Below, one piece after another: positions 1 to 64,000 of a stretch of 64,000 nucleotides of DNA; position 1 is the first letter of the stretch; each line of letters opens with the position of its first letter. Both the position numbers and the translations under genes were made by a program. The notes under the pieces were generated by a model. It made no database searches and was not told the origin of the DNA. It was given only the letters and a program-made list of their open reading frames with translations. The stretch is from Stenocarpella maydis (taxonomy: Eukaryota; Ascomycota; Sordariomycetes; Diaporthales; Diaporthaceae): the NCBI GenBank assembly GCA_002270565.1, contig NQMI01000025.1, positions 62,001-126,000 of the forward strand. Direction: 5' to 3'.

Positions 1-1246
1 TGAGAGGGGCTCCAGGCATGCCTGCACCACCATGCATCGGCTGCTGGGCCTGGGGGCCAGCATGGGGGTGTGCGCCGACGTGAGGGCCATGATGAGGCTG
101 TTGCATGTGAGCTGCTGGTCCGTAAGCAGCCCCGGCCTGAGCACCAGCATAGTGCACGGGGATGGCCGGGTTTGGCTGGGCAGGGTGCGGCTGGCCACCA
201 TAAGGAGGCATGTATGACTGCGGCATCTGTTGACCACGCGGGTCGTGCCGAGGCTGGTTCCTCCCGTAGTTTTCACTTCGGCCGAAGTTTCCACCTGCAG
301 GTTGAGGCATGTACGGGACGACCTGCATTCCTCCGGGAATGGCGCCAGCTGGACCACCGCTCCGCGTCGCATATGCAGATGCAGCAGGGCCGCCGAAACG
401 CTCGTTGAGCTGCTCAAGCAGTGTGCTGGCCACATAATACGTGGCAATGTGGACAGCATCGGCGACACCCATGACAACCAATGAGCGCTCGGTCGAGAGG
501 GGAAGAACCGAGTCTGAGGCATTCAGGCGAGCACCAGATGCTTCCTGGATCTCCTTGATGCGTGCACCACCCTTCCCGATGATGGATCCAATCAGTATGG
601 ACGGGATGAGCAGCCGGAGTGGGTAGGTCTTGGACTGTGGGTTGGAGGCTTCGGCCAGCGGCTCGTTGTTCAGGGTACGGATAATCAACCCAAATGCCTT
701 GGCCACGGCGTCGACACTGCCGCTCACGGTGAGGATCCGCTCTATCGCCCCTTTCTGGTAGTCGCTGACTGTGCACTTCGCGTTTGACATTTGCCTGATC
801 TTGGAGACATTCTCGCCTCCCTTTCCAATGATGGTAGCCGCCTCGGGGCTCGTGATGACGGCTCTGATGTGGATCCATGCTGTCTCGTCGTGGGCGGAGG
901 CAGCCTGTGCCGAGTTGCCAGCTCCCAGAGAGCTGGTGCTCACGATAGCCTTGGTGTCAGCGGTGGCTTCGGGCGCCGCAGCATCACCCTGGCCATCCTG
1001 AGGCTCGACAGTGTCGCCGTTGGCCTTGGTCTCGCCGTTTGAGTTGACCTCGGCAGCTGGCGTCTCCACGGCGTCTTCGTTGCCGTTCTCGGAAGGGACA
1101 TCGGCCTTGAGATGGACCTCCTCATCGTCACCACGGAGAACCTTGTCTAGTGCCGGGCGCTTCGCATCAGGCTGGTCGGTTCGGGACGGAGACGAGGTCT
1201 CCTCGAGGGGCCGCTTTGCGGACTGAGTTGGGGGTGAGGCCGACAT
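1..1246 (-). CDS. KH-domain RNA-binding protein (PBP2/HEK2/Rnc1-like), 3' end outside window
   Basis: An uninterrupted minus-strand reading frame runs from ATG at 1246 through the window edge, giving about 415 residues without a stop. The first ~110 residues are an acidic, low-complexity tail. Two KH domains follow, each with the GxxG loop: IIGKGGENVSKIR near residue 125 and IIGKGGARIKEIQ near 210. After them comes a Gln/Pro/Gly/His-rich segment (PQQ, GGQPHPAQPN, HHGPHVG types), and the protein continues outside. Known family members with this layout (yeast PBP2 and HEK2, fission yeast Rnc1) carry a third KH domain and bind mRNA to control stability, localisation or telomere functions; the third domain should lie beyond position 1. 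No intron is seen. The start is the first in-frame ATG after an upstream non-coding leader. Family assignment is firm; the exact orthologue is not. Confidence 0.85.
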   Translation of the reverse strand, partial: MSASPPTQSAKRPLEETSSPSRTDQPDAKRPALDKVLRGDDEEVHLKADVPSENGNEDAVETPAAEVNSNGETKANGDTVEPQDGQGDAAAPEATADTKAIVSTSSLGAGNSAQAASAHDETAWIHIRAVITSPEAATIIGKGGENVSKIRQMSNAKCTVSDYQKGAIERILTVSGSVDAVAKAFGLIIRTLNNEPLAEASNPQSKTYPLRLLIPSILIGSIIGKGGARIKEIQEASGARLNASDSVLPLSTERSLVVMGVADAVHIATYYVASTLLEQLNERFGGPAASAYATRSGGPAGAIPGGMQVVPYMPQPAGGNFGRSENYGRNQPRHDPRGQQMPQSYMPPYGGQPHPAQPNPAIPVHYAGAQAGAAYGPAAHMQQPHHGPHVGAHPHAGPQAQQPMHGGAGMPGAPL

Positions 1247-2800
1247 CTTGTCTCGTGAAGCAGAAGCACGTCGGTTTGCTCTTTTGGTAATATCGTATTG
1301 AATTGATTTTCTTTTTTGGGTCCCTATCTACACCTGTGGGGGCGGATTCGCAAGGAAAACGTGCAGGTGTAGTGGCGCGCCGGGAGTGATGCAGATGGAT
1401 CGGACGGGCTGGTAGGCAACTGGGATCGAGGTCTCGGGAATAGAAGTGTACGGCCGGGTGATACTATCGCGGAGGGCGACGACTGGCACTGCAAAAGAGG
1501 GGAAGTGCTGGGAAGACAACCTCCTCTGATGACTGCTTCAGACGGATGATGGGTGCAGCTTTTGGCGGGAGGCAGGGCGAGGCGAGGTGCGGGCCAAGAT
1601 ATTGAGGTTGAGGTTGAGGCTGACTTGAGGCTTGAGGTCGGGTAGATGTAGTCAAGGGAGGCGCGAGGTGAAGAGTTGATGTGTTGAAGCAGGCGCTCAA
1701 AAAGAACTCAGAAGAAGGTGATGAGTGCGGTGAGGCTTGAGAGTGCAAGGCAAGCAGGCAGGCAGGATACCGAGAGAACCAGATCTCAAACCTTTTCGCG
1801 CCGTCGCAAACAGCAGCAAGCACCCGAGGTGGCCGTCTCTGGGAGTAGTTGGCCTGCTCACTACTTCTGTTGGCTGTCTCAGAGCTAGCTAGACGCCGCG
1901 TCGTAGCTGTGACTCGCTGCTTCAGTCTGCACCGCTGTTAGAATGCACGTATGCGTGTGTGTGCGTGTGTGCCTGTCGGCGTGCGTCTGGAGAGTAGAGG
2001 AGGGGGGGGACGACAGCGCGAAACCAGAGTTGCGATGTCAAGAGTAGGGTAATAACAAGTTTCTGTGCGGGAGCCTGAGCTGGGGGAGGAGGGGTGGGCA
2101 AAGCTGGGGGAAGCTGGGTAAGGGAGGTGATTGCTGAAACAGGACGGAGCAGAGGCCGCAGGAACGAACACCTTGGGGCTGCACGTACCGCAATGCCTAC
2201 GGGCAAAAATAGAGGGACGATCTGTGGGCACTGTGTGGCACAAGCTAGGGAAGGGGTGGTTAGTGGCCGACAGTGACTGGCGCAGACGGTGGCGACGAGG
2301 ATCTCGGGTGACTGTCGTGATTGATCGCCAGAGGGGGATGGAGGATGGGTGAGGGGGAGAGATAGTGGGCGAGGTAGAGATTTGGGCGACGGGGCAGGGC
2401 CAGAGTGGACACGGGCAGGGAAAGAGAATGTTTGACGGGGCGCTGAATGGGGTGGGGTCGAGGTGGGAAAAAAAAAAGGCTTTAAACATGCCCCAGGCGA
2501 GTTCGGACGTCGCGCAAAGGCAATGCAGCAGGCCGTGGATGTTGCTTGTGCTTTGCTTCTTTGGTTTGCAAGGGCAGAAGGGGTGGGGGAGCAGATTCAG
2601 AGACTCACAGTGAAAGAAGCTGGTTGGGATGAAACTGGAGAGATGTGCCGTGCCCGTCGGCGCGCTTTGCCCCACCCTGGCCCAGAACAAGATGCACTGG
2701 CAGAGCAGGAGGTCAAATACATATTACGCGGGCCCTAGCCCGTGCACGACTCCCTCTACACTACTGCATAGGACAATGCATGTTACGCCTTGGCCACAGT

Positions 2801-2824
2801 GACTGGCTGACTGGCCGACTGGCT
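2801..2824. repeat. Short tandem repeat, 8-bp unit GACTGGCY x3
   Basis: Three adjacent units GACTGGCT, GACTGGCC and GACTGGCT are visible, followed by a degenerate GGCT continuation. It lies in intergenic DNA and no function is evident. Confidence 0.8.
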
Positions 2825-3472
2825 GGCTCTGATTGGGCAGGCTCAGGCTACTGTGCTCCACCCTGACCACCTGGGCGCATTTCGCATGCCCAACGCCCCT
2901 AGGTAGCTCCCTAGCAGCAGCCCACACCTCGACCACCACATCCGCGTTACGACGGGACAGGACGCTCAAGGATCCGCGCTCCTATCAATAACACCTTGCA
3001 GCTCGGGCTGTCCTGCTTCCATCAGGGATTGTTCCACCGCGCGGAATGAAACAGGGCAGCTGAGCAGGCTCGCAGGAGTGCATGTCGTCAAGGGTTCATT
3101 CCGTCTACACCTCTCGGTCCACGCGTCTCACGTTCAGACCTTCCAGCCTGCCAGCCCTGCGCAGGTGCTGCGTGTGCCTAGTATAGGGACAGAGTCGGCG
3201 GGGGACGCCCAGGATTGGCATACGGCGGCATCTCCTTTCCGTCTTCCGGATCTGCCACAACTGCCGTGTTCGCTGATGACTCGCTCGGCGCATAATTCCC
3301 ACATGCACACTTGAGATCTTGAAACCCATCTTCTAGAACCTTGCTTCAGTAAAGCTACCCCTAGCTGAGCCAACCTGTGCCTTGGCCATATCCGACCGAG
3401 CTCCTCGTCGTCGTTGCTCCTGGTTGCCCCACGGCCGCTTACCAAGACTTGCCCCAAGGGTGCCCTCACCCG

Positions 3473-3478
3473 ACGCGT
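3473..3478. promoter_or_regulatory. ACGCGT (MCB-type) box 35 bp upstream of the CENP-K-like start
   Basis: The palindrome ACGCGT is the core recognised by MBF-type G1/S factors in fungi. A second copy sits at 3121-3126. Position close to the predicted start of a putative kinetochore gene makes a cell-cycle role plausible but unproven; the start site of transcription is unknown, so this copy could lie in the leader. Confidence 0.4.
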
Positions 3479-3512
3479 TTTGGACGCGACGGCGGCGCCC
3501 TGCCTGCCCGAC

Positions 3513-4586
3513 ATGGAAGAATCTGCAGCGGCTCTGACCAGCGAAGACCTGCATCCAGGCTACCTGGAACGGTCCAGGAAGGAATTGCTGAAGAGGATCG
3601 AGCAATTGAAGCGAGTACTTGCCCAGGTCCGTCAGCACTCCGTGTAAACAACAATCACGCGCCTCATGCTGACCATGCCATAGGAAAATGAAAAGTGTGT
3701 TGCCATCTCGCAGACGAGTCATGGTCAACAGAGAACTGGTGGAGCAGTCGCCACAAGCAAGCAGCTGCATGCCGTCGCCGGGGCCTACCGAGATGTTGCT
3801 GCATCAGAACCATTCTTGCCATTCCCTGACTCTGTCGTACCGGCCCTTTTAGCTCTGCGCGCTACAAACTCGACCATCGCTGAATCGAGGAGATTTCTTG
3901 CTTCGCAGAAACTTTCACTGCAGGATGCCCAGGAGAGGCTGGATGCCGAGAAGGTCAACCTGTCGGACCAGGCAGCCCTGACTGATGCGCTTGAGAAGCG
4001 AATCCGGTCCCTACGTGAAGGCATCGAGACCAGGTCGGCCATGAGCCCCAACCAGGTCACCCGGGAGCGCATCTCGGAGCTGAAAAGGGACATCAAGGCG
4101 ACTGATGCTGACACATCCAGGCTGCTGAAGGCTCTAAAAACATTCATCGATGAGCGACTAGCCCCGATGCTGGCGGCTGAGCAGAGTGGCGGCCCTGTGG
4201 CCGGCGACATGATGGACATCGACTCTGATGATCTGGAAGCCGGCTTCAGCGCAAGGGGCAAGCGCAAGAAATCCAAGCCAGACGCTGCCACGGACAAGAG
4301 GCAGCGGAGGATCGACGATATGTTTGAGGGTGGGCGGGATCGAGAAGGCAGGGACGAGGGCGAGAATGAGAAGCGCGCGGCAGCGAGACAAGAGATGCAG
4401 AGACTGACAGAGGAGCTCATGAACCGCCTCATGGGATCTGAGGGCTCGAGCTCGGATGCCTACATCAGTGTTTCTGACGAGTCGGCGGCCGTCCGGCTGC
4501 TTGTTCGATCGAAGGTTGCCGAATTCCACCCAAGAGACTCAAAGCGCCTGCGACTCGTGGACTTTGGCCGCGTAATTGGTGATTAG
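3513..4586 (+). CDS. Coiled-coil protein, probable CENP-K/Sim4-like inner kinetochore subunit
   Basis: Two exons, 3513-3626 and 3684-4586, join in frame across a 57-bp GT-AG intron with a CTGAC branch site, giving 338 residues. The N-terminus has a Leu-rich helix (LKRIEQLKRVLAQ); residues ~95-190 are strongly helical/coiled coil with heptads (LEKRIRSLREGI, ISELKRDIK). A short motif with PDSVVPALLALR precedes the coil. The C-terminal third has a Lys/Arg/Asp-rich stretch with candidate nuclear localisation signals (GKRKKSKP, DKRQRRID) and ends in a compact segment containing RDSKRLRLVDFGR. Length, coil placement and the nuclear signals fit fungal CENP-K/Sim4 (CCAN complex), which links centromeric chromatin to the outer kinetochore. 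This is recognition by pattern, not by a diagnostic motif; another nuclear coiled-coil protein remains possible. Confidence 0.6.
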
Positions 4587-5066
4587 GCTCGTCGGGATGA
4601 TCTGGCCCATCTTGCATCATCACTTGTTTCGCTGCGCTGTCAATCAAACTCGACACTGCCGATCAGTGCTAGTCAGACAGAATGCCGCCGAGCATGACAA
4701 CAGGAGGCGTTTGACAAGCTGGAATAAATACATTACGCAAGCCGCTCAAACACCCCGTGCCAAACTTTCATATGATAATAAGATGTTGATATCAACTACC
4801 TGCGTTTTAGTTACAGACCGGCTCAGCTTGGCTTTGGCCACGTCAAAAACGCCAGTTCTTGGCGTGAAGTGATAGTTGGGCCGGTACTTGACACGAGTCT
4901 TGGCGTTTAAATGCTGGTCCGGCAGCAGAAAACACACGGCGATTATGATGGCTTTTTGTGAGATTGTTTGATAACTGTTGAGACAAATGTCAACTTGGTG
5001 ACTCAAGGTTTGTGTCCACAGAGACGACCCCTCCATGGAAGGGTTTCTCTCAACATGGTTGCAGCA

Positions 5067-5076
5067 TACCTAGGTA
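5067..5076. repeat. Perfect 10-bp palindrome TACCTAGGTA (copy 1 of 4)
   Basis: The same decamer occurs at 10808-10817, 36546-36555 and 50773-50782, always between genes. Function unknown. Confidence 0.7.
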
Positions 5077-5462
5077 GTGGTATCGCCGTTGTCTCAACTA
5101 CCAGATGAAAAGTTCGTCTCATGGCTATACTCCTGAACCCAGGCTCTTGACGAAATTGCCCAGCAGCGTTGTTGGTTAGAAGATGGATTTATGGGACGGT
5201 AACCTCTAGCACGGGTGCATATGTAGTCGGGATGTATTACTTACCCTCCCCCCTTTTTATTTAAAAAAAAAAAAAAACCTTCACAAGTCAGTTCAGCTGG
5301 AGAACCTCCGCCTCCCCCAATAATCAGGAAGCATATGAAATACACTTCTTTGTAGAGTCAAAACCTCCCAAATGACTTATATCGCAGCAGTATCTCCCGC
5401 TTCCTGGCCCCAAGCAGTGGGGCCTCAGTGGCCAATTGGCCAATGAGAACGCGGCTGTAAGG

Positions 5463-5468
5463 ACGCGT
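5463..5468. promoter_or_regulatory. ACGCGT (MCB-type) box upstream of dUTPase
   Basis: The hexamer lies 66 bp before the first ATG of dUTPase, a dNTP-pool enzyme expected to peak in S phase. A near match (ACGCGC) follows at about 5476. MBF sites of this type are known in fungal DNA-synthesis promoters; use here is inferred. Confidence 0.5.
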
Positions 5469-5533
5469 CCAGGGAACGCGCTTTCCATTTATATCCCTGC
5501 TTGCTTGAATAAAAGTCAAGAGAAAGAACGACC

Positions 5534-6412
5534 ATGCTACGAATTATTGCAACAACAACACTCCAGTCCTTCTCTTGCCGTGCACCCTGCGTCTCCAGGA
5601 CTCTCCATAATCGTAACATGAACACAGACAAGAGCAACTCAGTCACGTCTCCACCCCTCTCTCCTCCCGCAAAGCGCGTCAAGACAGACGAATCTGCTTC
5701 AGCCACCGGCACCATGACACATGCGAACGGCAGCACCATCCCCGTCACCACGATGGACCAGGCCCCTCCTCTTCTGATCAAGAAGCTCTCTGACAAGGCA
5801 CGGCTGCCCACCCGCGGCAGCGCCTTCGCAGCCGGATACGACATCTACGCGGCCAAGGCCACCGTCATCCCCGCGCGCGGCAAGGCCCTGGTCGACACCG
5901 ACATCAGCATGGCAGTGCCCGCTGGGACTTGTAAGTCTTGCATCCCAACCACTGCAAGAAGCCGATCTAACATTTCTCAACAAACAGACGGTCGCATCGC
6001 CCCCCGTTCAGGGCTGGCCGCAAAGTGAGTACCTCCCTGGCCCACCTCCCACCTCCTACCTCGAGAGGCCGTGCCAGCTGACCAATGGGCGCTCAGGAAC
6101 TTCATCGACACCGGCGCCGGCGTCATAGACGCAGACTACCGCGGGCAGGTCAGGGTCCTGCTCTTCAACCACTCCGACGCCGACTTCGCCGTCGCAGAGG
6201 GCGACCGCGTCGCGCAGCTCGTCCTGGAGCGCATCTACACCCCGGAGGTGCTCGAGGTTGCCGAGCTCGAGGAGAGCGTGCGGGGTGCCGGCGGGTTCGG
6301 GTCCACGGGCGGGTTCGGCGCCACCGCGGAGGCCGCGGCCTCTAACGGCGCGATCGACGGCGCCTCCGACGCGCCTGCTGGTGCCCCCGCTGCCGAAAGA
6401 CCATCGTCCTAG
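5534..6412 (+). CDS. dut1: dUTP diphosphatase (dUTPase), possible dual mitochondrial/nuclear starts
   Basis: Exons 5534-5930, 5988-6024 and 6097-6412 join in frame to 249 residues. The trimeric dUTPase motifs appear in order: AAGYDIYAA (motif 1), [10 protein letters not shown] (motif 2), [11 protein letters not shown] (motif 3), [13 protein letters not shown] (motif 4) and the C-terminal arm [10 protein letters not shown] (motif 5). The enzyme hydrolyses dUTP to dUMP and pyrophosphate, keeping uracil out of DNA and feeding dTMP synthesis. The first ATG yields a basic, hydroxylated N-terminus resembling a mitochondrial presequence; a second in-frame ATG at 5618 would give a shorter, probably nuclear form. 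An Ala/Pro tail of about 35 residues follows motif 5. Both introns are short and split the region just around motif 2. The ACGCGT box upstream suggests S-phase control. Confidence 0.95.
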
Positions 6413-6918
6413 GGGGCTTGGTTGCGGGTCAAGAAGAGGGCCGTCGACGCTGCTGTTGCCGCGCAACCGGGCGTGGGCAGGGCAAGGTTGAAAAAGGACG
6501 TGCCTTGGCCTTGGAGTGACAGGTACATTGGATTCTCTGAGGCTTGCTGGATGGGAAATGCCATCTGAGGGAGATCCACGGCTCCCCAGCTCCCATGGCT
6601 GCAACAGAGTCATGTGGGAGAACAATGGTGTGAAACAGCTTGGTTAAGACCCTGTAGGATATTGGCACCGGGGAGGCATCGTCAACGCGAGGAGACCGTA
6701 TGTTTTTATTACGGACCGGTCATCAGGCCGGCATGGTCAACGTAGATGTGCGACAGGCGGATTCTACGCCGCCCGCAATGGGTAGGCAGAATAATGAAGA
6801 ATGATGAAAGATCGATATTACTCTGTCTAGTCTGGTTCTGCTTTTGCAACAGATGATGCGTCTACCTCTAGTCTGAACACCGCATATTTTAGCAACACAT
6901 GCGCCTCTTTTACCTCGT
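6413..6918. other. Convergent 3' intergenic region (dUTPase / pyridoxal kinase)
   Basis: The two genes run toward each other. The space holds presumed 3' untranslated DNA; no gene or repeat is seen. Confidence 0.6.
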
Positions 6919-8550
6919 CTATATCTTCTGCGCCTTGAACTCGACCGACGGCTGCCTCAGGGACCCAAGATGCCTGACCAACCTCAGCTCGGCCGCCTTG
7001 GACCGCACCAGGTGCATCCTCTTCTCGTCGGCCCCGCCGATTTCCGCCTCGGCCCTCTTCACCTCCGCCTTCATGCTCTCGCACGTGGCGGCGAGCACCT
7101 CGTGCATGCTGGCCAGGACGCGCTCCGCCGCCCTCGCGAGCGGCAGGTCCAGCGCGTCGACGCCGTCCGGGCTCAGCCACGACGCCGTCTGGCCCAGTGC
7201 CGTGCCCCCGGCCCCGACCCCGTCGGCCACGGCCTGCCGCATCCGCACGACCATCAGCGCCGCGAACATGTCGCCCGTCCCCGAGAAGTAGGCGTCGATG
7301 GCCGGGAACCGGATCTTGAAGGCGCGCGGCTTGCGCGTAGAGGACGTCATTGTCGAGCCTACCACCGAGAGCGTCCTGTTTGCGCCGCCGCCGCCGCCGC
7401 CGCCGTTGTCGTTGCTGTCGAGCGACACAGAGGTGATGACTATGTGCGGGACGCCGTACTTTTCGTGGATCACCTCGACCGCGTGTGTCAGGGAGGTCAT
7501 GTCTGTTATCCTTACGTCGGAGAGGAGCCTGTGTGTTTTCCCCCATGTGGCGGGGTCGTGCGGTTAGCACATGTTCCGCTCTTGCGCGCGCCCCCCCCCC
7601 CTGGCGCGCAACACCGCACATGGTGACAGTAGAGCCGCGCACCAGGGTAAGGAGGGGGGTGGGGTTGGGGGGGGGGGAGCTTCGCGCCTACTCAGCCTCG
7701 AACTGGTTCGGCAATATCAGGTCCGCGTTCGGCAGCAGCGACTTGTAGGCGGGCACGACGTCGTCGGCGACGTACAGCCTGCCGTTGTCGCCCATCACGG
7801 GGTCCAGCACCCAGAAGAAGCCGCCGGGCCTGCCGCGCGCCCTGGACCTGTCCCTGAGCTCGGCCGCGATCCGCCCCACGGCCGCGACGGCCTCGGCGCC
7901 GGGGATGTAGCCCGAGAGCATCATATCGAAGTCGTCGAGGTACGACTGCTTCAGGCCTTCGTACAGGTCCGTGATCTCCTGCGCCGACACCTTGGTCCCT
8001 TTTACCTGCCTGTAGCCCGTGTGGTTGCCTGTGCCCGCGGCGGCGGGGGAGTGTCAGCGGCCGGTTCATGGCTGCGGACCTGGGGTGGTCCTCTATGGGT
8101 GTGGGTGTGGGTGTGTGTTTTCCTTTTGTGCGGGAACTTGGGATCGAGGGAATTGGTGGTTGTGGTGATGGGGACTGACTGAATTGTACCGTGTTCAGCG
8201 CTGCGACGTCACAGCCGAGCGACTGCATCGCGAAGACGGCGATCTTGTTGCCAACATATCTGGAGGGTCGAGGCCGCGCCGTTGGTCAGCCGGGAGGAAC
8301 AATTGATGGGTCGGCCGGGCCCTCCTCGGGCGATGAGATGCGCGGAACTTACCCAGAGACAACCTTGGCATCATGTCAGCACACCTGTCTGTAATTTTTT
8401 TTCTCTTTCTCTCTGCGTGTATGTACGTGTGGGTGGGCAGGTGTTGGGAGTTTAGACGGGTTGTGCTCGTGGGAGGCAGAGGGCGAGTCTCCGTACATGA
8501 CTGGCAACAGCGAGGACACGAGTCTCCGGGACTGGCAAATCGGCCGCCAT
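6919..8550 (-). CDS. Pyridoxal kinase, five exons including an 11-nt microexon
   Basis: Exons on the minus strand are 8497-8550, 8353-8363, 8180-8259, 7692-8028 and 6919-7528, totalling 1092 nt and 363 residues. The kinase phosphorylates pyridoxal, pyridoxine and pyridoxamine at the 5' position with ATP (vitamin B6 salvage; yeast BUD16 family). Motifs seen: VLAVASHVVSGYVGNK at the N-terminus, NTVQFSNHTGY, the WVLDPVMGDNGRLY core, LILPNQFEAE and the anion-hole/catalytic segment YFSGTGDMFAAL. Exon 2 is only 11 nt and encodes VVS plus part of Gly; without it the conserved SHVVSGYVGN motif cannot be made. Its acceptor is AAG rather than the usual YAG. A GCC repeat gives seven consecutive Gly around residue 185, in a position that is usually a variable loop. 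The ATG at 8550 starts MAADLPVPETR, a normal short N-terminus. Confidence 0.93.
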
Positions 8551-9320
8551 GCTCTGTGCGAGTTGGCTAATGCTGCCCATCGAAAATCAAAGGGTGGTAG
8601 GGTGGCGGCAGGTTGGGACTCGAAACGCAGGTAGAGTGATGCGCATATACCGAGGTCGGTGAGGGGAATCGCGCGGCAGGGCAGGCGTTTCGTGGTGCTC
8701 CGGGGCAGTTTTATGAACAATGGAATTGGTAAGTCACTGAACACTTCCAGTCATCTGTAAGATCAAGTTATACGTGCGATATCGCGCCCAGGTCTGGTGT
8801 CACCAGCATCATGCTAGAAATTTTGAATGACACACACAGCACAGGCATGCAGGCATGTCGTCCATTCAAAATAGTGCCCCGCAGGGCTGACCAGGGCAAT
8901 TCTGGGCGACAGCGCCAGGGGATCGATTGCTGGCGGAACCCCACGTTGCTACGATCATCGGTACAGCCGTGCTCCAAAACTGAGTGCCTTTACACAATGC
9001 TTGTAATCTGGCGTGTTTCATTACCGTCGAATATCGTATCGAACATGATGCTACTGCGCTCCCTTCCCATCTCTATGGTGATAAACAGCGCATTATCCTG
9101 CAACGCCCAGGGCACAGGCTGGCCTCCACCAATTTTCACAATTCCGCCCGTAACAGGAGCCGAGTCAACGTTCCTCCGCGCTTGGAGGGGCTGGACCGGC
9201 ATTTATGAGATCGGTGGCGCTCTCCGAGATTAGTCACACAAAACTTGTCTGCAAAGATTCAGGCGTTGCTGCCTCACGGTACCTCTTCTCGCTTGTGCAT
9301 CTAAGCGACCTCTCAACCAA
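8551..9320. other. Intergenic region between pyridoxal kinase and PCNA
   Basis: Mostly featureless. A 70-codon ATG-initiated frame on the minus strand (8990-9202) has coding-like composition (contains NALFITIEMGRERSS) but no family I recognise; it lies in the same direction as PCNA, just beyond its stop, so it could be 3' UTR, a small gene or a relic. Confidence 0.4.
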
Positions 9321-10319
9321 TTACTCGTCGTCGCCGATCTGTTCAGCCGGGAAAGTGATTAGCACAGCGCTCAGGCAGTAGGATGAAGCAACAAAGATTG
9401 TGTCTTACCTTGGGGGCCAGGTAGAAGCGCAGGAAGCTGTTGCCCTCTACACCGTACTCGACCAGGAGGGGCACCTCGTTGGAGAGACAGATCTTGACCG
9501 ATTCCGACAGGGCCGAGGCCTTGCAGAAGTTGACCAGGTACTTGAGAGAGAAGGTCAGGGACACGGGCTCGCTCAGCTCAATCACGATGTTCTCCTTAGG
9601 CTTTTCGACATTTTGATGGCTTCGCAGAGTCACGGAGCCGTTGCCAATATCACCAGTGCAGGCAAACTTGATACCGTCCTTGGTCGCCTCGATCGTGACT
9701 GTCGCAATCAACACGTGTTAGCCAGGCTGTGACGCACGACTAGTAGATTATGTCTCTTGCTATCCTTGGGCTCTTACCAGACTCAGACATGGCCAGCAGA
9801 TCTGTGCAGATTCTCCGGAACTCGCCCGAGGGCATAGTGATGGTGGCGGCGTACTCGGTTTCGGGGATGCCCAGGTGCTCCTGGTCAATGTCCATGAGCT
9901 TAAGGTCGTACTCGGTCAGGCGGTCCGTCGCGGTGTTCTCAAAGACCAGGTTCAGGCTGTCGGGCGCGTCCTCGGACTTGAGCGTCATCATGTCGTCGTT
10001 CTGGGCCGCGCGGAGCACCTTGGTCAGGGAGGTCAGGTTGACGCCCAGCGCGATGTTGCGGTCGCACCGGTAGGGCGCAAAGCTGTCGGCCTTGAGCATC
10101 ATGGATACGAGCGCGACGTGCGAGTTGTCCATGGCCTGCAGCGCGATTCCCGAGTCATTGCAGTCGAAGTTGCAATCCTGGACCAGGTCCTTGATGGCGT
10201 CGACAACCTGTCGGAGGGGTGAAGTGTCAGATAAGTCCGAGCATGGAAAGAAGAGATCAAGGGGGGATTCGCCGTACCTTCTTCAGGATGGCCGCCTGCT
10301 GCAGTCGTGCCTCAAGCAT
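9321..10319 (-). CDS. PCNA: Proliferating cell nuclear antigen (sliding clamp)
   Basis: Exons 10278-10319, 9778-10207, 9409-9698 and 9321-9338 give 259 residues, the usual PCNA length. The protein starts [14 protein letters not shown], carries the N-terminal domain segment [16 protein letters not shown] with the DNA-facing Lys/Arg helices, the [12 protein letters not shown] interdomain connector region, and ends FYLAPKIGDDE. PCNA forms a homotrimeric ring that tethers DNA polymerase delta and many repair factors through PIP boxes. The last exon is only 18 nt and codes for IGDDE plus stop; all joins keep phase. ACGCGT lies 312 bp upstream of the ATG, fitting S-phase transcription. Confidence 0.97.
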
Positions 10320-10630
10320 GGCTGCGCTGTAGTTAGCATATGCTCACGTCGGAGTGGGGAGAGAGGCACTCGACAGTTGCCGCCTAGTCGAACTTACTGA
10401 ATGTCTGGTAGAGAGAGGAGTTGCTGAATTAGTTACAGTAGAGAAGGACGGAGAGATGTGGTTGTCTGGGACGAGGCTCTGGGGTTATCGAGTGGTAGTT
10501 GGGTTTTTGCGCAAGCAAGAAAGTCGTTGGGGAATTTGAGTAGGCACCGAGAGAGAAGGAGGCAGGCAAATCAAAGCCGCAGCCCACGGTTTTTGAATGA
10601 CGCGCCTCCAAGCGCGAGTTCACTGCATTT

Positions 10631-10636
10631 ACGCGT
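10631..10636. promoter_or_regulatory. ACGCGT (MCB-type) box upstream of PCNA
   Basis: Perfect hexamer 312 bp before the PCNA start, with the near match ACGCGC about 30 bp nearer to the gene. PCNA is a known MBF target class in fungi; binding here is inferred. Confidence 0.5.
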
Positions 10637-10807
10637 CGGACGGAGCCCATTAAAATTTAGTGGGGCACAACTCATCGAGGTACCTGTGTACATCGCGTGA
10701 AAGCGGTTGGATGCCCCACGATCCCTGTTGTACTGCCGCCAAAGCCCCTACGTGATTCTGAGCCACGCGCCGTGGAGAAGACGCCCTGCCTGCTGAGCAA
10801 CGTCAAT

Positions 10808-10817
10808 TACCTAGGTA
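10808..10817. repeat. Perfect 10-bp palindrome TACCTAGGTA (copy 2 of 4)
   Basis: Intergenic, about 490 bp upstream of the PCNA ATG; identical to the copies at 5067, 36546 and 50773. Confidence 0.7.
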
Positions 10818-11411
10818 GTAAATGAAATCTGGGAAAGGCCAGTGAAGTTGCGTATCTTGCTCATACAGAGCAAGTTATATGGTGGCACCCAAATTACCCC
10901 AGATCGGCCTGCATTCATTCACCTGCGAACAACAGGATGGGAATCCAAGTAAAGATGCTCGTCATACTGTCCTGTAGAGCTCTCAATAAATTTGTTGGTT
11001 TATTCTCGCCTTGTATCTTTTGGTCAACATATTCCTACTGCACAGTGACCAAACATTATCGACTATTCTCCGTGCCCGCGTCGGGGCCCATGGTTCCAAA
11101 ATACAATACATCCTCAACGCCTCTGTGACCCTTGAGTTCCGTCACCCCTCAAGATCTATATAATTTTTGTTACAGGTCGCTTGGTTATCGCCTCTGTATG
11201 CAGGTTTCAGACGCAAGGAAACTGATGGTAAAAAATGCCAAGAAAAGGTATCCTCGAAGGACTGTAAGCCGCCGCCATCACCACCGCTGGATGAAACGCC
11301 GATAGCCATGATTGCAAAAGCAAGCAAGCATGATGTAAACCCCCCCCCAAAAAAGGCAAGACGTTAATCATAAAAGGGGCAGCACGGGATGCGGCCCAGA
11401 GGGGGTCTCGC

Positions 11412-13458
11412 TCACAGCGAGACAATGCGGCTTGGGTTCGGTGGCATCGTTTGTCTCCTGTTCTTGTTCGGGCGCAGGTTGATGACCATTTCGAGCTCTT
11501 TGAGCATGCCGCGGTTCGCATCGAACTTGTCTTTCGTCTCTGCTCTCCTCTCGCGCTCCTCTCTCATCCTCGCTATCCTCTCCTCCCTTGTCAGCATGCT
11601 CCTGGGCCTTGGTGGCGGACCCGCGACGGCCTCGAATATCTCTTCGTTTTCTTCGGAATTGCTGCCCGCCTGAGGACTGTCTAGGGATTCCCCCGTAAGT
11701 GCCTTCAGCGCGTCTGATACGCTACCGCCACTTTCTTCGACGGTGGTGAGTCCTCCCAGTGAGATTGCCGGTGACAGCATTCCGCTAATAGATGAAATGC
11801 GCTTCTCGTTACGGTCGATACTCGAGGCCACAGCAGCCCTTCCGTCCTCCCATGCCTGTTGAAGCATCTTGAGGTCTTGTCCTATCGACTCGTATTGTGC
11901 CATCAGGCTGGGCCCCAACTCTGAAAGGTCCGAGGCCGTGTCCAGGGCCCGATCTGACTCCTCTCGCAATAAGGTCATCTTTGCCTGTAGTCCACGGATT
12001 CCCGTTGTGAGGGAGTTCAGCTTGGCAAGCTGTGACCGCCACCTCTCGCGTCCTGGAGATAGGGGGCCTTTGTCTGCGAGCGACACAGGCGGTTTGAATG
12101 ACTGTTCCTCGCCCAGAATGTCCCCAACCCGCTTGTAAGACACAGTCGTTGCCTCGTTGAGTGTCCGCAGGGTCTCCTCGACGGTGGTCCATCGCAGGAA
12201 ATCCGAGTCGTCGCCTTGTGCTTCCATCGCGAGGAGTGCACACAGGAACATCTTCCGCAGAACGTGAAACCGCGACGCCACGATTTTCAAGGTCCGTAGT
12301 GACTCCATATCCTCGAATTCGCCCTCTGAATAGCCCTGCAATGCATCCGACATGTCCAGGTCGCTGATGTCGTAGATATCATAATACCGTTCCAAATCCA
12401 GCGGCTCAGAAAACCCCTTGATGGCCGAGGACGCTTGTTCGTACTTGGAGATGATGGTCCCCAAGCTCTTCCTCAGGGCTTTCCTGAGCCTGACGCATCT
12501 CCGGGTCTGGCTCTGGTCCTCGATTCGGCTAATGGGTGGCAGTGGTGCGCTGAGGCGATATCCGCGCGAAACAAGCTCCACCTCCTGGACGAGGGCGACT
12601 GCAGCGCTTAATGCGCTGTCGAAGTCCTGTGCTCTTGACACAAAGGTTGAGATTTCGGTCAGCACCTGCCCCCTGACGTATTTGAGCCATTGTTGGCGTA
12701 TGTATGCCTGGGACGCGATGCCGGCGATGCCCCAGACCACCACGAAGACCACCACCCTCTTCTTCGTCAGGTGCGAGTATCCTCCCCCGTACAGCCAGCT
12801 GATGAACCACGCAAGTCCGAGCGCCCCAATAGTCGTGAGGAGTAAACCAGTCTGCGTCGGTATGTTCGGGTCCTGGTCGCTCACGGCGATCTTGGAGCTC
12901 TGCGCCTGGCCATGCTGGCCCAATATCGAGTGGCCGCTTAATAACTGGGACGCGACGATTGTGTAGCGGAATTGTTCCAGGAACTTGGAGTTGTCTGCGC
13001 GGTCGAGCTTGGTAGCGACTGCGGTCTGCATACCTCGTGGATCAGCCAAGGATGACAGCGCCGGCACGGGGACTCTCTTACCGCTCCATCCTGCAGAGAG
13101 CTCAGGCGCTTCTTGGGGGAGGGAAGCTTGATGTTGAGCGCATCGGGGATCTTGCTGCGGAAGCGCGCCTTGACCAGAGGCCTCCCGGTGGGCGCGAACG
13201 AAGGACTCGACGGGCTCGGTGGTGGTGTGTCTATTATGACGTCTGGTTCCTGTTGCGCCCAGTCTCGCTGCTGTTCCTCGCCCTCATCTATCGTCGTGAG
13301 AAATCCGGTCAGCGTAAGGGGCCGCATGTTGAAGTTGTACATGCGATAGGAGAAGAACAGCACAATGGGTGGAAGGAGAAGGACTGTGAAGCACGGGTCG
13401 TGGACTGACCCTTGAGGTACTCGGCGAGAGGAGTCTCGTCGTAAATTACCGTCTCCAT
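11412..13458 (-). CDS. Vezatin/Inp2-like membrane protein (myosin-binding, peroxisome inheritance family)
   Basis: Exons 13410-13458, 13082-13287 and 11412-13025 give 622 residues. Two hydrophobic segments lie close together at about residues 144-166 (GLLLTTIGALGLAWFISWLY) and 175-194 (VVVFVVVWGIAGIASQAYI), separated by a short basic turn, followed by a long helical cytosolic region. Fungal proteins of this pattern belong to the vezatin-type myosin-binding family that includes yeast Inp2, the peroxisomal receptor for the class V myosin. The C-terminal tail is highly charged with a coiled-coil segment (REERIARMREERERRAETK). An internal AG at the third exon (…TATGCAG/ACC) is the only acceptor that keeps phase. 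Function in organelle transport is inferred from family resemblance; the match is by architecture rather than by catalytic motif. Confidence 0.7.
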
Positions 13459-14595
13459 GAAAGAGATCTAAACCGAGGGTGACAGGCGGCGGCACTTGTT
13501 GCACCAGCCATGCGGTTACATGTGCACAAAAAGGTTAATGTCCCCAAGGTCGGAGTTCACACGGACGCCTGAGGCCAGCTGAAAGGGGGGTCGGGTCGGC
13601 AGGTAGGTCGGTTGGTCGGTATTCTGGGGCCCAGACCAACAAAGGATTGCCTCGAAACGACACGAAACGAAACAGAGCGGAAGGCCAGGCAAGCAAGCAA
13701 TTGCGAACAGCCCTGGGCGAGGTCGAGGGCGGTGGGGAATTGGGGGAGACTAGGAGCGTAGGGATTGGTCGGGTGGAAGATCGGTGAACAAGACCGGAGG
13801 AGCATGTATCGAAAGAAGTGTGAGCGGCTTTGGAGATCTGGATCTGCGCGGTACCGATTCCAAGGTTTCGTCTGCAAATGAGTGCAATTGCCAATCACTA
13901 TCTATCTCATCAGCGGTGGGAAAGAGGGAAGGACCGGACCAGAGGCATGTGCAATCAAATGGGAAGAAGGCCGCACTTTGACGAGGCTCGTATGTGCCAC
14001 CGCTCCCTCTCTCGCTTGGGCGGCGCCAGGGGTGGTCATCAAAGTAAAATGAGTCGTCGACCGAGCAAGCCCAGGGTCCAATGGTCCCCTCAGGCACATT
14101 CGGATTGCAGGCGGACTCCTGGCGGTAGCCCTCGGGGCCATTCCCATGGGCCCCAGTCCCCTCATCTCGGTCTGCGGATAGTAAGCCGGGGCCGCAGCTC
14201 GGCGCCGTCAGGTGCCATTTTTGGGGCGAGAACCAGCCTGTCAGCCTGTGCCAGGCCCTACGATTTCCACTTTGTTCTGCTGGGTCCAGGGCACTTGGGA
14301 CGGGAGAGCTGCAGGGATTCCCGCCGAGGGCCAAAACTGTAGCGGCGGGCCATCCGGGAGTGGCACTCTAGTGTGGCCTGGTAGCCTGCCTGCCCGCCTG
14401 CCTGCGAAGGCGGCTGGGAGGGAAAGAAGCTCCAGTGCTTCCAGATCGACGACAAGCCGTCCCAGCCGAGCTCTGACCCAGCACTGCCCCCAGCCCCAGT
14501 TTGGCGAGCAACCTCCGACGACCGCAAAGAGGAGACATGCACCGAGCTTCACCACAGCAGTCTTGATATACCCCCTCCCCGGAACGCCGCCCAAG
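13459..14595. other. Divergent promoter region (vezatin-like / EMC6)
   Basis: 1.1 kb shared upstream DNA for two divergent genes. Several overlapping open frames on both strands have no coherent composition. GGTCGG/GGTNGGT-type short repeats occur near 13590-13620. No gene is supported. Confidence 0.5.
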
Positions 14596-15041
14596 ATGCC
14601 GTCGGAGAAGGAGCTGCAGATCTCCCCGATTGTGCAGGAGTCTGTCGTGCATAATACCAAGGTCAGTTGAGCCCGTGATGCAAGCTCAGCCACGCCCCCC
14701 ATCGCCAGTCAGTCGTGCCGCAAGCTAACCAAGGCGAGCCCACACCACAGGCCCTCGCCAACCTCCAGTCCCTGACAGCCTCCCTCTTCGGCGTCGCGGC
14801 CGGCATCCTCGGCCTCGAGTCTTATGCCGGCTTCCTCTTCTACATCGGCTTCACCCTGCTCACAGCCCTCCTCTTCTACGCTATCCGTGTCGCCCCGGCC
14901 TCCCTGTCCGCAGGGAAGCCCGTCTTCGACACGAGTCGTTATTTCCGCGGCCAGCTGGAGCTATGGACTAGTGGGCTCTCGGGGGGGCTGGCAGGGTTCG
15001 TCCTGACGTGGACTCTGTTCTACGGCTTGGTGAGGGCTTGA
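14596..15041 (+). CDS. emc6: ER membrane protein complex subunit 6
   Basis: Exons 14596-14661 and 14751-15041 give 118 residues. The sequence begins MPSEKELQISPIVQESVVHN, a soluble N-terminus, then ALANLQSLTASLFGVAAGILGL and two further hydrophobic segments (YAGFLFYIGFTLLTALLFYA and LSGGLAGFVLTWTLFYGLV). The IxQESxxHN and NxxSLxxSLFGVAAGILGL patterns and the size are typical of EMC6. The EMC inserts tail-anchored and multipass proteins into the ER membrane; EMC6 forms part of its membrane core. The single intron (89 bp) falls between residues 22 and 23. Confidence 0.92.
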
Positions 15042-15533
15042 GAAGGTCGTTCAGAGAGGTGGTGTATGGAGATGAGGATGATACCAGCGCACACCGGGAT
15101 GGATCGGGCTGTGTCCTCGTACAGGCGCCTGCTCAGCTGGTAAACATGGAGGATGTCGCACTGCCTCGCATCTCAAGGCTGCGGATTGTGGGTGGTCGGT
15201 CCCCTTGGAGTTTGGAGGGCTGCATGCTTGCTTCGTTCGGTCACAGAGACGTCCTCAATGTCCATGCCACGAGAAAATGCCCATGGCGGAGTCGAGGCGG
15301 TATCCGGGACCTTAACCCAGGGATGCAGGCCAACGATTTCGGATGAAGTGTGAATCGCAACTGAGAGATTTGGTGCCCTTGGATTCGGAAGCTACCAGGC
15401 ATATTGAACTGATGACAGCCCCGACACGAGCAGCTTTGAGTGCTGCACAAAATGTCAAGGAAAAGAAAGACATTAATTGCGCTCTATAAAAGACTGACCA
15501 TGTAACAAACCAAACAATTCTGTTGCCTATAGG
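15042..15533. other. Convergent 3' intergenic region (EMC6 / GTPase)
   Basis: 3' flanks of two convergent genes; nothing recognisable inside. Confidence 0.6.
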
Positions 15534-18143
15534 TTACTCTGCGATCTCTATTACCCTGCCCACAAAACCCTCAAGCCCGGACTTGTCCCTGCTGCCTCCC
15601 TCCAGGATCACAACCTGGGAGCCCATCTCGACCCACTCTCGCTGCGAGAGCAGCTCGAGCTGTACCTCATAAACCAGCCTGCCATTATCCTGTTGCCTAT
15701 CCGGCTCTTTCTCGTCACTAATCACGAACACGTCCTCGTCATGTTCAGGCATGTCAGGATACGTCCACGTTGGAGAGACACGGAGAATCCTGGCCGAAGC
15801 ACGAACACTGGCAATGTAGACTTTGACGGTGCTGCCTACTATCAGTTCGTCCGTTGAGGCATCCTCAAAGACTGCAGTAACACCGCTCGCTGCCTGGAGC
15901 GACACGCCCGTGTCCACCATGTGCTTACTAGGCATCGCTAGCACCATCCCTTTCCTGATCTTTGGCGGCGGCCGCGGTAGACGCTCAAAAATGCTGCCGG
16001 AAAGATCCTCCTTCGGCATGTCGAAGACAATACCAATGGTGCCGGCCTGGCCGGGTTCCAGTACGCGCACTGGGAGACGCAAGTTGCGTATGGTGGCGAT
16101 GTGCGCATCGAACCATTCCCCCTTGATAGCAGATGCTGGGACGGCGTTCCGCATCGCGAGCCGGCTGAGCTCCGAAGACGAGTGATGTGAGACGGATAGC
16201 CCTTCCCCACCTGGGGACGCCCGGTCTTCGGGAGTCATTGCATTCAAGTCATCATCTGGCGGAAACGGTCCCACCAGTACTCGGTCGCCGACAGCCAGAT
16301 GGCCGAAGCGGAGGTAGCCCGCAACAACCGTTCCGTGCTCGGCTTCTTCGTCGTCCTTGACTGCGTTCCCATACAGAGCAGAAAGGCTGAACTTGTCCTC
16401 GATGTGAAAGACAGAATCTGGCTGTTCAGGGTTCAGAGCCAGACCGATATAATCGTGAGCCGTGGGAGTGGGTGGGATTGGCAGATTTTGAAGCAGTGCG
16501 TGAAGGAGACCGACCCCTTCGCCTTTCACGGCGCTTGTCGACACGATCGGGACGAAGTCGAGCAGGCTGCCACTCCTTTTCATATCGGATATCAGAGGCT
16601 GTATGTCATCCTCGTCCACTGCAGGAACCCTCGTGGGATCGGACTGTATTCTTTGTTTGATAAGCAGCTTCGGCACCCGCCCAGCGCTCTTGATAGCAGT
16701 CAGGACTTTCGTCAGAGTGGCACGAAGGCTTATGGTGGTAGCAACATCGAGTTTGGTGATGACGATGACAAGAGGCATGCGGAGTTTGAGACACAAGTCG
16801 AGGTACGCCTTGGTCTGATTGACTTCGCCCATGGGAGAGTCGAGCTCATCCTGCGAAGGTGTTGGCGCAGGCCTGCCTTTTGCGTCACCATCAGTGGCAG
16901 CCAAGCACAAGATTGTCCAGTGAGGTGCCCAACCAACGAGCCCCCGCAAGATTGTACGTCGGAATCGAACATGGCCGGCAGAATCAGATACGAAGACTAG
17001 CCTGCCGTCTCTCGACAAGTCATGTATGCCTTCCCAGGAGTCAATGTTGCGGTCCGAGAAACTATAGATGAGATTTTCATCATGACCGTTGTTCTTGTAC
17101 CCAATCAACATTTGAGACACCGAGGTTGTCATTCCGGACGTCAGCTCATGGCGATGCCGCAATAAGAAGGTCCGACTTCGTCCAGAGCCGTTGTCGAAAA
17201 TTCCCGTGCAAAGCGTACCTAGGAGTGTCGACTTGCCCCCGTCAGTAGGACCCGTAAGAGTGACTCGAAGCTGCTCGGTCATCGAGCTGGCTTCCACATC
17301 GGCTGCTTGTCCTGGTGAGATGGATGTGGTTCGGTCCAATGTGTCTGGTGCCTGCTCCTCGAGGCCAGGAGACGGTTTCACGAATGCCTCAACCACATAT
17401 AGCTTCTCTTGACGAGTGACAGGCTGCATAGCGGTATCGTCTTTCTGGTTCGATGTAAGCTTCTCGGTCCATTCGCACTGTCCAACACACTGCCGCCGGG
17501 TCACCTCCACGACACACCCAAGGCTCGCTGCCATTACTCGAAGGGTCAAGAGGCTCTCCTCCATTTCGTCATCGGGAAGTCCGACCAGCGTGCCATCATC
17601 GGAAACCCCTATCTCGTACAGAGCACCCTTGGACTCCTCCAGCCCTTGCCACAGATTCCCGAGCCGTACCGCTGTAGCTAGATCAACACTATCGTCAGGG
17701 AGTTTGGGGATCAGCGATTCGGTCGTCCCAAGTGGGTTGTATCTCGTCGATTGCTGAAGCCTCCAGAGCAGCTGGGTTGTGAGATGATACAAACGCAATT
17801 TGCGCGATTCGCTGGTAGTGTTGTTTGGCTCAGGAGCTTTCCGCCGTGAACCATCACTCGGGGTCGAACTGATGGCCAGACGACCCACACCAGGGAGGCT
17901 GCCATTGGATGGGTCCGTATTAGAGTGAGTGTCGGGCCGTCCAGGTCGCTGGGACCCGGAGGCTGTAGCCGAGGTGGTCTCATAAGCTCGCCGGGGCCGT
18001 AGCAGCAAATGCAGTTTGTACTCGATCGCTCCCTCCTGTGGCTCGGCCTCCAGCTTCTCGATCATCTTGTCCGGGCTCTCGGCCGGACGTAGCCACGGGG
18101 AAGAGACCCTCGTGGGCTCGGTTTCGAACGTAAAAACCGACAT
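15534..18143 (-). CDS. GTPBP1/2-type translational GTPase, intronless
   Basis: A single 869-codon frame from ATG at 18143. Residues 1-290 form a family-specific N-terminal region with low-complexity stretches. The GTPase domain follows: G1 GPTDGGKSTLLG at about 298-309, a G2-region threonine in ELTSGMTTSVS, G3 DSAGH at 387-391 and G4 ITKLD at 462-466. Two beta-barrel segments follow, including VVAGYLRFGHLAVGDRVLVG and GMVLAMP, as in EF-Tu-like factors. The layout fits GTPBP1/GTPBP2 (AGP-1), which act in ribosome rescue and mRNA turnover in animals; fungal roles are poorly known. The G1 motif reads T-D-G-G where most relatives have V-D-A-G, and G3 has Ser where relatives usually have Thr, Cys or Leu (D-x-A-G-H). 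The divergence is moderate and the fold looks intact. Confidence 0.88.
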   Translation of the reverse strand: MSVFTFETEPTRVSSPWLRPAESPDKMIEKLEAEPQEGAIEYKLHLLLRPRRAYETTSATASGSQRPGRPDTHSNTDPSNGSLPGVGRLAISSTPSDGSRRKAPEPNNTTSESRKLRLYHLTTQLLWRLQQSTRYNPLGTTESLIPKLPDDSVDLATAVRLGNLWQGLEESKGALYEIGVSDDGTLVGLPDDEMEESLLTLRVMAASLGCVVEVTRRQCVGQCEWTEKLTSNQKDDTAMQPVTRQEKLYVVEAFVKPSPGLEEQAPDTLDRTTSISPGQAADVEASSMTEQLRVTLTGPTDGGKSTLLGTLCTGIFDNGSGRSRTFLLRHRHELTSGMTTSVSQMLIGYKNNGHDENLIYSFSDRNIDSWEGIHDLSRDGRLVFVSDSAGHVRFRRTILRGLVGWAPHWTILCLAATDGDAKGRPAPTPSQDELDSPMGEVNQTKAYLDLCLKLRMPLVIVITKLDVATTISLRATLTKVLTAIKSAGRVPKLLIKQRIQSDPTRVPAVDEDDIQPLISDMKRSGSLLDFVPIVSTSAVKGEGVGLLHALLQNLPIPPTPTAHDYIGLALNPEQPDSVFHIEDKFSLSALYGNAVKDDEEAEHGTVVAGYLRFGHLAVGDRVLVGPFPPDDDLNAMTPEDRASPGGEGLSVSHHSSSELSRLAMRNAVPASAIKGEWFDAHIATIRNLRLPVRVLEPGQAGTIGIVFDMPKEDLSGSIFERLPRPPPKIRKGMVLAMPSKHMVDTGVSLQAASGVTAVFEDASTDELIVGSTVKVYIASVRASARILRVSPTWTYPDMPEHDEDVFVISDEKEPDRQQDNGRLVYEVQLELLSQREWVEMGSQVVILEGGSRDKSGLEGFVGRVIEIAE

Positions 18144-19066
18144 TGTGGGAGGAGACAGGGCCTACTTGGCGATGAACACCAGACAGGTACGCAGGTTGAA
18201 AGACAATAAAGAACAGGCTGCTTTGCGGGTATGGCGGTGTGGTTTGCAGCAGCAACGGGTGGTCTTAGAACACGTATCTATCCCACAATCGCGCACCAAA
18301 CCCAAGCTGAGCTGAGCTGCTCTGTCAACCCCTTGTGCTTAGGGACTGAGAACCAGATTTACCAGGGAATACAGTCGTCTTGATGCTTGACTCCTCAGAT
18401 ACCGAGGTTGAGCCGGGGCCAATTGACGATGATGCAATGCTCTGGGCGTGTAAATGAGCCACAGGACTCAGTGGACGTTGGGTATCCGCGTGGTTCTTAG
18501 AGGTCTTATGCAAGGAGGATAGCTTTTTGGTAATTGAGGTAACATCTTGATATGAGTTTGGCTGCTTTCGCAGAGATGGTGAGGGTAGTTGGTCGACTCG
18601 TAGCTTGCTCTTTTCCGGGGTGGAAGCTACACTTGCGGTACAATCTTGAAAATCAAGACCGTCTGCAGCGTCGCGCAGTCTAGCACTGCATGTTGGCGAT
18701 TGGGAAATCAGTTGGACTTGAGGCGTACTTCAGTGTATATTGGATCGCTTGCAGGGTTGGGGCTCTGGTTGAGTGAGTGGTCTAGGCCGAGAGAAGTTAT
18801 CGAGTTGGGAACAAAGGGTGAGGGAAGTGAAATCGGGTGACTTGAAGTGGTGTCGGCACCTTCCTTTGACTGCATTTGCTGGGCAAGCAGCTTATATTGA
18901 CTACTGCTGCTGCGGCTATTGCTCACAAACTAACTGGCAGGGCAGGGCAAGAAACGGCTACGAAGAGTCACGCCGCTATACCTTTGCAAACGAGCAACGT
19001 GACGAACCAAAAATCAGACAGTCACATCTTGTCTACTTTGCGGTCCCAACTCCTGCATTGCCAACC
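18144..19066. other. Divergent intergenic region with a Ser/Thr-rich open frame lacking an ATG
   Basis: On the minus strand a frame open from about 18730 to the stop at 18325 (~135 codons, Ser/Lys/Thr-rich) has no ATG. A second Ser/Pro-rich frame precedes it (to 18708) with an ATG near 18876. They might be exons of one gene, but no canonical intron that keeps phase was found, so no gene is called. Confidence 0.4.
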
Positions 19067-19846
19067 ATGGCTACACCTGTCATCGCACCCCCCAAGGCGG
19101 TGGGCTCATCGCCGCTACCCACAATTGGGGACGACAAACCCGACAAGGGTGCGCGACTGGGGCCGGCTGCGAAGTCCAGCACCGCGCTAAAGGAGGCGAC
19201 GGCCGATCGGCAGGACACCAGCGACAGCGACGACCAGGACCTCGAAACCGAAAAGAAACTCGAAGTTCAGGCTGACAAGGCCGGCAGCGACGATGGCCCT
19301 CTTGAAAGCGAGAAGGAACTTGAGGTGCAGGCTGACACCAATGACAGATCACGCCCTCGCCCTCGCCCTCGCCCTCGCCCACTACCCATCCTAGTCCCAA
19401 GGCCACAGCCACCGCCTGCTCCTGGTGCTGCCCCCAATGGGACCAAGCGTGTGGTACCTACGAAGCCCAGGCCTGCAGCTTCTACCAAACATGGCGCCGA
19501 CAACACAGAGACCACGGGCAAAGATGCGGAGAAGCAGCAGAGAGGCGCCCATGATGCTGCAACCACTAAGCCAGCAGATGCCGGATCGGAAACGGCTGCC
19601 GCAGATGCAGTCGCGGACCACAAGTCATGCCTACCGTTCCGCCGCAATAAAAAGGGTCCCCGCAAGGAAGCCTGCAAGGGTGGGAAGCAGAAAGTGAAGG
19701 GTGCTCTTGGCAAGGCCTGTGAGAAGGTGAGACTGATACATAAACCCCAGGACATGCCTGACAGGGCAGCCCACTTCTTTGGTTTCTCGAATCCATCCAC
19801 GATCCCGCAAGACCGCTTTGATCATCACATCGAGGAAAGGGGCTAG
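19067..19846 (+). CDS. Hypothetical low-complexity protein with RP repeats
   Basis: Chosen start is the ATG at 19067 in a strong context (AACCATGG), giving 259 residues; the frame is open further upstream without a better start. Not recognised as any family. Visible parts: an acidic region with two related units (LETEKKLEVQAD and LESEKELEVQAD), an Arg-Pro dipeptide repeat (RPRPRPRPRPLP) encoded by a 6-bp DNA repeat, a Pro-rich tract, an Ala/Thr-rich middle and a basic, Lys-rich C-terminal region ending FGFSNPSTIPQDRFDHHIEERG. No signal peptide or membrane segment. Composition suggests a disordered, lineage-restricted protein; it could also be a chance frame, since it is intronless and compositionally biased. 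Confidence 0.5.
   Translation: MATPVIAPPKAVGSSPLPTIGDDKPDKGARLGPAAKSSTALKEATADRQDTSDSDDQDLETEKKLEVQADKAGSDDGPLESEKELEVQADTNDRSRPRPRPRPRPLPILVPRPQPPPAPGAAPNGTKRVVPTKPRPAASTKHGADNTETTGKDAEKQQRGAHDAATTKPADAGSETAAADAVADHKSCLPFRRNKKGPRKEACKGGKQKVKGALGKACEKVRLIHKPQDMPDRAAHFFGFSNPSTIPQDRFDHHIEERG
19352..19380. repeat. Hexanucleotide repeat CGCCCT, nearly 5 units
   Basis: In-frame expansion encoding the alternating Arg-Pro run of the orphan protein; length variation between strains would change the protein by two residues per unit. Confidence 0.85.
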
Positions 19847-20543
19847 AGGCCCGATCCTAAAGGCCAGCGCCTAAATGTCCCAGATGCCACCCTGCGTGTC
19901 ATGCCCGTCCGTCAGATCAGGTCCCCAATGGGGGCTGTGGTTGGACGTACTACGCCCTATCCCTAACTATGGAAAGCGCAGCTCGCATGTTGCGGAGGAC
20001 CCAGCCTTCCACGTATACGCAACGCCCCGGCATGTGGCAATCTTGTTACGAGGGGGCGGTCGGGATCCTGGATCTGCATGGACGGCATCTGACGGCCTGG
20101 CTGGCTGGTTCCCAAGCCCACTACAGAGCGATGAAGATGCCCAGCCAGTGCTAGTCATTGGTGCGAGGCCGCTACAGGCTAATTACAGTCTCCCTATACC
20201 TCGCACAAGGCCGTCCCACCCGCCGTGCCTGACAACTGTTTTAGCATTTTGAGAGGAGCATTAGAGCATTGAAACCCTCCCACTTCAGGCCTCTGTGATC
20301 CCCACCACCTATTCCTATTTATCCCTGTCAACCCGTTCGAAACACGCCTCGGTCTCAACACCCTTTCGTCCCCTTTTCCAGTCCCCATATCAGAATAAAG
20401 GACACTGTCGATAGTCGGTCGACGTGCTCTCTTCCCTCGCATCTCTTCTGTTTCAACTCTTCTGTTTCAACCTGTCATTTGCACCACAATCAGTGTTCGT
20501 TACAACAACAGGGCTTCTAAATTGACCACGGACACAGCTCAGG
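19847..20543. other. Sec9 upstream region with a 14-bp tandem duplication
   Basis: A perfect tandem duplication of CTCTTCTGTTTCAA occupies 20443-20470, about 75 bp before the Sec9 ATG, in a pyrimidine-rich leader. No other gene is seen. Confidence 0.6.
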
Positions 20544-22346
20544 ATGGGGCTTTTCAGCAAGAAGAAGAAGGAGCCCGTCGTGGAGAACCCCTACGCCAAC
20601 CCCGTAACGCCCTATCAACAGGCACGGAATGACCTCCATCAACAGAAGATAGGCGGATCGCCCGGGGGGCTTCCCTCGAACCCGCGCATGAACTCGTTCG
20701 CCTCCAGCACCGGACCTCCGCCCTACCAGAGCCCGGCCTCGACATACAAGAGCCCGTCGATGGCGAGTGACAGCAGTCGGTTCGGAGATGACAAGTTCGG
20801 CAACCAGAACGGATACGGATCGAACCGTTACGACACCAACGCTTCAGCCTTCAATGCCAACCAGACTCGCCCTGGCGGATACGGCGGGTTTGGGGATGAT
20901 GCCGGGACCAACGAACTGTTCGGCGGTGCCTCTAGTCGCTATGCGCCTCCTCAACAGGGAGCGAATGGATCTCCCTCCCTGATATCCCCCCAAAACGGGG
21001 CTTCCCCTTTTCAGACCCCTGCGAGCCAATACGATGACCCCTCGAAGGGTGCCTTGCTCGGCAGTGCTAGAGACCGATATGATCCTCTGCCTCCTGCCTC
21101 AAGACAAGACGCACCAGGAGATAATGAATATGGTGAATATGGTGCGCCTCGCGAGTTGACCGGTAAGCATGACGGCGTACTCTGGCAGGGTAGTCTCATT
21201 CACTTACACGACACAGAGGAAGAGAGGGATAGGGAAGAGGCCCGAAACATCAATGCCCAGGCCAGGCAAATCAGAAAGGAGGGCTTGGCCTCGCTCCAGC
21301 GCTCGAAAGATCTGATGCACCAGACCTTGGACGTTGCAGCGCAGACAGCAGCTCGTCTAGGAGAGCAAGACAACCGGCTTGCAAACACGTAGGCATTATC
21401 CTTTCCTCCCACGGAGGATGAATTTGCTGTCAAATTAACAGCTACTAACTGTGAGTGCGCAGGGAGCGAAACATGGATGCAGCATTGATCCATGCTCGTG
21501 AAGGAGAGAGGGGTGCCAAGTAAGTTTGACGCTTCATTTTTGCATTATTCGATATCCAGGGGATATTCTGAATCAAAGAGAGAATCTCCAGCTGTCAATA
21601 CTGGATATGAGCAACCAGCTAACGTCTTTTAGGGAGCTCGACCATATCAACAGCAGCATGTTCTCCGGCATGTTTGGGCCCTCGAAGAAAGCAATAAGCA
21701 AGAAGGATGCCAGAACACTAGCAGAGTACAAACAAGACAAGGAGCGGGCCGAGCAAACAGCAAAATCAACCTATGAATCCGAGCGACAGATGGAAGACAT
21801 GTTTAAAGATATGACTAGTAGCAAACCAAAGCTGCTGGGACAGAACCGAAATGGCGCCGAGAAAAGCAAGTTTTTGTATGAAGACGACACCGATGATGAA
21901 GAGGAGAAGGCGTTGAGAAAAGAAGATGCCAATGACGAAGAGCAGATCGACAACGATTTAGATGAGCTGGGGGATCTGGTGGGCAGACTGAAAGGTGCTG
22001 CCATTGGTCAAGGCCAGAATCTCACGACCCAGAATGCTCGCCTAGACAGGCTGAAGGAGAAGGTGAGTTCGCTTAGCACCAGACTTTACCATTTGATTAC
22101 ATCCACTAACATCGGAATGCAGACTGATCTCGTGGACGATCGTGTAAGTCCCCCCCTTGCACGCAAAGATTCCGGCCAGTTCTACCTGCTTGGGTCTGAG
22201 CCTTTGGACACCTAGAGGCGCTCTGGATTTCGACTACAGCTTCTACTCTTTGCGCCTTGCCATTCGACTTCGTGTTGGTTGTCTCCCGCTAACTTCATAT
22301 CTTCCAGGTCCGGATGAACCGCGAGAGGTTGAACCGCATCCGCTAA
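20544..22346 (+). CDS. sec9: Sec9 t-SNARE (SNAP-25 family, Qb/Qc)
   Basis: Six exons (20544-21162, 21217-21388, 21463-21519, 21633-22062, 22123-22143, 22308-22346) join in frame to 445 residues. The start MGLFSKKKKEP is the standard fungal Sec9 N-terminus. A Pro/Ser/Gly/Asn-rich region covers about residues 10-205. The first SNARE helix follows (EEERDREEARNINAQARQIRKEG… to LANTERNMD), then a linker, then the second helix (EQIDNDLDELGDLVGRLKG…NLTTQNARLDRLKEKTDLVDDR), ending RMNRERLNRIR. Sec9 pairs with Sso/Snc SNAREs in exocytosis at the plasma membrane and is essential. Intron 1 is 54 bp, stop-free and a multiple of three, so retention would add 18 residues just before the first helix. Neighbouring patatin-NLR genes make this a candidate guarded allorecognition protein, as known for Neurospora sec-9. 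Confidence 0.95.
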
Positions 22347-23541
22347 ATACACCAAATACCGAACGTCACTGCAATTTAGCATGCACATTGCGGTATCCTG
22401 CTTCGGAACCGTGGTATTTTGTGGATCCAGTCTTGCCCAGTCGTTTCTCTGAGCGATGCCAGAATTCGTGGCTACTTGATGGGAATCCTGATTGTAGGTT
22501 TCAACTGCACAAGAAAGTGTACAAGGGTATGCATGCATGGTAGAGCGGACGACGAGTTAAGATGGGTGAATGAGAATGTGTCACAACTAGTACACACCTG
22601 GGTAATCCAAGAAGAGAGGTTGTTTTCAGGGCCTTTCTTTTTTTAACTCTGTTCATACGCAGGGTCTGCTCGCAGACTCGGACAAATACAATATGTTGCA
22701 GATTGTCTAATCCGACCCTTCGGGACATGCTCAGGACATGTGAGATACTCGTGACAACGTGCTCCTCTTGTCGATGTTGAAACTGCCCACTGAAATATGG
22801 ACGTCTCAAGCAAGGCGACGGCATGTCTGCCCTAAGAGGAAAAGTGTGTTGGATATTCCAGATCTCCCAGCCACTTCATCCAGGACCAAGGCATCCAGTT
22901 TATGGTGCCTATATGAATGTGCTTGGATATCTTGGGCGCATCGGGCCTTGAGATGTGCAGTGACGGGAGTGGGCCTCGACAAAATTGAGATGTGGTCCAT
23001 TAAGCCAGCCACCTAGAATTGGGGCAGTACAGTACCTGCTGAGCATGGGCCCATTCCAGACGCTGGCATTGAAGGCAGGGCTCATGGGTCGCCAACATGT
23101 GGATTCTGGGCTTCAGCTTGTCAATGTATATTCTTATCGAACAAGGGTTAAGGGAAAGGAATATTGTAGACTTCCTTTTCAGTCCCGTCTTTTCTTTACT
23201 ATTCTTTTCTTCATACTTTACCCTTAAGGTTTCACTAGACGTATTTATTACCTAAAATTCAGTTCACAGAGCTAACTAATAGACTTAACACCAGTTTATT
23301 CTTTCTTACAAATCAGGCGGCTGTAAGGCGTGGGCGTGGGCGTGGATGCGGGCCAGCGTAATGGGCAGCCGCCGACCTCCTTACCTAAGCACCTGTGTGG
23401 CGTAGCCTGTGCTCGGCCCCAGACCCACATCGACATGGCTGACTTCGAATTTATCCACCAGCTCAGGAAATTCAGCGTCTAGCGAGTCCGCGCCTTACTC
23501 CTCGGTGTCATTTCAATCCACTGAGGGCTTTCAAGGTCGCT
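22347..23541. other. Intergenic region with an AT-rich tract
   Basis: About 1.2 kb with no supported gene. The part from ~23140 to 23325 is markedly AT-rich with many TA and TT steps, in contrast to the GC-rich flanks, and resembles a short RIP-degraded repeat relic. The DHR2 gene promoter must lie in the last few hundred bases. Confidence 0.5.
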
Positions 23542-25836
23542 ATGACGAAACGACGGAAAACAACCGATTCTGGTAACTTTATCAGAATCGGGGATAAGAC
23601 AATTTCATTAGAGGGTTATTTTGCCCCCAGCAAGCCAAAGGACGTCCAGAGCCAGGCCAACTCAGAGACCACATCGGGGCCAGATCTCACGAAGAAGGAA
23701 TCAGAAGGGAAAGAGCAGAATCTTCAGGCTGTGGGGAAAGGCGACAAGAAGAAGTCCAAGCCCAAGCCCGCGAGGATAGAAGCAGGAGACAAGGATCTTC
23801 TGCGAGTGCGGGAGAAGCTGCCCATTTGGAAGCACAAGGACGAAATTCGAGATGGCCTCAAAAACAACGACGTGCTCATCATCGCAGCAGAGACGGGCTC
23901 AGGAAAGAGTACTCAGGTCCCACAGTTCATCTTCACGGAAGAATGGTGTCGGAAAAGGACGGTCAAGGTACAGTCTGGAGACAACAGAGTCAACGATGCC
24001 TCAGTCGGGGGCGTCATTGCCATCACTCAACCACGACGGGTAGCTGCGACCACACTCGCCCACAGGGTCTCAAGCGAGGCAGGCACGCCCCTTCGACAGA
24101 CAAGTGGAGCTCGTGAGGGCTTGGTCGGTTATTCAGTACGGTTCGACCACAACGTTCCACGAGGAACCAGAATCAAGTTCCTCACGGAAGGTATGTTACT
24201 ACAAGAACTGCTTCGCGATCCCCACCTTCGACAGTACAGCGCCGTGATAGTGGATGAAATACATGAAAGAAGCGTCGACGTCGATTTGCTCTCCGGATTC
24301 CTCAAGCAGATTATCTCGGGGGACAAGGCCGGCCGCGGCGGCATCCCATTAAAGGTCGTGGTGATGAGTGCCACCGCGAACGTGGAAAAGATACAGTCTT
24401 TCTTTACGGTCGAGAAGGCCACCGGGACTGTGAAGCCAGCTACTCTCGAGATCCCAGGTCGCCTGTATCCGGTCGAGCTGATCCACACTCCGAAACCGGT
24501 ACCCGACATCCAAGACGCTCTGCTGAAGACCATCTTCAAGATACATACAGAGCAGCCGTGTCCGGGCGATATCCTTGCTTTCCTCACCGGCCAGGAGCAA
24601 ATCGAAACCGCCCAGAAAATCATCGACGACTACGCGAAAACGCTGGATTCGAAAGTCCCCAAACTCGTGCCAGTCCCGCTATTTGGCCAAATGTCAATCG
24701 AAGCGCAACAGAAGGCTTTCCAGCCAGTCAAAGGCAGGGTTGTGCGGAAGGTGGTTCTGGCCACCAATATTGCAGAGACCTCAGTCACTGTGCCAGGCGT
24801 CCGCTATGTTGTCGACACGGGGAAGGCAAAGGTCAAACAATTCCGTGTCCGCCTGGGGATGGAGTCCCTCTTGGCAAAACCCATCTCGAAATCATCCGCT
24901 ATACAGCGGGCTGGTCGGGCGGGAAGAGAGGCTGCAGGAAAATGCTACAGGCTTTACACGGAGGAAGGTTTCCAGTCACTCAAGGATGCGGACTTGCCAG
25001 AAATCCTACGGGTCGATGCGCTTGGTGCCGTTTTGACGATGAAATCTCGAGGTATCAGTGACATCTATGACTTCCCTCTCATGGATACGCCTGACGAGGA
25101 ATCGTTCGACAAAGCCTTGCTTCATTTGCATATATTGCGGGCCATCAATGATGATGGCTCGATCACCGAAATGGGTAAAAAGATGGCTTCTTTCCCAGTC
25201 ACGGCTCCGTACGGAAGGGTGCTCCTTGCAGCAGCAGACCCAAAGTACGACTGCCTCTTGGAGGCAGTCGACATTATTTCGTGTCTTACCGCAGGGGAAG
25301 ACATTTTCCACCAGCTACGCTCCGAGGAAGAACGAGAGCAAGTCGAAGAATACCGGAAGGAAGTCTATCGCAGAGAAGGCGATCTTCTCACCTACCTGAC
25401 GACAATCCAGCAATACACAGCGGAGAACACAGACAGGGCTGAGTGGTGCAAGCGCCGGAAGGTCAATATCAGGGTGATGCGGCAGGCTCTGAACATTCGG
25501 AAGCAGCTGCGGGGCCTCTGCCTCAAGGAAAAAATGCTGTCCGAGGCACCGGAGCCAGATCCTCAGCCTTTCAAGCCCATGTCCCCAGAGCGTGCCGAGT
25601 TACTGTTGAAATGTTTCTTGAAGGGGTTCTCGGTGAAGACGGCAATTCTCGCTCCCGACGCTAGTTACGTGACGACACAGGGCAAACATGTGGTGGCAAT
25701 ACACCCTTCCAGCGTCCTCCATGGCCAGAAGAAAGAGGCCATCGTGTTCCTTGAACATGTGTTCACGACGAAGAATTACGCCAAGAAGGTGAGCGTTGTG
25801 CAGTCGAACTGGATTTTGGAGGCTCTAGAGACATAG
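23542..25836 (+). CDS. dhr2: DEAH-box RNA helicase, DHR2/DHX33-like
   Basis: A single 764-codon exon. After a Lys-rich N-terminal ~90 residues comes the helicase core: motif I AETGSGKST (about 116-124), Ia ITQPRRVAA, II DEIHER, III SAT, the LTGQEQIE segment, V ATNIAETSVT and VI QRAGRAGR, then the HA2 and OB-fold regions typical of DEAH/RHA helicases. Yeast DHR2 acts in the nucleolus in 18S rRNA processing; an equivalent role is likely. It is transcribed away from Sec9 toward the NLR pair, and its stop is 295 bp from the end of the convergent NLR gene. It is thus a housekeeping gene embedded in the presumptive Sec9/NLR locus. No domain is missing. Confidence 0.9.
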   Translation: MTKRRKTTDSGNFIRIGDKTISLEGYFAPSKPKDVQSQANSETTSGPDLTKKESEGKEQNLQAVGKGDKKKSKPKPARIEAGDKDLLRVREKLPIWKHKDEIRDGLKNNDVLIIAAETGSGKSTQVPQFIFTEEWCRKRTVKVQSGDNRVNDASVGGVIAITQPRRVAATTLAHRVSSEAGTPLRQTSGAREGLVGYSVRFDHNVPRGTRIKFLTEGMLLQELLRDPHLRQYSAVIVDEIHERSVDVDLLSGFLKQIISGDKAGRGGIPLKVVVMSATANVEKIQSFFTVEKATGTVKPATLEIPGRLYPVELIHTPKPVPDIQDALLKTIFKIHTEQPCPGDILAFLTGQEQIETAQKIIDDYAKTLDSKVPKLVPVPLFGQMSIEAQQKAFQPVKGRVVRKVVLATNIAETSVTVPGVRYVVDTGKAKVKQFRVRLGMESLLAKPISKSSAIQRAGRAGREAAGKCYRLYTEEGFQSLKDADLPEILRVDALGAVLTMKSRGISDIYDFPLMDTPDEESFDKALLHLHILRAINDDGSITEMGKKMASFPVTAPYGRVLLAAADPKYDCLLEAVDIISCLTAGEDIFHQLRSEEEREQVEEYRKEVYRREGDLLTYLTTIQQYTAENTDRAEWCKRRKVNIRVMRQALNIRKQLRGLCLKEKMLSEAPEPDPQPFKPMSPERAELLLKCFLKGFSVKTAILAPDASYVTTQGKHVVAIHPSSVLHGQKKEAIVFLEHVFTTKNYAKKVSVVQSNWILEALET

Positions 25837-26131
25837 CATTGTTCACAAAATCGAGAATTCACACCCACAAAATAGAGGATACACATCTACAGTACATGGT
25901 ACAGGTGAAATTCAGACGCCCGCGCCCAACCAAGTCCCACACCCACAGTTCCCGCGCCTACGCCTAAATACTCTTAGCTGTGAACACGGGAGTAAGCCCT
26001 AGGCTCGGAATCGGACTCAGGTGTGTCATTGGTATGAAACTTGAGCCTGGTGCTTTTCTCTGGTAGATTGATAACAGCTTTGCTGCCTTGAGCGAATCCC
26101 CTGCGAGGTCCTACCGCAATCTTCACACGCC

Positions 26132-29100
26132 TCAATGCCATTGCAATGCATTCACCACGGCCTGCTGCCCAGTGTACTCTTTGATGGGATTCAACCGATA
26201 GAAGGGCAAGCCATCAACGTCATATTCCTTCATTTCCCACCCGTAAAGCGTCTCCCCACGGTCCAGACGCTCCCGCAACATGGCCTCCTCAGAGACCGGC
26301 TCCCATTCCCGCATCCACTGCGGCGCGAATTCTCCTAAAGCATCTTTATTTCTCTGGATCGCCTCATTTCTGATCCTGACCTGGACGTAGTCGGGAATTG
26401 TATTCTGGTAATACCGGAACTGGACCACGAGGTGGGCGGAGATCTGTGTCATACTATGTTCGGTGCCGAATGTGTGTTTGTTGCCATCCAAACAAACTTC
26501 AATGAGCGCGACTGCTTTTTCGTACTCGGCTTTACCAGCCCAGACCATTGCCAGATGGAACATACTGTCAAGGGTCTTAGGGTGGTATAATCCGAACAAT
26601 TCGTCGTATCTGGACAGTGTCGTTTCATAGAGTTCCCCTGCATCGTACAGCCGATTCTGCTTCAGGTACAATGAGCCCAGGTCAGCCATTGAGTCCATGT
26701 GTTCCAACGAGTCCTCTCCGTAGAGGTTCTTGCACCAGAAGCAAATCTCCCACAAGAGTGTCGCAGCCTCCTGAAGCCCGCCATCCCTTATGAGCACCGT
26801 AGCAAGTTCACTTTTCGCAGAGATGGTGGATTTGTGGACGGGTCCTAGCTCAGCCTCCTTTCTCTTAAGCTTTTCCGAAGCCTCCTGGATCGTCATTGGC
26901 AGACTTGCAGCGACTTCGTCCGAAAAAGGGGAGGCTCGAGCCCTCCTGGCCTTTTCTCGCCATTCGCGCGCCTTATTGTTATCCTTCCCATCCTTGGCCT
27001 CGGACCACGTCGCAAACTCATCGAAGATCTCCGCTGCTGGCGACCTGTTATCTGTTCGGGCCAGCACAGACGCCAATAATAATTTGTCTTTCCGGATATA
27101 CCGGTCGTCGAGAGGATTGAACGCATCAAGCGCAGCCTTCTGGTCCACTTCTTCGTCCGCGCTGGTCGCCTCTGCTCCATTCAAAGCCTCCCATAACTGG
27201 TCCTTGAGATATAATGTACGCCTGTCGATCGCTTCCAGCACCATCTCCTCTGCCTTGCTGAATTGAGCTTGAACATTGTACAGCTGTGCAAGCTTAGACA
27301 TTGCGAAGGCCGGGCCATCATGGAGAAGGCCGAAATACCTCTTCCTGTACTCCAGTGCCTTCAGCATCATCGTCACCGCAGCATCCAAGTTGGAAGCTTG
27401 TTCAAAAACAGCGGCCGCTTTGGACAGGTATTCACTCTCAAGAGCACAGTCCTCATGTTCGGCCTCAACATGCTTCAAGCAGGCTTCCATGTGGGGTAGA
27501 ATGTCGCGACGATAACGGGTGCCTTGAATATTATTCTCATGCTTGATCGAGTCCATGACAATGCTTTTCGCCGCAATTCCCCAGTGAGCCTTCTCGTCTC
27601 CGTCCATTCGGTTTCTCGCCCATTCATGAACGAGGATATGCATGTTGACGTAATCCATCGATATATCAAACTTGATGAGCGAGAACTCGTTGAGGAAGCC
27701 GAGGCCGCCGACGACATCATTGCATAGCCAGTCTATTCCATCGGGATGCTCCGGTGTGATTTCCGTCTCAGTGATGTCGACGAGACTCTCAAGGTTGACT
27801 TCGCCAGCCTTGAGAGGAAACGTCTCAGATCTCCCAAGTTTGTGGCGATTCAAAGCCGCCCGTTCAAAAATGATACCGACAACACCCTCATTGTGATAAA
27901 ATGAAAGCAAGTTGAGGAGCTTCAGCGCGTTCGAAGCATCCTCGACCCGAGCCATATCCTCTTTCTTGTCAGCGAAGGCTTTAATAGCTCTGTAAGAGAT
28001 ATTGAACGTGGCATAGACAGCAATATGTCGTTGCTCATCGCCTCCCTTGAAACGTGGATTTCTGAGCAGGGCTTCCTTCTGTTTGTTGAAGACTTCCAGG
28101 TACTTATTGAGCGGGCATGGAGCCATGTGAATGTAAGCCCCGGCCTGATCGATAGCCAATGGCAACAGACCCAACGCAGTGACAATAGACCTTGCCAATT
28201 CCCGGTTTTCGTCAGCATCTGTGGCTTTCTGTGCGGATCTGAGGAGTAGCAGTATGCCTTCGGGAGCATTCATGGTTTCGATGGTCGCCACGCAGTCTGG
28301 CCGCAGTCTTGGCTGCAGGTTGTGTTGTCTGCTGGTGTAGAGGATGTTGCCACGGTCTCCGGCGGGCAAGTACTTCGAAACGCTTGATGCCGGGACATTG
28401 TCAAGCACGAGAAGCCACTGTTCTTCACACTTATGCAGCCAGAGAAGAACTTCTTGCACCGGGTCCTTCTTCTCCTCCCCGTCGAATATGGCCGATGCTA
28501 TCTGCTTGTAGCTTTGCTCCGTAGTGACGGCGTCGGTCGCATCCACCCAAAAGATATGGAATCTTGCAGCGGTCAGCATTGTGGCTTTGAAAGATTGGGC
28601 GGAAACTTGCCTGTGTTCGTTCCTTTCTGTGAACTTCAAGGCGATCTGCGTCTTACCCACACCGCCCATGCCGCGGATGTGGAATTCCCTCCTAGACGTA
28701 TCACCAGGCTCGCGAGGCCCAAAGTGTTTGTCGAGCCTTTTCAGGATTGCTTCTCGACCTGTAAATATGTTGCTAGATTTACCCCTGCGAACAGCTCTCG
28801 GCTCTGCTGGTATGGTCGTCTCCTTGCTTAGACTACCTGTGAGATGGTCAGCCAAATCCATCTTGGTACCGTGGCGGCGATATCGATGAGGAAAGTCTTT
28901 ACTCACCACCGTGAGCAAGGTTCAAACCCGAGCTTTTGTTCTCGACCAAGACCTCGGCAAGGTCACCAATCATCTTCTTCACACTAGGGTTTTTTAAATA
29001 TCCCCAGGTCCTTTCTTTCAGCTCTCCTATCTTCTGCCAGTCCGAGAGCTCAATACCCTGGGCACCTCCGTCAACATTCAGACGGAAGTAAGTATTTTCG

Positions 29101-30001
29101 AACTCGACGAACTTGGCCTGCCATCTCAGGTGATCTTTCTCCGAGTCGGTGCCGAGCTCTTTCATCAGCTTGGCTGCACTGATGAGGTATTTGGCCTTCT
29201 CCATCAACTTCTTTCCCTTGGACGCCATTTCAACTGTGCGAGACCCCGTGCCGAGGCTGACGACACAGCCAAGCCTGCGTTTCTTGCCAAATAGGTTCAC
29301 AGCCTCTTCCCACAAGACAGAAATGGGGTTGTTGGTACCCAAGGCAGCATCAACGAATTCCTCCTCCTTACCCTCCTCATCCTTGATGGTCATTGGTTTG
29401 AAAAAAGTCGGCGCTGCAGTCGTCGCTCGAGCCGCTTCGTATATGAGACAGTTCGGATGCTTATCACCTTCGACATCATATGTCCGAAGGCAGACCATCT
29501 CCTTATGCCTCTGAGCTGGCATGGTGCAGACGAAGGCATGGCCCTTTTCTTGGGCCGGACGCCTGTTGCGCATGACAGTGCCTTTCTTCTGCTCACGGAC
29601 GAGGTTCTTCACGGTCTCTTCGAGTGCCTTGGCCTGGTACTTCTCCACGAGGCTCCGCCGCCGCTTGGAGAAGATCTCGCTCGCGAAGTTGTCGTACGCC
29701 TTCAGTGCAGCCTCGGTGCTCATCTCCAGCCGGCCGAGCATGATGGCCACGAGGCTGAGGCCACCACTTCAGTCAGCTTGCCAGCGATGTTGGAGCGGGG
29801 TGGAAGCTGGACTGACCCTCCGGTGCTCGTGCCCCCAATGAGATGGAAATAATCACATGGCTTCGGAAGTTTATCGAGATTTCCCTTCTGCTGCACCTTC
29901 CTCATCACCTCGTCGAGTATGACAAGCTCCGAGACTCCCCTGATGCCGCCTCCGTCCAGTGACAGTAGGTTAACGGGCTCATTCTCACCCGAGGCTGCCA
30001 T
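26132..30001 (-). CDS. Patatin-NB-ARC-TPR NLR receptor, copy A (PLP-1/vic2 type)
   Basis: Minus-strand exons 29817-30001, 28907-29754, 28611-28836 and 26132-28562 give 1229 residues. Patatin domain (~10-300): oxyanion loop DGGGIRG (16-22), nucleophile elbow GTSTG with Ser59, and Asp197 in DAALGTNNP. NB-ARC (~370-735): P-loop GMGGVGKT (~400-407), Walker B WLLVLDN, YTSRQ, LGLLPLAIDQ and the MHD-like MHILVHEW (~727-734). The rest is helical with degenerate TPR-type units (HPKTLDSMFHLAMVW). Intron 3 (48 bp) uses a GC donor; the equivalent intron in copy B has GT. Relatives in Neurospora (plp-1) and Cryphonectria (vic2) sense Sec9 variants and trigger cell death; here Sec9 is 3.8 kb away. The catalytic Asp motif is DAA where DGG/DGA is usual. 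The chosen ATG gives MAASGENEPVN, matching copy B's MADTFHTEPVN. Confidence 0.92.
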
Positions 30002-30159
30002 CGCCAACCATGCAAAAAGACAGCGGGACTAAATCATGACAACATTAGATTCAAACAACCCTGAGGGGTTTGATCATAAACTTCAGGAGAGACAGCAGTA
30101 CCACTCACCGGAATAAGGTCAGAACTGGGACACCTGCGATACTCATTGCAGGGAGGCTG

Positions 30160-30278
30160 GGTTGTCCTAATGCAACGCAAATATGCAGCCCCCATTGGCT
30201 GTGGGCCCGGTCGTGCATAATTGGGCTGCCTGGAGGGCCTATCGTATGCAGCATCCCGAGCCTGTTGGCTGTGGGCCC
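30160..30278. repeat. ~119-bp repeat upstream of NLR copy A
   Basis: Nearly identical to 35125-35243, about 160 bp upstream of copy A's ATG. By eye the differences are two single-base indels and a few substitutions. A ~37-bp sub-unit starting TTGGCTGTGGGCCCG recurs inside (near 30197 and 30265). Confidence 0.85.
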
Positions 30279-30329
30279 GTCGTGCATATTGGGCTGCCTG
30301 GCCTCCCTTTGTTTTTTCTTGGCTTATAT

Positions 30330-30665
30330 GCACGGGCCAACTTGCTAAGAATTACTATAGGAGTCTATCTATACCCCTAACAGGCACCCAACTTCAACAA
30401 GCTTTTCCTGCGTTGTCTTTATCACCTCTACCAACACCATACCGCGACTTCACCATCTCGCTACTTCAACCTCCCCTATCACAGCCAATTAGAATGCACC
30501 TCTTAAGGAAGAACTTCCCCTAAATAGCCCCTTTAAGAGGTCTAATGTAAGGGTTATAAGTATAAGCAGGGTAAATAAGTATATAGAGCAGCTAAGTAGC
30601 AAAGTAATAGCATTAAAGTAGTATATTTATAATAATAAATATAACTAAACTGGCCCCTTACGGGC
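30330..30665. repeat. AT-rich RIP-like relic between the NLR genes
   Basis: Strings such as AAGTATATAGAGC and ATAATAATAAATATAAC, dense TA dinucleotides and loss of CG fit C-to-T decay of a former repeat. The parent element cannot be identified by eye. Confidence 0.5.
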
Positions 30666-30772
30666 CCCATGGCGTAAAACATGATCCATCCATCCATCCG
30701 TGGTGCAGTACAGCTCAGCGAATCAAAAGTCACCGGGGCCGGATGGTATCGGCAAAGCGTTGGGATTGCCAG

Positions 30773-33700
30773 TCACGGGGTATGCCTCTTCAACTCTATA
30801 GCAAGGGACTCTCGTTCCTCTTGTGGATGACCCTTCCACCACCCATCTCTGGCAATACACGCAACTTCGGCGGGCACAACATCTAGTAGACTTTGTTCTG
30901 GAACAAAAGCTGCCTCGTCAAGTTGTCGCCATACCTCTGTGGTCCCGGTGTCAACAGGGACATCCTCTTGGGCGAAGTGGACCTCTGTGCCATCCGCTGT
31001 CAACATTGGCTCAACAGGCACTGGCTCCCACGCCGAAAGCCAGGGCGGTGCTGTGATGTACGCATCTTCTTCTGCCAGTGCGATCTTCGTTCTCAGCAAA
31101 GCTTCTTGCACCCATCGTAGCCTGTGGAAAAGCGGTATGGTCGCGCATACCGACCTCCAGTCTTGAAGCTGTCTTGCAGCATATCTCGTTCGAGGATCTT
31201 CGTCCCCGAGCTTCTCTTTTTGTAATTTGTAAAATTCTTCGCCCATATCAATGGCGGCTTCAAACATGCCTGCATAGAAGAACGAGCGTGCCAACTCACT
31301 CACGCTGTCCAGGGTTTTGGGATGGTGTGGTCCGAACTTTTCTTCAAACTTCAGCATCACGTCAGATAACAACCATATCGCCTCCCACGGCCGCCGCTGA
31401 CGCCGGAAGTTGTATCCCACTTCGAAAGCACTGTCCAAGGCTTCTGTTGACGTCGCTCCGTGTGTCTCGACGCTCCAGCTCTGCAACATGAAGAGATGAT
31501 GCTCGGCCTCCTTCCACATTCCTTCGTTCTGGAGACAGAGCGCGAGAACCTTCTGACACAAGATCGTCTGGTTGTGATCTGGGCCGAGAGCTTCTTTGGC
31601 TTCCAGGTACAACCTGTTGGCTTCCGGTAGTTTGACCAGCGATGGCTTCTGGCCCTTAATTGCCGCCTCCACCTCTCGAGCCTTTATAACCCATTTATCT
31701 TCTTCGTCTCCAGTGTCAGTCTTAGAGAAGCGCCTGGACCATCCTAGGACATCCGAGGAATGCTTCTCCGCAGCTTCGAAATTGCCACGTTTTCGATACA
31801 GTTGAGCCAGTGACACCTTGGCTTTCCTGAGCTGCGAGGAATCGAGAGCTTCTTTCGGTCTCACTTCTGCATCTACTCGTGGAGGCTTGGACCCAGACTC
31901 TCGTTTGAGTTTCTCCTGAGTTGCTCGCCAGCGCTTCTCGTCCTCCATTATCATTAGCCGGTCGATTGTTTCGAGATACAGCGCTTCCGCCTCATTGTCT
32001 CGGCCGAGAGTTACATAATAATCGGCTGCGTCGAGGATCGTCTGTAAGGTGAACTCGTCGAGATAGCCCAATGCTGCAGCGGCGCACCTGATTGACCTCA
32101 AATAGGCTCTCTCAGCTCCAGGTCGATCTGCCTCCGCATAAAGTACTGCAATCTTGTGCAGGTGTTTGCTCTCGAGCTTGAGGTCGGATTCGTAGTCCCG
32201 GACGTACTTCATGCAGGCATCAACATGCGGTAGCATTTGGCGACGATGCATGAAGATCTCAGTGGAGTCGGCTTCGGGAAGTGAATCTATGAGAATGCGT
32301 CGAGCCGCCAGCCCCCACTCAGCCCTCTGTTTAGGGCCCATCCGTCCTCGAGCCCACTCATGGATCAAGACGTGCATGTTGCTGTATAATTTGCTGTAGT
32401 CATATTTCACCAGTGAGAATTCTTCCAGAAATGCAATCCCAAGGTCGAAGCTTTGTGATTCCCAATCGAACTTGTGCTCCTCCCCTTCCATGTGGTGTAG
32501 CATCTGTACGAAGTGATCAAGCGACACTCCCTCTGCCTGCAGAGGGCGGCGCGGCGGTAACTTTTGATGAGCTTCCACACATAGCGTCATTGCGGCACAG
32601 TTGAACATAGCTCCCATTGAACCTTCGTTGTGATAGAAGCAGAGTAGATGGAGAAGTTGGAGGGCGTAGGTGGCCTCTGGGGCTCGCTCAATGTCCCTCC
32701 GCTTGTCCGCAAACGCTTTGATAGCCTCGTAAGAGATGTTGAAAGTCGCATACACAGGCAAATTGCGAAGATGGTCCTCGCCTCTGTATTTCGGATTTCT
32801 GAGGAGTGAATCTTTTTGCTCATTGAATTTCTCCATGAACTTCGTGATGGGACACTTGTCCATATGGATATCTGAGAGATTTTGTCAGCATCCAGGATCG
32901 GCAGGGGGACTAGAAGGACGCATTTCCAGCCCTGTCCAGACAACGCGGCAAATACTTGCTGGAAATTTTCGACTTACAAGCACCGGCTTGGTCAAGAGCC
33001 AAAGGTAGGAACCCGAGTTCTTTCGCTATGTGCCTTGCGATGTCCCTGTTTTCAACAGTGTCGGTGGTCATTCTTGCCGATCGGAGCAATAGTGTCGTCG
33101 CTTCTCCAACCTCCATTTCGTTGACATTTATTCGGCAGTCTGGGAAGATGCGCCTTTCCAGGTTCCTTTGGCGACTGGTGTAGATGATATTCCCCCTGCT
33201 ACCATCTGGTATGTAGTGAGCTAGGCCATTACCCGGGGCGTTGTCAAAAACAAGAAGCCACATATCACTTGTCTCCAGCATCTCCAGTATCTTCTGGACT
33301 GCCTCGGGGCCCTGCTGATCTGTCGGGAGCAGCCTCTGAGCAATGCGTAGATAACTCTGCTTGATAGTCACCGAGTCCGTGGCATCGACCCAGAATATCT
33401 TTAGACTAAGTAAGGTGTGTGAGTCTGATTGCATGGTTCCATTAACGAAACGGTGGATACTGCGTACCTATTTCGTTCGCATTCCTCAGCAAACTTGAGT
33501 GCAATCTGTGTTTTGCCTACACCGCCCATCCCCCAAAGGTGATACTCCTTACGAGGCCTATCAGCGGAGTCATTGCGCAGGAAATATGTCCTGAGTCTCT
33601 TCAGGATGGCTTCTCGGCCCGTGAAGATAGTGCTAGCCATGCCCCTAGGCTTAGCTGCCTGCGTTTCTCGAATGACGACATCTTTATCAAGGCCACCTAT

Positions 33701-34941
33701 TCATGTTGGTCAGCAATATTGCATACGACGTTTTTATTGTGGTTCAGCTTACCCAGGTGCCCAATGTTTAGTCCATGTGGGTTTCCGTTTACGAGAGCCT
33801 CCGCGAGGTCTTCGATGCTTGTTTTCACCTCGGGTCTTTGAAGATAGGCTCTTGTTCTTTCCTTCAGCTCGTCTATTTTTTCCCACTGGTCGAGGCTGAT
33901 TCCCTCTGCCCCCCTGGAAATATTGCTGTCAGAAAATGATGGATTCCCAGTATTATGAGGAAGATAGAGATAGGTAGATAGGATGACTGTGATCACCAGA
34001 TGACTTACCCGTCGACGTCAAAACGAAAGTAAACCCCGGGGAAATTCTTGAACATCTTGACCATATTCTCGTGGTCTCTTTGGGTGTCTGTGGTGATCTC
34101 CTTCATGACTTTGAGCAAACCTATCATCTCCTTGCCTTTCTTCCATATCCCCTTGCCAGGTTGAACAAGTTCTGCGGTACGAGACCCTGTCCCCAGGCTC
34201 ACAACACATCCGAGCCGCCGACGGGTGCCGTAGAGTGAGATGGCCTCTTCCGGCAGCAAAGTGACGGGATTGTTGCGCCCGAAAGCCGCATCCGCAAATA
34301 TCTGCTCGTGGCCTTGATCATCTTTGAGGGTCATTGGCCGGAAGAACGTTGTGGCCGCGGTAGTAGCCCTTGCTGCCTCATAGATCAAGCAACTTGAGTA
34401 CTTGTCGTTGTCCACATCATAGGTACGCAGCCTCACCGTTGTTTTGTGATCTTTCAACGGCATAGTACATATGAAAGCCCGGCCCTTCGCATAATGAGGA
34501 CGAGAGTCTCGCAAGAGGGACCCCTTCCCGTGGTCCTGAACTAGCCTCTGGACAGATTGCTCCAGGGCCTTTGCGCAATATTTCTCTGTAGGGTTGAATC
34601 TGCTCTTGTTTTTCTTGGAGAAGATCTCGCTAGCAAAGGCGTCGTACGCATCAAGAGCTTGTTCGGTGCTCATCTCAAGTCGGCCAAGCATTATGGCAAC
34701 GAGCCCTCCGGTGCTCGTGCCCGCCAGAAGATGGAAAAAATCGCATGGTTTTGGGACGGTGGCCAGGTTGCCCTTCTCTTGTACCTTTCTCATCACCTCA
34801 TCCAGGATGACAAGCTCTGATACGCCCCGGATACCGCCGCCATCTATCCTTATGTCAGCGTCGATGTCAGTTGGCGTTGCCTTGCACAGACTCACCACAT
34901 GCCAAGAGGTTCACGGGCTCTGTGTGGAATGTGTCCGCCAT
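30773..34941 (-). CDS. Patatin-NB-ARC-TPR NLR receptor, copy B
   Basis: Six minus-strand exons (34896-34941, 34009-34843, 33753-33913, 33468-33696, 32978-33405, 30773-32871) join in frame to 1265 residues. Patatin motifs: DGGGIRG (16-22), GTSTG with Ser59, Asp about residue 200 in DAAFGRNNP. NB-ARC: GMGGVGKT (~404-411), Walker B WLLVFDN, YTSRQRNLER, LGFLPLALDQ, MHVLIHEWARGR. The C-terminal half is helical with TPR-like units (HHPKTLDSVSELARSF). It resembles copy A most in the patatin domain and least in the C-terminal half. Two introns match copy A in place and phase (after the patatin domain and after the P-loop helix); three are unique, and copy A's intron in the nucleophile elbow is absent. 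The first intron splits the glycine loop codon for Asp16. Likely role: sensor of Sec9 or another partner in allorecognition (inferred). Confidence 0.9.
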
Positions 34942-35837
34942 TGCCCAAATACAGCAAAAGAAAAACCATGGGAAACGGGCTATATGGAGAGATCTACAAT
35001 CCACCCTCAAATGTGGGAGGGAGGTTGTCCATGGGCAAGGACAAACCCAGCATCTCATGTTGGGGCGCCCGAGATACTTATTCGGCCTGGAACCTGGCTG
35101 GAGGGCCGGAAGACCCAGCGACACGGTTGTCCTAATGCAACGCAAATATGCAGCCCCCATTGGCTGTGGGCCCGTCGTGCATATTGGGCTGCCTGGAGGG
35201 CCTATCGCATGCAGCATCCCGAGCCTGTTGGCTGCGGCCCGTGGTGCGGCACAGCTCAGCAGAGGATTCCGGGCGAATGGGCTGCCCCTGCTCGCGTGGA
35301 GCAGCCCATGCCACGACGGCGCAGGCATCTGCGACACTGCCACAACATGTTCAGCAATCCTGTGTTTGCTCCCTGCAGTCGTGAGACGATATTGCGAACC
35401 AGGGGGACAGGGGCTTGGCAGTGAAAAGAGACATGTTCTGAAGACAATTGAAGGGGCCAGTGTGAGACCAGTCAGTTATAGGATACCTACCTGCGCGAGG
35501 CGGTGTAAAATACGCGAAGACTACGATATCAACTAATCCCCGCCGGCGGTGGAGTTGTGGGGCCCACGGTCGCGCGCTTATTATGAACTGGGGGCAAACA
35601 TACGCAAGGTCTATGACAGCTCCAGCATGTGGTGTAAAGCACCATCTTTCCTAGCACCGAAGAGGGAGGTCAGATAAACGATTTTCCAAGCTCCTATCGA
35701 GTCTTCACACCCAGAAGCTGTGGTTGAAACAGGAGCGGTAGAGCGGGTCGGCTCGCCTCTCTTTCTCATCTGGCTCCTCTTTCTCTCTCTCACTCTCTTA
35801 TACACCCACCCAATCCCCCCCCCCCACCAAAGGAGCC
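34942..35837. other. Divergent region between NLR copy B and SDHAF3
   Basis: Holds the copy-B upstream repeat (35125-35243) and, nearer SDHAF3, a strongly pyrimidine-rich core-promoter-like stretch (about 35755-35805). Open frames on both strands here are chance. Confidence 0.6.
35125..35243. repeat. ~119-bp repeat upstream of NLR copy B
   Basis: Counterpart of 30160-30278, beginning GGTTGTCCTAATGCAACGCA, about 185 bp upstream of copy B's ATG and in the same orientation relative to the gene. Confidence 0.85.
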
Positions 35838-36390
35838 ATGAAGTCATCAAGACGCCTCCTCGCCTCCGCAACCTCCGCCCGCGGCGGCAACGGCCTCCGG
35901 CCCGAGCCCCTCGCCCTGCTGCCGCCAATACCGCTCTACCGGCGCCTCTTCCGGGCCCACCGTAAACACCTGCCCCAGCAGATGCGCGTGCTGGGCGACG
36001 AGTACATCAAGCACGAGTTCAGGGCCCACCGCAACGTCGACAACCCTGCCCACCTGGTACGTGTGCAGCACAGCGCAGCGGCCCCCCCCCTCAACCAAGT
36101 ATCCTTTCTAATCAGGGCTTGCTGACATAGAGTGCCCAGATTGGGTTCCTGACGGAGTGGCAGCTATATGCACAAAAGATAGAGGGGGACTCGTGGGTCG
36201 GTGAGAAGTTGGACCCGGGCAAGGTGGAGAAGATGAGCGGTGCGTTGACCCCTCGATCTGGACCGGATTCGACACTTTGACCGTGGACTGACTGTTCATC
36301 ACAGATCAACAAATAGGGCAGCTCTACGAGCTGATGCAGGCGATAAAGAAGAGCCGCGAGGAAGGGGACCCGGGGGACTCGGCTCCATAA
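35838..36390 (+). CDS. sdhaf3: Succinate dehydrogenase assembly factor 3 (ACN9/SDHAF3)
   Basis: Exons 35838-36056, 36140-36239 and 36305-36390 give 134 residues. The LYR-type motif region reads IPLYRRLFRAHRKHLPQQMR, followed by LGDEYIKHEFRAHRNVDNPAHL, IGFLTEWQLYAQKI and KMSDQQIGQLYELM, all characteristic of ACN9. The N-terminus (MKSSRRLLASATSARGG) looks like a mitochondrial presequence. The protein helps mature the iron-sulfur subunit SDH2 in the matrix; SDH2 itself lies 13 kb downstream in this window. Convergent with the monooxygenase gene. Confidence 0.93.
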
Positions 36391-36697
36391 TTGGAGGTGA
36401 AGTAGTCGTGTATCACATATTGTGTCGAGTATCAAGTGACATCAACAGACAATTTTGTATTAATTGGCATGTATGCAGATGACTGGGGGGATGATAGCAA
36501 GTTCTGCTGCGATATACCCCTTGTCGACACTAACATTACCTTAAGTACCTAGGTATTTAGATGTGCTTATAGCCTTGCCTACCTGGAATAACAGACCACC
36601 TCCCAAGATCATGCCGAGCATAGAAGCTAAACTAAACGTAGCCTCCAGACGCCCAAACCACGGGAAACCGTGTCTGTAATAGGAGACAGGGCCCGCG
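36391..36697. other. Convergent 3' spacer with palindrome
   Basis: 3' flanks of SDHAF3 and the monooxygenase; contains TACCTAGGTA at 36546-36555. Confidence 0.6.
36546..36555. repeat. Perfect 10-bp palindrome TACCTAGGTA (copy 3 of 4)
   Basis: Intergenic, between convergent 3' ends, so a promoter role is not obvious for this copy. Confidence 0.7.
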
Positions 36698-38718
36698 TCA
36701 GATGACTGCCGACTCGTCGAGATACCACGTCGAGTCAAACTCGTGATCCAGCTCCCTGACCGAGAACCCGCTCCCCAGGTACGAGAAGCGGTTCTGCTTG
36801 CCCTTGCCGGCACTGCCATCACAATCATAAACGTATTCAAAGTCCTCGCCGCGGAAGCCCTCCAGCATATGGAAGAAGTGCACCCTGCTCCCCGGGTGCA
36901 GCGCCACCACGGGGCCCTCTTCCCTGCCTGCCTTGAACCACGACCTTCCCGGGGCACCCCACGCGGTGCGCGGCATGAAGTGCTCGATGTGCTCGTTGAA
37001 GTCGTCCACGGCACCTCTGGTCGGCGCTATGGCGCGGATGCGCTCCGTCTGGCACTTCTTTAGGATGCGCACCATGTACTTGGCGATGTGCTCGCTCAGC
37101 GTGAAGACGGAGCCGTGGCCGATAGGGGCGTTCGGGCCGAGGAATGCTGTGATGCCAAGGGTGGTCAGCGGGGCCGCAGCCGGGAGTCTGTTGGGGAGTG
37201 GTCGGAGGGTCTGGGGTCTTACTAAAGTAGTTTGGCATCCCAGCCACGGCGCACGACATGTAGGCCTTGGGCGTCTCCTCGCCCCATATGTCCTGGAGAT
37301 TGCCCTCACGGCCCGTCAAGGGGAACCGCGGCCTGAAGGAGAGGTCAAAGCCGGTGGCACAGATTATTGCGTCAACCTTCAGGACTTCTCCCGAAGTCAT
37401 CTCGATCCCCTCGGCCACAAATCTTCTCATGTCACCCACCACGACCTCCACGTTGTCTTTCCGCAGTGCCTCAAGGTAGCCAGGCGCAGGGGTTATTCGT
37501 CTCGTTCCGAGGGGGAAGTTTGGTATCAATTCCCTGCACAGCCTCTCGTCGCCGCCAAGCATCATTGTCATGTACTGCCTGATTTTGGCGCTCGCAAATG
37601 CTTGTATCGGGCCGTCTCTGACAATCTAGTAAAAGACGGCACAGTCAGCACGTTACGCGTGTGGGTGTAGGCGTGCAATTCTTACCGCTCGAAAGTTCCC
37701 ACTGGTTTCTTTCTCGATAGCTTTCACGAAACGCTTGTAGAAATCCGGATCGTCCTCAAATCTCCGTATTTGCTCAGGAGTGAAGTTCTCTTTTGCGTCA
37801 AGGCTGATCTCCTTCAGAATCTGGCCGCCACCCATCATTGTCTGCCCTTGTATCCATGGCGGTGGGATCCAAGTTGGCGTGCGAACGATATGGTACAACT
37901 TCTTGACATCTAGACCCCTCGTCAGGAGATGCTTTCCCGAGCGGTCACGAATTGATGACTCACCTGGCTGGATCGCTGGTAGCAATTGGATCCCGGAAGC
38001 ACCATTACCTATCAATGCGACAGTCTTGTTGTTGAGGTCATACCCTTCAGGCCACGAGGCAGTATGTATTAAATCTCCTCCGAAGTCGCGTAGCCCCTCT
38101 ACCTCGGGCCATTTCCAGTTGCTATCTCTATGTTAGCAATGGTAAACCGGTTAGGGTGACCTTCAAGGTTGGTTGTCGTGCTCACTTTAGGATTCCAGAT
38201 GCGTTGATCAAAAAGTTTGCCTCGTCATCGAACTCGATTCCCGTCTGCAAGTCCAAGACCCTGAGGCGCCAGAGACTCGTAGGCTCATCCCACCAAGCAG
38301 CGGTGACTTGGTGTCGTAATTTGATCAGACCCGTCAAGTTCTCTTCCTCGCACACTTGACATAGATAACCACTGATCTCCTCTGCCGAGGCGAAGAAATT
38401 GCTCCACTGCTTGTTCGGCCGCCACGAGTACTGGTAGCAATGACTAGGGATGTCGCATCGACAGCCCGGGTAGCGGTTCTCAACCCAAGTCCCGCCTACC
38501 TGGTCGTTCTTCTCGTATATCTGGGCTTCGTAGTCGGTAAGGTTGAGGCGAAGAGTACGAAGGAGGTTTATGCCGCTAACCCCGGCGCCGACGCAAACGA
38601 CCCGGATGGGCTTCGGGGTGCCCAGGGGCTGGTCGACGACGGCATAGACAGGATGCACCCCATTTCCGTTTGTGCGTGCGTGCACTCCGTTGCCGTTTGT
38701 GTGTGCGTGCCCGTTCAT
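36698..38718 (-). CDS. FAD-dependent monooxygenase, Baeyer-Villiger type
   Basis: Exons 38186-38718, 37964-38121, 37686-37909, 37223-37625 and 36698-37146 give 588 residues. Motifs: FAD-binding Rossmann GAGVSG near residue 52, the BVMO fingerprint FGGDLIHTASWP (pattern FxGxxxHxxxWP), a second Rossmann VALIGNGASG for NADPH, and ICATGFD. Family members insert oxygen next to a ketone to form esters or lactones, or oxidise N/S atoms; the substrate cannot be told. No polyketide or terpene synthase is nearby, so this is not part of a visible secondary-metabolite cluster. The N-terminus carries a duplicated HTNGNGVH/RTNGNGVH unit encoded by a ~30-bp imperfect tandem repeat. The start is the ATG at 38718; an upstream in-frame GTG is not used. 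Confidence 0.92.
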
Positions 38719-40627
38719 CTTTGTCTTGTCAAGGTGGACTGACACTTGGTGGAAACGTGCGAGAAGTGAGCGGGTTGGACAGACGTAAAGTTGTTTTCCC
38801 AGGTCGTCAGGGGACCAGAGCTGACCAAAGAGCCACGTATTTATGGAAATACTGAAGGCGCAGGCAGAATCAGTTGTAGAAGACGTAGCGGGTTTTATAA
38901 ACGCCTCGTCCCATCAGTGATTGGCAGTCTTCACCTCAGTCACACTCGAGTTTCTCGGGACTTCGATTGTTCGCAGTCACCACCCAATAGTATACCAGAT
39001 GGCCGGCGAGATGGGCAAATTGAGCACGTTGAAAAAGCAAGAGACATGATAAAGTCGATAACTTCATCGCTCCTGCCTCACATGGTAAATCCTAGCTCCG
39101 AAGGTCGCTTGACAGGCAGGAGTGGAGTCGTCGTATAATTCCAAAGTGCGAGGTTTACGACGGCCTGCAAGGCTAAGGCTCGGTCCCTGCGAGTCGGCCC
39201 ACGGAATGGAACATAAGAAAGAGGGAGAAGGAGCTCTGTTGGCTGGTTTACGGAGGGCGGACAGTTAGCCACGGACTACCAGTCCCTGCCGAGCCTGATC
39301 TGGTGGTCTCCTAGGCACGTCTCCTTCCCGAGGCCCGGGAATGGCCCGGTAATCATACAGCCTAGACGACGACGTGGAGAGGCTCCAGGTAAGCCCATGA
39401 AAGAAGCTAGTTCGGAGGAATGCGAGGCATCCGCTATCGCAAACCCCTGGCAGAGGGCGGTGGGATGGAGGATGCCCAAGGGGCCAGTATTGGAGCGGCT
39501 TGCTGTTAGTACGTAGACGGAGGCTGTCGAAGCAGGAAGTCGGTAGAACGCCTCAACTCGTGCAATACGGCAGTCCGTACCAGAAGAAAGATCACACAGC
39601 CACACAGCCACCAGAGCGTATCCGCTGATGTGGGTGCAACGAGCGATGTGAGAGGCAGACGGTTCAGAAGTGGGTGTTTGGACGTGGGAAAGTCCCGCCT
39701 GGGCGGAAGCGACAGGGTCGTAAATTGTCCTATCACAAGGCTCAGCCTCTTCCGAAAGGGCCATGGCGGGCGGTGAAGAGCGAATGGGACAGGGAGGGGG
39801 ACTACATCACTTCTCCAGGGCAGGGCCGGCCAAGATGGATGAGCAACATAACTTCCGCTTTGTGTGGGTTTCACCAGGAGCCCAGCTGCTGGCCTCCGGC
39901 GCTCGGTCACGGCTTGGGTTGCGGTGTCTGGGTCGGTTGTGAGGGCGATGGGGGCCGTTTTCCCACCGAGCCGTCGCAGCTGGGCCCTCATCGTGGTCTG
40001 CCGGACTTCCAGCTCGGGAGCAGGGGCAGCGCAGTGAGCGCAGTGAGCGCGATGCGAGGCGAGGCGATGCGATGCGCACTGGCGGGGACGGCCGCTTGTC
40101 TTTTGTCGAGCAGCCACAGGCACGCCACTCCCATGGCGCGCACGCACCCGTGATAGTAGGGCATTTCCTACTGACATGTCTGCATGTTCAGCTGCAGTGT
40201 CTCACTGTGGGGAGCAGCTGAGGCGCATTAGCTGCAGACCAGAGGCAAAAGCTGGTCGTGGTGAGCGTAAGCGGCGCTCGCATTCAGAAACCCTGGATAG
40301 AGCGAGTGTGGTTGGATCTGGCCAATTGGGGCCACTGCAGTTGATGCCCCTGTTCCTCTTGCATGCGATGGCGATGCCATGTCTCGTTGCGACTTGTCAA
40401 CGGGGCCTTGACCACAACCCCGGACCCTGTGAGGCATTCGGCTCCGGGCAGCTGGGCCCCCGCTTCCGGGCGAGCCCTGCTGTGTTCCTTTCCCCCCTGT
40501 AAAAAACCATCTTGGGTTTTTTTCCTCTGCCTGCCCTGCATCGACCACCAACGAGGCTTTCTTGAACGCCACACGTGAGAAAGCCGCGTACCATGCTCAA
40601 CATTGGTACCTCACCCTCTCGCCACCC
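38719..40627. other. Long divergent intergenic region (monooxygenase / HPM1)
   Basis: 1.9 kb without a supported gene. Long overlapping frames on both strands (e.g. minus 39506-40177) have Arg/Ser/Pro-rich composition typical of GC-rich non-coding DNA. A 9-bp tandem pair GCAGTGAGC at 40031-40048 is followed by irregular GATGCG/AGGCG repeats to 40078. Confidence 0.5.
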
Positions 40628-41831
40628 ATGTCTTTCTCCTTCTCATTCTCTGGTGATGACATAGACGAGGACGCGTCTACTCCGCAGGACGTTGCTTCTC
40701 TGCCAGCCCCGGCCGCCTCAACCTCCAGCGCGTTCCCCGTGCAGGGAAAGCCTCAGCTCCCTCCAGTGCACCATGACCTGGGTCTGATGCTGGCCAAGTT
40801 GCCGTCCAAGATAGCATACAGCCACCTGGATGTGGACCTGGACGGAAAGGGGTCCTTACGCATCCCACGGAGAGAGCTCTGGGATGTCAGGGTCCAGCTG
40901 ATGGCCGAGGAAGATGCAGAAGGCGATGAGCTTGAGCCTGGGCTGGGCGCCCACGATGTCAAGACCGGCATATACGAGGGAGGATTCAAGAGCTGGGAAA
41001 GCAGCGTTGACCTCGTCAAGGTTCTCGCGGCCAAAGACATCCCTGGAACCCTGGCCTCGGCACCATCCCACATCATCGAGGTGAGTGGGCAAAATCGGAA
41101 CTGTCTTCGTAGCGTCCGCCAATCGAGAGGCTCACTGACTTTTGCCTCCTCATCGCCAGCTTGGATGCGGCACTGCATTACCTTCCATCGCCCTGTTCCA
41201 ATGGGCCTTGCGCAGTAGGGCTCAGACAACCAACGGGTCCCCCGATGATCAGACCACCCTGATCCTGACACTGGCCGACTACAACCCCAGCGTCCTCCAG
41301 CTCGTCACAATGCCCAACCTGCTTCTCGCGTGGGCTCTACACCAGCAGCACCATGATCAGCTCATCCAGGATGCCTTGCAATCCACCGAGGGCGAGCTGG
41401 AAATCACCGAACACGTGATCGACTCGTTCAAGAACTTCCTCGCTCGGGCTGGCATCAGCATGTCATTCGTCTCGGGCGGCTGGTCGCCTGAGCTCGTCGA
41501 GTTGATCTATACCAATTCTGCGGCTCTGTCGAGCGGCCCTAGTAGTGGTCGCGCCACTCAAACTCTGGTCATGGGCGCCGAGACTATCTACTCTCCGTTT
41601 GCCCTGACTTCTTTCGCCGACACGTTGCTGTCAATCCTGCGCAGAGAGCGGGACGCCGGGCCCAGCCGCCGAGCAATGTCCGTCATTGCAGCAAAGAGGC
41701 TGTACTTCGGTGTCGGTGGCTCTCTGGACGACTTCGTCAGCAGAATGCGCGATCTCGGAGCTGGCGTTAGCATGGTCAGAGAAGAGACCGAGGGCGTGAG
41801 GCGAGGTGTCGTCGAGTGTCTTCTGCCTTGA
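40628..41831 (+). CDS. hpm1: Protein-histidine N-methyltransferase (HPM1/METTL18)
   Basis: Exons 40628-41080 and 41160-41831 give 374 residues. After the N-terminal MSFSFSFSGDDID segment comes KTGIYEGGFKSWESSVDLVKVL, the HPM1 signature, then SAM-binding motif I LGCGTALPSIAL, the acidic LADYNPSVLQLVTMPNLLL segment, and MGAETIYSP/LYFGVGGSLDDF near the C-terminus. Yeast HPM1 and human METTL18 methylate a histidine of ribosomal protein Rpl3 in the cytosol. The intron splits exactly before motif I. The start at 40628 gives the family's usual MSFxFxF N-terminus. Confidence 0.93.
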
Positions 41832-44551
41832 AGCTGCAACACAGCGCTGCGGCACAGAGATGGCAGCAGTGCGACAAGACGAACGGGACCCGTCAAGAAT
41901 GCCATGACGAAAAGTACAAGAATCTAAAGAGACCCGATCTCCTGTTCAGCCGGCAATTCCTGCGACAATAATTACAGATCTCGCCTGGCGAAGCTGGAAT
42001 TAGTGGGAGAGCGGGCTCACGCTTGAAGTCGAGATTGTCCTTGAGCTCGGCGGCAACGCGCGCCTCAGGGAATTCCGCGCGTCGGAGGCGGAAGCCACCC
42101 TGATACTAGCAATCTGGCGAGTGTCTCGTCTACCCTGACCGGCGGAGAATGCAGGCGAGTCCTGTGCCGTCAAGATCCCGCCACATACTCCTTCATGTCC
42201 ACCGTTACCCGGCCTCACCCTTGGAGCATACCCGTACCGCTATGTCGCATCCGCGATGCGGGCCACAGCGGGGCGCGGCATTAACCCTTCACTCAACAAA
42301 GTCATCTCCGAAAGGTTTGCCGAGCGACGACGTGCTCGGTGCCCCTAGTGTAGGTGGCGAGTCGTGCGCCAGTGACTCCGACGATGATGTGGAAAACACA
42401 CTACGTAGTACACAATCGGCGGTGGACCTTCGCTACCAGGCTGTGGGTAGCTCTCCGCTCGGGAGGCCCGGCCGTTGAGGATCGACGAGGCCAATGCCGG
42501 CAAACGGCTGCACGAGATTTAGCAAATTCAATTATCGGCGAACAAAGCCCGGCCCGAGGTCACATTTGTAACGGCCCCCGCCCCCTGGCGAATGCTAAAT
42601 GACAGCGAGATGTTGGTCATGTCTTGGTGATCTAGATTGCCGCCGTGCAATATTTTGCCTGGCGATGGTGGTTTGCAGATCAAGCCTCTAATGAGGAAGG
42701 GTGAGCGGCGGCCTGTTAGCATGCCGCTGCCAAGGGTACATGCTGCAGGAACCGAGTCCCGTGCGATGCAGGTGGGAACTCTCCATTCCCTGATAGGGGC
42801 CGAGATAATTGGGTCATGCAAAGCTTGGCATCACGACAGGGGCCCGGAAATTTGGGTACGGGCTAGGCATCGGGCCAACCTGCAGCAAATGACTGCCCTC
42901 GACCACTCATGCCATTTTGACTTTTTTTCCCGGTTTTTAAGCTCGCGAGTCGCCAACTCCGTCGATTTTTGGACCTCTGAGCCTGACAAACCCGGCCCAG
43001 CTGGGACAGATCGATGGAGGGGGGCACCTAGCTCGTCCACAGGGGCTGTTCACAAGTCGTGAGAATGGGTGACGTGACCAGTCTTGTGTGTGAGGATTAT
43101 GGATTGACAAGTCGACATGACATTAGCTGCAGTGCTTTTCTACAGTTTCTCCATCTGTGCGATGCTAGTAGTGTACACTATATTGCACTAGTGTAGGTGG
43201 CATGTGTGACAAGGATCATCGTCTAATATGTGGTGTAAGTGGGCCGTGACCAGAGGGCAGAGACCCACAGCACAGACATCGTCAGCTCAAGTGCTCTCCA
43301 CGATGGAGTCGAGGAGGCCGTAGCGCTACGAGTTGCCACTTGGCTGGTATGCGGCTGATGAGCGAGATGGGCAAGAAGCAGCGCCTCAATGGCTGGCATG
43401 GGATGGCGAGGCCAGCTGCGCCAATGACGAGCCGAGGGATTCCTCGGGTGCCGCGACACCACACAAGCAAAAAAAGAGGACTTTTCATCGGCACTCCTGA
43501 ACCTTATGTTGGGGGGCGACAAGCACTCGGGACACAGCCTCACAGGACGGCCTGGAGTGTTGATACTTGATAGTGCACAGTAATGTGCCATTCTGCTTTA
43601 GTGTGCCACGCGGTCGAGACAGGAGAGAGGCGCAGCCATGTGGGCAGCCCAGGCATGGATGCATCGACGAATGCAGGCCAAAGGAACTGGTAGCCTGCGG
43701 AACAGAGGTGCTCCCCCCCCCAACCTCCTCCCCTCCCCCTGAGTCGGCGCAGACCATCATCAGGCCTGCCTGGCTATTTGGTGAGGAGGAGCGAGGGATG
43801 CTTGCCCCGGCCTGGACTACCACACTATGGTACACTACACTAGTAAGTAGTCATGTACACACTTACACTACATACGTCTTGACCTCTGGCTGGGCGGCCC
43901 CTGCGGCCCTGGTCCTGGCATCCCTGTCAACCCCGGAGGAAAAGCGTCTGAGGCGTCTGTGCCATCGCGCTGGGGATCATCTCGCTCATTCTAAGCTAAT
44001 ATGGGTCCAGGGCGTGTTGGGCGGCCCTGATTGGGCAGGCCCCTGCCGGGATGATTCCTCATGGTCCACGAGGTTCCTTCTCCCCACACGAGGTGCTGCG
44101 CGTCCGCCTCGACCGGCTCATTTCCTGTCGTCAAGCCTTGCCAGCACCGCGCTTGGCCACACGGGCGAAGGGACGAGACTATTTGACCGACTGCCTCCGC
44201 CTGCTCTGCCTCGCCTTCGTTTTTCTTCTCTCTCCTACCTCCATCCGTACCATAATCGTATCGGCGCCGCTCGTTGTCACTCTTTTCCCAACGTGGACTA
44301 CCTACCGTCTTAATACTCTAATCCGCAACTAGTAACACATCCCGTAAGTCAGCCACCACCCCTTGCCAGCTCAGTCTCGACGAGACAAAACACTCTCGGA
44401 ACACTTGGGACGCCTATTTTAATTTGAGGCGCTGTTGCAAACTTTGTCCGACCCCTTGGGCTAACGGAACCGCAAAGGTTCTCGACGGTCTTTTTTCTTT
44501 CCACCACCCTTCAATTCCAAACAACAAGCCTCAACCTCCCCAACCGCAAAC
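41832..44551. other. 2.7-kb intergenic region upstream of the wall protein
   Basis: The longest gene-free stretch. Contains the 12-bp palindrome TAGTGTACACTA at 43169-43180, related ACACTA/TAGTGTA fragments around 43832-43875, and a pyrimidine-rich leader near 44215-44245. A canonical donor at 44344 followed by a CTAAC near 44460 might mark a 5'-UTR intron of the next gene, but no acceptor could be fixed. Open frames such as plus 43567-44313 do not look coding. Confidence 0.5.
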
Positions 44552-45274
44552 ATGAAGTTCACTGCTGGCTTCCTCGCCGTCGTCGCGGCCGCCGCTCCCG
44601 CCTGGGCCATCCAGCTCACCAACAGCGCCTACGCTGTCGAGGCTGGCAAGCCCTTCACCCTGACCTGGGCCAACTCTGTGGGCCCCGTCACCGTCACCCT
44701 CAAGAACGGTGCCAGCACCAACCTGAAGGACGTCGAGGTCCTCGCCTCGGGTGTCACCGGTACCTCCTTCACCTGGACCCCCCCCTCGTCGCTGCCCAGT
44801 GACACCTATGCCTTCGAGGTCTCCGACTCGAGCGCTCAGTCTCCCAACTACAGCCCTCAGTTCACCTTCCAGGGCGGCGCCCCCGCTACCTCGGGTTCCA
44901 GCGCCTCCTCCGCCTCCAGCTCCAGCGCTTCCGTGTCCACCACCCTGTCGTCCATGACCATCACCTCGTCCGCCTCGGCCTCGTCCACCGCCAGCGCCAA
45001 CTCGAGCTCCACAATCACCAGCTCTGCTAGCGGCAACTCCACCGCCAGCTCTTCATCGTCTTCCTCGTCCTCCACCCGCACGTCCACCAGGACGTCGGCT
45101 ACCGCTGAGCCCACCTCCACTACCACCCCTGGTAAGCTTTTGTCCCCAATCATGTGCTATATTCACGCCCCCCCGCTAACATACCGCCTAGTCAACACCA
45201 ACGACAGCCAGAAGCTGGCCTCCCCTCTGGCTCTCATCCTGGGAACCATTGTCTCCCTGATGGTCTTCAACTGA
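44552..45274 (+). CDS. GPI-anchored Ser/Thr-rich cell-wall protein (KRE9/KNH1-like domain)
   Basis: Exons 44552-45131 and 45192-45274 give 220 residues. A signal peptide (MKFTAGFLAVVAAAAPAWA) is followed by an Ig-like beta domain of about 90 residues (ITLTN-like QLTNSAYAVEAGKPFTLTW … FTWTPPSSLPSDTYAFEV), as in the KRE9/KNH1 N-terminal domain. Residues ~110-195 are almost only Ser, Thr and Ala, suited to O-mannosylation. The C-terminus has NDS as probable omega region and the hydrophobic tail LASPLALILGTIVSLMVFN. The product should be anchored in the plasma membrane or wall. The codon bias is extreme (C-ending codons), suggesting high expression. Confidence 0.88.
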   Translation: MKFTAGFLAVVAAAAPAWAIQLTNSAYAVEAGKPFTLTWANSVGPVTVTLKNGASTNLKDVEVLASGVTGTSFTWTPPSSLPSDTYAFEVSDSSAQSPNYSPQFTFQGGAPATSGSSASSASSSSASVSTTLSSMTITSSASASSTASANSSSTITSSASGNSTASSSSSSSSSTRTSTRTSATAEPTSTTTPGKLLSPIMCYIHAPPLTYRLVNTNDSQKLASPLALILGTIVSLMVFN

Positions 45275-46789
45275 GTTCAAATGTCAATGCCAACGTCGCA
45301 TATCAATGTCGTCAGACACGACTGGAGACAGATAGACCGAGCTGCTGAAAGCCTCTTTTCATTTCGGCAGTGGTACATAATAGGGTTGGAAGGAGAAATG
45401 GTACATTTGGTATTTAATACGTCGTTCACGTTCTGCATCATGACCTTTGGAACGGCTACTTTTGCCGATGACGGTACGATACTGGCGGCGAATTGACTAG
45501 GGAGATGACATCCAAACATCAAAAAAATCTTAATACAACGGGTTGTTTAACCCACCTCTCAAATATTTGGTCCTTCCTAACCGCGCGATGATGCTTATGA
45601 TTTGATAATTGCTTTTTATAAGAGTCCTCATGGCGCACTCTCACTTATTCCCCCCTTGTCCACGCACAATGGCCCTGTTCACGGCCACACAACAGGACGC
45701 ACCTCACCGCAGCGTAGCTCGGATCTGCAGCCTCCCGCACCCCGGAGCCGCCTCTTCTTTGTTTTCCCCTCACCGCTCTGTGTAGCACGTGCAGTAGACG
45801 TTTCTCGGGGCCGCCAAACCAGCAGCGGCGAGGCCCGTCCGGCCGCATATGCGTGCGCACCACGCCACGCCACACCCTTCGTGCAGTAGTAAGCAGCCTG
45901 GCCGTTGGGACGAGCCCGGGTGGCCGCGTTTCGACTGTGCAGGCCGGCGGGCCGTCAGATAGTGTAGGTCGGGGAGCCCTGCGTTTGAAGGAGGGCCTCG
46001 AGGGGATCGGCAACACCCACAAGCCACCGCAGCGGCCGTGCGATCTGAATGTGTGGGTCCCCCCATAAGCACCTGCCGTGATGAATCGAGGAGATGGAGA
46101 GAGGATGGAGTTGGTATGTGTAGACCGGTGGTGTCGAAAACTCTCTCTCTGTGTGTCTCTCTTCTCTCTCATCCAACCCCCAAGCTAGACCCCTAAATGT
46201 TGCCGTCTGCTCAAGCGAACGATCGGAACGTCGCCGTTCATCTCCTTGCCCGTGAATTGGGATCGGCCGCGTCTACTTCCCCCTCCCACCTGGCCTCGGC
46301 AACGTGCGATGGCTCTCAAGATCTCGGCAGGAGCCGCGGGTTTTCTTTTGCCCATTCGGAACCTCCGTTGCTAGGAGCGAGCGATCTCGCTTTCGGGTGG
46401 TGCATGTAGAAGATTCAACGGGGATGGGCAGTCCTTATTCCCGCAAAGCTATGAGTCTATCGATGGAGCAGCTGAGTATAAATTCTTTGTTCGTTTGCTT
46501 TTTTCCCTTCTTTTCTAAACTCCGTTGCCTCAAGTTGCCTTGGCGTCTAGATGTGGTAGTCTATGTGTGTATCCGCCTTTACTGTACAACTGATATTGCT
46601 CTTCTGATCGGCTCCTGCAAAGCCATCTAGACAAGCCTTGCGTATCCTAACGCTTTCCCACATGTTGTCTCTGTGCTGGTGATCGACCAGATCGACGAAC
46701 CAGAGGCACTTGCGGTTCCAACCGCGTCGGCCCCATGCACCCTTTGCTCAGCAGGATCGTGACCCTCCTCTGGACACATGTTTGATGCA
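45275..46789. other. Convergent intergenic region (wall protein / PTC7)
   Basis: 1.5 kb with no supported gene. A CT/GT microsatellite lies at 46139-46170. Frames on both strands are Arg/Pro-rich and unconvincing. Confidence 0.5.
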
Positions 46790-48091
46790 TCATAGCTTTG
46801 CCTTGACTGGGGCGTCCTCGGGCGTGGTCTCCGAAACCACGACGGCGACGACGCAAATGTCGTCCACCTTGCCACCCCTCCATGTCTCCGTGGGGTAGTA
46901 TTTCTTGACCTCCTTTGCAAACGGCCCATCCAGCTTGGTGTTGACGCTCGCCGCCTTGGCGGCCCCCGTGATCGATGTCGCGATCTGGCTCTGGAGGGTC
47001 ACTGCCTTTCCGTCCCCGTCCCCGCTCGACGTCGCGTCCGTGTAGGATGTGAGGTCCGGCCTGACCCTGATTCCTCCGGCGTCGCTGTGGACCCACGCAC
47101 CGCTGTCCTCCATGGCCGCGCTCACGATGCGCAGTATGTCCTGGTTGAACAAGTTGTCCCACACGCCATCGGTCGCGAAGACAAGCACGTCGCCATGGCG
47201 GAGGCTGTGCCGCGAGACCTCGGCGTCACCGGGCATGTCTGCAAGCTGTGACCCTCCAAACGCCGACATGCGCCGCAGGACCCACGGGGGTATTATGGAT
47301 AGTTGGAAGGGGGTGTTGAACGCATGTGTCTGTGGCTCTGAGGAACCATGCACAGCATTGAGTCGTAAATGTATATACCCGCTGTCTCCCAGGTTCGCAA
47401 CCTCAAGGGTTCCGTTGGGCTCGAGAAGCCCGACGATGGCAGTCGACCCGCCGGCCGTGACGGTAGGGTCGGCGCAGATGGCCTCATAGCCTATCTGCAT
47501 GAGAGAGCGGGCAGAAAGCGCCTGCGGCTTCGAGCCGGCATTCGGATTGTGGGAGTATGCTGCCTCGGCCATGTAGTCACAAAACCCGTGGGAAAAGTCT
47601 GCCGGGTCAACACCCGAGTCCATCCAACCCCCGACACCATCTGCCACGCCGAGGGCAACGCCACCCGTCCCGTTCAAGCGCGTGACGAAGAAGGCATCCT
47701 GACCGCTGTCGGGGCGGGTACGCTTTGTGTGTTTCCGTGGAGGCTGGACCCGGTTGTAAGGGCTGAAGTGGAAGACGTGCGTTGAGGGATCGTAGGGTCG
47801 GTCTTTGGCGATGTAAGATGCGGCGACGTGGTACGTGAATTGCTTCGGTGGCTGCTGTGAGCTTCGAGCCGGTGTGGTGGAGAGCTTCCTATACTTGGAT
47901 GACATTCCAGACCGTGGGGTGGTGTAATTTGAGGGCCGAGGCGCCCTCGGGGAGCGGGCAACTGCTGTGAATAGCCTGATGTTGAGCACGATGCAGGGCG
48001 ATACTGGGAGGGTCGCATACAGCGCGCGCTTACACTGCAGGTGTGGTCGAATTGACTGCGCGAACCTGGTCGTACAGCTCGAGGTTGCCAT
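46790..48091 (-). CDS. ptc7: Mitochondrial PP2C-type protein phosphatase (PTC7-like)
   Basis: Single exon, 433 residues from ATG at 48091, the first in-frame ATG of a frame that is open for another 105 codons upstream. N-terminus MATSSCTTRFAQSIRPHLQCKRALYATL is Arg/Ser-rich without acids, a mitochondrial presequence. PP2C motifs: DAFFVTR, GVADGVGGW (metal-binding Asp), AGGSTAIVG, LGDSGY, DGVWDN and DDICVVAVVV. Yeast PTC7 dephosphorylates Coq7 and other mitochondrial proteins, controlling ubiquinone synthesis. Yeast PTC7 has a regulated intron; none is needed here. Confidence 0.88.
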   Translation of the reverse strand: MATSSCTTRFAQSIRPHLQCKRALYATLPVSPCIVLNIRLFTAVARSPRAPRPSNYTTPRSGMSSKYRKLSTTPARSSQQPPKQFTYHVAASYIAKDRPYDPSTHVFHFSPYNRVQPPRKHTKRTRPDSGQDAFFVTRLNGTGGVALGVADGVGGWMDSGVDPADFSHGFCDYMAEAAYSHNPNAGSKPQALSARSLMQIGYEAICADPTVTAGGSTAIVGLLEPNGTLEVANLGDSGYIHLRLNAVHGSSEPQTHAFNTPFQLSIIPPWVLRRMSAFGGSQLADMPGDAEVSRHSLRHGDVLVFATDGVWDNLFNQDILRIVSAAMEDSGAWVHSDAGGIRVRPDLTSYTDATSSGDGDGKAVTLQSQIATSITGAAKAASVNTKLDGPFAKEVKKYYPTETWRGGKVDDICVVAVVVSETTPEDAPVKAKL

Positions 48092-49407
48092 TGCGCCTTG
48101 GCGGCCGGCACGACACTTAGCGACACTGGCAAGGGAGGCACTCTGAATTGCGCAAGGCCCGGGAGGGGCTTGCTTTACTTTCAGATGGTGTTGGCAGACC
48201 GCTCGACAGGCACCATCATCGACGAGTCCTTGAGGATGCCGGCGTGGGCGGCAGTAAGGATGACAGAGATGGTTGGGAACGGGCGGCCGAGCGAGCCGAC
48301 TCTGTTTGTCAGTCACGGAAATCGTCAATCCAGAAGTCTCACTCCAGCGTCCAGACAGCCAATGCAGGGCTGGGAACAGAGGGTGGGAGAGCTCCAGAAT
48401 TAGCACCTGGACGTTATGTCATTAGCGCCCCAGCAGCCCACGGCCTCCTGCGCACATGCCGCAGCCCCACGGCGCCGCTATCCTGCCAATCGCTGCTGAA
48501 CCGAGTTGACCCGGTGAGGCCCTTTTTTTTTTTCCTTGCGTCGAAGCAGATGCGTTTGTCTGTGCTGTTCTGCGTGCATTTTGTGGAACAGCCATCTGCT
48601 GTCTGCATCCCTGCTTGATCTGCAACGGTCTTGGTTGTACAGGTTGAAAGACAAAGGTCCAGAGAAACCGAGTATTCACACTCAGAAAAGATGAATGTGG
48701 TATACCTGCACGTCATTAGTGCTGTATCAAAACAGAGAGTATCACCAAGCCTAGTTCACACACCCAGGAGTACAAGGCCGGTCTGTCAGCAGTAGGTGTT
48801 GAGAATAAGTATATATAAGTACCCAGGTGGGTGTTGTAGTAACTGTGTTGGGCGATATACTGGTGTACTCTCTGTTTCTGTAAGTGCGAACATTTGATTT
48901 TGAGTGCAAAAACCTTCAAGTATAATTGTTCTCAAAAGTGATGTGCATTGATTGCCCTGTGAGCATTGATCATAAAAGAGCGCGATTGAGTGAGGTAGAG
49001 AACGGACTCCCGCTTGGCTGTGCCGAGGGATTTCGATTTCATCCGTTGCAGGCGAAACGGGACGGGCGTTGTACGGCACGTGATATCCCGGGATACGCTC
49101 GGGGGGAGACGGTGACAAACTTACTAAACGGCACCTCCTGATTCGCTGTCGGCAACTCGGTTACTCGCCCTTCTGCCCAATGCCTGTGTCGATGACCTCT
49201 ACACTACAACTTTGGACCATTGCCACAGACGCCCAGAGTGCCAACCCGAGTAGGAGGCTCAATTTCGTTGTTTCAGGCTGTCGTTGACTGCTTTTGAGAC
49301 ATTTACTTGTCTCCACCCACCTGCACATTATTCACTACTCATGAACTGAGCGACACCAACACCACCATCACCTTTACCATCGCGATCCCTTGGCCCCTCC
49401 GCACAAG
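48092..49407. other. Divergent promoter region (PTC7 / SDH2)
   Basis: 1.3 kb upstream DNA of two mitochondrial-protein genes. A run of 11 T lies at 48523-48533. The PTC7 frame stays open to about 48406 without an ATG. Confidence 0.5.
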
Positions 49408-50399
49408 ATGGCTGCTCTCCGCTCCACCTCGACCCGACTCTTGGGTGCTGCCACCCGGCCAATGCTCCGGCCGGCGACGACCATGCTTGCGTCACGGTCC
49501 ATGGCAAGCGTCTCCGAGCCAAAGGCCAAAGTGGCAGACTCCAACGCGCACGCCTCGCCCGCGACAGAGGAGCCGCGCCTCAAGAGCTTCCAGATCTACC
49601 GGTGGAACCCAGACCAGCCAACAGAGAAGCCGCGCATGCAGACCTACACGCTGGATCTCAACAAGACCGGGCCCATGGTTCTCGATGCACTGGTGCGGAT
49701 CAAGAACGAGCTGGACCCGACCTTGACCTTCCGGAGGAGCTGCAGAGAGGGTATCTGTGGCAGCTGTGCGATGAACATCGACGGCATGAACACCTTGGCT
49801 TGCCTGTGTAAGTAAACGCCAAGAGCTGCCTCCCGTCAAAAGCCGTCTGGTACACGAATCTAATTGTGTTCGCCAGGCCGAATCCCCGCCGACTCGAACA
49901 AGGAGACCAAGATCTACCCCCTCCCTCATACCTACGTCGTCAAGGACCTGGTACCTGATTTGACGCACTTCTACAAGCAATACAAGTCCATCAAGCCCTA
50001 CCTGCAAAGAGACACCCCATCACCAGATGTAAGATCAGATCTCACGCTGTCTACAGGAGCTTTACTGACGTGTCACAGGGCAAGGAATACCGCCAGAGCA
50101 AGGAGGACCGGAAGAAGCTGGACGGTCTCTACGAGTGCATTCTCTGCGCCTGCTGCTCGACATCTTGCCCATCGTATTGGTGGAACTCGGAGGAGTACCT
50201 TGGACCCGCCATCCTGCTCCAGTCCTACCGGTGGTTGATCGACTCCCGAGATCAGAGGAAGGCCGAGAGGAAGGATGCCCTGGACAACTCGATGAGCCTG
50301 TACCGCTGCCACACCATCCTCAACTGCACACGGACTTGCCCCAAGGGTCTGAACCCTGGCCTGGCCATTGCGGAGATCAAGAAGGAGATGGCTGTATAA
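49408..50399 (+). CDS. sdh2: Succinate dehydrogenase iron-sulfur subunit, mitochondrial
   Basis: Exons 49408-49807, 49877-50028 and 50079-50399 give 290 residues. The presequence ([20 protein letters not shown]) is followed by the ferredoxin-like domain with CREGICGSC and a further Cys (2Fe-2S), then [12 protein letters not shown] (4Fe-4S) and [14 protein letters not shown] (3Fe-4S). SDH2 relays electrons from SDH1 flavin to ubiquinone in complex II. The His of CHTILNC (about residue 262), a ubiquinone-pocket residue where changes give resistance to SDHI fungicides, is the ordinary form. The chosen ATG is the first in frame. Confidence 0.97.
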
Positions 50400-50957
50400 T
50401 TGGAAGAGGGAAGAGAAAACATGCCCGAAGAGAATGGGTTCCTTGTTTCGCTGGTCAATCGGCCGCAGTGATGGGCGAGGATCAAACTGTACATTGGGAT
50501 TATTCGTGCGCCTTTGCGCATGGAATCGGAGTTTACGCCGCGATAGTGTCTACGAATCGATTTTCAGACTTCAGCTGGCCTGTTCCTGCAGCGTGCTACT
50601 CGTGCTGTCGACCAGTGTTCTCTATCAAGTAAGGGAAGGAGTGCCTGCTGGATATGCAACAAAGAACAGACTGGCATCTGCAGGATCGAGCTTGACGTCG
50701 AGTGGACGTTCCTGGCTCACAGACTCTGGTAGCAGTTTCCTGGAGCGGTATTATGCCCTCGACAACAGTTACTACCTAGGTACTCTCTATTCCCCTTCCG
50801 CCAGGGCTGATGGATATGCAGGCTCTTCTCCCTCATACCTCCATTGTTGGCTGCTCTCATTGCCCTTCCTGTTTACGCAAGCAATTCGACATCTTTTTCT
50901 CTACCAGCATTCCCACCCCAGCCGGTACTAATACTTCACTTGAACGTATCTTTCAAC
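50400..50957. other. SDH2 3' region and upstream DNA of the secreted orphan
   Basis: Contains TACCTAGGTA at 50773-50782. The downstream gene's frame is open from 50844 but the segment before 50958 is not needed for a signal peptide. Confidence 0.5.
50773..50782. repeat. Perfect 10-bp palindrome TACCTAGGTA (copy 4 of 4)
   Basis: Lies 175 bp upstream of the secreted orphan's ATG. Confidence 0.7.
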
Positions 50958-52082
50958 ATGGCGACCAAGTCCCTGTTTCTGCCATGGCTTCTCATGGGAA
51001 TGTGCATCTCCCAAAATGCTCTTCCGCCGGAGGAATGGCAGTGCGAGTTCTCGCCAGAGGATGTCACCAAATATCACGAGCTTGCCCGCCGCGTTCAGGA
51101 AATGCCGCCGACAGACCGCACAAAGTGCCTGCTTCACCCGTCTCCACCAGACATCCCAGGATGTGAGCCAGCGAAAGAATTATTTAACTTCATGGAAGAG
51201 AAGTGCCACAACTTTCCTCCGAGTGACGTTCTCGCACACACCGTTGGGGATGCCAACGGTGGCAACGGCGGCCCTCGGGCCATCAGCCATGTCAGTTACG
51301 CGGCGCTGGGAAACGACGACCGTTGGAAGATACCTGAGTGCGAGTTCCCTGTCCTGCAAGAAGATATCCTCGAATTGATTGCGGGTATATCTAGCTCCAG
51401 GCGATTGCCAGGGCTCGTCGTCACTGGCTGCCTATGCGGCTTTGTTCTTGAGGGAATTCCAGATGCCATGCTCCCAGACAGATGCGAGGCGGTTGAGGAA
51501 TACCTGGACACCTCGGAGCCGAGTTGCCCCTATATGTACGAGACCTTGCGTGAGTACTGCACGGGATCCGAGGCCCTCGCCCAGTTTTGCACCGTTTCGC
51601 CGGAGACCATGGCGTGTCGGAGGCTTTGGCAAGCGCTGAAGCGCGAAGGTGTGGAGTTCTGGGATGGCAGCGATGAAGAGAAGCCCTCTCCGTCTAGCGT
51701 CACAGATGACCATTACGAGACCATCGACTGCCACCGTGGCGCCACAGCCTTCGTATCTAGCTCGGCGCACGGAGACAATCTGGTACAGCGGGACGCAAGC
51801 GAGCCGTACCATCCCACCCTGAAGCCAATCTACGATGCCTGCGATGTCTTGGAGGACCCGGGAGAACACACGACGTGCGTCATCGCGAAGCTCCAAAATG
51901 CCCTGTGCGACAAAGAACCGTGGATTCAGGAGTGTGACGACTGGGAGTCGGGCAAGGCCGATGAGCTCTCATCCGAATCCCTTACTCTCGACCTGCTTGA
52001 CGCCATTCGTGACACGGGCCGCGCGGTCCCGTTTGCTGACGACCACGAGCTCCACCGCCGAACTGCTCGCCCCATAGGCTAG
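50958..52082 (+). CDS. Secreted cysteine-containing protein of unknown function
   Basis: Intronless, 374 residues from ATG at 50958, chosen because it gives a clear signal peptide (MATKSLFLPWLLMGMCISQN). The mature part is acidic with about 20 spaced Cys (for example WQCEF, TKCLLHP, GCEPAKE, EKCHNF, GCLCGF, DRCEAVEEY, EPSCPYM, EYCTG), suggesting several disulfides. No membrane segment, GPI tail or catalytic motif is seen, and I do not recognise the family. Repeated units of the type CxxVxxxLDxxxPxC are faintly visible. Export outside the cell is likely; role unknown. An earlier ATG-like start at 50844 would also begin hydrophobic but is less typical. Confidence 0.7.
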   Translation: MATKSLFLPWLLMGMCISQNALPPEEWQCEFSPEDVTKYHELARRVQEMPPTDRTKCLLHPSPPDIPGCEPAKELFNFMEEKCHNFPPSDVLAHTVGDANGGNGGPRAISHVSYAALGNDDRWKIPECEFPVLQEDILELIAGISSSRRLPGLVVTGCLCGFVLEGIPDAMLPDRCEAVEEYLDTSEPSCPYMYETLREYCTGSEALAQFCTVSPETMACRRLWQALKREGVEFWDGSDEEKPSPSSVTDDHYETIDCHRGATAFVSSSAHGDNLVQRDASEPYHPTLKPIYDACDVLEDPGEHTTCVIAKLQNALCDKEPWIQECDDWESGKADELSSESLTLDLLDAIRDTGRAVPFADDHELHRRTARPIG

Positions 52083-52690
52083 GCCTGGGCCCGATTTCCA
52101 AGGAATGCGAGCATGCTGATGGCTACAAGTCTGTGGGGGATTGCGTGTACGGAAAGATGAGGGATGAGCTGTGTTCCAGCAACCCTGGAGACGAATTGTA
52201 TCGCGTCCCTCGAGCGGCCTTGATCAGCGAACGCGACTTGCCTCTATAGCCAAGTCCGTCAAAATCAGGTGTTGGTATTCTCAGCATCAGCACAGGAAGG
52301 TTGGAGTCTTCTCTGGAGGTAGCCCGGCGGTGACATGTCTTGATGAGCTAGGGTATTGGATGGGATAGAGCCACGCAGAACTGGAGGGCCGGCCACCTAT
52401 CACCGTATTACCTAGAAATCATCAATGCGATAGTTTCCTCCCCTCACTTTTCGGTGTATGCTCGGTGATATCAGTGCAGTACGACATGCTCACCAAAGCG
52501 GCAGTGTTTTCGCTGAGGATGTCTTGCTCCGGCTACCTCTCGTCTAAATGTTCTGTAGGTCGCATAAGGCACCAAACATACGAGAGGTGATTCAGGTAGA
52601 ATGCCGAGAGCGAGTTATTCCGATGGCGACTCTGGAAACATCGTCCTCGTACTGCTGACCCCATTTCCCTCCTTACCTGTAGCCCGGGCT
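52083..52690. other. Convergent intergenic region (secreted orphan / ADE2)
   Basis: No gene or repeat recognised; 3' flanks of two convergent genes. Confidence 0.5.
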
Positions 52691-54631
52691 TTACTTCTTG
52701 CCCATCTTCTCCAAGTATGCCTGTACATCGATCTCCTTGAGCAGATTTGCTTTTTCGTGGACTTGTTGCTCTATATCAAGCTGGTATCTCTTCATCTTGT
52801 CGTGCAGTTCAGGCATGAACGCCCCCAGGAAGCGGATGGCCAGTAATGCCGCGTTTGTGGAGTTGTTGATCGCCACCGTTGCGGTGGGAACGCCCCTCTG
52901 AAGTCACGGTTAGCAGGCTGGCAACAGGGAAAACAGGATAGAAGGTGGCCGGCCACAGGGAGAGAGGGGGAAGAGAGAGAGAGAAACACGTACGGGCATC
53001 TGAACAATACTAAGAAGACTGTCCAGGCCATCGAGGTGCGTCGCCTTGACAGGCACGCCAATGACTGGCAGGGGGGTGTACGCCGCGATCATGCCCGGCA
53101 GGTGGGCAGCCCCTCCCGCAGCGGCGATGATGACCTTGATGCCCTTCGACGCAGCCTCGGTGGCCACCTCGGCCATCTTGCCCGGTGTCCGGTGCGCAGA
53201 GGTGATGTCTACCGTCCAGGGGACGCCGAACTGGTCCAGGATGTCGATGCCGGCCTTGAGCACAGGCAGGTCCGAGTCGGAGCCCATGGTGACCAGGACC
53301 AGCGGCTCCTTTGCTGGCGACTTGGCCGCCTCCGCCGGCCGGAGGGCCTTGCTGGACGCCTGCAGGCGCTCCTGCCGGATCTCGTCGGCGGTCTGGACCA
53401 GGGGCTGGGCGAACTTCTCCAGCTCCCCGATGGAGCAGGACCCGGTGATGGTGATGTGGCCGATCTTTCGGCTCGGCTTGGACTCCTTGCCGTAAAGGTG
53501 TGGGTACACGGCCTTGCCCTTGCCGTGCAGGTTCTCGGCTTGCTCGACGAGCCTGTGGTGGGAATCGGGGTTGGCGCCGCCGATGATGTTGATCATGATA
53601 CTTGATGACACCTGGGGCTCCAGGACCTCTGGGAACGGCTTGTCCAGGATCGAGTAGAGCTGTGCCTTGTACTGTGACATGTGTGGCACGGCCTCGATGG
53701 TGTAGTGGCCTGAGTTGTGTGGCCGGGGAGCGATCCTTGTATGGTGTCAGCAGATCGGGCATGGATGTGCAAGGTGTCGAGCTTCGGGGGGCTCATCCCA
53801 AGGGACTCACTCGTTAACCAGAATCTTGCCCTCCCTGGTCAGGAACATCTCCACGGCGAAGACGCCCCTCCCCCACAGCTTCTCGACCACATCGCAGGCG
53901 ACCTTCTGTGCCCGCTCGCAGATCGGCGCAGGGACAGTCCGAGGCGGCATGAAGACCTTTGAGCAGATATTGTCCTCGTGTATCGTCTCGACTACTGGGT
54001 AGGGTATGACGCGTTTTGTCTTTCCCTGGGAATCCTCCGTCCGGACGACCATGGCGGCGAGCTCCAGCTCGAAGGGAACCCACTTCTCGGCGTAGCAAGA
54101 GAGGGTGCCGAACTCCTCGAGTGCCTGGTCGATGTCCTTCTCGTTCGAAATCTTAAAGTTGCCCCTGCCGTCGTAGGAGCCCTTCCTGGCCTTCAGCATG
54201 AAGGGGAACCCGAATACCTGGGACGCCTGCTGCAGCGATGCGGGCATGGTGGCGCCGACCTCGATGGCCATCTGCGCGGCTATGGGGAGGCCCTCGTTGC
54301 GCAGGTGCTCCTTCTGAGCAAACTTGTCCTGGATCAGCCGGAGCGTCCTCCAGGACGGGTGCACGGCAACTTTGCCCTGTGCGTCGATCTCCTCGAGGAC
54401 CTCGGTCTCGATGTGCTCGATCTCGACCGTCAGGACGTCTGTCTTGGCCGCCAGCTCACGGATTTTGGAGGCGTCCTTGAACGAGCCGGCCACATGCTTG
54501 CTGTTGCTGTTGACCTGCTTGGCCGGGGAGTTCTTCTCGTCCAGGATGGCTATTTCGATGTCGAGCGGAGACGCTGCCTCGCACAGCATACGGCCCAGTT
54601 GGCCGCCGCCTAGGAGACCAATGACAGTCAT
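52691..54631 (-). CDS. ade2: Phosphoribosylaminoimidazole carboxylase (AIR carboxylase)
   Basis: Exons 53811-54631, 52994-53735 and 52691-52897 give 589 residues. The N-terminal PurK-like ATP-grasp domain starts [16 protein letters not shown] and includes [15 protein letters not shown] and GVFAVEMFL; the C-terminal PurE-like domain starts at about residue 415 ([14 protein letters not shown]) with [11 protein letters not shown] and [11 protein letters not shown]. This bifunctional fungal enzyme carboxylates 5-aminoimidazole ribotide in purine synthesis; loss gives red adenine auxotrophs. All key motifs are intact. Intron 2 contains a GA microsatellite (about 52957-52985). Confidence 0.97.
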
Positions 54632-55302
54632 CTTTGGTCGTGATGATGTATGGATGATATCCTATCGAGGGTTTTTGCGACAAATTTGGGACAACTGAAA
54701 CACTGCGACAAGAGAAATGATTGGCTAGGCGAAAGACGTCAATTTCCTGTCCGAAGCACCTGAGAAATACAGACACGGTTTACAGCCAGTAGGAAACGCG
54801 TGAAGAAATATTCACAGGGTCCGGTCCGTTTTGATGGCTCACATGAATCAACGATGACTGAATTTGGGAAAGGGTGGGTCCTTTTGCAGGGCCTGAGCCA
54901 ACCAAAGAATGGCATTTCACGGCTTTCTATGCCCAGCGCCATTGAGAATCACTGGGGTTTAACGTCACTCAGTCCGGGACGACACTTGATAACTTCATTG
55001 GGGAGAGCGCACACGAATAGATATCTCGCCAGGCAGGGCCTTGGGTATTTGGCTCAGGATCTAGTGTGGTTATGACATGACCTTGTCTTCCTGATTTTCA
55101 ATTAGCGTGCCTGGAAGCATGAGTTGCCGACCCTTCAATTTTTCACTCTTTGGAGCGCTAAAGGCACGGTGAGGCTCACAACGACTGGCCACACTCGGGC
55201 AGTGGACGACGAGCCGCTATACTTGGACGAGCGTACCATACCTTCAGCACTGTAAACATTTACGGACACGGAGGCTGCTTCGGAATAAAGATCACCACCA
55301 GG
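54632..55302. other. Divergent promoter region (ADE2 / DUS4)
   Basis: Shared upstream region. ACGCGT occurs at 54796-54801, but neither neighbour is a classic S-phase gene. No other gene. Confidence 0.5.
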
Positions 55303-56747
55303 ATGGGTTCTCAAGGCGAGCAAGGCGAGCAATCGCCCCTGCAACTAGAACAGTAAGTTCATTCTCATATTCGCCGCAGAGATCGTCACCCACTAATTAT
55401 GTTTCTCTCCTAGTCCTCTTAAAATCTTCGACATGGCCAACAAACAAGGCAGGCTGCTCTACGCTTGCGCACCCATGGTTAGGTACAGCAAGCTTGCCTT
55501 CCGGCAGACAGTGCACGCATACGGGACGGATCTATGCTGGACTCCCATGATCCTTGCGAAGGAGTTCAACCGCAGCTTCATAGCTCGGGACAGCGGTGAG
55601 CACCCTGAGTTCCCAACAGTTGTATCTAGTTCGGCCGGGAAACGGGGCCCACGGCTGACCTGTGCAGACTTCACCATATCGACAGCGGGGCCTACGGTGC
55701 CCACGATAGTCCAGTTCGGCGCAAACTCACCCTTGGAAGTATCCCGGGCCGCGTCTTTGGTTGCCCCATATGTGAATGGTGTCGACCTCAACTGCGGCTG
55801 CCCCCAGTCATGGGCCTGCGCGGAGACCCTCGGCGCTGCCTTGATGGAGCAGCGGGAGCTGGTAAGGGACATGGTGGTCGAGACACGGCAAAAGCTGAGG
55901 GATGAAGGCTGGGCTGTTGGCAAGGAGAGAGACATCGACGACCCAAGGGGCCGGAGCGTGAGCGTGAAGATAAGGGTACATAAAGACCTCAGGTGAGTTT
56001 CCGCACATCGGCGCCAGCGCCATCTGATATCAGCCCGGGCTGGACGCGCACTGAGGCTTGACCTAGGAGAACCATGGACTTCATAGAGACAGTAATAGGC
56101 AACCCCCAGGACCGCAACATCGACTTCCTCACCATCCACCCGCGCACCCGGAGCACGCCGTCGACGACGCCCATAAACCTCGAGGCACTAGAGATCCTCA
56201 CCAGCAAGTACGGCCACCAGCTGCCCATCCTCGTGTCCGGCGACGTCTTCTCCATGGGCTCCCTGCCGTACGCAGCATCACCGCTCCTCTCGCCTCCGGC
56301 GGCGGAGGAGGGCTGCAGCACGAAGCCGCACCTGCCCAAGTTGGCCGGCCTCATGTCCGCCCGGGCCCTCCTCGCCAATCCGGCGCTCTTCGCCGGCTAC
56401 GAGGCTTGCCCCTGGGAGGCTGTAGAGCTCTTCATGAACAAGGTCGTGAGGGCGCCGCTGCCGCTGAAGCTAGTTCAGCACCACTGTACGTTCCACCTAT
56501 TCCACCCTGTCCCGTTACGCCCGGAGGTCGGCTTACTGCTGGACACATTATACTGATCCAAGACATAGTGGGTGAGATGTGCGGGCCGGGCTACGGCCCC
56601 GATAAGAGCTCGTTGCTCAGCAAGAAGGAGAGGATGGAGATGTACAATTGCGGAAATATGTGCGATCTGATTGACTTCTTGGACGAGAAGATGGAAAGCA
56701 GAGGCAGGAAAGAGGGCCTGAGAAGGAACAAATCACTATCGAAATAA
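55303..56747 (+). CDS. dus4: tRNA-dihydrouridine synthase, DUS4-like
   Basis: Exons 55303-55352, 55414-55992, 56067-56485 and 56569-56747 give 408 residues. FMN-binding TIM-barrel motifs: ACAPMVRYSKLAFR near the N-terminus, VQFGANSP, VDLNCGCPQ with the catalytic Cys, VSVKIRVHKD, FLTIHPRTR and LVSGDVF, then MSARALLANPALFAGY. DUS enzymes reduce uridine in the tRNA D-loop; DUS4 modifies U20a/U20b in yeast. The barrel's GDVFSM…GLMSARAL segment holds an extra loop of about 20 residues (Ala/Pro/Glu-rich) where most relatives are short. The C-terminus is basic. A 226-codon antisense frame over exon 2 is a shadow. Confidence 0.92.
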
Positions 56748-57137
56748 GCAAAATATAAGTTTCCAAGTCTCAATGGTAATGAATTCGGTTGCCCTGCCCT
56801 ACCGGAGCACGCTTTATCGGCATGCCTGTCATCCTGGGATATCGCAGTCTATCAATCCTGGCTGACGAGCCACAAGCTTCGCCTGCTACGCCGAGAACCC
56901 CCTTGTGTACTTGAAAAGGGGACCCGCGGCCTTCGCACATTACCCCTTGATGCCCGCACGCCCTGTCCCTCAAATCTCTCAGATAATATGTGCTGATGCG
57001 TCACATGCAAGTCTCAAAGGACCCATTGCTTAGCTCAACGGATCCGCCCGTGACAGGTGCCTCATCTCCCCGAGATATCACTCCTTACTCCGTCGGAGAC
57101 GCTCCACCAGCCTCCCAGGCACTGTCCCTGTGGAATC
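56748..57137. other. Convergent 3' intergenic region (DUS4 / cyclin)
   Basis: Presumed 3' flanks; nothing recognised. Confidence 0.5.
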
Positions 57138-58636
57138 CTAGCCTGGAACTTCTCCTTCGTCCTCATCGGACAGTCGGGCTCGCTTAGTCTCTCGCTCCAC
57201 CTCGTCCAAATCTACCTCTGGAGTCTTTCGTTTCGAGCCTGGCGATTCCAGGCCGTTGCTGAAACCATTGGTTTTCCGATCTGCTGAGTGAGTATCGACG
57301 TCGTTGGCCGCAATTTTGAGAGTCGCATCAGAGTCGCCCTTTTGTTGCGATGCTGCCGTCTCGTTCTCCCCATTCTCCCCACTCTCCTTTCTTGTATCGG
57401 CATTGACAGTAGCATCATCCTCTCGATCCGGCCTGCCTTGATATCGCGCACGTGGACTTTGTGTTCCACGATCAGTTCCTATAGGTGTGCCAGTGTGACT
57501 CGATCCAGCCTCTGTCTGGCTAGGAAGCTCGCGTCCTCGCCTGGTGTTCTCAAGGCTGAAGATAGGAGATCCTTGATAACGGGAGTCCGACTTCCTAAGA
57601 GGGTTCTCCAAGTAGAAGTCCATGACCACACTGATGGCTGATTGCGTGAGTGCCTCGTCGCCGTTTAGGACGCGCCACCAGGGTTCGCCGTCCCTTCCAT
57701 CCTCAATCTTCGTATCCAGCGAGACCGTCGCGAAGAATATGGCGCTGATGGCGATCGCGCTGGCGTTCATGAGCAGTGGAAGGACCGTGAGAGCCGAATC
57801 GCAGCAGAATGCCCAAGCAGCATCTCTAATGCGCTTGTTGTGGAGCATCTCGAGCTGTGTCAGGCATTCGTAAAGTCGCTGGTACGGGTTGTCCACCATC
57901 AAGTCGAAAGTCAGCATCTCCAGCATCAGTTCCTCGTGCATCAAAATGCTGTCTCGCCACTTCCAGTATTCTTTACTCTGCTCATCAACGATGAGTCTCG
58001 GGTTTTTCTGAGCAACTTTGACCACGGCGTAGATGATATCCTTTGTTTTTCGGCAGTTTTCTTCGGTTTTGTTGGCCAGAAACAATGCCGTCGCAGCTAT
58101 GTTCTGCTCCGGCGAGGGGTGTCAGCATTCTTGTCAACTGTCCGAGTAACCTACGGCATGTTTGCGACGGGGGAACTAACGTAATGATGTATCCCGCCCT
58201 TTTCCTCCGCCATACTGCAGCGCATGTAGAACCGATGGAAGAAGACGGCAGCAACCCATAATGTAGTTTGCGGCAACTCAACCATCGCTCCAGCCTGGTA
58301 GATGAAGTTGACACCCTTCGCTCTTCTCAGTCTCTCGTCCGCCGGCAGCAGGCCATCGACTATGCTCGGCGAGCTGAGAGCCTCATCCGGGGTGAAGTAC
58401 CATTGGTTTGCGCGGGCTCGGGGTGTGGTCGGCGAGGGGTGCGCTGGAGACGGTGCGCCTCGTCGGGATTGCGGCGGGAGGGAGGATGTGCGTGAGGAAT
58501 GAGCCGGGGGTGATGGAACTGCCGGGGGGACGTCGCGTTGCTTAGACGGAGATCTGGACGGGCGGGGGGGCTTCGGGGGCAGAGAGGGAGGCTGGTAGCC
58601 CTCGCGGGGTGGTCGATATCTGTCGATGCTGGCCAT
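57138..58636 (-). CDS. Transcription-type cyclin (Pch1/Bur2/cyclin K-T like)
   Basis: Exons 58181-58636 and 57138-58103 give 473 residues. A Pro/Ser/Arg-rich N-terminus (~75 residues) precedes the cyclin box: NQWYFTPDEAL, RRAKGVNFIYQAGAMVELPQTTLWVAAVFFHRFYMR and then NIAATALFLANKTEE after the intron; the second fold runs through WRDSILMHEELMLEMLTFDL and AISAIFFATVSL. The WYFTPxE start and KTEE helix are typical of C/K/T cyclins that activate CDK9-type kinases phosphorylating the RNA polymerase II tail. The C-terminal 170 residues are charged and disordered, with a basic candidate nuclear signal (GSKRKTPE). Which member (Pch1, Bur2 or cyclin L/K) is uncertain. Confidence 0.85.
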
Positions 58637-59034
58637 CGCGACTTAGATCATGAAGAGAAGCGATTCTGGATCCTCACGCTGGTGGCGATGGGTGCGGGCG
58701 GCGGTCGTTGGTGAGTGGGTGGGAAGAAGGATTAAATAGCCATGGGAATTAAATTGGGGATGGAGTGGGAAAGGGCTCAACAGCTGATGGATGATGAAGG
58801 ACGGGAAGTTGAAGTTGGTCGCTGCAATCGCCCTTATCGGCCAGGTTCCATGCGGGCCTGAATAGCGGGTCCCATTGTCAAATATTCAAGCAACGGCAGG
58901 CAACTCAGTACGTACTGAAATACGACGCAGCCAGCGGGACAATAGCTCCAAAGTCAACCTTCAATAGTAGCCTTCCCACCCCAACCTCAATACGCAGCGC
59001 TCCTATTGTTTGTTGCACACAGCATCCCGTCAAG
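58637..59034. other. Divergent promoter region (cyclin / PRP4)
   Basis: About 400 bp shared upstream DNA; no motif stands out. Confidence 0.5.
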
Positions 59035-60729
59035 ATGATGCACCCTTCGCGACAAGCTTTTGTGGAGGATTATCCCATGGATGAGGTAAGCCAACCCGAC
59101 CTCAGCTTTCCAATGGTTTCTGCATTTGCTCAAAACAATGAAACAGCGCTCGGCTCGACTGACTGGTGTGCCTCCACGCAGGATAGGGGAGGGCTGACCC
59201 TTGACCAAGTTCGTGAGTACATCGGGCGATCCAGGCCACAAGTAGTGTCGGAGCTGACAAAAGGTGCAGCAAACGACTATAATTATGACCTCGGCACGGG
59301 CGAGAATGCATCGGCGCTGCTGTCACAGTTCGAGCGCAAGCGCATGGCGGCGCGTCTTGCCGTACCGACCAACGATGAAGCGATCAAGGCCATGCTTCGC
59401 GAGAGAGGGCTTCCCATCACCCTTTTCGGCGAGAACAACCCTGCCGACCGCCGCGAGAGGCTGAGGGAAACGTTGGCTGATGAGGCAGAGCGAGCCAAGG
59501 CTCAAGGCCAGGAGGGAGTTGACGTCGAGATGGACGACGCCGCGGATGAGGCAGAGGACGAGGAGCAGGAGGAAGAATACTACACGCGAGGAAATGACGA
59601 CTTGTTGCAATCCCGGGTCGAGATCGCCAAGTACTCACTGCCAAGAGCGAAACGACGGGTTCAGTTCCAACGGCAGGAGGCCAAAATACCCTTGCGAACG
59701 CACGTCAAGCACCGGAAGCAAATCAGAGAGCGGCTGCAAGACTTCGAGCTGCAAAGCTCGCAGGTTGGAGGACAAAGATATCTGAGCGTTGTCAGGCTGG
59801 CACCGCAGGGCCAGCTGTGCGCGACGGGTGACTGGGGAGGCAGCTTGAAGGTTGTCTCGACGCCTGATCTGGAAGTGAAGAAGACGCTGAGGGGCCACAC
59901 GTCGAAAATCGGTGGGATCGACTGGCTTCCTGGGCTCGCACCCCTAGAGAGTGACACGGCCCAGCTAGCATCATCATCAGCAGAGGGCGCTGTTCACCTG
60001 TGGTCACTCCAAAGAGATACCCCCCTTTCTACGCTATCTCAATCCGGTGGAACAAAGGTCAACAAGATCGGATTCCATCCGTCGGGCCGCTATCTTGCTA
60101 CAGCATGCGAAGACACGACTTGGAAACTCTACGACGTGGCAACCGGCAGCGAGCTCTTGTCCCAGGAGGGACATTCGAGGGCGGTCATGACGGTGAGCTT
60201 CCAGTCTGAGGGAGCACTGGTGGTGACAGCTGGGATGGACAGCATTGGCAGAGTCTGGGACCTCCGGAGTGGCCGCACCATCATGCTCTGCGAGGGCCAC
60301 ATCCAACCCATAACAAGCTCGAGCTGGATAGACGGGCATCGGATATTATCGGCCTCTCTAGACGGCTTCGTGAAGGTATGGGACGTGCGCAAGGTCTCGC
60401 AGGGTGGCAATCTCGCCGGCAACACGTCGGGGGTGACGGATGTGCGTGTGTTCAGGGGTCTTGATGACGCTGTGGAGGGCGAGGCGCCTGGACAGGACGA
60501 AAAGGGGGCGCAGATACCAAAGAAGTCTGCGACATTCTTTGCGAGCTGCGGCTTCGACCGGAAGATCAATGTCTACTCGATGGATGACTATTCCCTCATC
60601 AGCTCGCTCGAGTCGCACACGGCGCCAGTGAGCTCGGTTGACATTTCGAGGGACGGGAGATGGATTGTGTCTGGCAGCCACGACAGGACAATCAAGCTAT
60701 GGGCTCGCAACGAGATGGAGCCGTTGTAG
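59035..60729 (+). CDS. prp4: U4/U6 snRNP protein PRP4, WD40 repeats
   Basis: Exons 59035-59085 and 59182-60729 give 532 residues. After a short N-terminus comes GGLTLDQVREYI, then the SFM motif region (VPTNDEAIKAMLRERGLPITLFGE, positions ~90-115), an acidic stretch and seven WD40 repeats with GHTSKIGGIDW, SRAVMTVSF, GHIQPIT and SHTAPVSSVDIS…WARNE. PRP4/PRPF4 is part of the U4/U6·U5 tri-snRNP needed for splicing. The 96-bp intron is stop-free and a multiple of three; the spliced form joins YPMDE to DRGGLTL. Confidence 0.94.
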   Translation: MMHPSRQAFVEDYPMDEVSQPDLSFPMVSAFAQNNETALGSTDWCASTQDRGGLTLDQVREYIGRSRPQVVSELTKGAANDYNYDLGTGENASALLSQFERKRMAARLAVPTNDEAIKAMLRERGLPITLFGENNPADRRERLRETLADEAERAKAQGQEGVDVEMDDAADEAEDEEQEEEYYTRGNDDLLQSRVEIAKYSLPRAKRRVQFQRQEAKIPLRTHVKHRKQIRERLQDFELQSSQVGGQRYLSVVRLAPQGQLCATGDWGGSLKVVSTPDLEVKKTLRGHTSKIGGIDWLPGLAPLESDTAQLASSSAEGAVHLWSLQRDTPLSTLSQSGGTKVNKIGFHPSGRYLATACEDTTWKLYDVATGSELLSQEGHSRAVMTVSFQSEGALVVTAGMDSIGRVWDLRSGRTIMLCEGHIQPITSSSWIDGHRILSASLDGFVKVWDVRKVSQGGNLAGNTSGVTDVRVFRGLDDAVEGEAPGQDEKGAQIPKKSATFFASCGFDRKINVYSMDDYSLISSLESHTAPVSSVDISRDGRWIVSGSHDRTIKLWARNEMEPL

Positions 60730-61827
60730 GGAAGGAAGCCGAGGAAGGAGGGAAGAAGCAGAAGAAAAGATGTAGATACCCAAGACCCAAGGTGACTGAC
60801 AATTCCGCAGTGCCGAGCAATGGCAGATGTTCGGTGACCGGCCACCACATGGTGAGCCCCACGGTTTCAGCTGCTAGTTCCCGTAGGATGTAAATCACCG
60901 GCTACGGTCACGACCAAGTTCCCAGGCCATCGGGAGTGGCCAGCCCTCACCACTGTCGGGCAACATTGTATGAACGGAATGACCGAAAGCCAAAGAAAAA
61001 GAAAGAAAGGACTTGTACAAGACTTGCGCACTTTGTGATCCGGCGCTCTCTTACTCGTGTTCAAACACAGCGGTTTCCAGCCGCTGCCCGCGTGAAGAGA
61101 GTGCCTGACCACAAGCACGGGGTAGGGAGGGTCCGTGACTGGGCCTGGGGGATCAGCGCTAACAGGGTTTGGCATGGTACGTTTTCAGCATTGAAGCGGG
61201 CGGGCCGTGACAAGCCCCACAATGCACTTTGCGAGCCGGTAATTTTAGATTTATTTATGCCTTGCAGCCCTGCCGGCCTCCCTTTCTCCCTTCCAATCTT
61301 TTTTTCTTGATTCCCCATCACTTGTAAAGTGAAAAAAGTCAGCCCACCGGCACTGCCAGAGCAACAACAACCCACTACGGACCAGATCCAACAAACCGCA
61401 AATGCATACCAGTAACGATACGCGCGAGCCCCCGTTTTCCTACTTCCTCAAGTCTCAGATGCGCCTCCAGAGCCATCAGCGTCTTGCCCGAAACGACTTC
61501 AACGGCTCCCGCTGCGACCCCGAGGCACGACGAGGCGCGCCTTGAACGGCCGGGCCCCGCCGAGAGTAACCCAGTACGCGACTGCTGATCGCGGCCTGGT
61601 CCAACAACCAGAATTCCACAAACGAAGAAACGACGCCCAGTAAAGACGCGATCCCACGACCATGATACGCGCAGGCGCACCCGCGGCTACCACCGTAGTC
61701 CGCGGGTTTCAGACACCAGCCGGCTCTGGAGACGACGACTCGGACCATGGGCGAGTGACGCCGCGACTTATCGCCGCCGACAAGGCTGCCACCCCGGGTT
61801 CTGCGCGGCCGCCGCTCCAAGAACCCA
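60730..61827. other. Intergenic region upstream of the AGC kinase
   Basis: 1.1 kb without a supported gene; presumably contains the kinase promoter and leader. A long antisense frame (minus 61476-62222) overlaps the kinase and is a shadow. Confidence 0.5.
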
Positions 61828-63276
61828 ATGATCGACGACGTCGTTAGCGCCAACTGTAGCCCTTCTCTCCGGCCGGTGGCTTCCCCCGCCATGAGCGGCA
61901 TCAGCCTCCTGCGATCCCAGCACATAGACTCGTTCAATCTCGACAGCGCCAGCACCTCGCGCGCGAGCTCTGCCACCCGCAGCAGCAGCCTGCCCAGGAT
62001 CGGATCGCCATTGGCCCGGCCGCGCCGCGGGCGTGATGCGCGGAACGCTGCGAATGGCAGTGATGGAAGTGGGGACGAGACGGCCTCTGAGATCTCAACC
62101 TCGTATGAGATCAACCTGGAGAACGATTTCGTCAGTGCGAGCGCGCCCGACCACGGTTTTGCCGTAGGAAGCCCGATGCTCTTCGAGGACATCGAGAGGG
62201 ACCTTTCGAGCGCGCCGGTCAAGAAAACGGCCGATGACTTCGAGCCCCTGCGATGCCTGGGGAAGGGGTCCTACGGCACGGTCATCCTGGTGAAGCAGCG
62301 CACCACTGGCAGGCTGTACGCGCAGAAGCAGTTCAAGAAGGCCTCGCTCGTCGTGCACAAGAAGCTCGTCGAGCAGACCAAGACGGAGCGCCAGATCCTC
62401 GAGTCGGTCAACAAGCACCCGTTCGTCGTGAAGCTCTACTACGCGTTCCAGGACAGGGAGAAGCTGTACCTCATACTCGAGTACGGCCAGGGCGGAGAGC
62501 TCTTCACGCATCTCGCCGAGGAGCGCATGTTCCCCGAGTCAACTGCAGCCTTTTACCTCGCCGAGATGGTGCTGGCCCTCTCACACCTCCACGACGAGCT
62601 TGGCGTCGTCTACCGTGACCTCAAGCCTGAGAACATCCTCCTTGACGCCGAGGGCCACCTGCTCCTCACGGACTTTGGCCTCTCCAAGGTGGCCACCGAC
62701 GATGCCGCCTGCAGTTCGATGCTGGGCACGGTCGAGTACATGGCGCCCGAGGTGATCAAGGGCGAGAAGTACGGCAAGGCTGTTGACTGGTGGTCGCTCG
62801 GGGCGCTCGCCTACGACCTCATGACGGGCAGCCCGCCGTTCCGCGGGAACAACAACCACAAGATCCAGCAGAACATCCTCAAGCAGAAGCTGATCATGCC
62901 CTATTTCCTCAGCCCGGACGCAAAGGACCTCCTCAACCGCCTGCTCAGGAAGGAGCCGGGGAAGCGCCTGGGGAGCCACATGCCCAAGGACCTGGCCATC
63001 ATCAAGGGCCACCGGTTCTTCCGCAGGATCGACTGGAAGAAGCTGGCCGCCCGCGAGGTGGAGCCGCCCATCCAGCCCATGATCACGGACCCGGAGCTCG
63101 CCGAGAACTTCTCTACCGAGTTCACGGGGCTGAGCCTCAGCCCGCGGACGTCGTTTGCGGAGCCCCTGAGCCCGACGGGGCCCAGCTCGGAGGAGAACCC
63201 CTTTGGCAATTTCAGCTTCACGGCGAGCCACAGCGTGCTGAACTCGCACGGGTTTGGGTGTCTCCAGCGCGCCTGA
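61828..63276 (+). CDS. AGC-family Ser/Thr protein kinase, S6K/Psk1-like
   Basis: Single frame of 482 residues from ATG at 61828; a second ATG at 61891 (MSGISLLRSQ) may be the true start, since the first 21 residues are not typical. The kinase domain starts at about 138: GKGSYGTV loop, Lys in YAQKQF, YRDLKPENILL, DFGLSK, then SSMLGTVEYMAPEV and DWWSLGALAYDLMTGSPPF. The tail has FFRRIDWKKL and PPIQPMITDPELAENFSTEFTG, an AGC turn region, and NPFGNFSFTA as a hydrophobic-motif candidate. S6K-type kinases act downstream of TOR. The PDK1 T-loop site reads S-M-L-G-T in place of the usual T-F-C-G-T, an unusual change. A Ser-rich N-terminus precedes the catalytic core. Confidence 0.88.
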   Translation: MIDDVVSANCSPSLRPVASPAMSGISLLRSQHIDSFNLDSASTSRASSATRSSSLPRIGSPLARPRRGRDARNAANGSDGSGDETASEISTSYEINLENDFVSASAPDHGFAVGSPMLFEDIERDLSSAPVKKTADDFEPLRCLGKGSYGTVILVKQRTTGRLYAQKQFKKASLVVHKKLVEQTKTERQILESVNKHPFVVKLYYAFQDREKLYLILEYGQGGELFTHLAEERMFPESTAAFYLAEMVLALSHLHDELGVVYRDLKPENILLDAEGHLLLTDFGLSKVATDDAACSSMLGTVEYMAPEVIKGEKYGKAVDWWSLGALAYDLMTGSPPFRGNNNHKIQQNILKQKLIMPYFLSPDAKDLLNRLLRKEPGKRLGSHMPKDLAIIKGHRFFRRIDWKKLAAREVEPPIQPMITDPELAENFSTEFTGLSLSPRTSFAEPLSPTGPSSEENPFGNFSFTASHSVLNSHGFGCLQRA

Positions 63277-64000
63277 AGACGTGTCACCCGAGGAAGGTCA
63301 GGGGAGCCGAGCAGGATCCAGTCCAGGTTTGGAGTCCAGCCTGGCTGGAGCGCAATGGTATATACATACGGGCGCATAGAAAGAGGAGGGAGGGATTCAG
63401 GATACAGCCATGATTGATACATAGACGACAGGTGGTACAGGGTCAAGGGGTAGCATTCAGCTCGGCGTCGGCGACGTGCGTGTCCACAGCAGTGGTTGCA
63501 CACCCTGCCACACAAGGCCGGGGGCTTGTGGAGCAGTTGGAGCAGTTTCCTGGTGGCAAAGACCAGTCACGGGCGAAGACACGTCCCCGTGACAGGTCTA
63601 CACGAGAAGGAGAAGGAGTAGTCGGCGGTGAAGCAGCGATGATCTTGTCAGGTGCATTGTTTACAATTACCGTGGTTAATATTATTTCCTTGGGAACTGA
63701 CACGCTCGCAATATTGTGATAATCTCCGGCCCTTGGCAGAATTGCTTGTCAGCCAGCTCATGACCGCCCCTGCGCCTTACGTAACGTTGGTCGCCTCAAC
63801 CGGCAGCATACAGTAAGTACTATGTCAGGCCCACCGCCCACGAGATTGATGCTGGTGCCACTATAACTGGGCGGCAATAACTTCCGTATCGGGGCAAGTG
63901 CAGGTCGGACGAGCGCACATCGGCCAGCCCAAGTACTGGGGCGTCAGGCACACCAATCAGTCTTGTTGGGTTACAATTACCAGCGGGTCCCCCGGGCGGA
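63277..64000. other. 3' flank of the kinase gene and unannotated window end
   Basis: No gene start or repeat is recognised; the next gene lies beyond the window. Confidence 0.5.

What the first reader, a model, noticed from the sequence alone, without database searches (positions are those of the whole stretch)
20544..34941. Sec9 SNARE linked to two tandem patatin-NB-ARC-TPR receptors: a candidate allorecognition/cell-death locus
Seen: an intact Sec9 gene and, 3.8 kb on, two complete patatin-NLR genes in tandem. Known: in Neurospora the linked pair sec-9/plp-1, and in Cryphonectria vic2, a patatin-NB-ARC-TPR protein detects non-self Sec9 after cell fusion and triggers death. Inferred: this locus is a duplicated version, with two receptors possibly detecting different Sec9 alleles or dividing sensor and executor roles. 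A DEAH helicase gene sits inside the block.
Basis: partly seen in the sequence, partly recalled or inferred. Interest (0 to 1): 0.92.

Follow-up and report, generated by a model that had tools for sequence, protein, structure and literature searches.

The report
Fungal self-recognition locus with twin receptors
This stretch of a Diaporthe-like fungal genome carries a membrane-fusion protein next to two death-receptor genes, the kind of gene set that fungi use to kill fused cells of foreign strains, and its recognition surfaces are the parts that vary most between related fungi.

Summary
The window (best named match of each of the three proteins: Diaporthe) holds an intact Sec9 SNARE gene, a DEAH helicase, and two intact patatin-NB-ARC-TPR genes in tandem (PLR1 26132-30001, PLR2 30773-34941, minus strand). 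Sec9 may start further upstream, at 19067.

The type is known: sec-9/plp-1 of Neurospora, vic2 of Cryphonectria; PLR1 falls in a clade with Vic2. Two tandem receptors are not new either: N. crassa plp-1 and plp-2 carry consecutive tags.

New support: among nine Diaporthe-type Sec9s the disordered N half is conserved (median 77% identity) while the SNARE half is hypervariable (41%), in two deep classes that cut across species; zero-layer glutamines are invariant. In the receptors the TPRs diverge far more than patatin and NB-ARC, most at groove positions.

PLR1 and PLR2 are no recent duplicate: their split predates Diaporthe, Cytospora and Cryphonectria. Yet they share a 126-bp upstream block, 95% identical, found at no third place in the genome. 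Both keep catalytic and P-loop motifs, against a sensor/executor split.

Not testable here: alleles within a species, binding, death. Most novel open reading: two anciently balanced receptor haplotypes joined on one chromosome.

The parts
20544..22346 (+). Sec9 (SNAP-25 family Qbc SNARE), 463-aa form; exons 20544-21388, 21463-21519, 21633-22062, 22123-22143, 22308-22346; zero-layer Q275 and Q434
19067..19726 (+). probable upstream exon of a longer Sec9 (685 aa), intron 19727-20537; homologous extension in six annotated Diaporthe/Cytospora Sec9 models
   Evidence: splicing not shown experimentally
23542..25836 (+). DEAH-box RNA helicase, single exon, 764 aa; probably a bystander
26132..30001 (-). 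PLR1, patatin-NB-ARC-TPR receptor, 1229 aa; exons 29817-30001, 28907-29754, 28611-28836, 26132-28562
30160..30285 (-). block upstream of PLR1, 95% identical to 35125-35247; the genome search found these two places only
30773..34941 (-). PLR2, patatin-NB-ARC-TPR receptor, 1265 aa; exons 34896-34941, 34009-34843, 33753-33913, 33468-33696, 32978-33405, 30773-32871
35125..35247 (-). block upstream of PLR2, partner of 30160-30285

Best explanation
This is the vic2 / sec-9-plp-1 type heterokaryon-incompatibility locus of a Diaporthe species. Sec9 is a t-SNARE (essential in Neurospora) whose SNARE half exists in divergent classes. A linked patatin-NB-ARC-TPR receptor tolerates the Sec9 of its own haplotype; when hyphae of different individuals fuse, the TPR groove of the receptor binds the foreign Sec9 SNARE half, the NB-ARC domain switches and oligomerises, and the patatin phospholipase attacks membranes and kills the fused compartment. 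PLR1 is the receptor by descent from Vic2; PLR2 is an old sister receptor with the same parts and a different groove, most simply a second specificity on the same haplotype. Shown here: gene content, intactness, linkage, descent, and where the variation lies. Inferred from Neurospora and Cryphonectria: binding, oligomerisation, death. Inferred only from anatomy: that PLR2 also watches Sec9 (I would put that at about one in two).
For: Architecture and intact motifs. PLR1 in one clade with C. parasitica Vic2, SH-aLRT 100. In nine Diaporthe-type Sec9s the SNARE half is less conserved than the N half in 35 of 36 pairs, median 41% against 77%; 26 of 36 lie below the lowest of 271 control pairs with an N-half identity in the same range. 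D. citri and D. vaccinii share 91% of the N half and 41% of the SNARE half, while D. citri and D. amygdali share 79% and 71%. Between classes identity falls from 89% (residues 201-225) to 34% (226-250). Zero-layer Q in 9 of 9 at both positions. The SNARE half rejects 3 of 3 groupings tried, among them the six-row clade of the N-half tree, p-AU 6e-6 to 1.3e-4. Receptor TPR identity is far below patatin and NB-ARC identity (PLR1 against D. eres 59 against 87 and 85), with the highest variation at groove positions 2,5,9,12,13 (1.83 bits against 1.15 for outer helix B, p 8e-4; PLR2 type 1.71 against 1.34, p 0.014). Sec9 and a patatin-NLR on contigs of equal length in 13 cases.
Against: No set of alleles from one species was available, so balancing selection in a population is untested. 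The N half rejected the class-I grouping only weakly (p 0.037 for five rows, 0.060 for four; three further N-half tests 0.12-0.19; 1 of 5 under 0.05). A lower SNARE than N identity, gaps ignored, is common elsewhere too: 177 of 253 Colletotrichum and 223 of 300 mixed pairs, with a much smaller gap. TPR helix A against helix B as wholes did not differ (p 0.136). SNARE layer positions were only slightly more conserved than the rest. Neurospora plp-2 did not react with sec-9. Linkage by equal contig length is a proxy.
Confidence: 0.8

Rival explanations
1. Only PLR1 watches Sec9. PLR2 is a linked relative, like Neurospora plp-2, with another ligand or an allelic partner of its own.
For: PLR1, not PLR2, falls with the protein named Vic2; a passage in PMC11138114 says plp-2 shows balancing selection but did not kill with sec-9.
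Against: PLR2 types also vary most in the TPR groove, though only five rows from three genera; a PLR2 type lies on a contig of the same length as Sec9 in Cytospora paraplurivora, with no PLR1 type of that species in the lists.
Confidence: 0.35
2. Guard system: the receptors watch Sec9 because parasites or mycoviruses attack exocytosis; Sec9 and receptors diverge in an arms race and death on fusion is a by-product.
For: Proposed in reviews (PMC12881547, PMC10197012 passages); much of the same divergence would follow.
Against: Sec9 classes that cut across species are expected of balancing selection more than of serial sweeps; no parasite ligand was looked for or is known to me.
Confidence: 0.2
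3. Sensor/helper pair as in plants: one receptor senses, the other executes.
For: Tandem, intact, and sharing a 126-bp upstream block that could co-regulate them.
Against: Both keep the patatin Ser and Asp motifs and the P-loop; same-strand tandem rather than head-to-head; 9 of 9 named Diaporthales records with a receptor show one type only (capped lists).
Confidence: 0.07
4. The divergence is an artefact of gene models or of relaxed constraint on Sec9.
For: Most comparison proteins are unreviewed predictions; several are fused or fragmentary.
Against: Sharp break at about residue 225, classes shared by several species, invariant zero layers; only one Sec9 locus in this genome.
Confidence: 0.04

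Closest known systems
Cryphonectria parasitica vic2/vic2a
   Same: Sec9-like gene with a patatin-NB-ARC-TPR gene (PMC10324583 passage); PLR1 in one clade with Vic2 G8H3Q2
   Different: Here two receptor types lie together; the C. parasitica entries found are a PLR1 type (Vic2) and, in strain EP155, a PLR2 type; whether those are alleles or neighbours could not be read (Choi 2012 not held)
Neurospora crassa sec-9/plp-1 (and plp-2)
   Same: SNARE plus patatin-NLR; two receptors with consecutive tags NCU09244/NCU09245; discrete haplotypes with trans-species polymorphism (PMC7159315 passage)
   Different: Sordariaceae receptors, N. crassa's included, form their own branch, so the two tandem pairs arose separately
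Podospora anserina het-Z and Botrytis cinerea Bcvic1/Bcvic2
   Same: NLR linked to a SNARE (passages)
   Different: Botrytis NLR is called NACHT-ankyrin in PMC11138114; the passages read mention no second patatin-NLR at either locus
Patatin-NLRs of Chaetomiaceae with consecutive tags (e.g. CHGG_00910/00911)
   Same: Two patatin-NLRs side by side by their tags
   Different: A separate duplication on the tree; linkage to Sec9 not checked

Membership tests
sec-9/plp-1 (vic2) allorecognition system | Sec9/SNAP-25 type Qbc SNARE | tested here: met
   profile match to yeast Sec9 E 1.6e-40; both zero-layer Q
sec-9/plp-1 (vic2) allorecognition system | patatin-NB-ARC-TPR receptor | tested here: met
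   both receptors; TPR superhelix predicted for PLR1, mean pLDDT 82.4
sec-9/plp-1 (vic2) allorecognition system | close linkage of the two | tested here: met
   3.8 kb apart
sec-9/plp-1 (vic2) allorecognition system | intact patatin catalytic motifs and P-loop | tested here: met
   GTSTG, DAALG/DAAFG, GMGGVGKT in both
sec-9/plp-1 (vic2) allorecognition system | descent: receptor groups with one known to act | tested here: met
   PLR1 with Vic2 G8H3Q2, SH-aLRT 100; PLR2 is in the sister clade
sec-9/plp-1 (vic2) allorecognition system | Sec9 in divergent classes shared between species | tested here: met
   between species only; the tree conflict is carried by the SNARE half, the N half is weak
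sec-9/plp-1 (vic2) allorecognition system | polymorphism and balancing selection within the species | not testable with these tools
   no population data; two Cytospora mali entries share 89% of the N half and 69% of the SNARE half
sec-9/plp-1 (vic2) allorecognition system | receptor binds foreign Sec9 and death follows fusion | not testable with these tools
   needs experiment
PLR2 as a second Sec9 receptor | reacts with a foreign Sec9 | not testable with these tools
   groove variation seen; N. crassa plp-2 precedent negative
plant-type sensor/helper NLR pair | head-to-head genes, one partner without executor function | tested here: not met
   same strand in tandem, both with intact motifs

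The most novel reading that the evidence does not exclude
PLR1 and PLR2 are two ancient alternative haplotypes of one vic2-like locus, kept apart by balancing selection since before Diaporthe, Cytospora and Cryphonectria split, and in this genome an unequal crossover within their shared upstream block put both on one chromosome, giving a strain with two receptor specificities. For it: 9 of 9 named Diaporthales records with a receptor in the hit lists show only one type (five PLR1, four PLR2), D. eres and C. parasitica each show both types in separate records, and the only repeats of 30 bases or more outside the coding regions of the two genes are the pieces of one upstream block, found at no third place in the genome. 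Against it: the lists show 120 of 541 and 120 of 513 hits, hold 90% clusters and skip off-length gene models, so a second copy may be hidden (several Diaporthe with a listed Sec9, such as D. citri and D. helianthi, have no listed receptor at all); gene conversion would also explain the block.
Probability: 0.2. Interest if true: 0.78.

Novelty: new member of a known kind. Interest (0 to 1): 0.55.

Why it matters
Sec9 serves exocytosis, and its SNARE bundle should be its most constrained part; here it is the most variable, while the disordered half stays put. That is a clear footprint of recognition acting on a core machine, and it gives a ready set of Sec9 classes and receptor grooves for testing what an NLR reads on a SNARE. 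'Mutual aversion' of mycelia was reported in Diaporthe perniciosa in 1923 (title in the reference list of PMC10197012); this locus is a molecular candidate in that genus. The two receptor lineages would test whether receptor paralogues can arise from fused haplotypes.

Tried and rejected
Recent local duplication of the receptors: rejected, 46% protein identity and a split older than the genera compared. Reading the N. crassa, Chaetomiaceae and Diaporthales receptor pairs as one ancestral duplication: not supported by the tree. A sensor/executor pair: disfavoured. The helicase as a component: no evidence found. The upstream block as a mobile element: only two places found (that search skips simple repeats and very common words), whereas the stretch next to it (30286-30772) holds an AT-rich repeat with 37 other places. 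TPR helix A against helix B as a whole: no significant difference (p 0.136); the groove test was run after that, with repeat registers set by hand from the A20/A27 and L7/A8 pattern for six of seven repeats, the seventh dropped because its register was unsure; shifting the register by one to three gave 0.63-1.44 against 1.83. Layer against non-layer positions of the SNARE helices: only a small difference. Papers and searches looked at for vic2 alleles did not say whether the two C. parasitica receptors are alleles. Sec9 rows: of 120 listed I used 60 (8 Diaporthe-type, 4 Cytospora, 23 Colletotrichum, 25 others, picked by hand); left out among the nearest hits were the fragments P0160, P0163, P0169, P0171, P0172, P0176, and P0168, P0170, and C. 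parasitica Vic2a P0213, whose model lacks its end. Heller 2018, Choi 2012 and Milgroom 2018 are not held; what I say of them comes from passages in other papers or is recalled (sec-9 next to plp-1 in N. crassa by tag number, and D. perniciosa as a synonym of D. eres, are recalled).
Full report
WHAT IS THERE. The window is part of an unnamed 53.5-Mb fungal assembly in 312 contigs. The best named relative of each of the three proteins is a Diaporthe protein (PLR2: D. eres 78%; PLR1: D. eres 76%; Sec9: D. citri 65%), so I take the organism to be a Diaporthe. Sec9 lies at 20544-22346 (+) in five exons with GT-AG introns and no internal stop. PLR1 (26132-30001, -) and PLR2 (30773-34941, -) follow 3.8 kb on, in tandem on the other strand, both open after removal of introns, both with Patatin, NB-ARC and TPR matches above Pfam's cut-offs. 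Between Sec9 and PLR1 sits a one-exon DEAH helicase. Among the neighbours scanned are a GTP_EFTU-type GTPase and, further out, a Vezatin-domain protein, a WD40/PRP4 protein and a protein kinase.

Sec9 matched nowhere else in the genome (3 of 3 matches lie here). For PLR1, PLR2 is by far the closest relative in the genome: 380 bits for its best piece, against 95 bits for the best piece elsewhere, among 38 matching pieces.

RECEPTOR INTEGRITY. Both receptors keep the loop DGGGIRG, the nucleophile motif GTSTG, the Asp motif (DAALG/DAAFG), the P-loop GMGGVGKT, Walker B, GLPLA-like and MH-xx-H motifs. Neither looks like a decoy or a disarmed sensor.

DESCENT. A quick maximum-likelihood tree of 54 receptors (window's two plus 52 chosen from the 151 listed) puts all Diaporthales receptors used in one clade (SH-aLRT 100), split into a PLR2 clade (5 rows: window, D. 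eres SLS63, Cytospora chrysosperma, C. paraplurivora, C. parasitica EP155) and a PLR1 clade (19 rows: window, D. eres LA080, two D. amygdali, C. mali, Coniella, C. parasitica Vic2, twelve unnamed), both at 100. So the split is older than Diaporthe, Cytospora and Cryphonectria. Two N. crassa proteins with one tag prefix pair with each other (94) inside a Sordariaceae group, and CHGG_00910 and 00911 fall in two sister-level sub-clades of Chaetomiaceae rows, all outside the Diaporthales clade, so tandem pairs arose more than once. That N. crassa plp-1 and plp-2 are NCU09244 and NCU09245 is from passages of PMC8982394. The two D. amygdali PLR1s are not sisters.

SEC9 DIVERSITY. I compared nine Diaporthe-type Sec9s (window, D. 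citri, D. amygdali, D. vaccinii, D. australafricana, D. sp. PMI_573, D. helianthi, two unnamed). N half (1-223): median 77%, range 67-91. SNARE half (224-463): median 41%, range 34-87; lower in 35 of 36 pairs. Of the 1128 pairs of 48 other Sec9s (23 Colletotrichum, 25 of mixed genera), 271 have an N-half identity of 67-91; their SNARE halves have a median of 75% and a minimum of 54%; 26 of 36 Diaporthe pairs lie below that minimum. Fairness: SNARE below N half is frequent in controls too, 177 of 253 Colletotrichum and 223 of 300 mixed pairs, but by little (medians 73 against 80 and 46 against 51); Colletotrichum may itself carry such a locus. Gapped columns were ignored, which flatters the N half everywhere.

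The SNARE half forms two classes: I (window, D. citri, D. amygdali, one unnamed, more loosely D. australafricana) and II (D. vaccinii, PMI_573, one unnamed, more loosely D. helianthi). D. citri and D. vaccinii: 91% N half, 41% SNARE half. Over the 12 pairs between the seven core rows, identity is 72-89% in 25-residue bins up to residue 225, no lower than within classes, then drops to 34% in 226-250 and stays at 30-47% until 450. Trees of the halves disagree: the SNARE half rejects D. citri with D. vaccinii (p-AU 6e-6), the six-row clade of the N-half tree (8e-5) and a third set (1.3e-4), 3 of 3; the N half rejects class I with five rows (0.037) but not with four (0.060), nor class II (0.19, 0.18), nor three class-I rows (0.12), so 1 of 5. 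The N half has few informative columns. Zero-layer glutamines Q275 and Q434 are kept in 9 of 9; layers +1, +4, +8 of the first helix and -3, +4 to +7 of the second are also invariant in the nine: the SNARE still has to work.

RECEPTOR DIVERSITY. PLR1 against D. eres: patatin 87, NB-ARC 85, TPR 59%. The two D. amygdali assemblies: 92, 82, 52 (the J7T55 model lacks the P-loop stretch). PLR2 against D. eres: NB-ARC 86, TPR 67 (that model lacks most of the patatin domain; 82% over what is left). PLR1 against PLR2: 67, 52, 24. A model of PLR1 675-1229 from 19 rows (mean pLDDT 82.4, pTM 0.78) is a TPR superhelix; its best PDB hits are LGN and kinesin-light-chain TPRs, with low overall TM-scores. Positions 2, 5, 9, 12, 13, 33 and 34 of a TPR are the most variable ones in the family and lie on the concave face (PMC1261162 passages). 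In 16 PLR1s (window, three named Diaporthe, twelve unnamed of the same clade) positions 2, 5, 9, 12, 13 of six repeats have a mean entropy of 1.83 bits (n 30), outer helix-B positions 1.15 (n 42), structural ones 0.77 (n 42); p 8e-4 for groove over outer; moving the register by one to three gives 0.63-1.44. In five PLR2 types from three genera: 1.71, 1.34, 1.06; p 0.014. PLR1 and PLR2 of the window differ at 28 of 30 groove positions, 32 of 42 outer and 25 of 42 structural ones.

SHARED UPSTREAM BLOCK. A 126-bp stretch 159-284 bp upstream of the PLR1 start is 95% identical to one 184-306 bp upstream of the PLR2 start, and the genome search found these two places only. PLR1's copy carries an extra 37-base piece of the same block beside it; beyond that the flanks gave one 22-base match and chance-level ones. 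Such likeness next to 46%-identical proteins suggests recent exchange: gene conversion, or an unequal crossover between two haplotypes with homologous upstream sequence. Shared control of both genes is a further possibility.

LINKAGE ELSEWHERE. Sec9 and a patatin-NLR lie on contigs of the same length in 13 cases among the 34 Sec9 and 41 receptor rows keyed in: D. amygdali, two Cytospora, two unnamed contigs of 41 and 43 kb, Pleurostoma, five Colletotrichum, two Coniochaeta. In D. amygdali the tags are N8I77_004175 and 004177, leaving room for one gene between, as here. Reviews speak of independent or convergent emergence of SNARE-NLR pairs (PMC12881547, PMC10890737 passages); for patatin-NLRs of Sordariomycetes this spread hints at older linkage, which I did not test further.

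VERDICT. A new member of a known kind, with unusually clean evidence of where recognition acts and an old two-receptor make-up. Two searches with Diaporthe among the terms (20 of 20 listed, 20 of 41 listed) showed no title about such a locus in Diaporthe; the library lacks the key subscription papers, so I make no claim that it is unpublished.

Noticed in passing
19067-20537 (+): Conserved upstream exon suggests a 685-aa Sec9 with an extra N-terminal region (SCLPFR...GPRK motif) in Diaporthe and Cytospora; it may be the main form or a second isoform.
   Followed up: partly
30531-30660 approximately: AT-rich stretch (GC 0.31 in 30501-30660) matching 37 other genome places at 72-86% identity: a small dispersed repeat, possibly decayed, between the two receptors.
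   Followed up: partly
28563-28610 (-): GC-AG intron of 48 nt in PLR1 that is also readable in frame, so retention would add 16 residues after the P-loop.
   Followed up: partly
P0005 and P0008 (D. amygdali N8I77 and J7T55): Two assemblies under one species name have PLR1s with 52% TPR identity that are not sisters on the tree: an allele pair or cryptic species.
   Followed up: no
G000 contigs C145, C3, C298, C67, C78, C92, C248, C218: Further patatin or NB-ARC/TPR gene pieces, some with stops in the reading frame (introns or decay not resolved).
   Followed up: no
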